Both the position numbers and the translations under genes were made by a program. This document shows positions 1 to 64,000 of a stretch of 64,000 bases of DNA, piece after piece. The stretch spans positions 1-64,000 of the forward strand of contig DAHWKJ010000028.1 in the NCBI GenBank assembly GCA_027343695.1, given 5' to 3'. The notes beneath the pieces are model-generated. The model was not told where the DNA came from. It was given only the letters and a program-made list of their open reading frames with translations, and searched no databases. Each line of letters opens with the position of its first letter. Within the stretch, counting starts at the first letter, position 1. This DNA comes from Sulfobacillus sp. Its GTDB lineage: Bacteria > Bacillota > Sulfobacillia > Sulfobacillales > Sulfobacillaceae.

Positions 1-1
1 C

Positions 2-1105
2 GATCGCTTTATTCCCGCCACGGTCGGCGCGTTGGCGAGTCGTGGTGAATTCATGACGGCATATACGCCCTACCAACCTGAATTGTCTCAAGGGACCCTG
101 GCGGCTATTTACGAGTTTCAGACCATGATTGCAGGGCTGACCGGTACCTATGCGGCCCAAGCCTCCATGTACGATGGCGCGTCGGCGGTCGGTGAGGCAG
201 CCCTGTTGGCGCTCGCAGAGACACGCCGTGGGCGCGTGTTGGTCCACGAGGCAGTACATCCCGATAGCTTAGCAGTAACCACTACCTATGTCACCGCACG
301 GCGCGGAACCGTGCAGACGGTGGCTAACCTTGAGGACTTAGAAGATACCTTGAAGACTGGAGATCCGGTGGCGGCTGTGATTTGGCAATACCCAGACATG
401 TTAGGGGGCATCCAAGGACTGCCCCAAGTTATTGAGATGGCTCACCGATTCCAGGCTTTGGCAATTGTCTCGTCAGATCCGGTGGCGCTGGCTTTACTGA
501 CCCCACCTGGAGAAATGGGCGCGGATGTTGTGGTTGGTGAAGGACAGCCCCTAGGCCAGGCCCTTAACTTTGGAGGCCCGACGTTTGGATATTTTGCGGT
601 GCAAGCACCGTTAGTGCGCAAGCTTCCCGGGCGCTTGGTCGGTGCTACGGAGGATCATTCGGGAGCGCGCGGCTTTGTCTTGACTCTCCAGGCACGGGAG
701 CAACACATTCGCCGTGAAAAAGCGACGTCCAATATTTGCTCGAATCACTCCTTGAACGCCTTGATGGCGACCATCTACATGGCGAGTCTCGGGCCGCAGG
801 GACTCAAAGAAGTGGCGCTGTTGTCGATGGCCAAGGCGCATTATCTACAAGGTGCGCTGCAAGGTCAAGGCGTTGACTTGGCATCACCCAAAGAGGCTTT
901 CCTGTATGAGTTTGCCGTAAAGGTTCCGGGATCGGTTGAAGATCTTAATCGTTATCTGCTGGGCAAAGGTTATCTCGGAGGCTTCGACCTTGGTCGCTGG
1001 AATCCTAAATGGCAGGGTTATTGGCAGTTGGCGGTGACGGAAAAGCGCACCAAAGCGGAATGTGACGGCTTAGTCCAGGAGGTGTCTCAATGGATGTCCC
1101 GATAA
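2..1105 (+). CDS. gcvPA: Glycine dehydrogenase (decarboxylating) subunit 1, GcvPA; 5' end cut by window edge
   Basis: Frame is open from base 2 ([31 protein letters not shown]), typical of GcvPA; the listed ORF start at 32 is internal. Confidence 0.95.
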
Positions 1106-2565
1106 TTTTTGAGAAATCGGTACCCGAACGGCGGGGGATTCGATTGCCCGAGAGCGATGTGCCGATGCCCGATTTAAAAGAGGTCCTCCCAGAGGATTAT
1201 ATCCGCAAGACACCAACCAGGCTGCCGGAAGTGTCAGAATTTGATGTGGTGCGCCACTATACGTTTCTGTCGTCATTAAATTATGGACTCGACACCGGAT
1301 TTTATCCCTTAGGCTCGTGCAGCATGAAATACAACCCTAAGGTCAATGAGTGGGTGGCGAACCTTACCGGGTTTTCCTCCGTGCATCCGCTACAACCCGT
1401 GGAGACGGTACAAGGAACCTTGGAACTCTTGCATCGACTCGAAGAAGGATTAGCGGAGATTTCTGGGATGGACCGGGTGACCTTGCAACCTGCGGCGGGA
1501 GCTCATGGGGAACTCACCGGGGTTCTCATGATCAAAAAATATTTGGAAGGCCGTGGGGAGAAACGGACCACCATTTTGGTCCCCGATTCCGCTCATGGCA
1601 CCAATCCCGCTACCGCGTCGATGGCCGGATTTGAGGTCAAAGAGGTCCCTTCCAATATGCGCGGCGGGGTAGACGTTGAAGCCCTGCGAGGATTGGTGGG
1701 ACCGGATACGGCAGGTCTGATGCTGACTAATCCCAATACCCTGGGGCTCTTTGAAGAAGATATTTTGGAAATTGCCGATATCGTTCACGCGGCAGGCGGA
1801 CTCCTCTATTACGATGGAGCCAATGCGAATGCGATTATGGGTCGGGTACGACCCGGCGACATGGGGTTTGACGTGGTACACCTGAATTTACACAAGACGT
1901 TCTCCACGCCGCATGGCGGTGGCGGACCGGGTGCAGGTCCCGTGGGAGTAAAACAAGCGCTCATCCCGTATTTACCAGAACCCTCAATTGTATGGCGTAA
2001 TGACCAGTGGGAGTTATCCGATGACAGCCCCGATACCATCGGCAAGGTGCGGTCTTATTATGGTAACGTGGGTATCCTAGTGCGGGCCTATGCGTATCTG
2101 AGGAGTCATGGTGCCGAAGGTCTCCGAGAGGTTTCGGATACGGCCGTATTGAATGCGAATTACCTTTTGCATAAGCTGAGTGATCTCTACGAGACACCCT
2201 TTAAGCGGCGTGTCAAACACGAGTTCGTCTTATCTGCCACACGTCAGAAACGCCGTGGGGCACGGGCGTTAGATATTGCTAAGCGCCTGATTGACTATGG
2301 TTTTTATCCCCCCACGGTCTATTTTCCTCTGGTTATCGACGAGGCGTTAATGGTGGAGCCGACGGAGACCGAATCCAAGGAGACCCTGGATCGGTTTGCG
2401 GACGCCATGCGCCGAATCGACCGAGAAGTGGATGAAAGTCCGACCACCCTGCACGAAGCCCCTCATGACACCATCGTAGGCCGTTTAGACGAAGCAATGG
2501 CTGCGCGCAAGCCCAATCTTACCTACCAAGGGCCGCCGACTCAACGAGGAGGACAGGAATCATGA
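1090..2565 (+). CDS. gcvPB: Glycine dehydrogenase (decarboxylating) subunit 2, GcvPB
   Basis: PLP site region [21 protein letters not shown]; overlaps the end of gcvPA. Confidence 0.96.
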
Positions 2566-3821
2566 TGAAACCGGAGTTGCGCCATGTGGATCCCGAGGTG
2601 TTTCGGGCGATTCAGGATGAAGAGCGTCGACAATCCTCCCATTTGGAACTGATTGCGTCGGAGAACTGGACGTCGCCTGCAGTCCGGGAAGCGGTCGGGT
2701 CGGTCATGACCGACAAATATGCCGAGGGATACCCAGGGCACCGCTATTATGGCGGTTGCGAATTCGTCGACGTGGTGGAAGAGTTGGCGCGAACTCGGGT
2801 GAAGACTCTTTATCAGGCTGAGTATGCCAATGTGCAACCCCACGCAGGCGCATCGGCCAACACCGCTGTGTACTTAGCCGCGTTAAAGCCCGGTGACAAG
2901 ATTCTTGGCATGGCTCTGTCGCACGGTGGACATTTGACACACGGTAGTCCGGTGAATCTCTCCGGTCAACTCTATACCATTCAAAGCTACGGAGTGGAGA
3001 AATCGACCGAACGTATTGATTTGGATCGGGTCCGGCAAATTGCCTTGGAATTCCAGCCCCAAATGATTGTGGCCGGCGCATCGGCCTATCCTCGGCAATT
3101 GGACTTCGAGGGGTTTAGCCGTATTGCCCGCGAGGTCGGCGCTCTCCTGATGGTAGATATGGCCCATATTGCGGGACTTATCGCCGCAGGCCTTCATCCG
3201 AGCCCGGTTGGCTACGCCGACTTTGTCACCTCAACCACCCACAAAACGCTACGTGGTCCACGCGGAGGATTTATTTTGTCCAATGCGGAGTGGGGCAAAC
3301 GCATTGATAAGGTGGTGTTTCCGGGCCTCCAAGGAGGTCCTCTCATGCACGTGATTGCCGGAAAGGCCGTGGCCTTTGGTGAAGCCTTAACGAGCGAGTT
3401 CCGGGCTTATCAAGGACGGGTGGTGGACAATGCCAAGACGTTGGCGTCGACATTAAAAGACTGCGGAATGCGGTTAGTTTCGGATGGCACGGATAACCAT
3501 CTGATGCTGGTTGACGTAAAGTTCAGTGGCATCACCGGTAAAGAGGCACAAAGCCGACTAGCTCAAGTGGGGATTACGGTGAATAAGAATACCATCCCCT
3601 TTGAAACCGAAAAACCTACGGTGGCTTCGGGCATTCGCATTGGGACTCCCCAAGTGACCACTAGAGGACTCGGTGCCAATGAAATGGTGGAACTGGGGAC
3701 AGTTATCGCCGAGGTGCTACAAGGGTCTCGGGATCAGGATTTGTCTTCCTGGCAACGGCGAGTTCAGGATCTTACACGGCGCTTTCCATTACCAGGGCTG
3801 GGGGCGGACGCCGATGCCTAG
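2562..3821 (+). CDS. glyA: Serine hydroxymethyltransferase
   Basis: PLP-lysine motif [17 protein letters not shown] aggaggacagg; 4-nt overlap with gcvPB. Confidence 0.96.
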
Positions 3822-4251
3822 AATTGACATTGTGAATGGACCGAATTTGGGCCGCCTCGGCCAACGCCAGCCCGAAATCTATGGGCATCAAGGGCTCTAC
3901 GAGATTCTCTCAGCCCTGCGAAAGGCATATCCGACATTGCAACTCGAACATTTTCAGAGCAACCATGAGGGAGCACTAATTGACTATCTAGAAACTCTTG
4001 GAGACCACGGCAGTCGGGGAGTGGTATTGAATCCAGGAGCGCTTACCCATCAGAGTTATGCCTTGCGGGATGCCGTAGTGGCCTTGACCATCCCGGTGGT
4101 GGAGGTCCACCTCTCCAATATTTATGCACGCGAGGCGTTTCGTGCGCATTCCCTAATCGCGCCAGTCGCTGTAGGGCACATCAGTGGCTTCGGAGCGTCT
4201 GGCTACCGACTGGCCGTGGAGTATTTTATTGAACGCATGCAGCAAGAGTAG
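3814..4251 (+). CDS. aroQ: Type II 3-dehydroquinate dehydratase
   Basis: [21 protein letters not shown] ... [17 protein letters not shown] ... [17 protein letters not shown] at 3814 overlaps the glyA stop (track start 3673 is too long). Confidence 0.93.
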
Positions 4252-4328
4252 GCCGGGTGCTGGGTGGACAAAGCCCAAAGAGTCTTGTAGGATCCGAATG
4301 ATGTCTTTTGACTTAAGGGGTGGCTTAA

Positions 4329-4886
4329 TTGATTTCTAGCAACGATTTTCGTAACGGGGTAACGATCGAGCTGGACGGCGTTTTATATCAAGTCGTCGAA
4401 TTTCAACATGTAAAGCCTGGCAAGGGATCGGCTTTCGTCCGTACGAAGCTAAAAAATCTACAAACGGGGGGCGCCGTCGAGCGAACCTTCAATGCGGGAG
4501 AACGAGTGCCGGCAGCCAAGGTGGAAAAGCATGAGATGCAGTACCTCTATAACTCTGGCGATGAATACACGTTTATGGATACCGAATCATTTGAACAGAT
4601 TGCCTTAAAGGCCGAGGATATTGGCGATGGTGTGAAGTTTTTGAAAGAAAACATGTTGTGCTATGTGGTGTTGTTTAAGGGAGCGAGCATCGGGGTCGAC
4701 CTACCCAATAGTGTGGTGTTGGAAGTCACGGAAACCGAGCCGGGATTTAAGGGTGATACCACGTCGGGAGCAACGAAATTGGCTACTTTGGAAACCGGAG
4801 CTACGGTGAAAGTACCGTTATTTGTGAACCAAGGCGACAAGGTTACAGTAGACACACGTACTGGGCAGTACACCGGAAGAGCCTAG
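4329..4886 (+). CDS. efp: Translation elongation factor P
   Basis: Full-length [20 protein letters not shown]...[21 protein letters not shown] start. Confidence 0.96.
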
Positions 4887-4907
4887 TCTGAAACAAAAAA
4901 AATTGGG

Positions 4908-4946
4908 GCACCGCGGCGGGGATTTCTGCCCGCCGCTTGGTGTTTT
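4908..4946 (+). terminator. Intrinsic terminator after efp
   Basis: caccgcggcggg / cccgccgcttggtg hairpin followed by tttt. Confidence 0.6.
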
Positions 4947-5010
4947 GCGCATGAAGACGTTGCGGGTTGGTTAGGTTAAGCATGTAACGGCTATAAGGAG
5001 GTGTAGCAGC

Positions 5011-5469
5011 ATGGCAGATCTTCGACGAAGGGTCTCGTACTTGGCGGGCATGGCGGAGCGCTATGATTTGGCCGACCAAGGCCGAGAAGGGAAGATTCTC
5101 GCAGAAGTGGTCGAGGTTTTGCGAGAACTGAGCCTGGACATGGAAGAGGTCGCGTCAAATCAATTGGAGCTCGAAGAGTACGTTGAGGAAATTGATTCGG
5201 ATCTGATGAGTCTAGAAGAAGACGTGTATGTTGGAGACACCGGAGACGAAGACGACGACGTTCGACTCGAAGATGACGACGATGAAGGCTACATCGAATT
5301 GGAATGTCCCGTCTGCCAGCAGGACTCGTACTACAATGAAGCCCTCTTTGATGAAGACGGGATTCAATTAAGTTGTCCTCATTGCGGTAATGTGGTTTTC
5401 GATGCCGATGAAGATTGCATTGTCGTGGATGATGTCTTGGAGGACGACCTAGACGAGGACTTTCTGTAA
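5011..5469 (+). CDS. Acidic zinc-ribbon protein resembling the CD1247 N-terminal domain family
   Basis: N-terminal RRRVSYLAGMAERYDL module, very acidic linker, C-terminal CPVCQ...CPHC zinc ribbon; SD aaggagg. Confidence 0.7.
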   Translation: MADLRRRVSYLAGMAERYDLADQGREGKILAEVVEVLRELSLDMEEVASNQLELEEYVEEIDSDLMSLEEDVYVGDTGDEDDDVRLEDDDDEGYIELECPVCQQDSYYNEALFDEDGIQLSCPHCGNVVFDADEDCIVVDDVLEDDLDEDFL

Positions 5470-5484
5470 ACGCCGATACCTAAT

Positions 5485-5511
5485 ACGGCACGGAGGGATC
5501 CTCCGTGCCGT
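5485..5511. terminator. Perfect hairpin between the zinc-ribbon gene and asnB
   Basis: acggcacggag ggatc ctccgtgccgt; weak T tract. Confidence 0.5.
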
Positions 5512-5757
5512 TCAACGTATGCCCCCTCATGACCGTGATCCGCTGCCAATTCCCCGCGTTTTTGATCCGATAATCACAAAATCTGCTAGGCCATCCAAAT
5601 GGCATCTTAGCCCTCCGCTGCGGTATGATGGCATATGGAGATTGCGAAGCGTTGTGGATCGCTTACGTGACTTTAAGATGGTTGTGAGCGTTACACGATT
5701 GGATGGGGGTCAGGGCTGGAAGACGTCCCCCAACATGCTGAGGAGGAGGACATTTCT

Positions 5758-7659
5758 GTGTGCGGAGTCTGCGGGTTTGCGACCGCCGGAAATAACATAG
5801 ATACCGCGGTCTTGACGCGGATGATGGATGCGATAGTGCATCGTGGTCCTGACGACGCGGGAATGGTTCGTCATGAAGGTATCGGACTCGGGTTTCGTCG
5901 TTTGTCGATTCTGGACGTGGGCGGCGGTCATCAACCAATGTCGGGTGAAGACGACCGGGTTTGGGCGGTCACCAACGGAGAAATCTATAACTATCAAGAG
6001 ATCCGGGAAGACCTCATCCGGCGTGGTCACCGATTTCGATCCCATAGTGATGCCGAAGTGGTGCCTCACCTCTACGAGGAAGAGGGGGTTGAAGGGCTAT
6101 CGAAAAAGCTCCGGGGTATGTTTGCGATTGCGATCATGGACCGCGCGCAGGGGACCCTCTACTTAGTTCGTGATCACTTTGGGATTAAGCCCTTATATTA
6201 CGCGATGACCCCCGCGGGCGTGTTATTTGCATCGGAAATTAAAGGGCTTCTCGCCTCGCATTTAATCCGGCCCGAAGTGGACTTGTCGTCCCTATGGCAT
6301 TATTTATCGTTTCAGTATGTACCGGACCCAGGAACCATGTTGCAAGGGGTCTATAAAGTTCCGCCGGGGCATTTCCTGACCGTCAAAGAAGGACGAGCAT
6401 CGCTCACCCGTTATTGGTCGGTGGCGTTCAACCCACGTCAAGATTGGACCTTACCGGAGCTCCGCGAGACTATCTATACCACCCTGAAAGATTCGGTGCG
6501 TTATCACATGATGAGCGATGTGCCACGGGGAGCTTACCTGTCGAGTGGCATCGATTCCAGCGCTGTGGTCGCGTTTCTGCGAGAACACCAGGTGTTGGAT
6601 ACCTTTAGCATCGGATTTGCAGGAAAGCATGGCGAAGTCAATGAGTTGACAGCGGCACGAGAAACGGCCCAGTATTTAGATACTCGTCATCATGAGGTCG
6701 TGGTCACAGCCGGGGAATACCTCTCAGCATTGCCAAAAATAGTACGCGCGCAGGAAGACCCGATTGCCGATCCCAGTGCACCGGCGCTCTACTTCCTAGC
6801 GCAGGAGGCCCGTCGCCACGTTACCGTGGTGTTGTCGGGCGAGGGCGCCGATGAGTTGTTCGCTGGATATCCGATTTACCATGAATCGTACGCCCTGCGG
6901 CCTTTTGATTTGCTACCGCCGACGGTGCGCGGACAAGTCGGCAAATGGGCTGAAAAACTGCCCACCGGCATGAAGGGCCGCGGGTATCTAACCCGTGGGG
7001 CTTTGCCCCTGGAGCATCGATTTATCGGGAATGCTAAGATGTATTCCGAGGCCGAGAAAATGGCTTTGCTCCACCCGGATGCCATCGTGACCAACGACCC
7101 GGTGTGGGTCAAAACTGCTCCGTATTACGACGCAACGCGCGACTTGGACCCAGTGAGTCGGATGCAAACGGTCGACTGCAATACATGGCTCCCTGGTGAC
7201 ATCTTGATGAAGGCCGATAAGATGTCCATGGCACACTCTTTAGAGCTCCGTGTCCCGTTTTTGGACGTGAAGGTGTTTGAACTGGCGGCCACTATACCGG
7301 CCCGATTCAAGGTAGCCAACGGCACCACCAAGTACGCATTGCGGGAAGCTCTGCGTCCCTTATTACCTAAAGTGGTGGCGGAACGCCCGAAATTGGGTTT
7401 TCCGATTCCTATTCGCCATTGGCTGCAGCACGAAATGCGGGACTTTGCGTGGGATTTGATGCAAACCGCCGACCTTCCCTATTTCAACCGGAGTACGATA
7501 CAATCGATTTTAAACGCCAATCAGAAGACGCTAGTGAATCATGATCGTAAGCTTTGGACGTTGATAATCTTCGCACTCTGGCATCAAGAAATTGTTCGCA
7601 GTGACGATGTCAGTACGGTGTGTGAGCCGTCACAAATTTTTGAGGAGGTGCACCCATGA
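5758..7659 (+). CDS. asnB: Asparagine synthase (glutamine-hydrolysing)
   Basis: MCGVCGFA N-terminal nucleophile Cys, GAYLSSGIDSSAV PP-loop; SD gaggagga upstream of GTG. Confidence 0.94.
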   Translation: MCGVCGFATAGNNIDTAVLTRMMDAIVHRGPDDAGMVRHEGIGLGFRRLSILDVGGGHQPMSGEDDRVWAVTNGEIYNYQEIREDLIRRGHRFRSHSDAEVVPHLYEEEGVEGLSKKLRGMFAIAIMDRAQGTLYLVRDHFGIKPLYYAMTPAGVLFASEIKGLLASHLIRPEVDLSSLWHYLSFQYVPDPGTMLQGVYKVPPGHFLTVKEGRASLTRYWSVAFNPRQDWTLPELRETIYTTLKDSVRYHMMSDVPRGAYLSSGIDSSAVVAFLREHQVLDTFSIGFAGKHGEVNELTAARETAQYLDTRHHEVVVTAGEYLSALPKIVRAQEDPIADPSAPALYFLAQEARRHVTVVLSGEGADELFAGYPIYHESYALRPFDLLPPTVRGQVGKWAEKLPTGMKGRGYLTRGALPLEHRFIGNAKMYSEAEKMALLHPDAIVTNDPVWVKTAPYYDATRDLDPVSRMQTVDCNTWLPGDILMKADKMSMAHSLELRVPFLDVKVFELAATIPARFKVANGTTKYALREALRPLLPKVVAERPKLGFPIPIRHWLQHEMRDFAWDLMQTADLPYFNRSTIQSILNANQKTLVNHDRKLWTLIIFALWHQEIVRSDDVSTVCEPSQIFEEVHP

Positions 7660-8495
7660 CACGACAACGTGGTCGACGACGCTTCCGGTGGCCCAGGATC
7701 GTGGTCGTTTTAGCTGGGTTGGGCGTAGCCGCCTATGTGGGCCAATCTAGTCTGGTTTCTCATGCCAAAGGCGTGTCGTTGCTGGCGTCCCAACCGGCTA
7801 AGGGTAAAATCGAGAGCCCAAAGCGGTCCGTTAAACCCGTTCGTTCGGGGAGTACAGCGCCTAAGGCCCTGCCGACCTCATATCTGATTCATGTCCCGGC
7901 TAAAGATCAGTACCCACAGTTACCGAACGGCTGTGAAGTCACGAGCCTAGCCATGCTGATGACGGCCGTGGGTCATCCGGTGAGCAAGATGACGCTAGCA
8001 GCGGAGATGCCGGTGGACCCTACGAAGTTGGTGCTCGGGACCTCGACCACACCGAGTGGGCAAGTGGTCCACACGACCCAATATTGGGGAAATCCCAATG
8101 TGGGGTTCGTCGGAAACGTCTATAAGGCAGGATATGGGTACGGGATTTACAACGGGCCGATGTATAAGTTTTTAAATCGGTTGTTGCCGGGCCGTGCGGA
8201 AAACCTTACGGGTAAACCATTTTCCACAATTTTAGCCCATGTGGCGCAGGGCATCCCGGTTGAGGTCTGGACTACGACGACGTTCCAACCCACGACGGAT
8301 TGGGTCACCTGGAATAGTCCTGAAGGCTTGGTGACTGCAACGCCCTATGAACATGCGGTGCTCATCGTAGGGTACAAACCCGGCTATCTGTACATTAACA
8401 ACCCGCTGAATGGGGAAGCAGGGCAAAAAGTGGCTGAGGCTCCCTTTATACAGGCATGGGACCAACTAGGACACCAGGCGATCACGGTACGCTAA
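7656..8495 (+). CDS. Exported C39-like (peptidase_C39_2 type) protein
   Basis: N-terminal TM/signal, PNGCEVTSLAMLM Cys motif, YEHAVLIVGY His motif, YINNP Asn motif; ATGA overlap with asnB. Confidence 0.75.
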   Translation: MTRQRGRRRFRWPRIVVVLAGLGVAAYVGQSSLVSHAKGVSLLASQPAKGKIESPKRSVKPVRSGSTAPKALPTSYLIHVPAKDQYPQLPNGCEVTSLAMLMTAVGHPVSKMTLAAEMPVDPTKLVLGTSTTPSGQVVHTTQYWGNPNVGFVGNVYKAGYGYGIYNGPMYKFLNRLLPGRAENLTGKPFSTILAHVAQGIPVEVWTTTTFQPTTDWVTWNSPEGLVTATPYEHAVLIVGYKPGYLYINNPLNGEAGQKVAEAPFIQAWDQLGHQAITVR

Positions 8496-8538
8496 GTAGC
8501 TTAAAGCGAGAAAGAACCCCTATTTTGCACGGTTCGGG

Positions 8539-9795
8539 TTAAGACTGTGCCGACGATCTGGCGACCTTAGCAGCCGACCCCCGCTTTCTGGTTTGAAGGA
8601 GGGCAAAAAATCCGAGAAGCACCGCTGCGCCGGCACCCCAAAATAGACTCGGATAGCCCATACGGTCCATCATAAAGCCCATCACCGGTTGGAGTGCGAA
8701 GTTACCCAGGCCAGCCGCCATCAACCAGAGTCCTGTGAATGCCCCCACATCGGTGGGGGAGGCCAGCGACGTGAACCAGGGGTAGCCATTGATATTGACG
8801 AACGCCCAAAACACCCCACCTGTCAAAGCCAGCAGTCGAATGGTGGTCAGGTCGCGGACTAGGCCAATGGATACAAAGGCCAGCGCCAGCCCCACGCTGC
8901 CGACTAAGGCCAAGGAGCGTCGGGAAAAGCGTTGAGCCAAGAACCCGCTGGGTATGGCAAACACCAGATAGGCAAGGGCAAATAGGCCGATGGTTACCAC
9001 GGCCACCCCGGAGGGGAGTTTGAGATGATAGACCCCATAAGTGACGAAAAAAGTCTCCACCGAGCTTTCGCCGCCGGACCACAAGAAAACCGCAATCAGG
9101 AGCCAGAGTGCGGTTTTATCAAAACGGGAGAGAATATCGTGTCCCGCTAGTGCCAGGTGTTTTAACCCGGGGGCTGAGGCGGGGTGTAAATCACGCGGCT
9201 CCTGAATCTTCCAATACATGAACACTGGAATGATAAAGAAAAGGCCCCCAACCAGTAGAAAGGGAATTTGTCGTCCAAAGTGGAACAGTAGCGGCCCAAT
9301 AAAGAAGGCGAGCAACGCCGCTAGTCCTGCCATCGCGTTTATGATGCCATTGGCTTGGCTGCGCCGTGGTTCTGGGGTCACGTCGGGCATTAGGGCGATG
9401 GTGGGGGCGTAAAAAATGTTGGAGGTGAGCGCATAAATCAGGTCGATGGTGACAAGAAATGCGGCGCCGAGTTGCCATGGGAAGGCAATGAAGAGGAGCC
9501 CGGTAATCGGCATGCCCAGCAAGAGATAGGGCATGCGGCGACCATATCGGGTGTGGGTCCGATCCGACCGCGCGGAAAAATACATATTGAGCAAGACCCC
9601 GGCCAAAGTACGGCCCGATACGATGAGGCCAATGATGGCAGCACTCGGAATGTAATGTCGGATGAAAAGTGGTACATAGCTGTTGTAGATTCCAGCCGCT
9701 AGAGACACCGCGAACATGCCTAAACCCAGAACCACGGACGATCCATAACCAAAACTAGGCGTTGCTTCTAGAGCTCTGGGAGCTTCTGCGCTCAT
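8539..9795 (-). CDS. MFS transporter (sugar/GPH-like)
   Basis: ~12 TM segments, motif SARSDRTHTRYGRRMPYLL typical of sugar:cation symporter-like MFS proteins. Confidence 0.8.
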   Translation of the reverse strand: MSAEAPRALEATPSFGYGSSVVLGLGMFAVSLAAGIYNSYVPLFIRHYIPSAAIIGLIVSGRTLAGVLLNMYFSARSDRTHTRYGRRMPYLLLGMPITGLLFIAFPWQLGAAFLVTIDLIYALTSNIFYAPTIALMPDVTPEPRRSQANGIINAMAGLAALLAFFIGPLLFHFGRQIPFLLVGGLFFIIPVFMYWKIQEPRDLHPASAPGLKHLALAGHDILSRFDKTALWLLIAVFLWSGGESSVETFFVTYGVYHLKLPSGVAVVTIGLFALAYLVFAIPSGFLAQRFSRRSLALVGSVGLALAFVSIGLVRDLTTIRLLALTGGVFWAFVNINGYPWFTSLASPTDVGAFTGLWLMAAGLGNFALQPVMGFMMDRMGYPSLFWGAGAAVLLGFFALLQTRKRGSAAKVARSSAQS

Positions 9796-12700
9796 GATGT
9801 CACCTCCCGATCTCGCTGCGGGGACAACCCATGAATGCGCAGGGCCAAGAAGCCTCGAGGTGGTATATAGAGCGAGGAGCCGTTGTTGATCGCGGCTCGC
9901 GAGGCCTCTTCGAGGGCGCGCTCCGAAATAAAATCGATGGCGCAGATGGTTGGAGTGCTGTCCGTCCAGTGCAGGTCAAATCGGGCCTCGTCGCCCCACA
10001 TTTCACCCAGGTAGCAAATCCGATCCCCTGATCCATCTTCCGCGGGTTTGAAGGCAAGAAGCGCAACGTTAGAAGGGAGGGTCGGCAGGGGCGAGCAGAT
10101 TTGAGGAGTTCGGGATCCGCCCGAGGACCAGATCGTCACCGGGGGGTGCGAAAAACTAGATGCTTCAGCCATCACGCCCGCATCGGTCCAATGACCGGGA
10201 TGAGGGAGAAGCCTGAGGCGTACCGGCTCGGGAGTTCGGTCCGCTTCCGGATCGGGATAGAGCGGCGTGGTGGCTAATGTGATGCAGAGGGTTCCCTGAT
10301 TAACGGAGTGCCCGTAACGCCCATCATTCAATAATGCAAAGCCCTGGTGGGGTTCCCCCATATCCACAAAGCGATGGGCAACCCATTCAAAAGCAGCCCG
10401 GTCCTGGGGGCCCTTGGGGACAGTAGGCACATATTGGGGGCCCCAGAGTGATTCGCGAGTGACGCGGTCGCTGACCAGGGTGGTGGGGACTAGATACTGC
10501 ACGACGAGATGCCGGTCCTCCAGATCCATGGTCATAGTGAGACTGATGCGCTCGTACACTTTGTCGATCTCGATGTGCTCGACGATGGTGGAATGACTGA
10601 CCCGGTGGGTTAGTCGAATTACAATACGGTGTGCGGTATCTTCTTCGATCGCGACGGGTTCGTCCACCAGTTCGACATAACCACGTTGCGATTCATCCAC
10701 CAACTCCCACGCATCAAAGCGCTCTGGATGTTGAAAGAAGGTTCGAATGGTGGCGGGGTGTTTGAGTATCTGGCGGCCCTTCAGCGCCAGCGTTTGAATG
10801 CCTTCCGGTGCAATTGTTACGGCAAGCTGGTCTCCCTGCCAAGTGTAAGTGCTGGGGTGGTCGTCGTGCGTGTTGGGTGCGACGGGTACCAGTGCCACAG
10901 GTCGAATCGGAAGACCCACGGCCGCTAGGGGGGGCAGTGCTGGAATCGGTATCGTCCAATGTCCCTGGCGGGAGGCCTTGATAGCTTGGTGCCAGACCTG
11001 ATCCCAGTACACTTCAAATCCGTTAGGGATCGGAGCATCGACCTCTATAAGCTGACTGCTGGTGTGAAATGGTGACGGGTTGCCGAGTATCATGAAAGGC
11101 TCCGGGCCTTGCGCAAATAGACTACTCAAAGCACGCTGGGTCGCTTCGTGAGTCGTGGTGGCGAGGTCAGAAAAATCTCTGTGGACATCTTGGTATACGG
11201 CACCAATCGAGGATCCTGGCAAGATGTCATGAAAATGGTTCGCAAGAAGTTGGCGCCAAAGACCTTCTCGGTCGAGGTCTAGATTTGCCATGGTGGTCCA
11301 GGCTTCCGTTGCACTCAGGATGGCCTGCATTTTTCGGTTGAGACTCTTGACTCGGGTTTGGGCCGTGAACACGCCGCGATGGTACTCCAAGTACAGATCC
11401 CCGGAGTAGGCTGGTAATGTCGAAAGCTCGCTATCGGGTAAAATCAGATCTTCGGGTGCACCAAAATCGATATTTGGAACCGCGGGCAAGCCACGATACC
11501 GTTGAATTCTCTCTAACATATCCCGATCTGGACCTCCGCCGCCATCCCCATGGCCGAATGCATAGAGCACCTCGTGGGCTCCACCGCCGTCGACATATCC
11601 TTGCCATGCCGCTCGGAGATCCGCTAAGTGGGCTTTACCGTTGTAACCATCGGGAGAGGTGCCAAAAATTTGGGCTTGCACCGATGAGCCGTCGGGGCCG
11701 ACCCAGCGAAAATCCTTGTAGGGAAAAGTGGTCGTGTCGTTCCAATTAATCTTTGTGGTGAGGAAAAGCCGGATGCCCGCATGGGCTAACAAGGTTGGGA
11801 GACTGCCGGAAAAACCAAAGGTATCTGGCAAAAAGGCGGTGCGTAGGCGGCGTCCGGTTACCTTTTGAAAATAGCGAAGCCCATAAAAGAGATGACGCAG
11901 CACTGCACCGCCATCAATCAGTTGGGCATCGGATTCGACCCAGAAGGCACCAAGCGGTTCGATTCGGTGGTCGTCTACGAGTTGCTTCCATTCGTTCCAC
12001 AATTCGGTATGGGGGCGGACCATGTCCCACATGGCGGGGGAGGACATCCCAAAGCGCCAATCCGGGAACTGGGATAACAAGTACGATTGGCCCGCCACGG
12101 TGCGTAATACTTTACGGCGTGTTTCTGCGACCGGCCAGAGCCAAGCCAGATCGATGTGAGCATGGCCAAAGAGCTTCAGAGTGCCGATGCCGGGTAGTCG
12201 CGACTGTCTTAAGTGCGTGTAGAGGTCCTCGAATTGTACTCGGATGGTTTCGAGGGCCGGGTCCAAGAGTGCAGGGGACAATGGCCGCAGGCCTGACGGG
12301 AACTCGTGTTGCAATGCTTGGAACAGCCCTTCCTCTTCGGCATCTCGCCCCGGACGTTCGGTGTGAGCCGCTACCGCCATGGCATCCGGGGATACCGCAT
12401 AGAGTGGCTGGAGAATGCGGTCGAGGGCTCCCCATAACCACTGAGACAGATGCCTAGGCGTGTCGCGATGCTGTCCCCATTCCACTAAAACCTTGAGGTC
12501 CCAATAGCAGGATTCGGCGCGGTGATCAACTTGAATCCACGATACATGACGCACGCCCGGCGCTGTTTCGTGCGTCCCCATTAGACCCGTTCGCACTTGC
12601 TCAAGGGTTAGTTCCAAGGAGGTGCCAGCAGGGTAGGCGACTTGAAATTCACGGTGGTAGGGATTGACGCCATAGACCGGACGTTGGTTGATGCGGACCA

Positions 12701-12932
12701 ACGTCTCACCTGATAAGTCAAACCGTAATGACGCATCGTCAAACGGCACCTCGACCATGGTGCTTAGGGTTCTAAACGTCGCGTGGGGTTCAGTCCACCG
12801 ATCCCAACTGGTATTCTCGATAGTACCCATCGGGGTGTCATAGCTGACCTGAAATGCCTCGATGGGAACCGTTTTCACCGTGGCCCATGTTGCAAAGCAT
12901 GTCAGCCAGAAATCATAGGTCGGTTTGATCAT
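9792..12932 (-). CDS. Glycoside hydrolase family 38 alpha-mannosidase
   Basis: FGHAHIDLAWLWPVAETRRK, GAFWVESDAQLIDG, AFLPDTFGFSGSLP; 1046 aa. Confidence 0.92.
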   Translation of the reverse strand: MIKPTYDFWLTCFATWATVKTVPIEAFQVSYDTPMGTIENTSWDRWTEPHATFRTLSTMVEVPFDDASLRFDLSGETLVRINQRPVYGVNPYHREFQVAYPAGTSLELTLEQVRTGLMGTHETAPGVRHVSWIQVDHRAESCYWDLKVLVEWGQHRDTPRHLSQWLWGALDRILQPLYAVSPDAMAVAAHTERPGRDAEEEGLFQALQHEFPSGLRPLSPALLDPALETIRVQFEDLYTHLRQSRLPGIGTLKLFGHAHIDLAWLWPVAETRRKVLRTVAGQSYLLSQFPDWRFGMSSPAMWDMVRPHTELWNEWKQLVDDHRIEPLGAFWVESDAQLIDGGAVLRHLFYGLRYFQKVTGRRLRTAFLPDTFGFSGSLPTLLAHAGIRLFLTTKINWNDTTTFPYKDFRWVGPDGSSVQAQIFGTSPDGYNGKAHLADLRAAWQGYVDGGGAHEVLYAFGHGDGGGGPDRDMLERIQRYRGLPAVPNIDFGAPEDLILPDSELSTLPAYSGDLYLEYHRGVFTAQTRVKSLNRKMQAILSATEAWTTMANLDLDREGLWRQLLANHFHDILPGSSIGAVYQDVHRDFSDLATTTHEATQRALSSLFAQGPEPFMILGNPSPFHTSSQLIEVDAPIPNGFEVYWDQVWHQAIKASRQGHWTIPIPALPPLAAVGLPIRPVALVPVAPNTHDDHPSTYTWQGDQLAVTIAPEGIQTLALKGRQILKHPATIRTFFQHPERFDAWELVDESQRGYVELVDEPVAIEEDTAHRIVIRLTHRVSHSTIVEHIEIDKVYERISLTMTMDLEDRHLVVQYLVPTTLVSDRVTRESLWGPQYVPTVPKGPQDRAAFEWVAHRFVDMGEPHQGFALLNDGRYGHSVNQGTLCITLATTPLYPDPEADRTPEPVRLRLLPHPGHWTDAGVMAEASSFSHPPVTIWSSGGSRTPQICSPLPTLPSNVALLAFKPAEDGSGDRICYLGEMWGDEARFDLHWTDSTPTICAIDFISERALEEASRAAINNGSSLYIPPRGFLALRIHGLSPQRDREVTS

Positions 12933-14209
12933 GAGGAGGATCCTCCTAAATAAATAGGATTACTGATCAATAGAGGAAGCCAATGTTGCCAAACATCGCG
13001 ATAGCGATGCACCTCAAGCCGGATGAAGTGCTGGCCTTGAGCTATGATGGTATGACTCCAGGTGTCGCTGACGGCCAGGGTCTCATACTCAATACCAGAT
13101 TCATTGATAAGACGTATTCTATCGCCAACTTCGATGAGACCTAACTCGATGACGATGTCGGGGTTTTGGCAATCTACGCGGTCTCCCACATGAAATCGAC
13201 CGGCTTGCATCGATAGGGTGGGACCCTTGGGGTCTTGGGTGATGTATAGATGACCCGCGGCGATGCTTTGTAGGATGCCCGAAATGCTTGGTGATTCGGT
13301 CCAGACCCAGGTCGTAGGTGTGCCCAGCTGTACGATATCGCTAGGACCATGAGTGTCGCTGCCGCCAATCGCGACCACCTGGGAGCCGAGACCAAGGCGT
13401 TCCTGCCAATGATCGAGGGCGGCTTGGTTGCTGGGTCGCCAAGGCCCGTTCCATACTTCGATCAAGTCTATTCCGTCATCTCCCCAGTCCCATCGAAGCC
13501 CCGGTTGAAATTCGTCATAAGGGTGATTGACGGAAACTAATGCGCCCGCTTTTTTGAGCTGGTCGGTGAGGCGAATGACATCCTCGGTCTGATTTACTCG
13601 CCAGTCCGGCAGGGGATCGTCTAACCCAAGAATGTTGGCGTGGCCAGAATAGGTTGTCCACTCCATGCCGGGGATTCGGATCACAGGCGAGGTTGGATCC
13701 TGCCACGTCACCAAATTTTGACTGGCGGTGTTGTGGTCGGTTGTCGCCACGAAGTCGAGGCCGGTCACAGCCGCTTGCTGTAAAAGCTCTCGGACCGTCC
13801 AGACGCCATCGCTATGCTCGGTGTGGGTATGTAGATCACCACGTAGCCATTGAGGCACAAATTCGAACCAGGTTACGATGACGCGGATCCTGGTAGTCCC
13901 CGGCGGAAGCCGATACAATCCGAGCAAGAGGCACCAGGATCCTGCCGGGAAAGATCCTGGGAGATACCCGGGGGTTGCGCTCGTCAACGTCAGGGTACCT
14001 TCCGTGCGAGTTCCGCCGCTCCAGCCGCGGACACGAGTCGGGTCCTTCAGTCCCAAATCGATGACATAAGGCGCAGGTGGGCCTTCAATGAGTTTCCAGT
14101 CGACCCGAACCGCCGTGGTTGGAAGAAAAAAGGGAAGGGTGACAATGTCACGCGTTTGAGAGACGTCAACCGTGATGGTTAAGGGGATTTCATGGGGACT
14201 AAGCCGCAC
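12929..14209 (-). CDS. PHP-domain metallohydrolase, CehA/McbA-like
   Basis: LRGDLHTHTEHSDGVWTVRELLQQA...VATTDHNTASQN; GSDTHGPSD; 4-nt overlap with the mannosidase. Confidence 0.85.
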   Translation of the reverse strand: MRLSPHEIPLTITVDVSQTRDIVTLPFFLPTTAVRVDWKLIEGPPAPYVIDLGLKDPTRVRGWSGGTRTEGTLTLTSATPGYLPGSFPAGSWCLLLGLYRLPPGTTRIRVIVTWFEFVPQWLRGDLHTHTEHSDGVWTVRELLQQAAVTGLDFVATTDHNTASQNLVTWQDPTSPVIRIPGMEWTTYSGHANILGLDDPLPDWRVNQTEDVIRLTDQLKKAGALVSVNHPYDEFQPGLRWDWGDDGIDLIEVWNGPWRPSNQAALDHWQERLGLGSQVVAIGGSDTHGPSDIVQLGTPTTWVWTESPSISGILQSIAAGHLYITQDPKGPTLSMQAGRFHVGDRVDCQNPDIVIELGLIEVGDRIRLINESGIEYETLAVSDTWSHTIIAQGQHFIRLEVHRYRDVWQHWLPLLISNPIYLGGSSS

Positions 14210-14586
14210 GCATCATTCCTCCTACAGAAGTGTGTGAAATGCTAATGACATAAGGAAATCTCTTAACGCGCGAGTCCTGTGAGGCCCAATGCCTAGTCCA
14301 AAGGCTCTTTAGTCATCTTAATGCTGAATGAAATCCCTTGAGCATCGCATCCGCTGAGACCCCCTAACGACGAGCCTGTCTTACCTATTAGCCATCTGCA
14401 GACAAAACTCCTGCTTGCTAACCGTTGAACTCGGACGGAACGCGACCCGCGGATTCCGTGAAGGGATAGGGGCAGGATCGGTGGCATCGGGGAGTGGGGC
14501 AACTGAAGGGCGATGCTTTATCTCGCGTTCTATGGTGTCCGTTTCGTCAAAGCTAATCAGTAGACGTAGGACACAAGGATTCATTG

Positions 14587-14627
14587 AATAAGGAGCCCCC
14601 CTGAAGTTTACCGGGGGGCTCCTTATT
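14587..14627. terminator. 15-bp perfect hairpin upstream of spoIIIAA, possibly a bidirectional terminator
   Basis: aataaggagcccccc - tgaagtttacc - ggggggctccttatt. Confidence 0.55.
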
Positions 14628-14731
14628 AGCGACCGGGGCCGATTTTAACCACGAAATTGGAATAACTTGCCGGGGCTGTCCATAGACATCAGTGACTGGG
14701 ACAGGACGTCTCAGGGGCAGGAGGTCAGGAT

Positions 14732-15640
14732 ATGGCGGAACCTTGGAGATATCTTCCACCGCGTTGGCGAGACGCCATTTTGAACGTGGATGCCGATATC
14801 CTGACGCGTGTCGAGGAGATACGTTTTCGTACTGATGTGCCCGTGCGCCTCTATACCGACTGTGAATGTGTGGTACTGCAACACCAGGGACGAGAGATGG
14901 CGACCGATGCTCAAGAGCTGCGCCGAATTTTAGAGGTCCTGGTCGACCACTCCCTATACGCTCGTGTGGATGAATTACGCCAAGGTTTCATTACACTTCC
15001 GGGGGGACATCGAGTGGGAGTGGCCGGCCGGGCGGTGCGGCAGGGAGGGGAAGTCATCACGCAGACCGACATTACCGGATTAAATCTGCGGTGTGCCCGA
15101 GTGATCCGTGGATTGGCCGAACCGGTGGTGGGGGCTCTGCGTAACCGCGGAATTCTCGGGAATTCATGGCTCGTGGTTTCTCCCCCCCGTGCGGGAAAAA
15201 CTACATTGTTGCGAGAGCTGGCCCGTTGGTTTAGTGAGTCGGGTCTTCGGGTGACAGTGGTCGATGAACGTTTGGAAATAGCTGGATTATGGTCTGGAAC
15301 TCAAGGATTTTTTTTGGGTCCGCATACGGACGTACTATCCGGATGGGATAAGGTGCAGGGGATCGCGACCGCCGTGCGGTGCCTAGGCCCGGACCTTATT
15401 GTCATAGACGAGCTAGGGGGCATTGCGGATGAAAAGGCTCTTCTGAGTGCCCGATACGCGGGTGTTGATATCTTAGCCAGTATCCATGGCCCGCGTGCCC
15501 AGGACGTCCATCCGGGTTCACGTGTCCAAACCTTGTGGGATACCGGCCTCTTCGATGCGGTGGTCTTCTTGAGCCGAGAACCCCGAGTCGGTTCGATTGG
15601 AGCGATCTGGCCATGCAAGGTCGGTGAGGAGTCAGGATGA
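14732..15640 (+). CDS. spoIIIAA: Stage III sporulation protein AA (ATPase)
   Basis: Walker A SPPRAGKTTLLRELAR, Walker B DLIVIDELGG; followed by AB-AH. Confidence 0.95.
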   Translation: MAEPWRYLPPRWRDAILNVDADILTRVEEIRFRTDVPVRLYTDCECVVLQHQGREMATDAQELRRILEVLVDHSLYARVDELRQGFITLPGGHRVGVAGRAVRQGGEVITQTDITGLNLRCARVIRGLAEPVVGALRNRGILGNSWLVVSPPRAGKTTLLRELARWFSESGLRVTVVDERLEIAGLWSGTQGFFLGPHTDVLSGWDKVQGIATAVRCLGPDLIVIDELGGIADEKALLSARYAGVDILASIHGPRAQDVHPGSRVQTLWDTGLFDAVVFLSREPRVGSIGAIWPCKVGEESG

Positions 15641-16137
15641 GGTGGATGGGGGGGCTTTTCGTCATTGTGGCTGCCATCTACGTGGGGCGCCTGATGGGGC
15701 GCCCGTACCGCCGCAGGTGGTTATTGCTTACCACATGGGAGCGCTGTGCCGGGTTCTTAATCCCGTTGATTGCATGGCACCGCATGCCCTTGTCCCAAGC
15801 CCTCAGTCGTGCATCACGTGCATATCCACCGCTGAGCCCAATCTTGGACCGGGTGGTGCGTGAGCTGGATGCGAGGGAGTCCGATGTGGTGGCAGCATTT
15901 CGTCACGGGCTTGGCATGGAGCCGGCCCTGCAGCACGGCGACCGAGAAGTCCTAGAAGACATGGCGGTGAAACTCGGGACATCGTCAGTGGAGTTCCAAA
16001 GTGATCTCTTAAGGACGACGGAGTCCCGGTTGCACCAGTTGGCCCAGGAATCTCGGGTGGTGGACCTTAAACAAGCTCGGCTCCTGGAGACCTTGATATC
16101 GTTATCTGGCGTGGCTTTGGTGATCCTGTTACTGTAA
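15637..16137 (+). CDS. spoIIIAB: Stage III sporulation protein AB
   Basis: Position, size and overlap with AA; SpoIIIAB-like GxxxFR and C-terminal TM. Confidence 0.88.
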   Translation: MRWMGGLFVIVAAIYVGRLMGRPYRRRWLLLTTWERCAGFLIPLIAWHRMPLSQALSRASRAYPPLSPILDRVVRELDARESDVVAAFRHGLGMEPALQHGDREVLEDMAVKLGTSSVEFQSDLLRTTESRLHQLAQESRVVDLKQARLLETLISLSGVALVILLL

Positions 16138-16169
16138 TCCCGTCGTTTTTGGCGGATGGGAGTGAACAC

Positions 16170-16367
16170 ATGACCAATATCGACCTAATCGTGAAACTGG
16201 CTGGAATTGGGATTCTGGTTACCGTCGCCTATAGCGTCTTGGAACGGTTGGACCGCAAGGAATGGGGCCAATTGGTCGCCTTAGCGGGTGTGGCGATCGG
16301 GTTCATTCTGGTTCTGCGCGAAGTGCAGCAACTGTTTCAGGCGGTTCGCACGATGTTCAACCTGTAA
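16170..16367 (+). CDS. spoIIIAC: Stage III sporulation protein AC
   Basis: MTNIDLIVKLAGIGILVTVAYSVLERLDRKEWGQLVALAGVAI; ATG at 16170. Confidence 0.92.
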   Translation: MTNIDLIVKLAGIGILVTVAYSVLERLDRKEWGQLVALAGVAIGFILVLREVQQLFQAVRTMFNL

Positions 16368-16379
16368 GGAGCGCTGCCG

Positions 16380-16772
16380 GTGCACACCATCCTGAAAATC
16401 GCTTCGATTTCTCTGATCGCCACGGTGCTGTTGGTCGTTCTTCGGGAAGAACGCAAAGAGTGGGGTGTCATCTTGCGCTTCGGAATCGGCGCCGTGGTGT
16501 TGATCATGGTGTTGGCACCGTTGCAATCTGTGATTTCCCACGTGATGCAGTTAGCCGCGGCAGCACGGATCCGCGGGCTCTATTTGACCATCCTACTGAA
16601 GGTGATTGGGATTGCCTACATCGCGACGTTTGCTGCGCAAGTGGCTTATGACACTGGGGAATCAGGTCTTGGGTGGCGGGTCGAGCTCGCGGGGAAAGTG
16701 GCTATTCTCGTCATTGCACTGCCATTAATCGGGGCCATTTTGAACACCATTCTCAAGATGATCCCCTCTTAG
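16380..16772 (+). CDS. spoIIIAD: Stage III sporulation protein AD
   Basis: Small polytopic protein in the operon, ...REERKEWGVILRFGIGAVVLI; GTG start. Confidence 0.9.
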   Translation: MHTILKIASISLIATVLLVVLREERKEWGVILRFGIGAVVLIMVLAPLQSVISHVMQLAAAARIRGLYLTILLKVIGIAYIATFAAQVAYDTGESGLGWRVELAGKVAILVIALPLIGAILNTILKMIPS

Positions 16773-16843
16773 CAACGGATTTGGGCCGCACAGGGTGCGG
16801 TTCAGAGTCGGCACGGTAAACGTCTAGCCAAGGAGACCCAGGG

Positions 16844-18001
16844 ATGCAAAGACTGATGATCGCCATCCTCTGTATCGGATTTCTGTTGGTCACCTCACCG
16901 GTGGTGTTTGCCCATGGGCTTGACACCATGGTGCGTAATCAGGCGCAGTCGGTGAATACCAGGGTCTTAGATCAAGAGGTTTCGCAGTTGGTCGGGCAAC
17001 ACCCCGGCGTCCGGATTCCCTCGGCTACCACGATTGTCAGTGATCTCTTGCATCACAAAAATCCGATGAGCGTGCCTGCCATCCTGACCGGCTTGGAAGG
17101 CGCTGTCGCGGGAGACGTTGCAGTGGAAGGTCGGGTGCTTGGGATCATCTTTGTGCTGTCGGTGTTAGCAGCGATACTGGGCCGGCTGACGGACTCGTTA
17201 GGGCAAGGCGGTGTCGCCGAGGTATCCCGGCTCGCGGTATTATCCGCACTGATTCTTGTGGCACTGCATTCGTTTGGGGTGGCGATTACTATGGTTACCG
17301 GGTTAATTGGGGAACTTTGGCATTTGATGGAGGCCATCATTCCGTTGCTGGTGGTCTTGATGGCAGGAGCCGGTGCATTTGCGTCGGCCGGGATCTTTCA
17401 TCCTCTGATGCTGTTCACTGTCAACTTGGTGGCGCTTCTAACCCGGGACTGGGTTTTGCCGCTTATCTTGTTCGCCACCATTGTGGAATTGGTGGGCCAC
17501 TGGTTACCGAAGTTTTCGCTCCATCATTTGGGTCAGTTGATGCGGACGACTGGACTTACCCTGCTCGGGGGACTGATGACCCTCTTTTTAGGGGTCATGG
17601 CGGTGGAGGGAGCGGCGGGATCCGTCGCAGATGGGGTTACCTTGCGGACCGGGAAATTTTTGGCCAATACATTCGTCCCGGTGGTGGGGAAGATGTTTTC
17701 TGATGCCATGGAAGCGGTGTTGGGATCGTCCTTACTGCTCAAAAACGCGGTGTCCATGGTTGGGGCATTGGCCATCATCGTGATGGTCGCATTTCCGTTG
17801 CTGAAGCTTTTCTTGATGATGGTGTTATATCGCCTCGGGGCTGCGGCTACCGAACCGTTAAACGTGCCGGGTGTGAGTTCGACGTTAGGGACTATGGCCA
17901 ACGCTCTAGGCTGGTTGATGGCCATTAGCGGGGCCGTAGCGCTGATGTTCTTTCTCGTGGTGACTGTTGTGGCATCTGCCTCCAATGGGGTGGTGCTCTA
18001 A
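16844..18001 (+). CDS. spoIIIAE: Stage III sporulation protein AE
   Basis: Signal peptide plus polytopic protein of the expected size between AD and AF. Confidence 0.93.
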   Translation: MQRLMIAILCIGFLLVTSPVVFAHGLDTMVRNQAQSVNTRVLDQEVSQLVGQHPGVRIPSATTIVSDLLHHKNPMSVPAILTGLEGAVAGDVAVEGRVLGIIFVLSVLAAILGRLTDSLGQGGVAEVSRLAVLSALILVALHSFGVAITMVTGLIGELWHLMEAIIPLLVVLMAGAGAFASAGIFHPLMLFTVNLVALLTRDWVLPLILFATIVELVGHWLPKFSLHHLGQLMRTTGLTLLGGLMTLFLGVMAVEGAAGSVADGVTLRTGKFLANTFVPVVGKMFSDAMEAVLGSSLLLKNAVSMVGALAIIVMVAFPLLKLFLMMVLYRLGAAATEPLNVPGVSSTLGTMANALGWLMAISGAVALMFFLVVTVVASASNGVVL

Positions 18002-18508
18002 ATGGTGGCGGTGATTGGCACTTGGGTTAAAGCGCTCATTGTCATTGTGTTACTGGGGAATTTGGCCGAATTCGTACTCCCTAAAGGAGACCTGCGACGA
18101 TACACAGGATTGGTGGTGGGGTTGATTTTGCTTTTAGCGATGGTAAGTCCGGTCTGGAATATTCTGCACGGCGCTCATCCAAGTCTAATCCAACAACAGC
18201 TTCTAGGGGCGCCGAGCAGTCAAGGGTTAGGTGAGGTGATCCGGCAAGAGGAATGGAACCAAGCCCAAGCCATGGTCCTCACGTACCCGGGGGTCACCCG
18301 ATGCGCGATCAAGGAATCAGGAGGGCGTCTGGCGGTGACGGTCGAGGTAACCGGAACAGTGAAACACAAGGAGTTGCAGCACTACATTGCCGGGGCGTTA
18401 CAGGTGGCGCTTGGTGGCAATGGGTCGATACCCGCCAATATCGAGATTGTGGTTACGCCTGCGCGGCCAGCCGTTGGGACCGGGATCACAAGACAGAAGG
18501 AGGGATAG
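18002..18508 (+). CDS. spoIIIAF: Stage III sporulation protein AF
   Basis: Two N-terminal TMs plus soluble domain; position. Confidence 0.87.
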   Translation: MVAVIGTWVKALIVIVLLGNLAEFVLPKGDLRRYTGLVVGLILLLAMVSPVWNILHGAHPSLIQQQLLGAPSSQGLGEVIRQEEWNQAQAMVLTYPGVTRCAIKESGGRLAVTVEVTGTVKHKELQHYIAGALQVALGGNGSIPANIEIVVTPARPAVGTGITRQKEG

Positions 18509-18510
18509 GG

Positions 18511-19017
18511 ATGCCAACACGGTTTGTCGATTGGTGGCGGCAAATGACGACTCAAGATCGACCAATGCTGGTGCGGTTGTTGCTCGTGGGATCCTTGGGA
18601 GTGGGGCTCTTGGCATTCAGTGGATTGGGCTCAACACCCCATAAAGCCACCACCCCGAACCCCATGGCGACGTCCCTAGCTGGGCAAGAAGCGATCGTTG
18701 GTACCCAACTGACGCACATTTTAGAAGCCATTCCGGAGGTCGGCACGGTCTCAGTCGCGGTGACGCTGGATCGTACCATCCAGAGCCAATATGTGACATC
18801 GAATCAGGGACTAAGTAGCCCGAGTTCCAGTCCCGTGACGGTGACCAACCAACAGGGAACCTCGGTCGTCCCCTTGGACCAGGTGGGGCCCTTGGTGGGC
18901 GGGGTGGTGGTGGTGGCGAAGAGTGCCAATAATCCCAATATCCGGTCCGAGCTCGCCGAGGCGGTACAAACCTTATTACAAGTTCAGGCCTATCAAGTGT
19001 TGATATTGCCCAACTAA
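18511..19017 (+). CDS. spoIIIAG: Stage III sporulation protein AG
   Basis: TM then ...VSVAVTLDRT...GPLVGGVVVVAKSANNPNIRSELAEAVQTLLQVQAYQVLILP; ATG 18511 preceded by aaggagg. Confidence 0.92.
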   Translation: MPTRFVDWWRQMTTQDRPMLVRLLLVGSLGVGLLAFSGLGSTPHKATTPNPMATSLAGQEAIVGTQLTHILEAIPEVGTVSVAVTLDRTIQSQYVTSNQGLSSPSSSPVTVTNQQGTSVVPLDQVGPLVGGVVVVAKSANNPNIRSELAEAVQTLLQVQAYQVLILPN

Positions 19018-19045
19018 GGGCAACCAGAGGAAGGAGCCAAAATCA

Positions 19046-19546
19046 ATGAAACGACCGCAAATGATTCGCTTTGCTGCTTTTGTGACGGTGTTAGCAGTGC
19101 TGCTCGGCTACGTGGTGTACCATCGCACTCAAGCCAACACTACGGTGATGACGGGGGTGAGTGCTCCGAGTACTAAGGCCCAAAGTGTGGCCAGCCTTGA
19201 AAATTATTTTGTGAACTATCGGATGCATCGGGATCGCCTGATGAGTCAAGAGATTGCGACCTTAAAGAGCCTCGTAAATAATCCGAGTATTAGTCGTTCA
19301 GCTAAAGATCAAGCAGCTGCCACGATGGTGGCCGACACCCAAGAACTTAAACATGAGACGCAAATCGAGGGTCTCTTAAGTGCGCGGGGTTTTCCTCTCA
19401 GCGCCGTGACGATCGCGGGTAATCGGGTCGATGTGGTGGTGGGTGGCGCTAACGTGTCTAACCAGCAGGTGGCGCGAATTGCTGCCACCGTGACTCAAGT
19501 CACTGCGCTCCCTCCCCAGAACGTGACGATTGTGCTCAAAAAATAG
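19046..19546 (+). CDS. spoIIIAH: Stage III sporulation protein AH
   Basis: SpoIIIAH-like: N-terminal TM, ENYFVNYRMHRDRLMSQEIATLKSLV; last gene of the operon. Confidence 0.92.
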   Translation: MKRPQMIRFAAFVTVLAVLLGYVVYHRTQANTTVMTGVSAPSTKAQSVASLENYFVNYRMHRDRLMSQEIATLKSLVNNPSISRSAKDQAAATMVADTQELKHETQIEGLLSARGFPLSAVTIAGNRVDVVVGGANVSNQQVARIAATVTQVTALPPQNVTIVLKK

Positions 19547-19566
19547 TCTAGAGTATCCCATGTAAG

Positions 19567-19594
19567 GGTCGGCGTACAAAGCCGACCTTTTTTC
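19567..19594 (+). terminator. Rho-independent terminator of the spoIIIA operon
   Basis: ggtcggc gtacaaa gccgacc tttttt. Confidence 0.85.
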
Positions 19595-19711
19595 CAGCCC
19601 TAAGAATACTGGCACGGGCCGACCTAGAGCCTTTGATGGATTGTAACACATAATCCCATTAAAGCCATAAACTGGATCGATAAGCGATTTACATCAAAGG
19701 GGGACGGCTAC

Positions 19712-20332
19712 ATGGCCTCACGGGTCAAGGCTATTTTGGATGCGCTCCTGATCGCAGAGCGATTGGAAGCGACTGCTTATGCGACAGGTCTGGAGTCGGG
19801 AGTGCTAGACAACCTGCCGGACCACGAACGAAGTTACTTTAAAGCCGCAGTCAGTGAGGAGTATTCGCATGCCGTGGCTTTGGAGCGGTTGGGCGCTCGA
19901 GTATCCTACAACATGTTTTACTTTCCACCTGGTACTTTTCGCAGTCTGGAAAAGTATTTGGACGTTCTGCTTTCGTTGGAGGATGTTGGGATTTCGGCCT
20001 ATTCAGCCGCAATTTATCAATTTGCCGGACGACTTCGGGCGCCGCGTTTGGCGTTTTATGCCGCCAGAATTCTTGGGATCGAGGCGGAGCATCGGGTGTT
20101 AATCCGTGACACTAAAGGTGCGGTACCTCCCAACAACCTCTGCTTTGAGGTGGTAACGAGCTTATCGGTGTCCGAGAACGCGAAGGCTTTGACTCCGTTT
20201 TTGTCTCCGGACCAGTTCTGTGGGGAATCCACCGAACCTCGATTTTTCCCGAGTCGCGAACGGGTCGAACAGTTGTCGGGTCGCGATTACTGTGAGAATC
20301 CGGGGGCAGTGCCGGGGTTGGACTTACACTGA
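19712..20332 (+). CDS. Ferritin-like domain protein
   Basis: Helical ferritin-like pattern: ERLEATAYATGLES...EEYSHAVALERLG...GIEAEHRVLIR. Confidence 0.72.
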   Translation: MASRVKAILDALLIAERLEATAYATGLESGVLDNLPDHERSYFKAAVSEEYSHAVALERLGARVSYNMFYFPPGTFRSLEKYLDVLLSLEDVGISAYSAAIYQFAGRLRAPRLAFYAARILGIEAEHRVLIRDTKGAVPPNNLCFEVVTSLSVSENAKALTPFLSPDQFCGESTEPRFFPSRERVEQLSGRDYCENPGAVPGLDLH

Positions 20333-20414
20333 GAGTTAATAGACGGTCCAGGGTGGTGAAGACGGCCCGTCATCCCGATCTCGACGTAAGGAGTTGCAAC
20401 CATCGGTGGGAAAG

Positions 20415-20447
20415 TAGCACGGCGACCTTCAGGGCCGCCGTGCTTTT
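20415..20447 (+). terminator. Terminator-like hairpin in the long region upstream of accC
   Basis: agcacggcg accttcagggc cgccgtgct tttct. Confidence 0.55.
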
Positions 20448-20737
20448 CTATCGGTGGGTATGTTAAGGTGTCTGCTGGTCGGGGTGTGGCGTCTAAACAC
20501 CGCGCCCTGACCAGGATTGATGGGCGCAAGTCGACGGTAGCAGGAAGGAAACGGCTTGGTCTAAGGCGCAAAAATTCTATCGCGGGGGAACCTAAGACTG
20601 GGGGCTTTTAGGTCCTCATTGGGATTGTCGTCCGACGCCGAAGGGTGTCGATTGAGGCTCTTCGATGTGTGGTTGGGTACTCTAGACAATGCATTAGGAA
20701 TGTGGTCTATTAATGGAGGACAAACCGGAGGTGTACC

Positions 20738-22084
20738 ATGTTCAACAAAATTTTAGTGGCTAACCGCGGTGAAATCGCGATTCGCGTGATGCGTGCAGCC
20801 AAGGAATTAGGAATCAAGACGGTGGCCGTGTACTCCGATGCGGATAAGGCCTCGCCGCATGTGCTGTATGCGGATGAAGCCTTCCCCATTGGCCCCGCAC
20901 CGGCTCAACTCAGTTATTTACACATTCCCAATATTATCAATGCGGCGATCCAGACTGGAGCGGAAGCCATTCATCCCGGGTATGGTTTTTTGTCGGAAAA
21001 TCATCACTTCGCGGCAGTTTGTAAGACCTGGGGTGTGGTGTTCATTGGGCCTCCAGCAGAAGCTATCGAACATATGGGAATAAAGGCCCAAGCGCGTCAG
21101 ATGATGAGTCAGGCAGGCGTCCCGATTATTCCGGGAACCGAGGGTACTGTGAGCGATATCGATGAAGCCAAGCATATTGCAGAAACTATTGGATACCCCA
21201 TGTTAGTTAAAGCATCATTCGGCGGTGGTGGGCGTGGCATTCGCATCGTAGAGAATGCGGATGAATTGGAAGACGCTATCGAACGTGCCAGTCGGGAAGC
21301 CAAGTCCGCGTTTGGTCAAGGTGACGTATATTTGGAAAAATATCTCAAACGTCCACGTCACATTGAAATTCAGGTATTAGCGGATCAGTTAGGGCACACC
21401 ATCGCTTTGGGTGAAAGAGAATCGTCACTACAGCGTCGCCGTCAAAAAGTTCTAGAAGAAGCCCCATCGGTGGCGGTTACTCCCGAGCTGCGCCAAAGAA
21501 TGAGCCAAGCCGCGATAAAGGCGGCCGAAGCAGTCGGGTATACTAGTGCCGGAACGTTAGAGTTTTTACTCGACGAGGACGGGAATTTTTACTTCATGGA
21601 GATGAACACGCGGGTTCAAGTCGAGCATCCTTGTACGGAAATGGTGACGGGGGTCGACATTGTCAAAGAGCAAATTCGTGTCGCCGCTGGACTTCCTCTT
21701 TCGATTACCCAGGATCAAGTGTCCATGAATGGTTGGAGTATCGAGTGCCGTATTAATGCCGAGGATCCAGCCAAACAATTTCGCCCTAGCCCGGGAACCG
21801 TCACACTGTGGCAAGAGCCAGGCGGTCCAGGAATCCGAGTGGATTCTGGCGCTAACACGGGTTATGAGGTGCAATCCTTCTACGACTCGTTGTTGGCAAA
21901 AGTGGTGTCTTGGGGTCGCACTCGGGAGGAAGCCATGGAACGGATGCGGCGTGCTCTCGATGAATTTCGCATAGAGGGCGTAAAAACCACGTTAGAGTTG
22001 CATCGAAATCTTCTCGCAGATCCGGAATTTCAAAAGGGAGCGATTCACACCAACTTTTTAGCGGAGCGCATGGAAGGTGCATAA
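20738..22084 (+). CDS. accC: Acetyl-CoA carboxylase biotin carboxylase subunit
   Basis: MFNKILVANRGEIAIRVMRAAKELGI, biotin carboxylase/ATP-grasp motifs, MEMNTRVQVEHPCTE. Confidence 0.95.
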   Translation: MFNKILVANRGEIAIRVMRAAKELGIKTVAVYSDADKASPHVLYADEAFPIGPAPAQLSYLHIPNIINAAIQTGAEAIHPGYGFLSENHHFAAVCKTWGVVFIGPPAEAIEHMGIKAQARQMMSQAGVPIIPGTEGTVSDIDEAKHIAETIGYPMLVKASFGGGGRGIRIVENADELEDAIERASREAKSAFGQGDVYLEKYLKRPRHIEIQVLADQLGHTIALGERESSLQRRRQKVLEEAPSVAVTPELRQRMSQAAIKAAEAVGYTSAGTLEFLLDEDGNFYFMEMNTRVQVEHPCTEMVTGVDIVKEQIRVAAGLPLSITQDQVSMNGWSIECRINAEDPAKQFRPSPGTVTLWQEPGGPGIRVDSGANTGYEVQSFYDSLLAKVVSWGRTREEAMERMRRALDEFRIEGVKTTLELHRNLLADPEFQKGAIHTNFLAERMEGA

Positions 22085-22094
22085 GGAGGCAGAA

Positions 22095-22469
22095 ATGGGA
22101 GAGTCCGATACGACAGTCATTCCATCGATTCAAATTGCGAATGACGTGATCGCGTCTATTGCTGGTTTGGCAGCGGCTGAGGTGGACGGGGTGGCCGGTA
22201 TGGCGGGGGGGTTAACCGGAGGAATATCCGAAATGCTGGGAAAACGCGGCCCCACCAAAGGCGTTAAGTTAGAAGTTGACGGAAATCGTGTCGGACTTGA
22301 TCTCTATGTGGTTGTCCGGTACGGGGGTAAGATTCCCGAAATCGCTGGGCAATTGCAAGAGAAAGTAAAGGTTCAGATTGAAAATATGACGGGTCTGGTT
22401 GTTACGCATGTCAATATTCACGTGCAGGGCGTTTCATTCGCGTCGGAACCACCGACCGCTGAATCTTGA
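22095..22469 (+). CDS. Asp23/Gls24 family envelope stress protein
   Basis: IANDVIASIAGLAAAEVDGVAGM... ; SD taaggaggc; synteny with B. subtilis yqhY. Confidence 0.92.
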   Translation: MGESDTTVIPSIQIANDVIASIAGLAAAEVDGVAGMAGGLTGGISEMLGKRGPTKGVKLEVDGNRVGLDLYVVVRYGGKIPEIAGQLQEKVKVQIENMTGLVVTHVNIHVQGVSFASEPPTAES

Positions 22470-22482
22470 AGGAGGGCATTCT

Positions 22483-22908
22483 ATGGCACGTCATCGTGGC
22501 CGCGAAATAGCACTTCGTGTTCTGTTTGAACACGATTTGGCCCATGCCGAACCTGAAGGTCTGTTGGATCACGCCTTGGCGGATGAATCCGAGGTGAATC
22601 GAGAATTTTCTCGGGCTTTGGTTGGTGGCATCTTGAGCCATTTAGAAGCACTGGACACTCGAATCGGGGCGGCGGCCATCGACTGGAAGCTTACTCGGAT
22701 GCCAACCATCGACCGCAATATTCTGCGGTTGGCAACCTATGAAATGCTGTACTCCGCGGACGTGCCAATCTCCGTCATCATTAATGAAGCCTTGGAGTTG
22801 GCTCAAGATTATAGTACCTCAGACGCCAAAAAATTTGTTAATGGAGTTTTATCGACCTTGGCCCATGAGATACGACCAGAGGGTGATCAGGATCGACCTA
22901 CCACATAA
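22483..22908 (+). CDS. nusB: Transcription antitermination factor NusB
   Basis: RGREIALRVLFEHDLA...DRNILRLATYEMLYSADVPISVIINEALELAQDYSTSDAKKFVNGVLSTLA. Confidence 0.95.
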   Translation: MARHRGREIALRVLFEHDLAHAEPEGLLDHALADESEVNREFSRALVGGILSHLEALDTRIGAAAIDWKLTRMPTIDRNILRLATYEMLYSADVPISVIINEALELAQDYSTSDAKKFVNGVLSTLAHEIRPEGDQDRPTT

Positions 22909-23893
22909 GGGATGCGGGCGAGTTCTCGGTGTCGATACTAGCGCTTATACCACATCCTTAGCGGTTGTGAATGATGGTCAGGTGCAATGGGAGGCTTCAT
23001 TGGTGTTGCCGGTGCCGATCGGTCAACGCGGTATGCGGGCGAGCGATGCGGTGTTTCACCACGTCAAAAATCTTCCGGACCTATATGACCGCTGTGTGCG
23101 TGAGACCGGGTTTGTATCGTATCGTGCCGTGTCGGTGTCAACCAAACCACGACCCACTGTAGAGTCTTACTTTCCACATTTTGTGGCGGGCTTGTCGTCG
23201 GCCGAGTTGATCGCCACGACCCTAGGGGTTCCGCTGGTGCGCACCACCCATCAGGAAGGACATATTAGAGCCGGCCTATATGGCACGTCCGAAGACTTCG
23301 GGGACCGCTTTCACGCTCTACACATTTCGGGTGGGACCACAGAGTTGCTGCGGGTCGAACGCAAGAGCCCGGGACGGTTTCAGATGGTCTTGGAAGGGGG
23401 CAGCGATGACCTCTTTGCCGGCCAATTTATTGATCGGATCGGGGTAGCTTTAGGCTTGCCCTTCCCGTCTGGAAAAGCTCTTGAAGAGCTCGCCAGCCAT
23501 AGTTCCCACCCAGTGATGCTGCCGTCTAGCCCACCGCGGAAGAAAGCGGGTACCGTATGGATTAGTTTTTCCGGATTGACGACTGCCGCCGAGCGTTCTA
23601 TCCCGGATCACCAGGCCCAAGATGTGGCACGTGGCGTGGAGGTCGCGTTGAGTCGGACCCTTATCGCGCTTGTCCGCTCCGCTATGGCGCCGGGCCCACT
23701 TTTGATTGTGGGTGGGGTGGCGGCTAATCGTCAATTGCGTAACGATTGTGACCGCGAACTTAATCCAGATCAAGGTTGGCGGGTGCGCTTTGGGACGCCC
23801 GCCTTGAGCCGGGACAACGCGGTGGGTGTGGCGCTCATTGGATGGGATCGTATAAGCGCTGGTAAGGGGGACGAAGATGTCACAAATTCTTGA
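22865..23893 (+). CDS. M22 glycoprotease family (TsaD/Kae1-like paralog)
   Basis: VLGVDTSAYTTSLAVV...HHVKNLPDLY...HQEGHIRAGLYG...ISGGTTELL; start ATG 22865 or GTG 22883. Confidence 0.85.
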   Translation: MRYDQRVIRIDLPHKGCGRVLGVDTSAYTTSLAVVNDGQVQWEASLVLPVPIGQRGMRASDAVFHHVKNLPDLYDRCVRETGFVSYRAVSVSTKPRPTVESYFPHFVAGLSSAELIATTLGVPLVRTTHQEGHIRAGLYGTSEDFGDRFHALHISGGTTELLRVERKSPGRFQMVLEGGSDDLFAGQFIDRIGVALGLPFPSGKALEELASHSSHPVMLPSSPPRKKAGTVWISFSGLTTAAERSIPDHQAQDVARGVEVALSRTLIALVRSAMAPGPLLIVGGVAANRQLRNDCDRELNPDQGWRVRFGTPALSRDNAVGVALIGWDRISAGKGDEDVTNS

Positions 23894-24731
23894 TGGCAAG
23901 GTCGTGGGGGCTGCGGTTAGGGCGGAACTAACGGAGACGATCGCGACCCATTATAGCCGCTGGGGTACGGTACCTGGTCTCGCGGTAATCTTGGTGGGCG
24001 AAGATGCTGCCTCGGCAATTTACGTCGCGAGTAAAGAAAAAAGCTGTCGGGAGGTCGGGATTAGGTCCCACACGGTGCGGTTGCCACAAACCGCGTCGAC
24101 GGCCGATGTGGTCGCGGCCGTGAACCAGGCTAATCAGGATCCGAGAGTGCACGGGATATTGGTGCAAATGCCCCTTCCCCCACAAGTCAACGAAACCCAG
24201 GTTCTAGCGGCGCTGGATCCGGAAAAAGATGTCGATGGGCTCACCACCTATAGCCAAGGTATCTTGGCGCAGGGGATGCCGGGGCTATATCCATGTACCC
24301 CCCAAGGGGTGCTTCGTCTCCTAGATTATTACGCGCTTCCCATTCGTGGTCGGCGGGCTTTAGTACTAGGGCGTAGCGCCTTAGTCGGGCGGCCTCTTGG
24401 GCTTTTATTGTTGGGCCGTGACGCTACGGTCACTTGGGGACACTCTCATACAAAAAATTTGCCGGAATTGGTAAGTGAGGCCGAGATCCTCGTAGCAGCC
24501 ATCGGTCGACCGCATCTTATCCAAGGAGATTGGATTCGGCCCGATGCGGTGGTCGTCGATGTGGGAATTAATCGTCACGGTAAAAAGGTTGTAGGAGATG
24601 TGGATTTCCAAGTGGCACAAACCCGGGCCAGTTGGATTACGCCAGTGCCCGGTGGGGTTGGGCTGATGACGGTTGCGATGCTGCTGGAAAATACCTGGCA
24701 GGCATTTCGTAACCAAACAGGACTCCGATGA
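23877..24731 (+). CDS. folD: Bifunctional methylenetetrahydrofolate dehydrogenase/cyclohydrolase
   Basis: VASKEKSCREVGI...GILVQMPLP...PVPGGVGLMTVAML. Confidence 0.96.
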   Translation: MSQILDGKVVGAAVRAELTETIATHYSRWGTVPGLAVILVGEDAASAIYVASKEKSCREVGIRSHTVRLPQTASTADVVAAVNQANQDPRVHGILVQMPLPPQVNETQVLAALDPEKDVDGLTTYSQGILAQGMPGLYPCTPQGVLRLLDYYALPIRGRRALVLGRSALVGRPLGLLLLGRDATVTWGHSHTKNLPELVSEAEILVAAIGRPHLIQGDWIRPDAVVVDVGINRHGKKVVGDVDFQVAQTRASWITPVPGGVGLMTVAMLLENTWQAFRNQTGLR

Positions 24732-25921
24732 TCCAGGAAAGCACGGTGGTGCGGGTTAGCCAGTTGGTGCAAGCCATCAGGCAACTGGTCGAGGGCGTCC
24801 CGGGTTGGCAAAAAGTATGGGTCGAAGCCGAATTATCTGGCGTCAAACACCATTCGTCGGGCCATTGGTATTTTACGTTGAAAGATGACGTGGCACAGTT
24901 GCGGGCCGTGATGTTTCGGCGAGATGCCGTGGGGTTGACGATGCCACTGAGAGACGGTATGCAGGTTCAGGTTCTCGGCCGGGTTGGCGTCTTTGAGCGG
25001 GACGGGCAGACCCAGTTTTATGTGACAGCGGTGCGGGATGTGGGAACCGGACAAGCCCAGAGAATGCTCGAAGAGCTGACGCGACGACTGTCCGCCGAAG
25101 GAGTCTTTTCGCGACCTAAACGCGCGGTTCCCAGGCTTCCTCGCGCGATAGGGATGATCACGTCGGCCACCGGTGCAGCGCGGCGAGACATTGAGGTAGT
25201 GGTAGCTCGTCGTTTTCCGGGCATGCCGATCCGCCTGTATCCGGTTACGGTGCAGGGGCAGACGGCTGCGGAGTCGGTGGCGTCCGCTCTTTTAGCTGTC
25301 TCTGCGGCGGACGTGGATGTGGTTATCGTAGGTCGTGGGGGTGGATCCAAAGAGGATTTACGCGCCTTCAATGAGGAAATGGTGGTGCGTGCCGTCGTCC
25401 AGTGCCCAGTACCGGTGATTTCGGCGGTGGGCCATGAAATTGATACCACCTTGCTCGATCTGGCGGCAGACTTGAGGGCTGCTACGCCTTCCGCCGCAGC
25501 AGAACTGGCGGTTCCCGAGCTTAAGAGCCTTCTGGCTTGGCAAAACACATTGGGGCAACGTGCTGAGGCGGCTCTGCGTCAAAGGCTTCAATGGGAAGCG
25601 CGCCGCCTTTCGGGGTGGGTTGAACATGGTGTTTTAAGAAGGCCGGAACAATTGGTCCGAGAGAGTCGAATTCTGCTGGACCGTCTGGGGGAACGCGCAG
25701 ATCGTGCTTGGGAAAAGCAGAGCGGAGACGAACGGCATCGTTGGGAGCGGATTATGGCAGCACTGCGGGGACTCAATCCCGAGAACACGTTAGAGCGGGG
25801 GTACGCCTACGTGACGACCGAGTCGGGGCAATTGGTGACAGCCTCCGAGGTGAATATGGATGAGTCTTACCGCGTCCACTGGTATAATGGGTCACATCGG
25901 ATGCAGAGAACGGACCGATAA
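24728..25921 (+). CDS. xseA: Exodeoxyribonuclease VII large subunit
   Basis: WVEAELSGVKHHSSGHWYFTLKD...VVIVGRGGGSKEDL...ISAVGHEIDTTLLDLAADLRAATPSAAAEL. Confidence 0.96.
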   Translation: MIQESTVVRVSQLVQAIRQLVEGVPGWQKVWVEAELSGVKHHSSGHWYFTLKDDVAQLRAVMFRRDAVGLTMPLRDGMQVQVLGRVGVFERDGQTQFYVTAVRDVGTGQAQRMLEELTRRLSAEGVFSRPKRAVPRLPRAIGMITSATGAARRDIEVVVARRFPGMPIRLYPVTVQGQTAAESVASALLAVSAADVDVVIVGRGGGSKEDLRAFNEEMVVRAVVQCPVPVISAVGHEIDTTLLDLAADLRAATPSAAAELAVPELKSLLAWQNTLGQRAEAALRQRLQWEARRLSGWVEHGVLRRPEQLVRESRILLDRLGERADRAWEKQSGDERHRWERIMAALRGLNPENTLERGYAYVTTESGQLVTASEVNMDESYRVHWYNGSHRMQRTDR

Positions 25922-25933
25922 GGAGGGGACCCC

Positions 25934-26155
25934 ATGTCCCAAGACGGTGACGACGATTTAACTCAATATGAAGACATCATCCAACGACTGGAAGAAATTG
26001 TTCGTCTTTTAGAGGGCGGCCGCACGCCACTGGCCGAAAGTCTCAATCTTTACCGGGAAGCGAAGACCTTAAGCGAACGGGCCAACCGGCTCTTAGAACG
26101 GGCGGAATCCAGCTTATCGGCGGAAGAGGCGCAGGGCCGTGTGGGTGATGCCTAG
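25934..26155 (+). CDS. xseB: Exodeoxyribonuclease VII small subunit
   Basis: YEDIIQRLEEIVRLLEGGRTPLAESLNLYREAKTLSERANRLLERAE. Confidence 0.93.
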   Translation: MSQDGDDDLTQYEDIIQRLEEIVRLLEGGRTPLAESLNLYREAKTLSERANRLLERAESSLSAEEAQGRVGDA

Positions 26156-27040
26156 ATGAGCATCACCGGATGGCTTGAAGAAACACGGAGCGTGGTTGAG
26201 GCATGGATTGAGGCGGATCTGCCTCTTACCGACACCAAGAGTGGTAGTGTGGAGGAGGCGATGCGTTATTCCGTATTAGCCCATGGTAAGCGGTTGCGGC
26301 CCCAGCTTGTACTAGCTGGGGGAATCTACGTGGGTCGTCGCCTGGAGGAATTTCGGGAGCCAGCGTTAGCCGTCGAATATCTTCATACGTACTCTCTTAT
26401 TCATGACGACCTCCCGGCCATGGACAACGATGATTGGAGAAGGGGAAAGCCGACGTCGCATCGAGTGTTTGGTGATGCGATGGCGATTCTCGCGGGTGAT
26501 GCGCTCCTGACGGAGGCCTTTACTAAGATGGCGGACATCCGACTCTGCGAGCAGTTTCCTGCTCATCAGGTGGTAAGGGCCGCAGGGGTGCTGGGACAGG
26601 CGGCCGGGCGCCAAGGTCTTATTGAAGGCCAAGTCAAAGACTTGGCGTCGGAGGGCCAGACGTTGGAATTAGCGGCGCTGAGTGACTTACATCGTAAAAA
26701 GACCGGTGCCTTGATTGTTGCCTGTTTAAGGATTCCGGCGATTCTGGTTGGTGATCGGGAAGCGGAAGCTCGCTTGAGCGACTTTGGCCATCATTTGGGC
26801 TTGGCGTTCCAAATTGTGGATGATATCTTAAATGAAATAGGCGATGCGCGTAAGATGGGTAAGGCTACGGGAACGGATCGCTTATTGGGGAAAGCGACCT
26901 ATCCCGGGATTTTGGGGATGAGCCAGGCACGAGAATTGGCGTTACAGCATCGTGCCATGGCTCATGAGGCGCTCGGGGATGGCTACGAGGCATCGATTCT
27001 TCGAGAATTGATAGATTTTACGGTAGACCGTCAATGGTAG
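26156..27040 (+). CDS. ispA: Polyprenyl (geranyl/farnesyl) diphosphate synthase
   Basis: LIHDDLPAMDNDDWRRGKPTSH and DDILNEIGDARKMGK motifs. Confidence 0.94.
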   Translation: MSITGWLEETRSVVEAWIEADLPLTDTKSGSVEEAMRYSVLAHGKRLRPQLVLAGGIYVGRRLEEFREPALAVEYLHTYSLIHDDLPAMDNDDWRRGKPTSHRVFGDAMAILAGDALLTEAFTKMADIRLCEQFPAHQVVRAAGVLGQAAGRQGLIEGQVKDLASEGQTLELAALSDLHRKKTGALIVACLRIPAILVGDREAEARLSDFGHHLGLAFQIVDDILNEIGDARKMGKATGTDRLLGKATYPGILGMSQARELALQHRAMAHEALGDGYEASILRELIDFTVDRQW

Positions 27041-27060
27041 ACCCAAGGGAGGAATCAAGC

Positions 27061-28956
27061 ATGGGATTGAACTCGATGACCTTGCCGGAAGACGTGCGAA
27101 AACTGACAATCGCCCAGCTTGAGCGGTTATCTAAAGAGATTCGTCAAGCAATTATCGAGACCACCGCGCGGAGTGGTGGTCACATCGGTGCCAGTTTAGG
27201 CACCGTTGAACTCACGGTCGCCTTGCACCGAGTGTATAACACACCACATGATAAATTGGTATGGGATATCGGTCACCAGGCCTATGCGCATAAATTACTT
27301 ACCGGCCGACTGGGCTCATTTGCCTCGATTCGGCAACTCGGAGGGATATCCGGATTTTTAAAACGTCGTGAAAGCGAGTATGACACTTGGGAGGCGGGAC
27401 ATGCTTCGACGTCGCTGTCCGCGGCGCTTGGGATGGCTAAGGCTCGCGACCTCCTGAAGCAAGATTACCGCGTAGTGGCCGTTATCGGCGATGGGGCATT
27501 AACGGCAGGGATGGCATGGGAGGCGCTCAACCAGATTGGCCATTTAAAGACGCCCATGGTGGTGGTGGTAAATGATAACTCCATGTCGATCGCGCCCAAT
27601 GTCGGAGCATTTTCGAGATATTTGACGGACTTGCGTTCGGCACCGGCGTATTATCGATTAAAACAGGAAGTGGAAAGCCTGTTAGACGGCATCCCGGTGT
27701 TTGGGAGCCCGATTAAAAGAACCGTAGAACGCCTTAAGGATTTGGCGCATTACGCCATGGTGGCGGGTAATGTATTTGAAGAGCTCGGCTTTCGTTATTT
27801 TGGTCCAGTGGACGGTCATAGTTTCGATGACTTGATTCCGGTGCTGGCTCATGCGAGGGATGTTCAAGAACCTGTGGTCATTCATGTCATTACGCAAAAG
27901 GGGAAGGGGTACCGACCTGCAGAGGAAAATCCCGGTGTATTTCATGGCCCTGGCCCCTTTGAAATTGACAGTGGCCGCTTCATTAAGAGTCCGGAACCAC
28001 CGTCCTATAGTCAGGTCTTTAGTGAAACCTTGAGTCAGCTCGCGGAACAACAACCCAATATCGTGGCGATTACGGCAGCGATGCCCGACGGAACTAAGTT
28101 AGATAAGTTTGCAGAGAAATATCCGGACCGCTGCTTTGACGTGGGGATTGCCGAACAACATGCGGCCACGTTCGCGGCCGGCCTAGCACTCGCCGGTATG
28201 CGTCCGGTCTTTGCGGTGTATAGTACCTTCTTGCAACGGGCTTATGATCAATTAGTGCATGACGTATGTCATCAAGACTTGCCGGTCATCTTTGCCGTGG
28301 ACCGTGCGGGCCTGGTAGGAGCCGACGGCGCCACCCATCAAGGGGTATTTGATATCAGTTTTCTTCGGACCGTCCCCAATATGGAAATCGCGATGGGTAA
28401 AGACGATAGAGAACTACGGGGTCTCTTGGCAGGGGCACTGGAACGACCGCATCCGGTCGCTTTACGGTATCCTCGTGGTTCAGGCCAGGGGTATCCGATC
28501 ACGGACCCGATTATCCCTATCACCTGGGGCCGTGGGGAGTGGAGCCATCAAGGGACCGATCTTACCCTTATCACGTTTGGCCCAATTTACTTTACAGCAC
28601 TCGCCGCACGTGATGTTCTGGAATCTCGGGGATTTTCGGTGGGTCTCGTGAATGCGCGGTTTGTTAAACCCTTGGATGTCGAGCTTTTAGAAAAGGTTGC
28701 CATCAATACGGGCGCCATCATGACTATTGAAGAACATGTCGTGGCGGGCGGATTCGGGAGTGCGGTCAATGAATGGGCTTCTGGTGCGCACGTCACTATC
28801 CCGATTCGCAACGAAGGACTCCCGGATGAGTTCATCGATCATGGACCCGTGAGCTACTTTTTAAACTTGTACGGCCTGGATACCGATGGCTTGGTGCGGA
28901 AGGCGGAGTCGTGGATCGGTGAACTGAAAACCCTGTCCGCCTCCCGGGAACGCTAA
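27061..28956 (+). CDS. dxs: 1-deoxy-D-xylulose-5-phosphate synthase
   Basis: IGDGALTAGMAWEALNQIG TPP motif, ...DRAGLVGADGATHQGVFDISFLR; ATG 27061 with SD gggagg. Confidence 0.96.
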   Translation: MGLNSMTLPEDVRKLTIAQLERLSKEIRQAIIETTARSGGHIGASLGTVELTVALHRVYNTPHDKLVWDIGHQAYAHKLLTGRLGSFASIRQLGGISGFLKRRESEYDTWEAGHASTSLSAALGMAKARDLLKQDYRVVAVIGDGALTAGMAWEALNQIGHLKTPMVVVVNDNSMSIAPNVGAFSRYLTDLRSAPAYYRLKQEVESLLDGIPVFGSPIKRTVERLKDLAHYAMVAGNVFEELGFRYFGPVDGHSFDDLIPVLAHARDVQEPVVIHVITQKGKGYRPAEENPGVFHGPGPFEIDSGRFIKSPEPPSYSQVFSETLSQLAEQQPNIVAITAAMPDGTKLDKFAEKYPDRCFDVGIAEQHAATFAAGLALAGMRPVFAVYSTFLQRAYDQLVHDVCHQDLPVIFAVDRAGLVGADGATHQGVFDISFLRTVPNMEIAMGKDDRELRGLLAGALERPHPVALRYPRGSGQGYPITDPIIPITWGRGEWSHQGTDLTLITFGPIYFTALAARDVLESRGFSVGLVNARFVKPLDVELLEKVAINTGAIMTIEEHVVAGGFGSAVNEWASGAHVTIPIRNEGLPDEFIDHGPVSYFLNLYGLDTDGLVRKAESWIGELKTLSASRER

Positions 28957-28958
28957 CC

Positions 28959-29765
28959 GTGCCGAAGACTCGTCTCGACCTGCGACTAGTAGAAGTGGGA
29001 CTTGCGGAAACTCGATCCAAAGCCCAAGCTTTGGTTCTTGCGGGTCAAGTTCATATCAATGGGCGGCGCGAGACTAAGGCGGGAGCCATGGTACAAGAGA
29101 CGGATGTGGTGGGGGTTGAGGGGCCTAAACTTCCTTATGTAAGCCGGGGCGGATTAAAACTCTCCCACGCGTTAGCGCAGTTTCAAATTGATCCAACCGG
29201 GTGGGATGTCGTGGATGTTGGCGCCTCGACGGGAGGCTTTACCGACTGCTGGCTACAAAGCGGGGCCCATTCCGTGTATGCGGTGGACGTGGGCTACGGA
29301 CAGCTCGATTGGCGGTTGCGGAGCGACCCACGTGTGGTAGTGCGGGAGCGGTTGAATGCACGTTGGCTGACGTTGGCGCAGTTGGATCGTGGTAATCCCT
29401 TAGATGCGGCATCGATTGACGCCTCATTTATTGGGATCGAGCTACTCTTAAAGCCCTTGCGCGCGATGCTTTCTCCATTGGGTGTCGTGGTCGGACTGAT
29501 TAAGCCGCAATTTGAAGCCGGACCCGGTCACTTGGGTAAACACGGGGTGGTTCGGGACCAGACGGTGCATCGACAGGTACTAAAGGCCGTGTTGGATAAA
29601 GCGGCGGCACTGGGTTTTGGCGTGTTAGGTTTGACGGTTTCCCCGGTTCGGGGACCGGAAGGCAATATTGAGTTTTTAGGGTACTGGACGATGCGGGGGG
29701 ATTCGGTCGAGATTGACGTGAGCCGCATCGTTGACGAGGCATGGCAAGGGGGCGCATCCGAATGA
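28959..29765 (+). CDS. tlyA: TlyA family rRNA methyltransferase/hemolysin-like (S4 + FtsJ)
   Basis: S4 domain RLDLRLVEVGLAETRSKAQALVLAGQV, DVGASTGGFTDCWLQSGAHSVYAVDVGYGQLDWRLR. Confidence 0.94.
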   Translation: MPKTRLDLRLVEVGLAETRSKAQALVLAGQVHINGRRETKAGAMVQETDVVGVEGPKLPYVSRGGLKLSHALAQFQIDPTGWDVVDVGASTGGFTDCWLQSGAHSVYAVDVGYGQLDWRLRSDPRVVVRERLNARWLTLAQLDRGNPLDAASIDASFIGIELLLKPLRAMLSPLGVVVGLIKPQFEAGPGHLGKHGVVRDQTVHRQVLKAVLDKAAALGFGVLGLTVSPVRGPEGNIEFLGYWTMRGDSVEIDVSRIVDEAWQGGASE

Positions 29766-30616
29766 GTCAGGTTCTGGTCTGGCCTAATCCGGAGAAGGAC
29801 CAGGTTCGTGGCTTGATTGGGCAGATGGCGAAATGGTTTGAACAGCGCCAAGTGATCATGTGTATGCCCCAAGAGCTGGCCGATGCGGTGGGCTTTGCTG
29901 AGGTTGGGATCCCTTGGGATCGCATAAAGACCAGTCAAGTAGATTGGATTGTGGTACTCGGTGGGGATGGTACGTTACTGCGTGCAGCGAAAGAGTTAGC
30001 ATTTTTAGACCGTCCTCTGCTTGGAGTCAATCTCGGTCATTTGGGATTCTTAACAGAAGTGGAAGTTCCCGACCTCTTGTTGGCCTTGTCCACGATGTTG
30101 AGCGGGGAATATATTTTGGACCAACGCAGACTATTGTCGGCAAAGGTGTTCCGGGACGGGCAGGAGCTTGCCAGCTTCGATGCGATGAATGACGTGGTGG
30201 TGGCGAAAGGCCCGTTTGCCCGATTGATCAATCTAGAAACCTTTGTGGACAACGCCTATGTCACCACGTATCCGGCGGATGGTCTTATCATTGCTACCCC
30301 AACGGGATCGACCGCCTACTCCCTATCAGCCGGAGGACCGATTTTAGCACCGGACCTCAGTGTGATGGTGATGACCCCGATCTGCCCACATTCGTTCTTT
30401 GACCGTTCCATCGTTGTGGACGGTAGTCGCCAAATTAAAATTCGAATTCGGACCATTCATCGTGATACATTGGTTACAATTGATGGACAAGAAGGACACC
30501 CGCTCGAAGATGGCGATGAGGTCGTGGTCGAGACCAGTCCCACGGTGATTCGGCTTATGCGTAGGCCAGGTTGGAGTTTTTTTCATGTGTTACGCGGGTG
30601 GAGGAAGGGACATTAG
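29762..30616 (+). CDS. nadK: NAD kinase
   Basis: VVLGGDGTLLRAAKELA...VNLGHLGFLTE...TPTGSTAYSLSAGGPIL. Confidence 0.95.
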   Translation: MSQVLVWPNPEKDQVRGLIGQMAKWFEQRQVIMCMPQELADAVGFAEVGIPWDRIKTSQVDWIVVLGGDGTLLRAAKELAFLDRPLLGVNLGHLGFLTEVEVPDLLLALSTMLSGEYILDQRRLLSAKVFRDGQELASFDAMNDVVVAKGPFARLINLETFVDNAYVTTYPADGLIIATPTGSTAYSLSAGGPILAPDLSVMVMTPICPHSFFDRSIVVDGSRQIKIRIRTIHRDTLVTIDGQEGHPLEDGDEVVVETSPTVIRLMRRPGWSFFHVLRGWRKGH

Positions 30617-31072
30617 ATGAGTCAAGAAAAGCGGATTCGCCAAGCCATGATACGCCGGCTCATCGAGGATCATATGGTTTCCACCCAAGAAGAGCTGTCA
30701 GAGCTTCTCGCTAATCGGGGTCTCGCCACAACCCAAGCGACCATTTCGCGAGATATCAAAGATCTCGGTCTCGTTAAAATCCCGGGTGAAGAGGGTCACC
30801 ATTACGCCCTCCCGGAGAGCCCGATGTTGGGTGGATCCCGAGACCGACTTTTGCGTCTTTTGCGGGACGTGGTGGTGAGTCTGGTGGTGAGTGAAAACCT
30901 CATTGTGGTCAAGACGCTGCCGGCTGGGGCGAATGTGGCTTCCGAGGTGATTGATGGACTCGGTTGGCCTGAAGTAGCTGGGACGTTGGCGGGAGAGAAC
31001 ACGGTGCTGGTGGTCGCCAAAAGTAGACAAGACGCTCCCATCCTGGCTCAACGACTAGAAGCCTTACGATAG
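30617..31072 (+). CDS. argR: Arginine repressor ArgR/AhrC
   Basis: STQEELSELLANRGLATTQATISRDIKDLGLVKIP. Confidence 0.94.
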   Translation: MSQEKRIRQAMIRRLIEDHMVSTQEELSELLANRGLATTQATISRDIKDLGLVKIPGEEGHHYALPESPMLGGSRDRLLRLLRDVVVSLVVSENLIVVKTLPAGANVASEVIDGLGWPEVAGTLAGENTVLVVAKSRQDAPILAQRLEALR

Positions 31073-31092
31073 AGCATACTGAGGAGTGACGC

Positions 31093-32748
31093 ATGCTAAG
31101 CGCATTGGTGGTTGAAAACTTTGGACTCTTCCGAGAAGTCTCCCTAGAGCTCGGACCGGGATTTAATGCGATTACGGGTGAATCCGGAGCGGGTAAGTCT
31201 CTGTTGTTTTCCGCCATAAATTTTGCTCTCGGCGGCCGTGCCACGGATTTAGTGGGGCTCTTTGGCAATAATGCTCGGGTGCGGCTGACGTTTTTTGTGG
31301 GTGAGCGTCACGAAGTGTTTGAGGATTTACTAGGCATTGGGATTGAAGCGGACGATTGGCTTGTAGTCCAAAGGGAAATGTCGCGGGAGGGCCGGAGTAC
31401 CTACAGGGTGCAAGGGCAAGTGGTCCCGGCGCAATTGGTACGCCAGACCCTGGCGAGTCTTTTAAATGTTACCGGTCAGCATCAATCCTTGCGGTTATCC
31501 GACCCCGACACACTCCTTTTATGGGTGGATCGGATTTCGGAGTTGGATGCTTTGCGCCAAGAAGTTCTAGAACGCTATCGGGCTTGGCGGGATGCCGATA
31601 AATCTCTGACCCGATTACGCCAAGCGGGTAAGAATATGGACGAAATCGCCCGTCTGCGAGCAGTGGGTGACGAGGTCGCCAGTGCCGCGATTCAACCGAA
31701 CGAAGATCACGCCCTCGCTGAAGAGTTGTCACGCTTGCATCAGAGTCAACAATTGGTGGAAGAGTACCAAGTTATTCAACGACTGTTGGAGCAAGAAGAT
31801 CACGGGGTGCTTTCGACACTCGGCCATCTGGTTCGAACTTTAGACCACTTGAAAGGTGTTGACCTGCACCTTAAGTCCGCCGTGGAACTTCTTGAAAGCG
31901 CCCTGACAAGTACCCAAGAAGCACAATGGACCCTAAACCAGTGGTACGACAGTCTTAACCTGGATCCCGGATATTTAGATCAAGTGGAGAGGAGGGCTGA
32001 TCTGCTGGCTCGCTTAAAACGGAAATATGGTCCCACTTTAGACGACGTGGTTGCTTCCGGCCAGGAAGCAATGGCCACCATTTTAGAATGGGACAACCTG
32101 GCTTGGGAATTAGACCGTCAGGAGCATGCGACCCTTGAGGCGCTACGTGGTTACGAAGCCGTGGCGCAAACCCTCTCGGACTCCCGGAGTGCAGCGGCTG
32201 TGGCTTTAGGGGCTCAGATTGCGGCATTACTCGAGGACATGGAGATGCCCGGAGCCCGGGTCAACTTAACCATAACCCGGGGTAACATCGGGCCCTCGGG
32301 ATGGGACAAGATGGAATGCGAATTTTCCGCGAACCCTGGGAGCCCGTTGCGGCCTTTATCCAAGGTGGCGTCGGGCGGCGAACTGTCTCGCATTGCCCTG
32401 GCGATGGCGGTGGTCGAAGGCGATACGGGTTCAGGATCGCTGGTGTTAGACGAGTTGGATGCGGGGTTAGGTGGAGGCGGAGCCGAACGGGTTGGCGCGC
32501 TGTTGGCCAGACTTGGACAAAAACGCCAGATTTTAGTGATTAGTCATCAGCCTACGGTAGCGGCCCGGGCTACTTGCCAGGTTATGGTTTATAAGACCGT
32601 GGATGGGGAAAACACGGAGTCCGGTGCCGTGGTATTGAATCGGCCAGAGCGAGAACGCGAGATTGCTCGCATGCTTAGCGGCAACCAAGAGTCCGTGGCT
32701 TTGGCGCACGCTCGCCAACTATTAACTCGGGAGGTGAGCGGTGCATAA
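31093..32748 (+). CDS. recN: DNA repair protein RecN
   Basis: ITGESGAGKSLLFSAINFALGGRA...VASGGELSRIALAMAVV...LDELDAGLGG. Confidence 0.95.
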   Translation: MLSALVVENFGLFREVSLELGPGFNAITGESGAGKSLLFSAINFALGGRATDLVGLFGNNARVRLTFFVGERHEVFEDLLGIGIEADDWLVVQREMSREGRSTYRVQGQVVPAQLVRQTLASLLNVTGQHQSLRLSDPDTLLLWVDRISELDALRQEVLERYRAWRDADKSLTRLRQAGKNMDEIARLRAVGDEVASAAIQPNEDHALAEELSRLHQSQQLVEEYQVIQRLLEQEDHGVLSTLGHLVRTLDHLKGVDLHLKSAVELLESALTSTQEAQWTLNQWYDSLNLDPGYLDQVERRADLLARLKRKYGPTLDDVVASGQEAMATILEWDNLAWELDRQEHATLEALRGYEAVAQTLSDSRSAAAVALGAQIAALLEDMEMPGARVNLTITRGNIGPSGWDKMECEFSANPGSPLRPLSKVASGGELSRIALAMAVVEGDTGSGSLVLDELDAGLGGGGAERVGALLARLGQKRQILVISHQPTVAARATCQVMVYKTVDGENTESGAVVLNRPEREREIARMLSGNQESVALAHARQLLTREVSGA

Positions 32749-33172
32749 TGCGTGGCACGTTCTCTTAGTACATATTAACCGTCCGTTGTTGGTGGCATTG
32801 GTGGCGGCAGGATCCGCGCAACTGTTAAAATTTGTGCTCTATATTTGGTACCGGAAGAGAGCCCGCTTTGAGCGGTTATTTGGGGCGGGTGGGATGCCTT
32901 CGTCCCATTCGGCTATGGTGGCAGCGTTGGCTACCGGTATTGGATTCGAGGCGGGGTTTTCGTCGCCCCTGTTCGCAATTAGCTCGGTGCTGGGGATTAT
33001 TGTGCTGTATGATGCCATCGGCGTCAGGCGGACGGTGGGGTTACAATCAAAATATCTTAACCAGGTGAGCGATACCGATGACTTTCCCGAATTTGTGGGT
33101 CACACGCCGATTGAAGTGTTAATGGGCGCACTATGGGGAGTTCTGCTGGGTGTCGTCTTTTACCGCGTGTAA
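32741..33172 (+). CDS. Divergent PAP2 family (YuiD-like) membrane protein
   Basis: GAGGMPSSHSAMVAALATGIGFEAGFSSPLFAIS...VLYDAIGVRR. Confidence 0.88.
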   Translation: MHNAWHVLLVHINRPLLVALVAAGSAQLLKFVLYIWYRKRARFERLFGAGGMPSSHSAMVAALATGIGFEAGFSSPLFAISSVLGIIVLYDAIGVRRTVGLQSKYLNQVSDTDDFPEFVGHTPIEVLMGALWGVLLGVVFYRV

Positions 33173-33182
33173 AGGAGACAGA

Positions 33183-34238
33183 ATGCGGGTTCTCATCGCG
33201 AGTTTACCTATTGGAACCGGACATGATATTGCTGCTCAGGCGTTGGCGGAGGCTGCTTTTCACCAAGGGTGGCAAGTCGAGTTTTCAAATCACCTGGTGG
33301 GTCCGGCGCGCACCGAAACCTGGCTATATTTTATGGGTCTGCGCTATATGGCAGCGGCCTATGGCAGGGCTTTTCGCTGGGAAGACCGGACCGGATTCAA
33401 CTGGGCGCGCCATCGCCGACACTGGGAAGCCATTGGCGAAAGGACCCTTCCCGATATCTATCGTGAATACCGGCCCGACGTGGTCATTGCGACACACCCG
33501 TTTGCTCTAAATGCATGGGGAGCCATGAGAAAAAGGCACCCGTCGCTTCGGATTGTTGGAGTCCTCACTGACCTTTCTGTCCACCGCTACTGGTATGAAC
33601 CCTACGCGGATGCTTATACTGTATGGCTTCCCGAACAGATACAAGATCTCACCAGATTCGGGGTCTCGCCATCCAAGATTCATGCGCTTGGAATCCCCAT
33701 ACGAGAGTCCTTCCAAGATTCTAGTCTTCCCTTACCGGTCTACGATCGGGGGCCGATCATCTTATTAGGAGGGGGACTCGGGATGGGTCCTTATAGCCGC
33801 ATTCTGCGAGAACTGAGTCGCGTCGAGTGGCCGTTGGTCGCGGTATGTGGTCACAACGAAAAGTTGCGGTGGAAACTATCCGAAGAGCGATGGCCGGAAC
33901 ATGTGACGATTGCTGGTTACATTGAAAACATGCCGGTTTTTTTGCGTCACGCACAACTGGTAGTGGGTAAACCCGGAGGCGTAACCGCGGCGGAAGTGGC
34001 TCAGTCGGGAGTGCCTTGGATCCTAACCCATTGGATCCCGGGACAAGAAGAGATCAATCGTGACCGTTTGGTGGGTCACGAATTAGCCGTCCGGGGAGAC
34101 ACTCACTTGCAACCTAGAGTGGTCGACTTGCTTAATAATTATGCGCCAGCCCGTATAACGATGATAGAAAGCCAGGGTCATTGGGCGAGGCCGCTAGCTG
34201 CACGGCATATCATGGAGGTACTGCCCTCGCTCTTCTAA
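33183..34238 (+). CDS. MGDG synthase/UgtP-like glycosyltransferase
   Basis: MRVLIASLPIGTGHDIAAQALAEA...GKPGGVTAAEVAQSGVPWILTHWIPGQEEIN; ATG 33183 with SD aaaggag. Confidence 0.85.
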   Translation: MRVLIASLPIGTGHDIAAQALAEAAFHQGWQVEFSNHLVGPARTETWLYFMGLRYMAAAYGRAFRWEDRTGFNWARHRRHWEAIGERTLPDIYREYRPDVVIATHPFALNAWGAMRKRHPSLRIVGVLTDLSVHRYWYEPYADAYTVWLPEQIQDLTRFGVSPSKIHALGIPIRESFQDSSLPLPVYDRGPIILLGGGLGMGPYSRILRELSRVEWPLVAVCGHNEKLRWKLSEERWPEHVTIAGYIENMPVFLRHAQLVVGKPGGVTAAEVAQSGVPWILTHWIPGQEEINRDRLVGHELAVRGDTHLQPRVVDLLNNYAPARITMIESQGHWARPLAARHIMEVLPSLF

Positions 34239-34498
34239 GAGAGGCGGCCTCATCCACGCTAAAAACCTAATGTTATTAAATCAACGTATCCATAAATACC
34301 AATGACCCTCGCCTCAGGAGCGATGCGAGAGTCATTGGCTGTGTCTTTTTGCGCCGAATGACATCGGTCAGAGCTTCACTGACTGTGGAGAGAATACCTT
34401 ATCTGACAGACACTGACTTTGTTGCCGGGGATGAATCGGCTCGAGCTTCGGGATGTTAACTACAGGTGAGATCGCAGTGCAAGGAGGTGAGCGAGCTA

Positions 34499-35779
34499 AT
34501 GCACAAAGGACGTCGTTGGTCGTCAAAAAAATTGATGGGTTGGGTGAGTGCGGCGGTGATGTTAGGGCTCGGATTCTCACCACCTCTAGAAAATATGGCG
34601 CGATGGCCAAGTCAAATCATCGTCCCTCAAGGGGCAGCCCTAGTACTGCCTTGGAGTGGCGTGCTCCCGTTTCAGGCCCGCGCTAGTCACGGCGTCGTCG
34701 TGCATACTAGTGCTACTGGGCAAGAAATTCGCCTTATCGGGCAAAAAATTGGTCCAGCGTCAGTACGGCTCGAACTGTTCGGGTGGTTGCCATGGCGAAC
34801 TGTACCGGTCGAGGTGGCGCCGCCGCAGGTGAATGTGGTACCGGGTGGTGAGTCCGTGGGAATCGTGGCGCGTACCCGTGGACTTATCGTCACCGCACTG
34901 AATCCGGTGCTTATTAAGGGTCATCGAGTGGATCCCGCAGCAGATGCGGGTATTGAACGGGGAGATATCATTGTGGCCATTAATCATCAACCGGTGACGT
35001 CAGACCACCATCTCCAGGAGGCTGTGGACCAGGCAGGCGCAAAAGGGGTTCCAGTCGAATTGTTCGTGAAGGGTGCGCGCACAACCCACGAACGTCCGAT
35101 AAAGCCGGTGTGGGACCCCAAAACGCGTCGGTGGCAACTAGGGGTGCTGGTCCAAGATACGACGAGTGGAGTGGGCACCCTGACGTTTTTCTACCCAGGC
35201 TCTAAGGACTACGCCGCCTTGGGCCATAGCCTTACCGATGGCTTGACGCGTCGCCCCGTCAGCATTGCGGAAGGACACCTTAGTGGAGCCGAAATCGTCG
35301 GGGTCGTTGCGGGGACGGCGATCGCCCCCGGCCAAAAGGTGGGGGTCTTGGCGGGTGGCTACAATATTGATGGCAGCGTAACCTATAACGGCCGGTTCGG
35401 TATTTTGGGCCGTCTGGACCACCGTCCCCGATGGGGGCCGACTGGCTCTATGCCACTGGCATTACCGGATCAGGTCCACCGCGGCAAAGCACGTATCATC
35501 ACGGTGATCCATGGTCAGCGCCCAGAAAGCTTTCGTATCAAGATATTACGCACTTATCCGCAGTGGCAGCCTAATACTAAGGGATTGTTATTTGAGGTAA
35601 CAGACCGGCGACTCTTGAAGCGGGCTGGAGGCGTGGTTCAAGGAATGAGCGGTAGTCCTATTATTCAGGGGGGAAGGGTGGTGGGTGCCGTGACCCACGT
35701 CCTCTTGAATCGACCCAATCTGGGATTTGGGTGTTACGCGTATTGGATGGCGACCCAAGTTGCAGCGCATTCAAAGTAA
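34499..35779 (+). CDS. spoIVB: SpoIVB serine peptidase (PDZ + S55)
   Basis: VPGGESVGI, PDZ, GHSLTD...VVQGMSGSPIIQGGRVVGAVTHVLLNRPNLGFGCYAYWM; ATG 34499 after aaggagg. Confidence 0.94.
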   Translation: MHKGRRWSSKKLMGWVSAAVMLGLGFSPPLENMARWPSQIIVPQGAALVLPWSGVLPFQARASHGVVVHTSATGQEIRLIGQKIGPASVRLELFGWLPWRTVPVEVAPPQVNVVPGGESVGIVARTRGLIVTALNPVLIKGHRVDPAADAGIERGDIIVAINHQPVTSDHHLQEAVDQAGAKGVPVELFVKGARTTHERPIKPVWDPKTRRWQLGVLVQDTTSGVGTLTFFYPGSKDYAALGHSLTDGLTRRPVSIAEGHLSGAEIVGVVAGTAIAPGQKVGVLAGGYNIDGSVTYNGRFGILGRLDHRPRWGPTGSMPLALPDQVHRGKARIITVIHGQRPESFRIKILRTYPQWQPNTKGLLFEVTDRRLLKRAGGVVQGMSGSPIIQGGRVVGAVTHVLLNRPNLGFGCYAYWMATQVAAHSK

Positions 35780-35949
35780 CCTTGTGACACGTTTCGCAAA
35801 GCAGGAATCTTGGCGATAGATCGAGAATCGTTCGTCAAGGTTCACTGGTTTTTAAGGCTAGGGCCCCATTGGGGTGCGGGACCGACTGTCGTAGTTTGGA
35901 CCAAATCCTGGGACCCAACGCGGTGTGGCACGGGTCAAAAAGACCAAAA

Positions 35950-35956
35950 TGTCGAA
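35950..35956 (+). promoter_or_regulatory. Possible 0A box upstream of spo0A
   Basis: TGTCGAA core of the Spo0A-binding consensus, 122 nt upstream of the spo0A ATG. Confidence 0.35.
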
Positions 35957-36077
35957 TATTGGTGGATAACGCGGTATATAAAATAGCCGAAGTGCTTCGG
36001 ACTGGAAGGAGATCGGCGAGAATCGTAGAAACCTTAACTAGGAAAAACTGTAAATTCTGGCCGCAGGGGGCACAAAG

Positions 36078-36863
36078 ATGGCATTGAAGGTGTTAATTGC
36101 AGACGATAACCGCGAGTTTTGCGAGTTGCTCAACGAGACCATCAGTAGCGAGGATGGTCTCGAAGTGGCGGGCGTTGCAAATCACGGCATGGAAGTCTTA
36201 GAATTCTTAGCACATCAGACCGTCGATGTAGTGGTATTGGATATTATCATGCCACACTTGGACGGGATCGGGGTGTTAGAGCGACTGCGGGAAATGGATT
36301 TGGCAAGACCTCCCAAAGTCATCATTCTTACGGCATTTGGGCAAGAAACTATGACACAGAAAGCGTTGGAATTGGGTGCGGACTATTACATTTTGAAACC
36401 GTTCAATCTCAGGGTATTGGCGGCACGCGTCAAGCAACTGGGTGCCGACGTAGCTACCACCCAGCCTAGGCCGGCCACCAGCTCTGGTAAACTTCAAGTG
36501 CTTCCCGTAAAACATCTCGACGTGGAAGTTACCAACGTGATTCATGAGATCGGAATTCCAGCCCACATCAAGGGCTATCTCTACTTGCGTGAAGCGATTC
36601 TCATGGTGGTGAATCGGGTGGATTTATTAAGTGGCGTCACCAAAGAGCTGTATCCTGCGGTTGCGGTTAAGTATAAGACCACCCCGAGCCGGGTTGAACG
36701 AGCGATTCGACACGCTATTGAGGTAGCATGGGCGCGAGGCAATGTCGATGTGATCAATGGCATTTTTGGGCATACGGTGAATCGAGACCGAGGCAAGCCG
36801 ACTAACAGTGAATTTATCGCCATGGTAGCAGATAAATTACGGATGCAAATCAAAGCGAGCTAG
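36078..36863 (+). CDS. spo0A: Sporulation master regulator Spo0A
   Basis: Receiver [12 protein letters not shown] / [20 protein letters not shown]-terminal [35 protein letters not shown]. Confidence 0.97.
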
Positions 36864-36887
36864 CACAATTGATGCGGTTAATTTAAG

Positions 36888-36925
36888 ATAGGCGCCCTGC
36901 ATGTAATGGGGCGCCTATTGTATTG
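36888..36925 (+). terminator. Intrinsic terminator after spo0A
   Basis: ataggcgccc / gggcgcctat followed by ttgtatt. Confidence 0.7.
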
Positions 36926-37181
36926 CACCCCTTTAAATATCGGCACGAAATAAAATTTCACGCAAGCTATGCCGGGGTAAAGGTATTGAAATGGGGGAAT
37001 AGTTGCCAAAGGGTAAACGGTTGGATTGGGGTTCGGGGAAGCATACTATCATTCGAGAATCATTGGTTTACCCAGGGTGACAATTGTGCCATTATGGAGA
37101 ACGGTAGAACTGGGCTCATAGGAGAAGCGGGCCCCGATAGCGAACGAAAGGGAGTGAAGCTCGCATTTAGGCGAGAATTTC

Positions 37182-38249
37182 ATGAACATATTCGAATCGA
37201 TGGAAAAGTTTGGTCACGAAGAACTGGTATTTTGGTATGACAAAACCACGGGTCTGAAGGCCATTGTGGGCATCCACGACACGACGTTAGGACCTGCCTT
37301 AGGTGGCTGTCGCATGTGGCCCTACGCCAGCGAAGATGAGGCGATTGTCGATGTCATGCGTCTATCTCGGGGCATGACTTATAAGAATGCCGCGATGGGA
37401 TTGGACTTAGGGGGCGGCAAGTCGGTGATTTGGGCTGACAGCCGACAAGATAAGTCTGAGGCGTTATTTAGGGCTTTTGGTCGCCTCATACAAAGCCTTG
37501 GTGGGCGGTACATTACGGCGGAAGATGTGGGCATTAACGCAGAAGACATGGCGCTTGTGGCCCGGGAAACCGAATTCGTGGGCGGACTTAAGGAAACCAG
37601 CGGGGATCCATCCCCGGCCACTGCATTAGGAGTTCTCGTAGGGATGAAGGCTGCGGCCAATTTGGTCTGGGGCACCGAGAGCCTTCAGGGCCGGACCGTG
37701 GCAGTGCAAGGTTTAGGTCACGTGGGTGGAATCTTAGCACGTATGCTGGCGGACGAAGGGGCGACGCTCATCGTCACCGATATTCACTCCGATGAGGGAA
37801 GGGCCTTGGCGGCCGAGCTGAAGGCCGACTGGGTAGAGCCTAACGATATTTATGGGGTATCGGCCGATATTTTTGCTCCATGTGCCTTGGGAGCCATTTT
37901 AAACGATGAAACTATTCCTCAGTTGAAATGCCGGGTAGTTGCGGGTTCGGCCAACAACCAATTAAAGGATCCGCGGCATGGACTGGACCTCTTGAAACGG
38001 AATATTGTCTATGTTCCCGACTACGTCATCAATGGCGGGGGTGTCGTCAATGTGGCGGATGAGTTCCACCGTGACGGCTATCACCCGGAGCGTGCCTATG
38101 CTCGGGTTAGACAAATTGGGGGCCAAGTGTCAGAAATTCTTAACCGGGCTCAGGTGGAGAGGATCCCGACGCAGGAAGCAGCAGATCGGCTCGCTGAATC
38201 TCGCATCCATGTATTGGGGCGGGTTTATAGTACCTACGTCCCAGAATAG
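37182..38249 (+). CDS. Glu/Leu/Phe/Val dehydrogenase family (leucine dehydrogenase-like)
   Basis: GPALGGCRMWPYASEDEAIVDVMRLSRGMTYKNAAMGLDLGGGKSVI; QGLGHVGGILARML. Confidence 0.92.
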   Translation: MNIFESMEKFGHEELVFWYDKTTGLKAIVGIHDTTLGPALGGCRMWPYASEDEAIVDVMRLSRGMTYKNAAMGLDLGGGKSVIWADSRQDKSEALFRAFGRLIQSLGGRYITAEDVGINAEDMALVARETEFVGGLKETSGDPSPATALGVLVGMKAAANLVWGTESLQGRTVAVQGLGHVGGILARMLADEGATLIVTDIHSDEGRALAAELKADWVEPNDIYGVSADIFAPCALGAILNDETIPQLKCRVVAGSANNQLKDPRHGLDLLKRNIVYVPDYVINGGGVVNVADEFHRDGYHPERAYARVRQIGGQVSEILNRAQVERIPTQEAADRLAESRIHVLGRVYSTYVPE

Positions 38250-38273
38250 TCCTCGTCTCAAAGAGGAATTTCC

Positions 38274-38315
38274 AGAAACGGTATCGAATAGTCCCTTGAT
38301 ACCGTTTCTATTTTC
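38274..38315 (+). terminator. Intrinsic terminator after amino-acid dehydrogenase
   Basis: agaaacggtatc gaatagtccctt gataccgtttct attttc. Confidence 0.75.
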
Positions 38316-38360
38316 ATTTGAAGCGAGAAAATTTCATTTTTTGAAGGAGTACACACATAG

Positions 38361-39095
38361 ATGGCGGGTGACATCGAACAGGTACCGGTTAGTGACATCG
38401 AGAATCTTATCTTGAAAATTCCGATGGTGCTGAAGTGCCATGTCACGATAAATGATTGGGGTGGCGTTGAAGAGATTCATGCGTTAAGCACGGTCGAGCG
38501 AGCACCCAAGCAAATCGTACGAGATATCGAAAGTGCGCTGTTGTCGCAATGGAATCTTCGGGTTGACCATAAACGTATCTCGATCGCACAAATTGTGGCG
38601 GATGAACCCACTCTTACCATGGGCCGATTGGTCATTGGGGAATATTTCATGGATTGGGACACGGCGAATCAAATGGGTCATGCGACGGTGACGTTACACC
38701 CGGGGAACGACCGGATGCGCGAATATCAAGGTGAATGGCAAGGACGCTATATCCCGAGCCAGTATCATCATGTCATGGCCCATGCGACCATCGAAGCGAT
38801 TAACCGCATTCCGGATCTTCGGGACCGATTTATCTTGGCCGAGCTACGGACCTTGGCGTTAGCGAATCGGTCGGTAGTGGTCGTGGGGATAAGTTATCTG
38901 AATCAAAGAAGGCGCGAAGAAGTACTAATCGGCGCTGTCCAAGAGCGGGGCGATGGTCAAGGGGCGGCTATTCGGGCGGTGCTCGACGCCATTAATCGGC
39001 GGATTTCTGGAACTGACAAACCGACCCTTGAGGCATTGTTGGGGGGATGGGACCTCCGGCCGGACACCTCAAGTGCGGAAGTAGAATCGGAATAG
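38361..39095 (+). CDS. Conserved hypothetical protein, apparently two-module
   Basis: LKCHVTINDWGGVEEIHALSTVERAPKQIVRDIESALLSQWNLRVDHKRISIAQI plus a C-terminal alpha/beta region; good ORF but no family I can name. Confidence 0.7.
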   Translation: MAGDIEQVPVSDIENLILKIPMVLKCHVTINDWGGVEEIHALSTVERAPKQIVRDIESALLSQWNLRVDHKRISIAQIVADEPTLTMGRLVIGEYFMDWDTANQMGHATVTLHPGNDRMREYQGEWQGRYIPSQYHHVMAHATIEAINRIPDLRDRFILAELRTLALANRSVVVVGISYLNQRRREEVLIGAVQERGDGQGAAIRAVLDAINRRISGTDKPTLEALLGGWDLRPDTSSAEVESE

Positions 39096-39109
39096 GAGGC
39101 GGTCGATAG

Positions 39110-39457
39110 ATGGCTAATCAGAAAAAGTCATGGGTGGAGGTGCCGCAATATGAAAGGTCCGGAGCGGCACGCGTGCCCCATATGAAGTCGAGCCCTTCGA
39201 AGCCGGGACAGCCGACGCCCTCACCGGCACGGCACAGCCATGCCCAAGAAGCACTCTTTAACGAATGGCTGACCCAACAAGTGCGCCTTGAGGTGGTCTT
39301 TAATGATGGGTCCACCCACTATGGAACCCTCACCGACTTTGACACTTATGCGCTGACCATCGCCTCCGACGGACACCCGTCGCTGGTGTTTAAGTCTGCG
39401 GTGCGTTTAATTCGTTTGGTGCCGAAGGAGGATGCCAAGGTTGGGCGTGACGGGTAA
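39110..39457 (+). CDS. Hfq/Sm-like RNA-binding protein with ~45-aa N-terminal extension
   Basis: QEALFNEWLTQQVRLEVVFNDGSTHYGTLTDFDTYALTIASDGHPSLVFKSAVRLIRL aligns by eye with Hfq Sm1 (NGxxxxGxxxxFDxF) and Sm2 (xxVYKHAIxxI). Confidence 0.68.
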   Translation: MANQKKSWVEVPQYERSGAARVPHMKSSPSKPGQPTPSPARHSHAQEALFNEWLTQQVRLEVVFNDGSTHYGTLTDFDTYALTIASDGHPSLVFKSAVRLIRLVPKEDAKVGRDG

Positions 39458-39822
39458 TCTCTAAATAGACCCGGAGGGGTAATGTGAGTGGCCAAGTGTT
39501 AAGTTCTTTCTGGAGCGCTTTAGTCGTGCCAACAAATGCCCATCGTGGCATCGCGGAACCCCCTCCTTGATCACCATTTGCGGGAATTTATGGACACGTT
39601 CCCAGGATGGTGTCGGCTGAATTACCGTAGTCTATCCATCGTGGGAATGGATTATTCGGGGAACCGCGATGAAAGTTGGGATTGCCTATACTTTACCAAA
39701 GTGCGCCGTAAAGCCCCTGACGTTAATCATGGGGATATAAGGCGCGACGGCCAAGGGGCTCACTGCCCCGAAGGCCGTGAAGATCGATTTCGAGTTATAG
39801 AAACCTGCGGTATCCTATAACC

Positions 39823-40978
39823 ATGTTGAAAGCCTATCGCTATCGTCTCTATCCAACCGACGAGCAAGCTGCCTTCCTGAACCGCCAGTTTGGGTCAGTG
39901 CGCTATGTCTACAACTGTGCGTTAGCGTTGGCGACCACGACCTACCAGACGCAAGGCCAGGGGATCACGCGGTTTCAGTTAGACAAACGTCTCACCGCGC
40001 TGAAACAGGAATTGTCGTGGTTAGGCGAAGTGGCGTCGCAACCCTTGCAACAAGCGTTGGTGCATTTGGATAAAGCGTTCACGCGGTTTTTTCGGGAGAA
40101 AAAAGGGTACCCCCGCTTCAAGCCGAAGCGCGGCAAGCAAAGCGCGACCTATCCCCAAGGCGTCAAAATTCATTGGGAGAACGGCGTCATCTATTTGCCC
40201 AAGGCGGGATGGATTCGCACCGTATTCAGTCGCCGCTTTTCGGGCACCGTGAAAACCGTCACCGTCAGTCGCGTGCCCTCCGGCAAGTTCTTTGTCTCGG
40301 TACTCGTTGAGGACGAAAACCAAGTCCCTGACGCCATAGCAGAAACATGGGAACGTGCCGTAGGTGGCGATCTCGGACTCCACGACTTCTTGGTGCTTTC
40401 TACCGGGGAAAAGTGTGGGCATCCCCAATGGTTGGAATCTGAATTGTATCGCCTGAAGATCCTCTAGCGGAGATTAGCCAAAACGGCTAAAGGGTCGAAG
40501 AATCGCACGAAGATTCGCCGCAAAATAGCGATTGCATGAGCAGGTGGCGAACCGGCGACAGGATTTCTTGCACAAACTGAGTACGGACCTCGTGCGTCGG
40601 TTTGATACCATCTGCATCGAGGATCTGAACGTGGCCGGAATGGCGCGGAATCATGCCTTAGCCCGACGGATTGCGCAGTCCGGCTGGGCGGAATTTCGTC
40701 GCCAACTGGAATATAAGGCTCAATGGTACGGCAAGCATGTGCGCGTCATCGGACGGTTTGCGCCGTCCTCGCGCCTCTGTCTTTGTGGCTACTACAACCA
40801 CGATCTCACGCTGGCCGACCGTCAGTGGGATTGTCCGAATTGCGGACGCCACCATGACCGCGATGTAGTCGCGGCGAACAATATTAAACGCTTCGCCGTT
40901 GCGAAGCACCCGACAGGGCGGGACACGCCCGGTGAGCCTGGGGAGCCCCCTCTTGTGGACGAACGGCGCAAGCCCTAA
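39823..40978 (+). pseudogene. tnpB: TnpB (RNA-guided nuclease family/OrfB) disrupted by an amber codon and a frameshift
   Basis: Part 1 39823-40467 (MLKAYRYRLYPTDEQ...GGDLGLHDFLVLS), TAG at 40465, same-frame continuation RRLAKTAKGSKNRTKIRRKIA, shift near 40525-40535, part 2 HEQVANRRQDFLHKLST...IEDLNVAGM...CPNCGRHHDRDVVAANNI. Confidence 0.85.
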
Positions 40979-41058
40979 GAAACAATGGTGCGATGAAGCA
41001 GGAACCCGATGTCGTGAGGCGCGGGAATCCCCCGGATTTATCCGCGGGGAGGATGTCA
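40880..41058 (+). ncRNA. Putative omega-RNA (reRNA) region at 3' end of tnpB and right end
   Basis: Position plus conserved-looking GAAGCAGGAACCC...GGGAATCCCCCGGATTTATCCGCGGGGAGGATGTCAA right-end sequence. Confidence 0.45.
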
Positions 41059-41130
41059 ATGGATTCTCCGCTGAAAGGAGCGGGCGCTAGACGGGTTGAA
41101 TGCGTTGAGGCAATAGCGTCCATACGACAA

Positions 41131-41661
41131 ATGGAAAAACCAAACGGACCTGGGATCGAGGTGTTTGCGGGGCGCGCCGTTTCGGTTCGCGTTGATCCCG
41201 TTATCGTGGGGGACCGGCAAGCAACCCGCGAGGTTGTCGAACGGGTTGCTGCGGTGGGCATTATTGCCGAAGACAGTGACGGACACATCGTGGTGATTTT
41301 CCAATATCGATGGCCCATCCAACGGTGGTGCTGGGAGCTTCCCGCCGGCAAAATTGATCCGGGTGAGTCGGCCTTAGAGGCGGCCCAACGGGAACTTGCC
41401 GAAGAGACGGGATATCATGCCGAATATTGGGAGTCGGTGCTGGAGTTCTATCCATCGCCCGGTTATAGTACCGAACGGATGACAGTCTTCTATGCCAGGG
41501 AGCTAACCGCCACCACACCTGAGCCAGAAGAAGACGAAGATATTCAAACGGTGCTGTGGGACCGTGCGCAACTCGAGCAGCATTTGCGACGAAACGACGG
41601 GCTCAATGCGCTCTGGGTAGTAGCTGTTCAATGGTGGCTCAACCGTCCACGCAATCCGTGA
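41131..41661 (+). CDS. nudF: NUDIX hydrolase, ADP-ribose pyrophosphatase-like
   Basis: Nudix box GKIDPGESALEAAQRELAEETGY; family-like N-terminus VFAGRAVSVRVDPVIVGDRQATREVVE; start uncertain. Confidence 0.85.
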   Translation: MEKPNGPGIEVFAGRAVSVRVDPVIVGDRQATREVVERVAAVGIIAEDSDGHIVVIFQYRWPIQRWCWELPAGKIDPGESALEAAQRELAEETGYHAEYWESVLEFYPSPGYSTERMTVFYARELTATTPEPEEDEDIQTVLWDRAQLEQHLRRNDGLNALWVVAVQWWLNRPRNP

Positions 41662-41875
41662 GGAAGCGTAACGCCATTGCGGCCACCTGAATGGCTTCGG
41701 CGCGCACTGCGACCGGGTCATAACGACTGGGGGAGCGTCGAACTTCCTCCCAGAGTTCATCGAGTTCCTCGAGTAATATCGCGTAACCTTCGTGGGGGCT
41801 ATGGAACTTTGGGTAGCGCCTCACCGCACTGTGGTATTCTTCTAAGATGAGTTCAATGGCAGTAGATGGATTCAT
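41639..41875 (-). CDS. Small MazG-like hypothetical protein
   Basis: EGYAILLEELDELWEEVRRSP...AVRAEAIQVAAMALRFL, EExxE plus ExxxxAA pattern. Confidence 0.65.
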   Translation of the reverse strand: MNPSTAIELILEEYHSAVRRYPKFHSPHEGYAILLEELDELWEEVRRSPSRYDPVAVRAEAIQVAAMALRFLTDCVDG

Positions 41876-41971
41876 GCCCCACTATTTCGCTATCGAGGAA
41901 TATTATTCCTGCTTTTGACGTCTAATTCGTTGCCGCCCCCATAAGATGCAACAAAGGGGGTAGATAAGCCT

Positions 41972-42604
41972 ATGGTCGCCTCGCAACCGGGACTGAGATG
42001 GCAAGAACAATTGCACCGATATCAAACACCGCTCATTATCGCCGTGAGTACCTTTGCCTTGGGGATTTTGTTTGGGGTGATGGCGGTTGGGACGCTTACC
42101 CCCGCCGACAAAGCCTCTCTGGTGGCGTATTTGCATCGATTTATCGCTGGACAAGCTTCAACCCCCGAGGGATCGTCGTTGTTTTCCCGGGCAGTCGTGG
42201 ACAATCTTAAAGTGCTAGGCTTATTGTATGTATTGGGTATCTCGGTTGCCGGAATGCCTCTTGTGGCGCTGGTGGTGTTCTTTCGTGGCTTTGTGTTGGG
42301 ATTCGCAATGGGGTTTGTGACCACAACAATGGCGTGGCAGGGGGTGTGGTTTGGGGTCGTTGTGGTCGGGCTGCAAAGTGCCTTTATGGTACCCGCCACC
42401 ATGCTGGTGGCGGCCGGCGCCTTGGGGTTTTCCTGGAGTCTCGTGGCGCCACGATCCACGACTGTTCGCCATAGCGTGCTCGAACAATTTGTGGGTCTCA
42501 CGTTTTTGGTGGTGGCTATGGGGGCCGTGGTGGTCGTGGGCAGCGCCTGCGAGACACTCGTTGCACCATTCTTGGTCCACTTGTTGCGTAACTGGGGGAT
42601 TTAG
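41972..42604 (+). CDS. spoIIM: Stage II sporulation protein M
   Basis: Polytopic; NLKVLGLLYVLGISVAGMPLVALVVFFRGFVLGFAMGF; adjacent to nudF as in Bacillus. Confidence 0.88.
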   Translation: MVASQPGLRWQEQLHRYQTPLIIAVSTFALGILFGVMAVGTLTPADKASLVAYLHRFIAGQASTPEGSSLFSRAVVDNLKVLGLLYVLGISVAGMPLVALVVFFRGFVLGFAMGFVTTTMAWQGVWFGVVVVGLQSAFMVPATMLVAAGALGFSWSLVAPRSTTVRHSVLEQFVGLTFLVVAMGAVVVVGSACETLVAPFLVHLLRNWGI

Positions 42605-42690
42605 CTGAGGAATCTAGCTTCGGGATACTGACAACGAATTCGGAAATCCCGCATACCGGTTGTAGATTCCAGAATAGGGAGGGCTTGTGA

Positions 42691-42960
42691 ATGAAATATG
42701 TGGCACGGTTAGCTATCATCGACGCAGAAAAGAATGCGGAATATCGTCCGTTGCACTTGGAGTATATCGGAGAATTATATCGGCGCGGAAAGATTGTTAT
42801 GGCTGGTCCTTTTACTGACAAAACCGGAGGCCTGGTGATTTATGACGTGGATTCGCTCGAAGAAGCCCTTCGCTTGGTCGAGCAAGATCCCGTGGTGAGA
42901 TCCGGTGCGCGCACGGCAACGGTGCAGGAGTGGACGGTTCTCGATCTGGAGGCCTTATAG
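42691..42960 (+). CDS. YciI family protein
   Basis: HLEYIGELYRRGKIVMAGPFTDKTGGLVIYDVDSLEEALRLVEQDPVV. Confidence 0.9.
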   Translation: MKYVARLAIIDAEKNAEYRPLHLEYIGELYRRGKIVMAGPFTDKTGGLVIYDVDSLEEALRLVEQDPVVRSGARTATVQEWTVLDLEAL

Positions 42961-43131
42961 CGAGCGGTGCCGAGTGAGGTCGCGGTATGTGAGCCAGGCA
43001 CTTCGAGAATTTTTTTGGTGCTACGGGACTAAACGACATTCTGGGACCGAATACTATAAACAAAGGCATTACTGCTGGGGATGACCTGGGTCATTCCGAA
43101 GACCGTTGGTCAGGCTCACAAGAGGGGGATC

Positions 43132-43269
43132 ATGTTGGCGAAATTGACTGAAGACACGTTATTGCATTGTGCGGCGTGTGGCCACCCTAGTTCCTCGCTG
43201 ATCAAGGCCATGGATAACCGTCTCTTGTGTATGGACTGCAAACGCACTCTTCCGAAGCATCCCGTGTAA
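43132..43269 (+). CDS. Small CxxC...CxxC protein (45 aa)
   Basis: MLAKLTEDTLLHCAACGHPSSSLIKAMDNRLLCMDCKRTLPKHPV; SD agaggggg. Confidence 0.6.
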   Translation: MLAKLTEDTLLHCAACGHPSSSLIKAMDNRLLCMDCKRTLPKHPV

Positions 43270-43597
43270 CCCCAATCTAATGAGATGCTTTGGAGTAGCC
43301 AAGGACGTGTATGGTGTGTACCGTTCAGACTCGTTTAACTGCGGAGCTTCTAGATTATTTCAAGCGCGTATTTATAGGTATTCGTGAGAAAAATGGACCG
43401 GAGTCATAATCATTGAGACTGTTTTGACCAAACCTGACCCTCAACCATCAGTTGGCGAAAAGCATGTCCGGTGCGATCAGGCATCCGTTATTGCAATGCA
43501 CGATATGAAAGGCTGAAAGTGGGGGAGACCCGAAGCTGGTGAAAAATGCCTCTAGGCGTGATACGATGAACAGTATCACGGTACCTGGAGGTGTTAC

Positions 43598-44974
43598 ATG
43601 TTTAAAAATGTATGGAGCGTCCAGCACAACATGGGGTCCCCTGCACCCGATGTGGTTTTAATCCCAGCCCCTGCCTACTCGGCCTTCATGGGTCGTTCCG
43701 CTTCTCGCGTGAGTTCAAAACCGTTATTAATCGTGGAATCGGGACTGCCAGACGTTGTACTGGTACCACAAGCCAGCACAAGCCGAAAGACTCTAAAAAT
43801 GTTCAAAGAGGCGGCACAACTGGCCAAAGACCTCTCTCCGGCGCGCATTGCTATCGTTGTCGATACCCTTTCCCCATCGGAAACTGCCGCAGCGCTCTGG
43901 GGTGCCGGCCAAGCGCTCTATCGATATCGTGACCTCGCCCATGAAACCACGGGTCCTAAAGTCATAGTGGTGTCGTCTGACGGTGATGAGTCACGGCTAA
44001 ACGCGCTCTTGGTAATCGTTCAAAACCAGTCCTTGGCGCGCGACTTAGTGAACTTGCCGTCCAATCTTAAATCACCGCACCAACTGGCGCACTGGATGCA
44101 ATCGGGGAGTCCCCAACATATCACCTGGCAGACGATTGACGAGGCCGCACTGAAAGAACTCGGCGCAGGAGGCATTCTTGGTGTGGGACAAGGTAGCGAC
44201 AGGCCGCCCTGTATGCTGGTGGGCCGCTATGAAGGACGACCTGGGGACCCGTGGATTGGATTGGTCGGGAAGGGCATTACCTTCGACAGCGGAGGCATCT
44301 CGCTCAAGGCAGGCGAGGGAATGGGACGCATGAAAGGAGACATGGGCGGTGCGGCGGCCGTGGTCGGGGCGATTCGCGCCATTGCGGAGAGTGGCCTGGC
44401 GGTGAATGTACTGGCTGTGACCCCTCTGGCTGAGAATCTTCCGGGTGGGGGGGCGTACCGGCCTGGAGACGTCCTTACCATGATGGATGGTACCACCGTG
44501 GAGGTGATTTCGACCGATGCGGAGGGGCGTCTCGTATTAGGCGATGGGGTAACTTGGGCCTTGCGTCAAGGGGTCAGTGCGGTGGTCGATATTGCCACCC
44601 TGACTGGGGCCAACGTGGTCGCCTTGGGCGGAATCCGCAGCGGTCTATTGTGCACCGATGATGATCTGAAACAAATGGTGATCGACGCAACCGAAAGCAT
44701 GGCAGAACCCTGTTGGGAGTTGCCCCACGATGAGGACTATCTGGAGCTGATCAAGACCCCGATTGCCGATCTCAAAAATAGCGGGGGTCGGCCAGCCGGG
44801 ACCGTCACCGCGGGACTATTTGTCGGACACTTTGCTAAAACCATCCCATGGGCCCATTTAGACATTGCCGGATTAGCATTCGAGGCGGGATCCGGTATTG
44901 GGACCGGGGCGACCGGGTTCGGGGTGGCTAGCTTAGTCGAAATTTGCCGGCGGTTTGGAGAGCGAGCCCAGTAA
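43598..44974 (+). CDS. pepA: Leucyl aminopeptidase (M17)
   Basis: GKGITFDSGGISLKAGEGMGRMKGDMGGAA...NTDAEGRL-like ISTDAEGRLVLGD. Confidence 0.94.
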   Translation: MFKNVWSVQHNMGSPAPDVVLIPAPAYSAFMGRSASRVSSKPLLIVESGLPDVVLVPQASTSRKTLKMFKEAAQLAKDLSPARIAIVVDTLSPSETAAALWGAGQALYRYRDLAHETTGPKVIVVSSDGDESRLNALLVIVQNQSLARDLVNLPSNLKSPHQLAHWMQSGSPQHITWQTIDEAALKELGAGGILGVGQGSDRPPCMLVGRYEGRPGDPWIGLVGKGITFDSGGISLKAGEGMGRMKGDMGGAAAVVGAIRAIAESGLAVNVLAVTPLAENLPGGGAYRPGDVLTMMDGTTVEVISTDAEGRLVLGDGVTWALRQGVSAVVDIATLTGANVVALGGIRSGLLCTDDDLKQMVIDATESMAEPCWELPHDEDYLELIKTPIADLKNSGGRPAGTVTAGLFVGHFAKTIPWAHLDIAGLAFEAGSGIGTGATGFGVASLVEICRRFGERAQ

Positions 44975-45793
44975 AATTCCCCCTAGAATCAGGAAAATGC
45001 CGAGCCACTGCACCATGAATGTGTGTTGACCCACGAGGATTCGAGACAAAATGATGGCGACCGGTAGTTCGGCGGCGGCAACGATAGCCGTAGAGCCTCC
45101 GCCCAATTGTGGGGCGTTGCGGTAGATCAGCCATAACGGGATGGCTTGGCTAAATAGGCCAACTAGCGCCCCCCAAACCCAGACTCGGTGTGGTGGGTTA
45201 GCTAGGCTCCACACGTGATAGACGGTGACGACAATAAGACCCCCTAGGGTCGTGGAGACGAATGCCCGCGGCCAAGGGGTGTCAGTCGCCGAAAACCGGC
45301 TGGACCAGACTAAGGTCAAAGCGTATCCGAGCCCGGCTAGTACGCCCCATAAAATCCCCACGACTGACCATCGATGGGGGCCTAATGGTACCGCTAACAG
45401 GGTTCCACCGAGGATGATGGCAATGCCAAGCCACTGAAATCGAGAAGGCTTTTTGCCGTAGAATACCCACTCCAATAAGGGGGCTTGCCACGCGAATTGG
45501 AATAAGAGCAAAATGGCAAAGCCGGGGCTCAATAGGGCTATGCTACGATAGTAGGTGAGACCCGTTACTGCGGCAGCCAGGCCAATGAATAGGATCAAAC
45601 CAGGCTTTTCTAGGGTTAGGCGGTGACGGCGGGAGACGATTCCGGTCATCACCAAGAAGAATGTAATTGGCAGAGGGTATTGTGCGATAGTGAGCCACGA
45701 GATGGGGATGTCGCGGAGCGATGCCATTTTTACAATAGGGGTGATGGCCCCATAGGATATGGCGGCGACCAGGACCATCAGCATGGCGGTCAC
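44933..45793 (-). CDS. EamA/DMT family transporter
   Basis: 10 TM EamA pattern; start probably GTG 45793 or ATG 45784 rather than 45868. Confidence 0.82.
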   Translation of the reverse strand: MTAMLMVLVAAISYGAITPIVKMASLRDIPISWLTIAQYPLPITFFLVMTGIVSRRHRLTLEKPGLILFIGLAAAVTGLTYYRSIALLSPGFAILLLFQFAWQAPLLEWVFYGKKPSRFQWLGIAIILGGTLLAVPLGPHRWSVVGILWGVLAGLGYALTLVWSSRFSATDTPWPRAFVSTTLGGLIVVTVYHVWSLANPPHRVWVWGALVGLFSQAIPLWLIYRNAPQLGGGSTAIVAAAELPVAIILSRILVGQHTFMVQWLGIFLILGGILLGSLSKPPANFD

Positions 45794-45809
45794 GCGTTGT
45801 CGCAACGAA

Positions 45810-46226
45810 CTAAAAACCAAATAGGCCGGTTGTGATACCACGGCCAAGCATGAGGAACAAAAATACATTCAAACCAAAGTAGACCCAAACTTCATGGAAT
45901 TTTCCATAATCGTTCTCCATCACGATTCTTAGGGAACGACCGGGCATGAGGCCACGCTCGACTCCAATGGTTAGGAGTGCGAGCACACCATATAAGACAT
46001 GTAAGGAGTCTCGCGGCCTTAAATGAACAAGGTAAAGGCTCGCTCCAGATACTGCCAATAGCAATACGCCAATTTGCGCCGCCGCTTGCCATCTCCAAAA
46101 TGCCGGATTTAGGGATTTTTGCTTTCGGGTACGCAACGCTGCAACACTGAGCCCGAGCGCCAGGAAAAACAATATAAATGCGAGAATCACATGAAGGTTG
46201 ATAAAGACCCGATACAAGAGCGGCAT
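45810..46226 (-). CDS. Hypothetical four-TM membrane protein
   Basis: Hydrophobic ORF MPLLYRVFINLHVILAFILFFLALGLSVAALR... Confidence 0.7.
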   Translation of the reverse strand: MPLLYRVFINLHVILAFILFFLALGLSVAALRTRKQKSLNPAFWRWQAAAQIGVLLLAVSGASLYLVHLRPRDSLHVLYGVLALLTIGVERGLMPGRSLRIVMENDYGKFHEVWVYFGLNVFLFLMLGRGITTGLFGF

Positions 46227-46562
46227 GGTGTATCCTCCGGGTTTGTCGTGACATTCCCCTCTCCGAGTCTAAACGAGCCTGCATCGGGTGGCAATAGATT
46301 ACGGGAAATCGGTGGCTCACGTACTGGCGGGCTTCATGCCAAGGAGCAAGTGATCTGTTAAAGCAAGAATCACCGGGGACGGTTCGCCGGCTGTCCTGCC
46401 GTTTTGGGGATAGGCCTTAGTCTCAGACCTTTGCAGCATATCCATTGATGAGCCCATAGATCCAAATTTCAAAAAAGGTATGCCGTAATGGCGGTTTCTG
46501 GGCTATTCTGGGATTATCTAGTGCGAGGAAGTCGCGTGAATGCAATGGAAGGAGATCTCAAC

Positions 46563-47009
46563 ATGGCCCAACTCACCCCATTTGAAACCGTCGATATTGA
46601 CGGACATCCCATCACCCATGTGACGGTGAAAGATCATGCGCCGGCCCTGATCGTGATGCTGCGTGGATTATTTTGACCGTATTGCCGTAAAGAGCTCGGG
46701 GAGCTCGCAAAGGCACTGCCGATGTTCCGAGAAACGAAGATTGAGGTGGTGGTGATGGCACCTGACACGGTTGACGCATTAACGGAGTATCGGACCCATC
46801 ACGGATTAGACTGTCGCCTGGTCTCTGACCACGACGGACGATTGCTACAAAAATTGGGACAGCCTGTGCATTGGTGGCAGTTCGGGAGATTACCGGCCAC
46901 GTTGGCCGTGAGCCAGAGTGGTGAAGTGGTGTGGACTCATATCGGGCGGTCCGTCAGAGATATTCCTAAGTTCACCGAGGCGGCGACGTGGTTTACGGGA
47001 CAAAGTTGA
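46563..47009 (+). CDS. Candidate selenoprotein: AhpC/TSA (peroxiredoxin/thioredoxin-fold) protein with UxxC motif, TGA at 46674-46676 read as Sec
   Basis: Track ORFs 46488-46676 and 46722-47009 are in the same frame; joined read MAQLTPFETVDIDGHPITHVTVKDHAPALIVMLRGLF-U-PYCRKELGELAKALPMFRETKIEVVVMAPDTV...; SD ggaaggag before ATG 46563. Confidence 0.78.
46683..46715 (+). promoter_or_regulatory. SECIS-like hairpin immediately downstream of the in-frame TGA
   Basis: TGCC-gtaaa-GAGCTC-ggg-GAGCTC-gcaaa-GGCA; G-containing apical loop starts 21 nt after the TGA. Confidence 0.65.
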
Positions 47010-47083
47010 CGGCTCTGATGCAGATCGTCCTAGTTTGGGATAAACTTAGGAAATAGAAACCCAATCGGGTCAGGGAGGCTTAA

Positions 47084-48502
47084 TTGATGACGGGTTCAGG
47101 GATTCAATATATCATTCGGCTCAGTATGCAACGTGAACTGGTGCCCTTTCGGCAGTTGGTGGAACTAGTCGACGAAATTGGCGGGGATATCGTAGCACTA
47201 GACCTGGTCCGGGCAGAGGATCAGAGGACTATCCGGGACCTAACGGTGGTGATGCCGTCTCCGGAACACTTGAAGCAACTCGAAAAGGCTTTAGACGGCA
47301 TGCCCGGAACGGCGATTGAGAATGTTTCGGACAGAACTTTCTTGATGCATCTCGGTGGGAAAATAGAGATACAGCCCCGCGTACAAATTAAGACCCGAGC
47401 CGATCTATCGCACGTTTACACCCCGGGGGTAGCGCGGGTCGTACAAGCGATTGCCGATGATCCGAGTAAGGCGTTTCAATTGACCATGAAACGCAACACC
47501 GTTGCGGTGGTGACCGATGGGACGGCAATCTTAGGATTAGGGCACTTAGGGCCTAAGGCGGCATTGCCGGTGATGGAAGGGAAGGCCGTGCTGTTCAAGT
47601 GGCTCGCCAACGTAGATGCGATTCCAATTTGTCTCGATACCACGGATGTCGATGAAATCGTGGACACGGTGGTGCGGATTGCGCCCGGCTTTGGCGGGAT
47701 TAATTTAGAAGACATTGCGGCCCCGCGGTGTTTCGAGATTGAGGCGAGACTGCGGGAGCGCTTGGACATTCCGGTTTTTCATGACGACCAGCATGGCACT
47801 GCGGTGGTCATTTTAGCGGGACTATTAAACGCAGCCAAAGTCGTGAAGAAAGAATTAAAGGATCTCCGGGTGGTCGTGGCTGGCATTGGGGCAGCAGGGA
47901 CGGCCACCACTGAATTACTACTGGAAGCGGGGGTCACCGACATTGTGGGATACGATCGGATGGGTCCATTGACGTCGACCCATTCCTATGAGGGATACCC
48001 GGCGTGGGAAGCCTATGCCAAAAAGACCAATCCCTTTCATCGTGAGGGATCACTGGGTGACATTTTACGTGGAGCCGATGCCTTTGTCGGCGTCTCCTCC
48101 GGTAACCTACTCACTGTGGAAGATGTTGAAGGCATGGCTAAAGACCCGATTCTCTTCGTAATGGCGAATCCCGAGCCAGAAATTCGACCCGAACTCGTCC
48201 AATCTAAAGTGCGGGTTTTAGCGACGGGGCGATCGGATTATCCCAACCAAATCAATAACGTGTTGTGCTTCCCAGGTCTGTTCCGCGGGGTGCTGGATAG
48301 TCGTGCGAGCCGCATTACGACCGGTATGAAAATCGCGGCGGCGGAAGCGCTGGCGCAAGTGGTGAAACCTGATGAACTGTCGGCCGAATACATCATTCCT
48401 AGTGTGTTCAATCGGGAAGTCTCACTCCGAATCGCCCAAGCGGTAACCCATGCAGCCGAGGAAGAAGGCGTGGCGCGCCGTGTTGCGACGACGTTGCGGT
48501 AG
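47084..48502 (+). CDS. NAD-dependent malic enzyme with N-terminal ACT domain
   Basis: VYTPGVARVVQAI, VTDGTAILGLGHLGPKAALPVMEGKAVLFK, FHDDQHGTAVVILAGLLNA. Confidence 0.94.
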   Translation: MMTGSGIQYIIRLSMQRELVPFRQLVELVDEIGGDIVALDLVRAEDQRTIRDLTVVMPSPEHLKQLEKALDGMPGTAIENVSDRTFLMHLGGKIEIQPRVQIKTRADLSHVYTPGVARVVQAIADDPSKAFQLTMKRNTVAVVTDGTAILGLGHLGPKAALPVMEGKAVLFKWLANVDAIPICLDTTDVDEIVDTVVRIAPGFGGINLEDIAAPRCFEIEARLRERLDIPVFHDDQHGTAVVILAGLLNAAKVVKKELKDLRVVVAGIGAAGTATTELLLEAGVTDIVGYDRMGPLTSTHSYEGYPAWEAYAKKTNPFHREGSLGDILRGADAFVGVSSGNLLTVEDVEGMAKDPILFVMANPEPEIRPELVQSKVRVLATGRSDYPNQINNVLCFPGLFRGVLDSRASRITTGMKIAAAEALAQVVKPDELSAEYIIPSVFNREVSLRIAQAVTHAAEEEGVARRVATTLR

Positions 48503-48516
48503 ACTTCGCATCCATG

Positions 48517-48548
48517 GAGGACTAGAGCATGAGCATGCTCTAGTCCTC
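48517..48548 (+). terminator. Hairpin after malic enzyme
   Basis: gaggactagagcat gagc atgctctagtcctc, 14-bp perfect stem. Confidence 0.6.
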
Positions 48549-48615
48549 TCTGCGTTGGGGATTTGAGATGAACATGCCTTAGGCATTAGATCGGAAAGAA
48601 AAGCGAGGTACCATC

Positions 48616-48903
48616 GTGAAAAAGGGGCAATGGAGTTTTCAGGAGTGGCTTAAAGTCTTGTCTGCACCGGTACCATGGTCTCGCTCTGCGATTGGCCGGT
48701 TTCGAGTGGCCGGCCTGGTGGTCCTGGTGATGTTGCTCGCCAGTTATTGGTTCTTATGGATTGCAGTGAATGGCAAGATATCTTTGTGGTTGGCGGGACT
48801 CGGCGAGATTTTGGCGTTGCTGGTGATTTTGGGTACGTTTTACTGGGCGTTGGACAAGCGGCGTCGAGACGTTAGGGCGCATCAGAACCCCGAGTCGGAT
48901 TAA
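48616..48903 (+). CDS. Hypothetical two-TM protein
   Basis: Hydrophobic ORF with basic C-terminus; tail-to-tail with 48900 gene. Confidence 0.55.
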   Translation: MKKGQWSFQEWLKVLSAPVPWSRSAIGRFRVAGLVVLVMLLASYWFLWIAVNGKISLWLAGLGEILALLVILGTFYWALDKRRRDVRAHQNPESD

Positions 48904-49415
48904 AGCTGTTTAAAGGATAGATGGGTTAAATGGCTGCCGGTCCGCAGTACCACATATCCCAACGCAATGACCGTACCTGACCACAGCGCCGCGGCCAGTA
49001 GCTCTCTCCCCCAAATGCTTTTTGGGGTCGCAACGGGGACTTCGGGATCGATCGGAGCCGCCTCTCTGAGGGTTTTGCGATGGAATCGTCGACCTACTAA
49101 GACACCAATTCCGACACCGATGGCCAGTAAGATGATTCGTGTCATCCACACGCCATGGGATTGAGTGGCGCTAGCAATCGCATGGGGACTACCCATGATT
49201 AAAGTGTGTTTGAGCTTGGAGATTTCGCGCTGAGCAGACACCATGGTACTTAAGGCTCCGAGGACAAAGGCTCCCCCTAAGAGAGGTACCTGGAGCGCGA
49301 TTATGACTAGCCACCAAGGCCAATGCCAGGGTGGCCATTTTGAAGACCTATTGGCTTTTAGGGTGGGAGACTCGTCATGCTTCTTGGTGGTGCGTAACGG
49401 CGCAACGCGTGGCAT
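48900..49415 (-). CDS. Hypothetical membrane protein
   Basis: Three hydrophobic segments; 171 aa ORF. Confidence 0.55.
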   Translation of the reverse strand: MPRVAPLRTTKKHDESPTLKANRSSKWPPWHWPWWLVIIALQVPLLGGAFVLGALSTMVSAQREISKLKHTLIMGSPHAIASATQSHGVWMTRIILLAIGVGIGVLVGRRFHRKTLREAAPIDPEVPVATPKSIWGRELLAAALWSGTVIALGYVVLRTGSHLTHLSFKQL

Positions 49416-49527
49416 CCAGAACGCCTCCTTTGCCCCATTATACCCACGGGGTCAAGACCTAGACCTGAAAATCCGGTGAAAATCGAGTGTCCATGGAAAT
49501 TGCAGGGACTGCGTAGTGGTCACGTAA

Positions 49528-49572
49528 CCAGGGAGAAGGCCCCGACCAGACAGGCGGGGGCCTTCTCCCTGG
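49528..49572. repeat. 16-bp perfect inverted repeat in a gene-poor region
   Basis: ccagggagaaggcccc ... ggggccttctccctgg; no T tract. Confidence 0.7.
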
Positions 49573-50093
49573 ACACCCGGACGCCCCGGTCACATCAGCA
49601 GGGTTGCTGTTTGGGGCCGAATTGTCAGCTGCCGGAAAGACGACGGGTTGGGCTCTGTTGTTGATACCGGTACAGGTGGTTGCAACCCGCGGCCCGTTAG
49701 CCATGGCCTAGCCTCTCCCGGAACCGGCAGCGGTTACAGAGATTGTGAGCCCCCCAAGACGAAGACATTACTGAGGCGGCGCTGGCGCTGACCATGGCTT
49801 GGAAAGAGCATTTCGGCAAAGGGCTGGGTGAACCCCACACATTCGTCGGCCCATCCCATGGCGCCGTAGTTCCGGATTCGGCCATATTACTCGGATCGGA
49901 ATCTCAGATATTTCCACCAAACTGATGCCAAATAGTGACAAAACTTGCCAGTATATAGATAATATATAGAGGAATAGATGGGATTGATTTATATTTCCGC
50001 TTAAACATTCCTTAACTGGTAACTTAATCTTTGCCCATGGCGTTTGGATCATATAGTCATAGGGTGGTATTTCGAAGAAAGAAGGGTATCTAG

Positions 50094-51794
50094 ATGATCG
50101 CATCAGGTCCACAAGCACCGCAGCGTACACGTCGCACCAAAGGCCGGTCAAAGCTATGGATATTAGTGATAGCCGCCGTGGCCGCGCTGCTAGTGGTCCT
50201 TTGGCGCATGAGCCCTCGGGTTATGCTGCGACCAAGTCAAGTCGGATTAGTCAAGGTTGGCCTAGGAGGGGTCGATGCCCAGGTGTCCCATGCGACGTTT
50301 ACCTACGGTAACCATACGGTGCCGTTATTGTTTCGGGGCAACCGTTTGGAACCCCTATCCATGGTCCCCGCAGGCGCCAGGGGGACCGCCCACTTCGTCG
50401 TCACAGGCCTCCCCATTCTATCGTGGTTGCCCGGAGGGACCGATGTCATTACGGTGCCGGTTGTGGTCCCCGCAGATCCCAAGGTGGCGATCACTCATGT
50501 TAATCGTCTGGTAAGTTCCGACATGGTCGTAGCCTTTCGGTCCCCGGTCGCTAAGGTCACCTACACGGCCTTGGGGAAGACTAAAACTCTCAGTCTGAAC
50601 GATCCCGCCAAAAGTGTAACCCTTCCGTTGGCGGTAGCCCATCCCGGGCAGACGGGAACCGTGTCCGTCAGTGCGAACGCGACACCATGGGAATCTCCGG
50701 GATCGGCGCAAACGGTGTCGTGGACGGCCGTGCCCTATGTGACCGTATCGGCATCTCCGTTAACGGAGATCTCACCGACGGGACAACTCACGGTGTCCTT
50801 TAGTCAATCGCTAAAGAGCGCCGATGTAAAGCAATGGCAGGTAGCACCAGCCACTGCGGGCACCTGGACGAGAATTAACGGGACTACGTACGCATTTACC
50901 CCCACAGGGACATTGGGATTCGGGCCGGGTGCGCTAGTGTCCGTGACCATCCCTGGGGGGGCCGGGGGCCCTGAAGCGAAAACCGGGTCATATTTAGCCC
51001 ATGCGATTAAATTAACTTGGACGACGACTCCGGGGTCGGTATTACGGCTTCAAGAATTGTTGGCCGAAGCCGGGTACTTGCCTGTAAATTGGCTGCCATC
51101 GAGTCCGGCAACTCATGCCGATACCATGGCATATCAAGTGTCGACCATTGGTAACCCCCCTCCTGGAAACTTTCAATGGAAATATCCAAATCTACCTCAA
51201 GCTCTTAAAAATCTTTGGAGCCCGGGACAGATGACGATGATAACGAAAGGCGCGATCATGCAATTTGAGCGGGTCAATGGGCTTAGCGTTGATGGCATAG
51301 CCGGACCTGCGGTGTGGAAGGCCTTGCTTAAAGACCGTATTGCCGGCAAGGTGAGCCCCGATGGCTATACGTACATTTCGGTTACGGAAAGTCTCCCCGA
51401 GACCTTAGAGCTCTGGGTAAATGGCAAACTAGTGTTATCGACCCCGGCTAACACTGGGATCCCGGCTACCCCGACGTATCTGGGTACCTATCCGATTTAT
51501 GAGCGGCTCACATTCCAAATTATGCGCGGGAAAAACCCCAATGGAGTACCTTATGCGGATCCAGTGCACTGGATTAACTACTTTAATGGGGGCGACGCGG
51601 TACATTCCTTTCCCCGAGCCAGTTATGGATTTCCCCAAAGTTTAGGTTGTGTAGAGTTGCCAATCGCGACCGGAGACACCGTGTATCACGCGGTGCATTA
51701 TGGAACTTTGGTCACAGTGAACGCCCCCGGGATTGCGCCAGCTCCAGCTACTGCCTCGACCTCTACCGGTTCGACGAGTACGTCTACGGGCTGA
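50094..51794 (+). CDS. L,D-transpeptidase (YkuD) with N-terminal TM, Ig-like repeats and peptidoglycan-binding domain
   Basis: PGB region FERVNGLSVDGIAGPAVWKALL; catalytic HSFPRASYGFPQSLGCVELP; Ser/Thr/Gly-rich C-terminal tail. Confidence 0.87.
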   Translation: MIASGPQAPQRTRRTKGRSKLWILVIAAVAALLVVLWRMSPRVMLRPSQVGLVKVGLGGVDAQVSHATFTYGNHTVPLLFRGNRLEPLSMVPAGARGTAHFVVTGLPILSWLPGGTDVITVPVVVPADPKVAITHVNRLVSSDMVVAFRSPVAKVTYTALGKTKTLSLNDPAKSVTLPLAVAHPGQTGTVSVSANATPWESPGSAQTVSWTAVPYVTVSASPLTEISPTGQLTVSFSQSLKSADVKQWQVAPATAGTWTRINGTTYAFTPTGTLGFGPGALVSVTIPGGAGGPEAKTGSYLAHAIKLTWTTTPGSVLRLQELLAEAGYLPVNWLPSSPATHADTMAYQVSTIGNPPPGNFQWKYPNLPQALKNLWSPGQMTMITKGAIMQFERVNGLSVDGIAGPAVWKALLKDRIAGKVSPDGYTYISVTESLPETLELWVNGKLVLSTPANTGIPATPTYLGTYPIYERLTFQIMRGKNPNGVPYADPVHWINYFNGGDAVHSFPRASYGFPQSLGCVELPIATGDTVYHAVHYGTLVTVNAPGIAPAPATASTSTGSTSTSTG

Positions 51795-52312
51795 ACCGAG
51801 TTCAGCCCCCGACTATTGTAGTGGCCCATAGGACCATCACGGACCAGAATGGCTCTCCGGTAGAGGCATCTGGTCCGTGGCATTTAACATGAAGTCTGAA
51901 ACTGGTGTGGACTAACTGGCAAGGGTCATTGTCATCGCGATCACTCCATCATTTTTACCACGATGCAAGGTTCGCTGGGAATGGCTTACCACAATTCCCA
52001 TATTCGGTAGTATCGGTCAACCCGTCTCTCCAGTGTTATTTCAAGGTGAAATACTGTCTTAAGCCCCTCATTCATCCATTTCCGATCCAAATTCGGTTTG
52101 CCAACCTCATTGAGATTAGTGTTAAGATAGAAGGGCAAGGATGCCTACAAGTGTCTCCTGCGGCCGATGTAAAAGATTTCTTTCAACTGGGTTGCTCGCA
52201 ATTTTGGCATCCAAATATCCCGTAATCTTGGAGGGACATTAACCTAGGACGAGGATCTTCTTCGCACGACGATCTTTGGCGGGAAGGCTCCCTCGAAAGA
52301 TTTGTCTCGGTG

Positions 52313-53632
52313 TTAGGCCCGAAAAGCGTCGGAATCAAGGAGAAGCCCCATTAATTCCGCAAGACTCTGCAGAACCTGCAGGCGCGACTCGGTCCAATGG
52401 CCGGAATTCAAGTAGTCGGCGACCAGGATCCCCCACACCGGTCTACCGATGGGCATCGCGGCCAGAGATTCCGGAACCGGGAAAGACTGACCCCAACGCT
52501 CTCCAAGGATGGCAGGGAGTTGGGAGAAGTGTTGGACTACTTTCGGCTTGCCTTGATAATAGCATTGGCGCATCAGTGAGGGCATTTCCATGGGCACTTC
52601 GTGCCGGAGGTTTTGACCCCGGCTGGCGAACGGGACGAATCCCGTGGCATTCGCTACATAAAGAGTGAGGGAGTACGGGTGTAAGACCTTATAAAGGGTG
52701 GTCAAAATCAGGTTCAATTGTTCTTTGGGGGTGACGAGTCCCGTACCCAAGTGTTCCATGAGCGAGGCAAATTGAGATCGGAATGGATCGACATCGGCAC
52801 CCAGTCCTTCCGGTAATACGACTTGGGTCCGAATCGCAGCCACATCACTGGCTAAACCGGGATCCGGCAAAGATCGCGCCTCCCAGGCGGTGGGACGCGA
52901 AAAGTAAAACCCCTGACCAATGTCGACACCTAAAGTCATACAAGTGACCATTTCATCATAGGTTTCAATTCCTTCTGCAATGAGGGAAAACCCCAAATAT
53001 TTCGCGATGTGTTCCACCGAGGAGATTAATTTGCGCTTAATGGGAGATTGGTCACAACCATCGATAAGACCGCGGTCGATCTTGACATAATTGGGCCGCA
53101 CTGTGACCAGTTTTTGTAGTCCGGAATAGCCTGACCCAAAGTCGTCTAAGGCAATCGAACCTCCGAGGTTCTGGTAATCATGGACGTAGGGTTCCATAAC
53201 TTCCCCGCTCCAATTCCCACGTTCGGTAATTTCAACCACTACGTGGCGGTCTACCCGGGGAAAAAGGTGTTGTTGCACCGAAGGGTCCTTGAGCGAATCG
53301 GGATGCAAGTTGATGAAGATTGGTACTGTAAGATCCATGTCGTGCGCGACTTCCATCGCGCGGCCCACGATGAGGCGATCCAAATCGACCGCGAATCCTA
53401 GCCCCGTGGCGGTTTCAAAAAATTCTTCCACCGGAAGAAGTTGTCCGGTGAGGGTGGCAGGGCGGCTAAGGACTTCGTACCCGACGACCTGACCGCTCGA
53501 TAGAGAAACCAACGATTGAAATGCCACTGAAAAATTCGGTTCGTGTTGAAACCACTCTGCTACTAACGCCTGACTTAGGGGTTGATTCGCGTCCATGCGC
53601 CGACTCCCACTCGTAAAGTTCCCAAGATCCAT
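52313..53632 (-). CDS. EAL-domain c-di-GMP phosphodiesterase with C-terminal GAF-like domain
   Basis: GYEVLSRP (EVL variant), INLHPDSL, EITERG, IALDDFGSGYSGL, KIDRGLI, AEGIET, GQGFYFSRP. Confidence 0.88.
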   Translation of the reverse strand: MDLGNFTSGSRRMDANQPLSQALVAEWFQHEPNFSVAFQSLVSLSSGQVVGYEVLSRPATLTGQLLPVEEFFETATGLGFAVDLDRLIVGRAMEVAHDMDLTVPIFINLHPDSLKDPSVQQHLFPRVDRHVVVEITERGNWSGEVMEPYVHDYQNLGGSIALDDFGSGYSGLQKLVTVRPNYVKIDRGLIDGCDQSPIKRKLISSVEHIAKYLGFSLIAEGIETYDEMVTCMTLGVDIGQGFYFSRPTAWEARSLPDPGLASDVAAIRTQVVLPEGLGADVDPFRSQFASLMEHLGTGLVTPKEQLNLILTTLYKVLHPYSLTLYVANATGFVPFASRGQNLRHEVPMEMPSLMRQCYYQGKPKVVQHFSQLPAILGERWGQSFPVPESLAAMPIGRPVWGILVADYLNSGHWTESRLQVLQSLAELMGLLLDSDAFRA

Positions 53633-53815
53633 CTGGGGTAGAAATTCCCTGCATATTGTGGCAAACTCAGGGACTGTCTGTCCATTATTAGAGACCTATT
53701 AGGACGGCAGAGGCAAAAAATCAACGGACTAAGTTCAGCGAGGAAAGTACATGGTAGATTGTTGCCGAGGGCCATGCGTCACGGTATTGTGGTATTGTGA
53801 GGGTTCGGACCGATC

Positions 53816-55033
53816 GTGCCGGATGCGACACGTATTAGGCCAGCGGTCACAAAAGATCTGAACCGGAAGGGAAGTGTAGATATCAAGGCCGCATATAAGG
53901 GTCCCAAGTGGTGGGACGGTCACGAGCCATCCATTATCGATATCATGCCCAACGCGTTGCAGTTGCTAGGAGGCGACATCGCTTCGGTACGCGGGCTCCC
54001 CACTTGGGCTACCAGGAATACTGCGCAGCAAATCGTGGTCTGGCTAATCGACGGGTTTGGATACCACCAAATTCAAGAAGCCTTAAATCGTCAACTGATG
54101 CCTCATCTCGACCAAATTCTAAAAACCCGAAAGGGTCATCTCGAGTCGATGATGACGGTCTTTCCTTCGATGACACCGGTGGCATTAGCCAGTTTGATGA
54201 CGGGATCCTTTCCCGAACAACACGGGATTGTGGGGCAAGTCGTTCAAGTGGATCATCAGTCCGTCGATGTGATCGCGGGACCCCTCCCGAACTCGCTGAG
54301 GCTCGAGAGTCCGGGTGTTGCGGAATTGGCACGGCATTCGGGGATTCCCTACCGGGTTGTGATTGAGAATCGACTGCGCCATGGGGCTTTAACCACTCTC
54401 TTACACCAAGATGCCGACCGGATTGATACCTTCGTGGTGGCTTCTGGCCTGCCGGTAATAGTCAACCAAGCCTTAGATCAAGAACAGACGGGAATAATTT
54501 ACGTGTATTGGTCGGGACCCGACTCGATCAATCATGCACGAGGGGCCTACGGTCCCGAGTGGGTGGCCGAGGTGAAGTGGCTTGACCAGTGCCTTTATCA
54601 GTTGGTGTCGCAGACGCGTCCGGGAAGTTGGCTCTGGATTACGGCCGACCATGGGCACATCCCACTGGCGGGGGCTCTACCGTATGCCGAGCTGAGGGAA
54701 CACTGGAAAGGCTTACCCGAGCTGCCTCCCATGGTGGGAACCGGGGTCTCCCTCGACGTGGATAACGTCGAGGCCTTTAAGACATTCTTGGCGGAATGGT
54801 CTTCCGTGCCGGTAGCAGTGGTGAGGGTCAGCGAGTTGTGGCGAGCAGGATTTTTCGGGCCGAGTATGGACTTCCGTTTTCAAAACCGCCTAGGGTCCCA
54901 CGTCCTCATGCCACCATCGGGTTGGTACTGGCAGTTAAACCAGGAAAAGCTTTTGAAATGGAGTCATGGCGGACACCGTCCTGAAGAAATGACGATTCCG
55001 TGGATAGAAATAGATTTAGGGGGTTCTAAATGA
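53816..55033 (+). CDS. Alkaline phosphatase superfamily (type I phosphodiesterase/nucleotide pyrophosphatase-like)
   Basis: VVWLIDGFGYHQI...MTVFPSMTPVALASLMTGSFPEQHGIVGQ...ITADHGHIP. Confidence 0.82.
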   Translation: MPDATRIRPAVTKDLNRKGSVDIKAAYKGPKWWDGHEPSIIDIMPNALQLLGGDIASVRGLPTWATRNTAQQIVVWLIDGFGYHQIQEALNRQLMPHLDQILKTRKGHLESMMTVFPSMTPVALASLMTGSFPEQHGIVGQVVQVDHQSVDVIAGPLPNSLRLESPGVAELARHSGIPYRVVIENRLRHGALTTLLHQDADRIDTFVVASGLPVIVNQALDQEQTGIIYVYWSGPDSINHARGAYGPEWVAEVKWLDQCLYQLVSQTRPGSWLWITADHGHIPLAGALPYAELREHWKGLPELPPMVGTGVSLDVDNVEAFKTFLAEWSSVPVAVVRVSELWRAGFFGPSMDFRFQNRLGSHVLMPPSGWYWQLNQEKLLKWSHGGHRPEEMTIPWIEIDLGGSK

Positions 55034-55626
55034 CAATCGAAACCTTATTTTTAGATATCGGTGGGGTTATATTGGACCCCGATAAGAGATTTTGGAGTCG
55101 TTTGGAGGCCGAACACGGTATACCGAGCGGAGCTGAGGAACTGTTCTATGGCGAAGAAGGACCTTGGCATGCCTGCAAGACGGGACAAATAACCTATGAG
55201 GATTATGTGCTCCAGATGGCCAATCGGCTGGGTATGGAGCATAGTGTCCTAGCGGCACTGCGCGCCGAATTAGAATGGGTGGTGATCGAACCCATGGTGG
55301 AATGGGTTCGCCGGGTAAAAGCGACCTATGGGCCATTGATCGTGGCGTTGAGCAATGCAGATACTACGTTGGAGGAACGCTTAGAAACTTTGCACCTTAC
55401 CAACTTATTTGACGCGGTGATAAATTCGGCACGGGTCGGCTTGGCCAAGCCGGACCCGGAGATTTATCGGCTGGCTTTGACTTATACCCAATCGCCTCCT
55501 GGTGCCTGTCTCTTTGTGGATGACCGGGAACGTAATATGCCACCTGCGCAGGCTCTAGGTATCCACACCGTGGTATATCGGGGGTTTGAAAACTTTTCGC
55601 AAGCAGTGAATCCATATTTCGCGTAG
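55030..55626 (+). CDS. HAD family hydrolase
   Basis: ETLFLDIGGVILDPD...LSNADTTLEERL...GLAKPDPEIYRLAL...CLFVDDRERN. Confidence 0.9.
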   Translation: MTIETLFLDIGGVILDPDKRFWSRLEAEHGIPSGAEELFYGEEGPWHACKTGQITYEDYVLQMANRLGMEHSVLAALRAELEWVVIEPMVEWVRRVKATYGPLIVALSNADTTLEERLETLHLTNLFDAVINSARVGLAKPDPEIYRLALTYTQSPPGACLFVDDRERNMPPAQALGIHTVVYRGFENFSQAVNPYFA

Positions 55627-55642
55627 GGTAGGGTGAATTCTG

Positions 55643-56008
55643 ATGGCGCGCGTAAGAGATGATCACGATGCGGTGTTTATTGAATTGAGCTGGCCCGACA
55701 AAGTCCTGGCTCTATCGGGTTCACTGCGGATTCCTTACGCGCACATCGCCGGAATTCACACGGATCCTGTGCCTCGAACCTGGTATCGGGGGATGCGGAT
55801 TGGTACCAACTTACCTGGCATTAAGGTGGCAGGGACTTTCGTTAACAGCGAAGGAATCATGTTCTACGATTTTAGAGATCCCAATCGCTGCCTGACGTTC
55901 ATCCTAACTCACGAACGATACACCAAGGTTGTGGTGGAAGTGGACCCCGAACAGGATCCCAACGGACTGTGTCTCGCCATCCGGAAACGACTTTTAACAA
56001 AATTCTAA
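55643..56008 (+). CDS. Hypothetical protein, PH-like beta-rich
   Basis: 121 aa ORF directly downstream of HAD gene, LRIPYAHIAGIHTDPVPRTWYRGMRIGTNLPGI. Confidence 0.6.
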   Translation: MARVRDDHDAVFIELSWPDKVLALSGSLRIPYAHIAGIHTDPVPRTWYRGMRIGTNLPGIKVAGTFVNSEGIMFYDFRDPNRCLTFILTHERYTKVVVEVDPEQDPNGLCLAIRKRLLTKF

Positions 56009-56050
56009 CCCCAGGCCATGTCGTGTTTCGCCTGGGGTTAGAATTTTTTA
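56001..56050. terminator. 16-bp perfect hairpin terminator between convergent genes
   Basis: aattctaaccccaggc ... gcctggggttagaatt followed by ttttt. Confidence 0.85.
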
Positions 56051-56081
56051 TAGCGGTTCTTACCCGTGGTGGAGCTGTGGC

Positions 56082-57206
56082 TTACGGGTTGAAGTAACCG
56101 GCACCATAGTACGTGTTGGCGTAAAACGTGCTGTTAAGGTTGGACACCATTACCGTTTGTCCGGGTGCTGGTGCTTCGACAAAGGCTTGGCTATAACCTA
56201 GTGCCGGATACGAGCCGATGTAAATGCCAACATGTGATGCACCGGGGCCGTTGGCACTAAAGAATACCAAATCCCCAGGTTGCAACTGCGACTTGGCAAT
56301 TTTAATCGAAGCGGAGTATTGGGCGTAACTCGTCCGCGGAATACTAACTCCGTTTCTGCCCAACACATATTGGACGAGGCCGGAACAGTCAAATCCTGCG
56401 GGGGAAGTACCGCCCCAAACATACGGATCACCAAGATACGAGAGCGCAGTCCGGGCTACCGCTTGACCAAAGCTCACGGGAGCACTCGCAACCGGAGTCG
56501 ACGCCGTCGCGCTACCGCCGACAGGAATCGAGAGCACTTCACCCACTTGGAGTACATTAGGGTTGCTCAGATGATTGGCCGCTGCGAGGGTCTGCCAGGA
56601 CAATCCAAATTGGGAGGCAATTTGCCCCAATGTGTTGCCGGCTTGGACGGTATAGCTTGAGCTTGCACCAGACGTGGAAACAGGGCTACTCGAGGGGGCC
56701 GACGATGATGCCGTATTGGAGCCACCGATCACCCGTAGCACTTGTCCTACTTGTAGGGCGTTGGGGTTAGCGAGATGGTTAATCGCGACCAAGGCGCTCA
56801 CCGTGGTGTGGAATTGAGCCGCAATGCCGCTTAAGGTATTGCCTGATTGCACCGTGTAGCTTCCGTAGTTTGTTGTGAACGTAGGGCTGGCCACAGAGCT
56901 TGCAGACTGATTGGAAGTGTTTCCGCCGAGGGTTATCACTTCGCCAACCTGGATCAGGTTGGGGTTCGCCAGATGATTCAGCGACACTAGTGCCGCGACC
57001 GTCGTCTGAAACTGAGCTGCAATACCGCCTAAAGTATTTCCCGGTTGGACCGTATAGGTCCCAGCACTCGATAAAAATTTCACGCTGGTTCCCGCTGACG
57101 CGGATTTTAGTACTGCCGGTCGCGGGTGAGCAGGTTGACTTACCGAGGCCGCAACGAAAAATCCTAATGCGGCGGTAGCCAACAGGGTTGAAGGTCGTAT
57201 TGACAT
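56082..57206 (-). CDS. Cell-wall hydrolase with three LysM domains and NlpC/P60 (C40) domain
   Basis: Three YTVQxGNTLxxIAxQF...NxxxLQVGxVL repeats; GTSPAGFDCSGLVQYVLGRNGVSIPRTSYAQ. Confidence 0.93.
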   Translation of the reverse strand: MSIRPSTLLATAALGFFVAASVSQPAHPRPAVLKSASAGTSVKFLSSAGTYTVQPGNTLGGIAAQFQTTVAALVSLNHLANPNLIQVGEVITLGGNTSNQSASSVASPTFTTNYGSYTVQSGNTLSGIAAQFHTTVSALVAINHLANPNALQVGQVLRVIGGSNTASSSAPSSSPVSTSGASSSYTVQAGNTLGQIASQFGLSWQTLAAANHLSNPNVLQVGEVLSIPVGGSATASTPVASAPVSFGQAVARTALSYLGDPYVWGGTSPAGFDCSGLVQYVLGRNGVSIPRTSYAQYSASIKIAKSQLQPGDLVFFSANGPGASHVGIYIGSYPALGYSQAFVEAPAPGQTVMVSNLNSTFYANTYYGAGYFNP

Positions 57207-57620
57207 TAAGTGTAAAAGGCTCCCTTCCTTCCATTATTGCCTTCGAGGTTAGTTGTGAGGTTCGGGCTGGAGGCGCCCTACGCAAGTTTGCGATTCACCA
57301 AAAGCATTTACGCTTTTTATTCCCCCGTACGTTTTCGTTAAAAAACGATTCGGCTTTGAAGGAGTCAACGTTACACTACTCGACAATAATCGATACGTCA
57401 TGGCTGAAATTGTCGCAAGAGGAATTATTTTCCGCGCTGGAACGTATTGAGAGCCTCCAATCTGCAAAATTCGCAGTAATTCACGTATGTGGATTTAATT
57501 GGATGGATCGATTAGCTGAAAGAATGGCAAATAGAACTTTACAGGAAGATCCGTAATCCCATATAATTCGTGAGGTGTGAATTGTTAACGTGATGTAAAC
57601 AAATGGGGAGGCTAGGGGAG

Positions 57621-58079
57621 ATGCAGGAAATTTCAGAAGAGGCGCGGCTCACGATGCGTGCCTTTTTGGATGTCATCGCATTGGCGGAGCCAATGATTGC
57701 TGAACTCTGGCGTTCGCATCAGCTGACTCTCGGGCATGTTCAGGCGCTGAGGTTTTTGAAACTGCAATCGGAACTTGCGGGGGATTTAGCGAAAAAAATG
57801 CATGTAGCGCCCGCGTCGCTGACTCGGGTACTTGAACGCTTGGAACAGAGAAAATTTATCACGCGAGCCATCGACCCGACCGATCGGCGGCGAATTGTAG
57901 TGACGATTACTCCGGAAGGGCTCGACGTCTTAGCCGGAATAAAACCATGGTTTGCGAGTCCAGTATTCGCGGCAATTCAAGCCTTGGATACGCAGTCCTC
58001 AACTACCGTGCGCCAAGGACTGAAAATCTTGGCGGACCAAGTCGATGGCATGGTGCGGGAAAATCAGCGGTGCTTATAG
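57621..58079 (+). CDS. MarR family transcriptional regulator
   Basis: LGHVQALRFLKLQSELAGDLAKKMHVAPASLTRVLERLEQRKFITRAIDPTDRRRIVVTITPEG; start 57603 or 57621. Confidence 0.9.
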   Translation: MQEISEEARLTMRAFLDVIALAEPMIAELWRSHQLTLGHVQALRFLKLQSELAGDLAKKMHVAPASLTRVLERLEQRKFITRAIDPTDRRRIVVTITPEGLDVLAGIKPWFASPVFAAIQALDTQSSTTVRQGLKILADQVDGMVRENQRCL

Positions 58080-58091
58080 CTGGGAAAGGAA

Positions 58092-59870
58092 GTGGGGTTA
58101 TTGGCGAAAGTAGATTTAGGTAGCCATTATAAATGGATAGCGCTATCAAACACGACCTTGGGCGTCCTAATGGCGTCCATTAATGGAACCATATTGATTA
58201 TTTCCTTACCGGCTATTTTTCGGGGTATCCAGATCAATCCATTGGCAACCGGCCAGACAAGTCTCTTATTGTGGATTTTGATGGGGTTTAATGTGGCGAC
58301 GACAATTCTCCTGGTCTCGTTTGGAAGAATTTCGGATAGTTACGGTCGCGTGAAGTTATACAATATGGGGTTCTTGGTGTTTACAATCGGATCTATCCTA
58401 TTGTACTTTACCCCGAGTGTGGGCACCGCCGGGGAGTGGGAACTGATTATCTTCCGATTTGTGCAGGGGATTGGCGGAGCATTTCTGTTTGCCAATAGTG
58501 CCGCTATTTTGACCGATGCGTTTCCCGTTAATGAACGAGGTTTTGCGTTGGGGTTGAATCAAATTGCCGCTATTGCGGGAGGGGTTTTAGGTTTGATCGT
58601 GGGCGGTATCTTGTCCACCATTGACTGGCGTCTGATTTTTTTGGTCAACGTGCCCATTGGGCTATTTGGTACGGTTTGGGCCTACATTGCCCTTAAGGAG
58701 ACTGCGGAGCGCCGGCCAAGCCGTCTGGACTGGTGGGGTAATCTCTCATTTGCGATCGGTCTATTGGGGGTGATGTTGGGGTTAACTTATAGTATTACGC
58801 CCTATGGCACACATCCGATGGGATGGACTAGTCCGTTTGTCATCACGAGCTTAGTGGTCGGCGTCTTCCTCTTGCTAGCCTTCCTTGTGATTGAGCGTTA
58901 TGTGAAGGACCCCATGTTCAAGCTCGGATTGTTTAAAAATCGAGCTTTTGCGATTGGGAATATCAGCATGCTGTTGGCGGCCGTAGCGCGGGGTGGACTG
59001 TCCTTTATGCTAATCATCTGGCTGCAGGGAATCTGGCTGCCGCTCCATGGAGTCTCATTTGCCAATACACCCTTACGGGCGGGTATTGACACTATCCCGC
59101 AGATGATTGGCTTTCTGGTGGCGGGTCCCATTAGCGGACGGTTATCCGACAAGTGGGGAGCCCGCGGCTTTGCCACTGTCGGGATGATTGTCGCAGCAGG
59201 CGGATTTTTCCTATTGAATACGCTCCCGGCTGATTTCTCCTACTTTCCGTTTGCTATGTGGATATTTGTTGTGGGTGTCGGGCAGGGACTTTTTGCTTCG
59301 CCGAACACCTCGGCCATTATGAGTGCAGTACCCGCGCGGTATCGAGGGGCGGCGTCCGGTATGCGGGCAACCTTTATGAATGCGGGTACCATGTTGAGCA
59401 TGGGCATTTTCTTTTCCATGATCATCGCGTCTTTGGCTTCTAACCTACCGGGAGCGATGGTGCATGGGCTTAGCCGATTTGCCTTGCCGCACAGCATGGT
59501 GTTGAGTTTGAGCCACCTACCGCCGATGGCCGTATTGTTCGCGTCGCTATTGGGATATAACCCGTTGGCGCATTTGATTCCCAGTACGATCCTAGCGCAC
59601 TTACCGGCGTCACAAAGCCGATTAATGTTGTCACCAAGGTTTTTTCCCACGCTGATTGCTCACGCCTTTATGAAGTCGCTTCAGGTCGTCTTCTTGTTTT
59701 CCGCAGCCTTATCGTTGGTGGCCGCGATCTTGTCGGTATTTCGTGGACAACGGTATATTTATGACGACTCCCAAGAAGGGAATGAGGATCCTCTGAAGAC
59801 AGTTGGCGGGGGTTCCACAGATCGTGCCGAGCAAACGTCCGTAGCCGGATTGCGAGACAGTCGCACCTAG
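58092..59870 (+). CDS. MFS (DHA2-type, 14-TM) efflux transporter
   Basis: [18 protein letters not shown]...[17 protein letters not shown]...; directly after MarR gene. Confidence 0.9.
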
Positions 59871-59904
59871 GAAGGCCTATTCTGCCTTGCGTGGTATCTG
59901 AGAG

Positions 59905-59937
59905 CCCGGCCCCCCAATTCGGTGGGCCGGGTTTTTC
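59905..59937 (+). terminator. Intrinsic terminator after MFS gene
   Basis: cccggcc ccccaattcggtg ggccggg tttttc. Confidence 0.8.
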
Positions 59938-60003
59938 GTGATAGCTCCGTCGGTTTGGAATCCAAGCCTCCCCGTGATAAGATCCCGTACAAGGAGTACG
60001 AGC

Positions 60004-60936
60004 ATGCACTGTGAAGAATGCGGGCAACCGGTGTCGCCGATTCTCTGTCAAGCGTGCCGGTCGAGGCAGGCGAGTGGAATCTTTAGTGTTGCCAACCGGT
60101 GGTTGCCGGACAACCCCGTGCGCTATATTATGGCGATCGCGAGGTCCCGACTCTACGTCGGGCTCCTGTTATTGGCCATTACTCCAATCTTATTGTTGAC
60201 TGTTCACATCAACATGGTGGTTGGCATGATGGTGTATTTTTCATTGTTTTGGTTTTTTGTTTTCCAGCCCTTACTGGCCGATCACATTCAGCTGAGTCCA
60301 CTAGTCATGGACATAGGAGCCTACATATTTACCGGATTAGTCGGAACGTCGTTTGCGATGGGAGTCGAGTCCTTCTGGTATGGACATGGAGGACGAGGAC
60401 TGCTTAATTCGCCCGCTTTGGTTGTGGCGGCTCCGGCCTATATCTTGTTTGTTGGAGTTACCGAAGAGGTGGCCAAGCAACTGGTGGTGATAATGGTGAT
60501 GGGGTGGCAACGGACCAGAAAAAAAGTGTGGCCGGCCCTTAGCTATATGATGTTGGGGGTGTCATCCGGATTAGGTTTTTCGGCCGTAGAAAACATCTCT
60601 TATGTTCAGCGCGGGATTGCCTTTGAAGTGATGCGACATGCTTTTGGACTGGGAACCTTTACTGCCTTGACCCGGGCTTTATACACACCGTTCCTTCATG
60701 CCATTTGGGCAGGTACCGCGGCTTGGGGAATCGGGCAAGTGGCCGCCCATGGGTCGGAAAAATGGCGTGTGGGGAGCGGGCTCATGGCGTTGGTGGCCAT
60801 CTTCCATGGCATATATGATTCGGCCATTAGTCGGTATCCGGGTGTGGCGATTTTGGACGTAGCGGTTTCCTATTTGGTATTCCTGGCTTTGCTTTTGAAC
60901 GGAAGGCGTCGGCGCCGAGCGCGCACCGTATTGTAG
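60004..60936 (+). CDS. PrsW-like intramembrane metalloprotease with N-terminal zinc ribbon
   Basis: MHCEECGQPVSPILCQAC ribbon; GVTEEVAKQLVVI (EExxK), GLGFSAVENISYV, FLHAIWAGTAAW. Confidence 0.85.
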   Translation: MHCEECGQPVSPILCQACRSRQASGIFSVANRWLPDNPVRYIMAIARSRLYVGLLLLAITPILLLTVHINMVVGMMVYFSLFWFFVFQPLLADHIQLSPLVMDIGAYIFTGLVGTSFAMGVESFWYGHGGRGLLNSPALVVAAPAYILFVGVTEEVAKQLVVIMVMGWQRTRKKVWPALSYMMLGVSSGLGFSAVENISYVQRGIAFEVMRHAFGLGTFTALTRALYTPFLHAIWAGTAAWGIGQVAAHGSEKWRVGSGLMALVAIFHGIYDSAISRYPGVAILDVAVSYLVFLALLLNGRRRRRARTVL

Positions 60937-61019
60937 GCTACGGTTAGAGATGCGACGTGTGTCTTAGAGATCTGATCCCTAGCGAGGCCCGTATTGCTTT
61001 AAAAGGGGGCAATACAGTC

Positions 61020-61286
61020 ATGGCACAACGTAACATGCTCAAGAACCTCATGCGATCGCAGAGACGTCCTCGCCTGTTGGGAGTGGTCAACAATTGGGAG
61101 AGCGCGGTACGGCTAACGGAGTACTTAAAGCGCTACGACATCGATGTCAGCATTGATGCAGATGACTGGCAGTGGACATTGTGGGTCGATGCGGTAGACT
61201 TGGCTCGAGCCCGGCAATGCTGTATACGGGGTGGGCCATTGATGGAGGTTAAGACGGGCCGGGTGTTACGTCCCGAACTATGGTGA
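61020..61286 (+). CDS. Small hypothetical protein (possibly DUF2007-like)
   Basis: LGVVNNWESAVRLTEYLKRYDIDVSIDADDWQWTLWVDAVDLARARQ; SD-like aaagggggc. Confidence 0.5.
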   Translation: MAQRNMLKNLMRSQRRPRLLGVVNNWESAVRLTEYLKRYDIDVSIDADDWQWTLWVDAVDLARARQCCIRGGPLMEVKTGRVLRPELW

Positions 61287-61328
61287 AAACCAGCTTGGTC
61301 AAACATGAGATATGGGAGACGATGAGGC

Positions 61329-61700
61329 GTGGGAGGTCACGTGTATCGGATAGTGATGATTGACGCGTCTCCCCTATTCCTGTCGTGGGTAGAGGGACTC
61401 TTTAAAGGGATTCAAGACTTGATCCTCATGGCGACCGCAGATACCTACGCGCAAGGATTTCACTTAGTGGGCGAGCTTAGACCTGACCTCGTTATGATTG
61501 ACGGGGGACTTTCAGACCTGTTCGGTGTAAAGTGGATTCAGGACCTGAACAAGTTGCTGCCGTCGGCAGTTATTGTGGTCACGAGTAATGATCCCGAGCT
61601 CGAAGCCGTGATCTTGGCCCAAGGAACCCGATTTCTCCTCAAGACTTCGTTTTCCCTTAACCGACTGCGAGGGATACTGCATGACTCAAGAGGTGTTTGA
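61329..61700 (+). CDS. Stand-alone response-regulator receiver domain (atypical acidic pocket)
   Basis: YRIVMIDASPLFLSWVEGLF...DLVMIDGGLSDLFG...VIVVTSNDPE...FLLKTSF; no output domain. Confidence 0.75.
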   Translation: MGGHVYRIVMIDASPLFLSWVEGLFKGIQDLILMATADTYAQGFHLVGELRPDLVMIDGGLSDLFGVKWIQDLNKLLPSAVIVVTSNDPELEAVILAQGTRFLLKTSFSLNRLRGILHDSRGV

Positions 61701-62885
61701 CAGGGGACGCAGAGCCGGAATAGGAATCGTAAACACCATGCGATTATGGCCTTTAAGCCGTGCAAAAGAGAGTGTGCCGCCGATTTGCTCCGCCCGGGTG
61801 GTCATGGTCAAGAGCCCGAGATGAGGCTTGGATGGATCCACATCCCAAACCCTCCCATTGTCTACCAGTTCTAACGTGATGAGGGACGGGGGTCTTACTG
61901 CCAAGAATATGTCTACCATTGTGGCGCAGGAATGCTGTACCAAATTACTTAGACTCTCTTCTAGTACCCGGTACAGCGCGAGCCGATAGTCCAACGGAAT
62001 CGGGTTGCCCATCGGTGAGTCGCATTCTACCACTTCGCATCCAATATTGAGCCGGATGTCGAAAAGACCTGCAAACCTGTCCACGAGCTGTTTAATAGCA
62101 GGAACCAGCGCTATCCTTATGAGAGCGGGATGAAGAGCGTGACTAAGCTGGCGGATTTGTTGGTCGCGGACCGTGTCTAAGATGTCCATAGTCTTTTCGA
62201 GCAATGCTTGCACGTGTTTGGGATCGTCGTAGAGAAGTTCCTGGCACTGTTGTAATTGATGCCACGCAACCAATAGGTGGCTCTGGACATTTGCGTGAAG
62301 GTGCTCGGCAATCGCTTGGGCGGTCTGATCCTGAAGCCGGATGATGTCTTTTAGCATGGAGCTGAGGATGATGGCCTGCATTCCGGTGCGCTGCTCCAGT
62401 TCGGTTACCCGCTCCAGCGCCTGCGCTTCGCGCACGTAACGCCGAAGACTCTCTACGTCATGTATAGAAAAAGGGTCGGAGGCGAAGGCTGCAATGGCTC
62501 CTCGCACCACGTCGTCAACAATGACCGGGGTTAGGCAGACATAATTGAGAGGCCAGGACTTAAAAACGTTGTCGGCTAGGGATAGGGTAGCGTCATCATC
62601 CTGCATGTATTCTCGGAGGGAGGTTCGCACAATACGGCCCTCACAATAGACCTGATGCCAATAGGAGTTATGGTCAACCGACCACCGGTAAGGGTCCGGT
62701 TGACCGACAAGGGCCCTCACGGTGGCTCCCTCGGTGAATCGATAGAGGTCCGGACGCACGGAGCGGGCACACTCCGACACTATCCGCCGGGCTCGGTCAT
62801 ATTGCGTGTATTGCACAATCGGCCAACTCGTTTCATGGCGGACACTATCTACGAAATGATTAAATTCTCTATAAGCCTGGTTCAT
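61686..62885 (-). CDS. GAF-type sensor histidine kinase (HisKA_3/HATPase_c-like)
   Basis: IAEHLHANVQSHLL, YRVLEESLSNLVQHS N-box, LELVDNGRVWD, HLGLLTMTTRAEQIGGTL. Confidence 0.8.
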   Translation of the reverse strand: MNQAYREFNHFVDSVRHETSWPIVQYTQYDRARRIVSECARSVRPDLYRFTEGATVRALVGQPDPYRWSVDHNSYWHQVYCEGRIVRTSLREYMQDDDATLSLADNVFKSWPLNYVCLTPVIVDDVVRGAIAAFASDPFSIHDVESLRRYVREAQALERVTELEQRTGMQAIILSSMLKDIIRLQDQTAQAIAEHLHANVQSHLLVAWHQLQQCQELLYDDPKHVQALLEKTMDILDTVRDQQIRQLSHALHPALIRIALVPAIKQLVDRFAGLFDIRLNIGCEVVECDSPMGNPIPLDYRLALYRVLEESLSNLVQHSCATMVDIFLAVRPPSLITLELVDNGRVWDVDPSKPHLGLLTMTTRAEQIGGTLSFARLKGHNRMVFTIPIPALRPLSNTS

Positions 62886-63191
62886 TAGGGTGTTTTCTCC
62901 TTGTAAAGCCCCCGTGTCAGGTACCTGGCGTCGAGTGGTTCACGATGCCGGGGGCATCAGTCACATGCCGGACGTTTCTGCACTGGCTTTGGAATATCCT
63001 GCCAGCAATGGCGTGCGGTAGCATGAATCGTGTGCCACGGTCCGTCCCAAAGTGCCGAAATACGAGCTGGGGCCTATCGAAAGTGACTGTAAATTGGCGA
63101 AAATAAGCGATGTATGGCGTACGATTTTGCCGCTAGAAGAAAGGTATCGCGGGCGCCGTTGGACCGACGAGTCTGGTTCGTGGGCTTCGCG

Positions 63192-64000
63192 TCATGGCTC
63201 CGGGAAGCTCGGTGTTGGGACGACAAACGCGGCTTCGAAAGTCAGGGGGAGGATGGCCATCAAGGAAGATCCTTGGTCTGACCAGAAGGTCGTGCCAGCC
63301 AACAACAACGCATATTCATCGATCGCGGCACGCTGAGATATCTTGCTGATTTCCCCATGGGGATCGCCTTGAATTTGGATCCAAAGGCGTTTGCTTCCGA
63401 CCGCGATATGGATGCGGATCGATTCCGGTTGGACCGCTTGAGTTAAGGTTTCTAACTGACAGCGAACGATCGTCCATGCGGCGAGTCGGATGCTCCAGGG
63501 AATGTGGTTGTGCAGGGGGTGGTCCCACGCCTTGATCTCCTCATCAATCGACAATGCAATCCGGTCTCTGAATGCATTATCGTTTATAAGGGCACTGATC
63601 CCGGGGAGTAGCCCGATGCGTAATAGCGATGGATAAAGAGCCTGACTCAAACTGTAGACTTCATCAGCGGCCAGGTTGCTGAGAATATCCCGAACCTCTC
63701 TAATGGCAGTTTGTAGCGCCGAGGGAAGGTTGTGTTGATTGAGAATCTCGCTAAGCCGCCAGGTCCCGGCAGACAGACGACTCTGGATCACGGTATCGAG
63801 AATTTCAGCGTGTTCTGTTAGGCGCTCGGCCATATGGATGTGCCAGTTCCAGGAGGCTTGCTGTAGGGTATGGAGCATGGGTGCGGGATAAGAAGCCTGA
63901 AGTACTTCACGATATAGCCAAACGAGGTCTTCAAATTGGTCTAACCGGGTAAATAGGGTTTCAGGCCCCCCATAGGCGATTAGGGCGCCAGCAACTTCCT
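63192..64000 (-). CDS. Degenerate histidine-kinase paralog, N-terminus beyond window edge
   Basis: Frame open to base 64000 (ALIAYGGPETLFTRLDQFEDLVWLYREVLQASYPAPMLHTLQQ...); aligns by eye with 61686-62885 but lacks His and N-box. Confidence 0.7.
   Translation of the reverse strand, partial: EVAGALIAYGGPETLFTRLDQFEDLVWLYREVLQASYPAPMLHTLQQASWNWHIHMAERLTEHAEILDTVIQSRLSAGTWRLSEILNQHNLPSALQTAIREVRDILSNLAADEVYSLSQALYPSLLRIGLLPGISALINDNAFRDRIALSIDEEIKAWDHPLHNHIPWSIRLAAWTIVRCQLETLTQAVQPESIRIHIAVGSKRLWIQIQGDPHGEISKISQRAAIDEYALLLAGTTFWSDQGSSLMAILPLTFEAAFVVPTPSFPEP

Follow-up and report, generated by a model that had tools for sequence, protein, structure and literature searches.

The window, by which we mean the whole analysed stretch of 64,000 nucleotides of Sulfobacillus DNA, carries in order an MGDG-synthase-like glycosyltransferase gene, spoIVB, spo0A, a ScyB-like dehydrogenase gene, orf244, hfqL, a NUDIX hydrolase gene and spoIIM (Table 1). 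The gene of interest, hfqL, encodes an Hfq-like Sm protein (HfqL). The original prediction of an ORF with an Hfq/Sm fold at 39110-39457 was borne out: the coordinates are exact, the Pfam Hfq match lies above the gathering cut-off, and the AlphaFold model and fold matches agree. Its placement just downstream of spo0A was also right, with two genes (the ScyB-like dehydrogenase and the 244-aa ORF) in between. hfqL is a real and well-conserved gene, and it is its function that we infer.

Table 1. Positions of hfqL, the parts of its product and the neighbouring features in the window, with supporting evidence
Feature	Position (strand)	Evidence
SpoIVB peptidase S55	34466..35779 (+)	PF05580, 209 bits
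spo0A	36078..36863 (+)	TIGR02875, 384 bits (cut-off 200)
ScyB-like Glu/Leu/Phe/Val-type dehydrogenase	37182..38249 (+)	Pfam, NCBIfam
Terminator-like hairpin and T-rich tail, between dehydrogenase and orf244	38274..38319 (+)	14-pair stem
orf244, 244-aa conserved protein of unknown function	38361..39095 (+)	14-nt gap to hfqL
hfqL, Hfq-like Sm protein, 115 aa	39110..39454 (+), stop codon 39455-39457	Pfam, AlphaFold, PDB fold matches
N-terminal anchor, conserved: W8-V-E-V-P12 and A19-A-R-V-P23	39131..39178 (+)	Pairwise identity
Ser/Pro/basic linker, variable, residues 24-40	39179..39229 (+)	Identity 0.15; pLDDT about 50
Hfq/Sm domain, residues 41-102	39230..39415 (+)	Pfam, alignment, AlphaFold
C-terminal tail, short, unconserved, residues 103-115	39416..39454 (+)	Identity 0.08; dN/dS about 1.2 (104-115)
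NUDIX hydrolase, which usually follows hfqL in relatives	41107..41661 (+)	PF00293; synteny
SpoIIM	41972..42604 (+)	PF01944; synteny

The spo0A locus and its variation

The hfqL ORF opens with an ATG at 39110, 14 nt after orf244, and is provided with an AGGAGG-type ribosome-binding site; orf244 and hfqL are probably co-transcribed and translationally coupled. Because a strong hairpin stands between the dehydrogenase gene and orf244 (RNA fold z-score of -5.2 for 38250-38360), the pair probably forms a unit of its own, and terminator-like sites in the region as a whole are not in excess over shuffled sequences. The orf244 product matches no Pfam or NCBIfam model. Of the 154 class genomes, 127 contain relatives of it, often in two copies, with a conserved 'PKQ[IV]VRD[IV]ES' motif, and orf244 is thus a widespread family without a model in either database. 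In the spo0A-locus copies examined, orf244 adjoins hfqL.

Between hfqL and the NUDIX gene, a TnpB/OrfB gene (IS605-type) at 39823-40978 (+) is split into two ORFs (HTH_OrfB, 214 aa; OrfB/TNB, 148 aa). As the NUDIX gene closely follows hfqL in the relative L032, the split gene would seem to be an insertion peculiar to the window genome that is now broken. Further along the window, a c-di-AMP (ydaO/yuaA) riboswitch is located at 57223-57365 (-), with a score of 71.1 bits against a cut-off of 38.

The order of genes around hfqL is kept across the family members examined that have the gene and in G091 of family f3; within the own family, the dehydrogenase is occasionally missing or insertions occur. 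It is looser in G043 (f23), G058 (f27) and f2. The f2 copies (L071-L074), directly 3' of orf244, are extremely divergent HfqL proteins in which the K56-H57 pair (Hfq numbering) has become R-W, R-Q or R-H and an N-terminal '[WY]VR' start is retained. The hfqL copies of f26, f34 and f35 lie elsewhere, with none found near spo0A, and the neighbours of the f34 and f35 copies revealed no spo0A link; any link with sporulation is therefore not universal. In addition, four genomes from two genera of the own family (G094, G095, G099, G100; loci L076-L079) have lost hfqL cleanly, with orf244 followed directly by the NUDIX gene and the neighbours at the spo0A locus kept, so the gene is dispensable for some members.

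An Hfq/Sm domain behind a conserved N-terminal extension

Residues 46-101 of HfqL match the Pfam Hfq family PF17209 at 31.2 bits (E 1.7e-7; gathering cut-off 27). The AlphaFold model, a monomer built from two sequences (the window protein and L032), consists of a helix (44-57) and five strands (58-64, 69-77, 81-86, 89-94 and 98-105), with pLDDT values that are mostly 86-92 for the strands but about 50 for residues 1-43. All of the best 50 fold matches of this model in the PDB are Hfq, with sequence identities of about 16-26%. A sequence search against solved structures matched Hfq chains weakly (best E 0.012, 1kq1); the non-Hfq matches were limited to weak EDC3 ones, ranked below most Hfq. An LSm/SmAP identity was considered and rejected, given the lack of any LSM match in Pfam and the best fold matches to Hfq. 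The Hfq equivalog cut-offs of NCBIfam are missed (TIGR02383, 28 against 61.7 bits; NF001602, 16.7 against 95). Residues ~44-105 are an Hfq/Sm domain, yet HfqL is no ordinary Hfq, because it falls below these cut-offs, sits at the spo0A locus instead of beside miaA, and belongs to a family in which none of the genomes searched yielded a canonical hfq.

In canonical Hfq, variation usually sits at the C-terminus (PMC6561178). In HfqL, the mean pairwise identity among 18 non-redundant sequences is 0.60 for residues 8-12 (WVEVP) and 0.47 for residues 19-23 (AARVP). The Sm domain and its strands reach 0.44-0.45, whereas the linker (24-40) falls to 0.15 and the C-terminal tail to 0.08. E10 is invariant, and P12 and R21 are conserved in at least 90% of the 16 aligned sequences (alignment A1). 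Between the window gene and L032, dN/dS stays at 0.04 over residues 1-40 and 0.03 over the Sm domain but reaches about 1.2 over the last 12 residues; these ratios are rough, since synonymous sites are near saturation. The starts of distant members are similar by eye ('RWVRVG', 'RFIRIG', 'QFIEFIP'), and own-family members mostly have an extension with a net charge of +4 to +6.

The N-terminal extension is thus true coding sequence under purifying selection. It is also more than plain disordered filler: because conservation of the WVEVP-like motif and the later R-V equals or exceeds that of the Sm strands, it consists of a conserved anchor motif and a free basic linker. The disordered, basic and proline-rich extension first described therefore stands as far as the extension itself and its linker are concerned (pLDDT about 50), but residues 8-12 and 19-23 are conserved throughout the family and not featureless.

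In Hfq, U-rich RNA is bound at the proximal face by Gln8, Phe42, Lys56 and His57, of which His57 is linked to 3'-end recognition, and A-rich RNA at the distal face by Tyr25 (PMC5379935). The window protein carries the proximal pocket residues Q46 (equivalent to Q8), Y80 (F42, within F77-D-T-Y80) and K95 (K56, within F94-K95-S96, which corresponds to Y55-K56-H57), with Ser96 at the His57 position and Thr at the Gln41 position; its distal Tyr25 position is Val, and there is no Arg at 16/17. Among 39 HfqL sequences, K56 and Tyr at 42 are found in all (39/39 each) and Q8 in 34/39, while Gln/Asn41 is replaced by Thr in 33/39 and Tyr55 by Phe in 36/39. Position 57 is Ser in 14, His in 13 and Gln in 12. 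Tyr25 occurs in 0/39 and R16 in 9/39, and most rim arginines are lost. The canonical rows used for comparison have YKHA in 34/34. The mean net charge of the Sm core is -2.3 in HfqL versus +1.8 in canonical Hfq, and such an acidic core could mean weak RNA binding. Compared with canonical bacterial Hfq (TIGR02383/PF17209), HfqL shares the Sm fold with its N-terminal helix, Gln8, Lys56 and an aromatic residue at 42, but differs in scoring below the equivalog cut-offs, in the change of YKHA to FKSA, in the loss of the distal Tyr25 and rim arginines, and in its acidic core, conserved extension and spo0A locus as opposed to miaA-hfq.

A separate lineage in place of canonical Hfq

In a tree of 73 Sm domains, 39 HfqL sequences split from 34 canonical rows on a branch of length 1.42 with support of 100/100. 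The tree has 65 columns, so its inner order is weak; some HfqL rows are long branches, and some f34/f35 sequences are placed nearest to canonical Hfq. An Sm-domain profile (A2) gives scores of about 77-102 bits for HfqL proteins against about 42-68 bits for canonical Hfq, a gap that arises partly by construction as the profile was built from HfqL. In a sample of 399 genomes of the phylum, HfqL-level scores were confined to the own family (G000, G098, G111), and the remaining hits among the matches listed scored like canonical Hfq; the HfqL members of other families come from a search of the class. HfqL is a well-supported separate clade that our searches found only in this class. It looks like an old paralogue of Hfq, not a drifted orthologue, since in one genome (G058) HfqL coexists with a canonical hfq that immediately follows miaA. 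A drifted orthologue of canonical hfq is disfavoured by this genome and by the separation in the tree. Our literature search, mainly of open-access sources, found no paper on Hfq in Sulfobacillus or on an HfqL variant.

The original prediction had left room for a second, canonical hfq near miaA. In the own genome (83.6% complete), miaA lies on an assembled contig (G000:C14) and is not followed by hfq; hfqL was the one Hfq match when the whole genome was searched. Nor does an hfq follow miaA in G110, G111 or G091, and no canonical hfq was found in the same-genus G098 (100% complete) or in the other own-family genomes searched. Canonical Hfq is present in many other families of the class, at about 90-121 bits. 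Eight of 48 families have HfqL and 31 have canonical Hfq, with an overlap of 1 where 5.2 would be expected; the P value of 0.002 treats families as independent and is only a guide because they are related. In most genomes of its own family, HfqL was the sole Hfq-type protein found, and it stands where ordinary Hfq has disappeared in that family and a few related ones. Separately, two genomes with HfqL contain a second, weak Sm/Hfq-like ORF (L086, G109:C1:267029-267187; L089, G069:C218:523-690), scoring 29 and 41 bits with profile A2.

Hfq paralogues are known from Burkholderia (Hfq2) and from the pXO1 plasmid of B. anthracis. These are second Hfq-type genes in their genomes, and we liken HfqL to them by description only.

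Possible modes of action

The proximal pocket for U-rich RNA is largely kept. However, HfqL has mostly lost the distal (mRNA) face and rim arginines of canonical Hfq, which makes ordinary sRNA-mRNA matchmaking doubtful, and the original proposal of a divergent sRNA chaperone is supported only in part. We lean, with slightly better than even confidence, towards HfqL being a ring that would bind U-rich RNA at its proximal face, lack the usual distal mRNA face, and be tethered through its N-terminal motifs, either to a partner or to the rim of the ring. HfqL would assemble as a hexamer whose central proximal pocket, with Gln8, Lys56 and a stacking aromatic kept, would bind U-rich RNA 3' ends. The six W-V-E-V-P...R-V motifs, on their flexible basic linkers, may attach to a partner protein or to the rim of the ring itself, and RNA would then be held or delivered instead of annealed between two faces. 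A role around sporulation entry is suggested by the genomic position, and this is the weakest step of the reading. The spo0A position is weak evidence for sporulation, because the gene is missing from some relatives that keep the locus and unlinked in others. A possible model for the extension is provided by Aquifex aeolicus Hfq, whose N-terminal tail contacts RNA at the rim and covers the neighbouring lateral site (PMC5379935); that tail is a few residues long, compared with about 40 in HfqL.

In evolutionary terms, we tentatively propose, at somewhat less than even confidence, that HfqL represents a new Hfq subfamily that arose at the spo0A locus, took the place of canonical Hfq in one Bacillota family and became a tethered, one-faced ring. 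In this proposal, the N-terminal motif would anchor the ring to a sporulation-related or other partner, and the proximal pocket would hold RNA ends, or no RNA at all.

Cyanobacterial Hfq has Gln at position 57, as does one HfqL branch. An alternative that we hold to be unlikely, by analogy with that protein, is that HfqL no longer acts on RNA and is a protein adaptor ring organising a membrane or sporulation complex through its N-terminal motif and rim. The cyanobacterial pilus-associated Hfq keeps the fold but not key RNA-binding residues, binds RNA with very low affinity and works with PilB and EbsA (PMC10989914). HfqL is similarly divergent with altered RNA-binding residues: it is mostly without H57, Y25 and the rim arginines, its core is acidic, and the f2 members have exchanged the K56-H57 pair. 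It differs in keeping Lys56 and Gln8, in its N-terminal extension and in adjoining spo0A. The conservation of these two residues speaks for a nucleotide pocket that is still present in HfqL proteins other than those of f2.

It appears improbable that HfqL is nothing more than this lineage's canonical Hfq after relocation and drift, still acting as an sRNA-mRNA chaperone in the usual way, on spo0A mRNA for instance. Families hold HfqL or canonical Hfq almost exclusively, as such a replacement would have it, and in C. difficile spo0A is regulated by Hfq-bound, Hfq-dependent sRNAs (PMC10267692). Against this, G058 has both genes, with the canonical one directly after miaA, and HfqL, which forms a separate clade on a long branch, has lost residues of the distal face and the rim. 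A chance or decaying ORF, or an extension created by a mis-called start, might be suspected from the low identity to known Hfq, but is highly improbable and is refuted by purifying selection on both the Sm domain and the extension, synteny in many genera, conservation of the N-terminal motif and plausible ribosome-binding sites.

If the tethered-ring reading is true, the loss of canonical Hfq together with a one-faced, tethered version beside spo0A would be a natural experiment on which part of the Hfq ring is indispensable. The lineage also raises the question of whether sporulation entry has an Hfq-type protein wired into it, and the anchor motif and the neighbouring orf244, both conserved, offer direct, testable handles on it.
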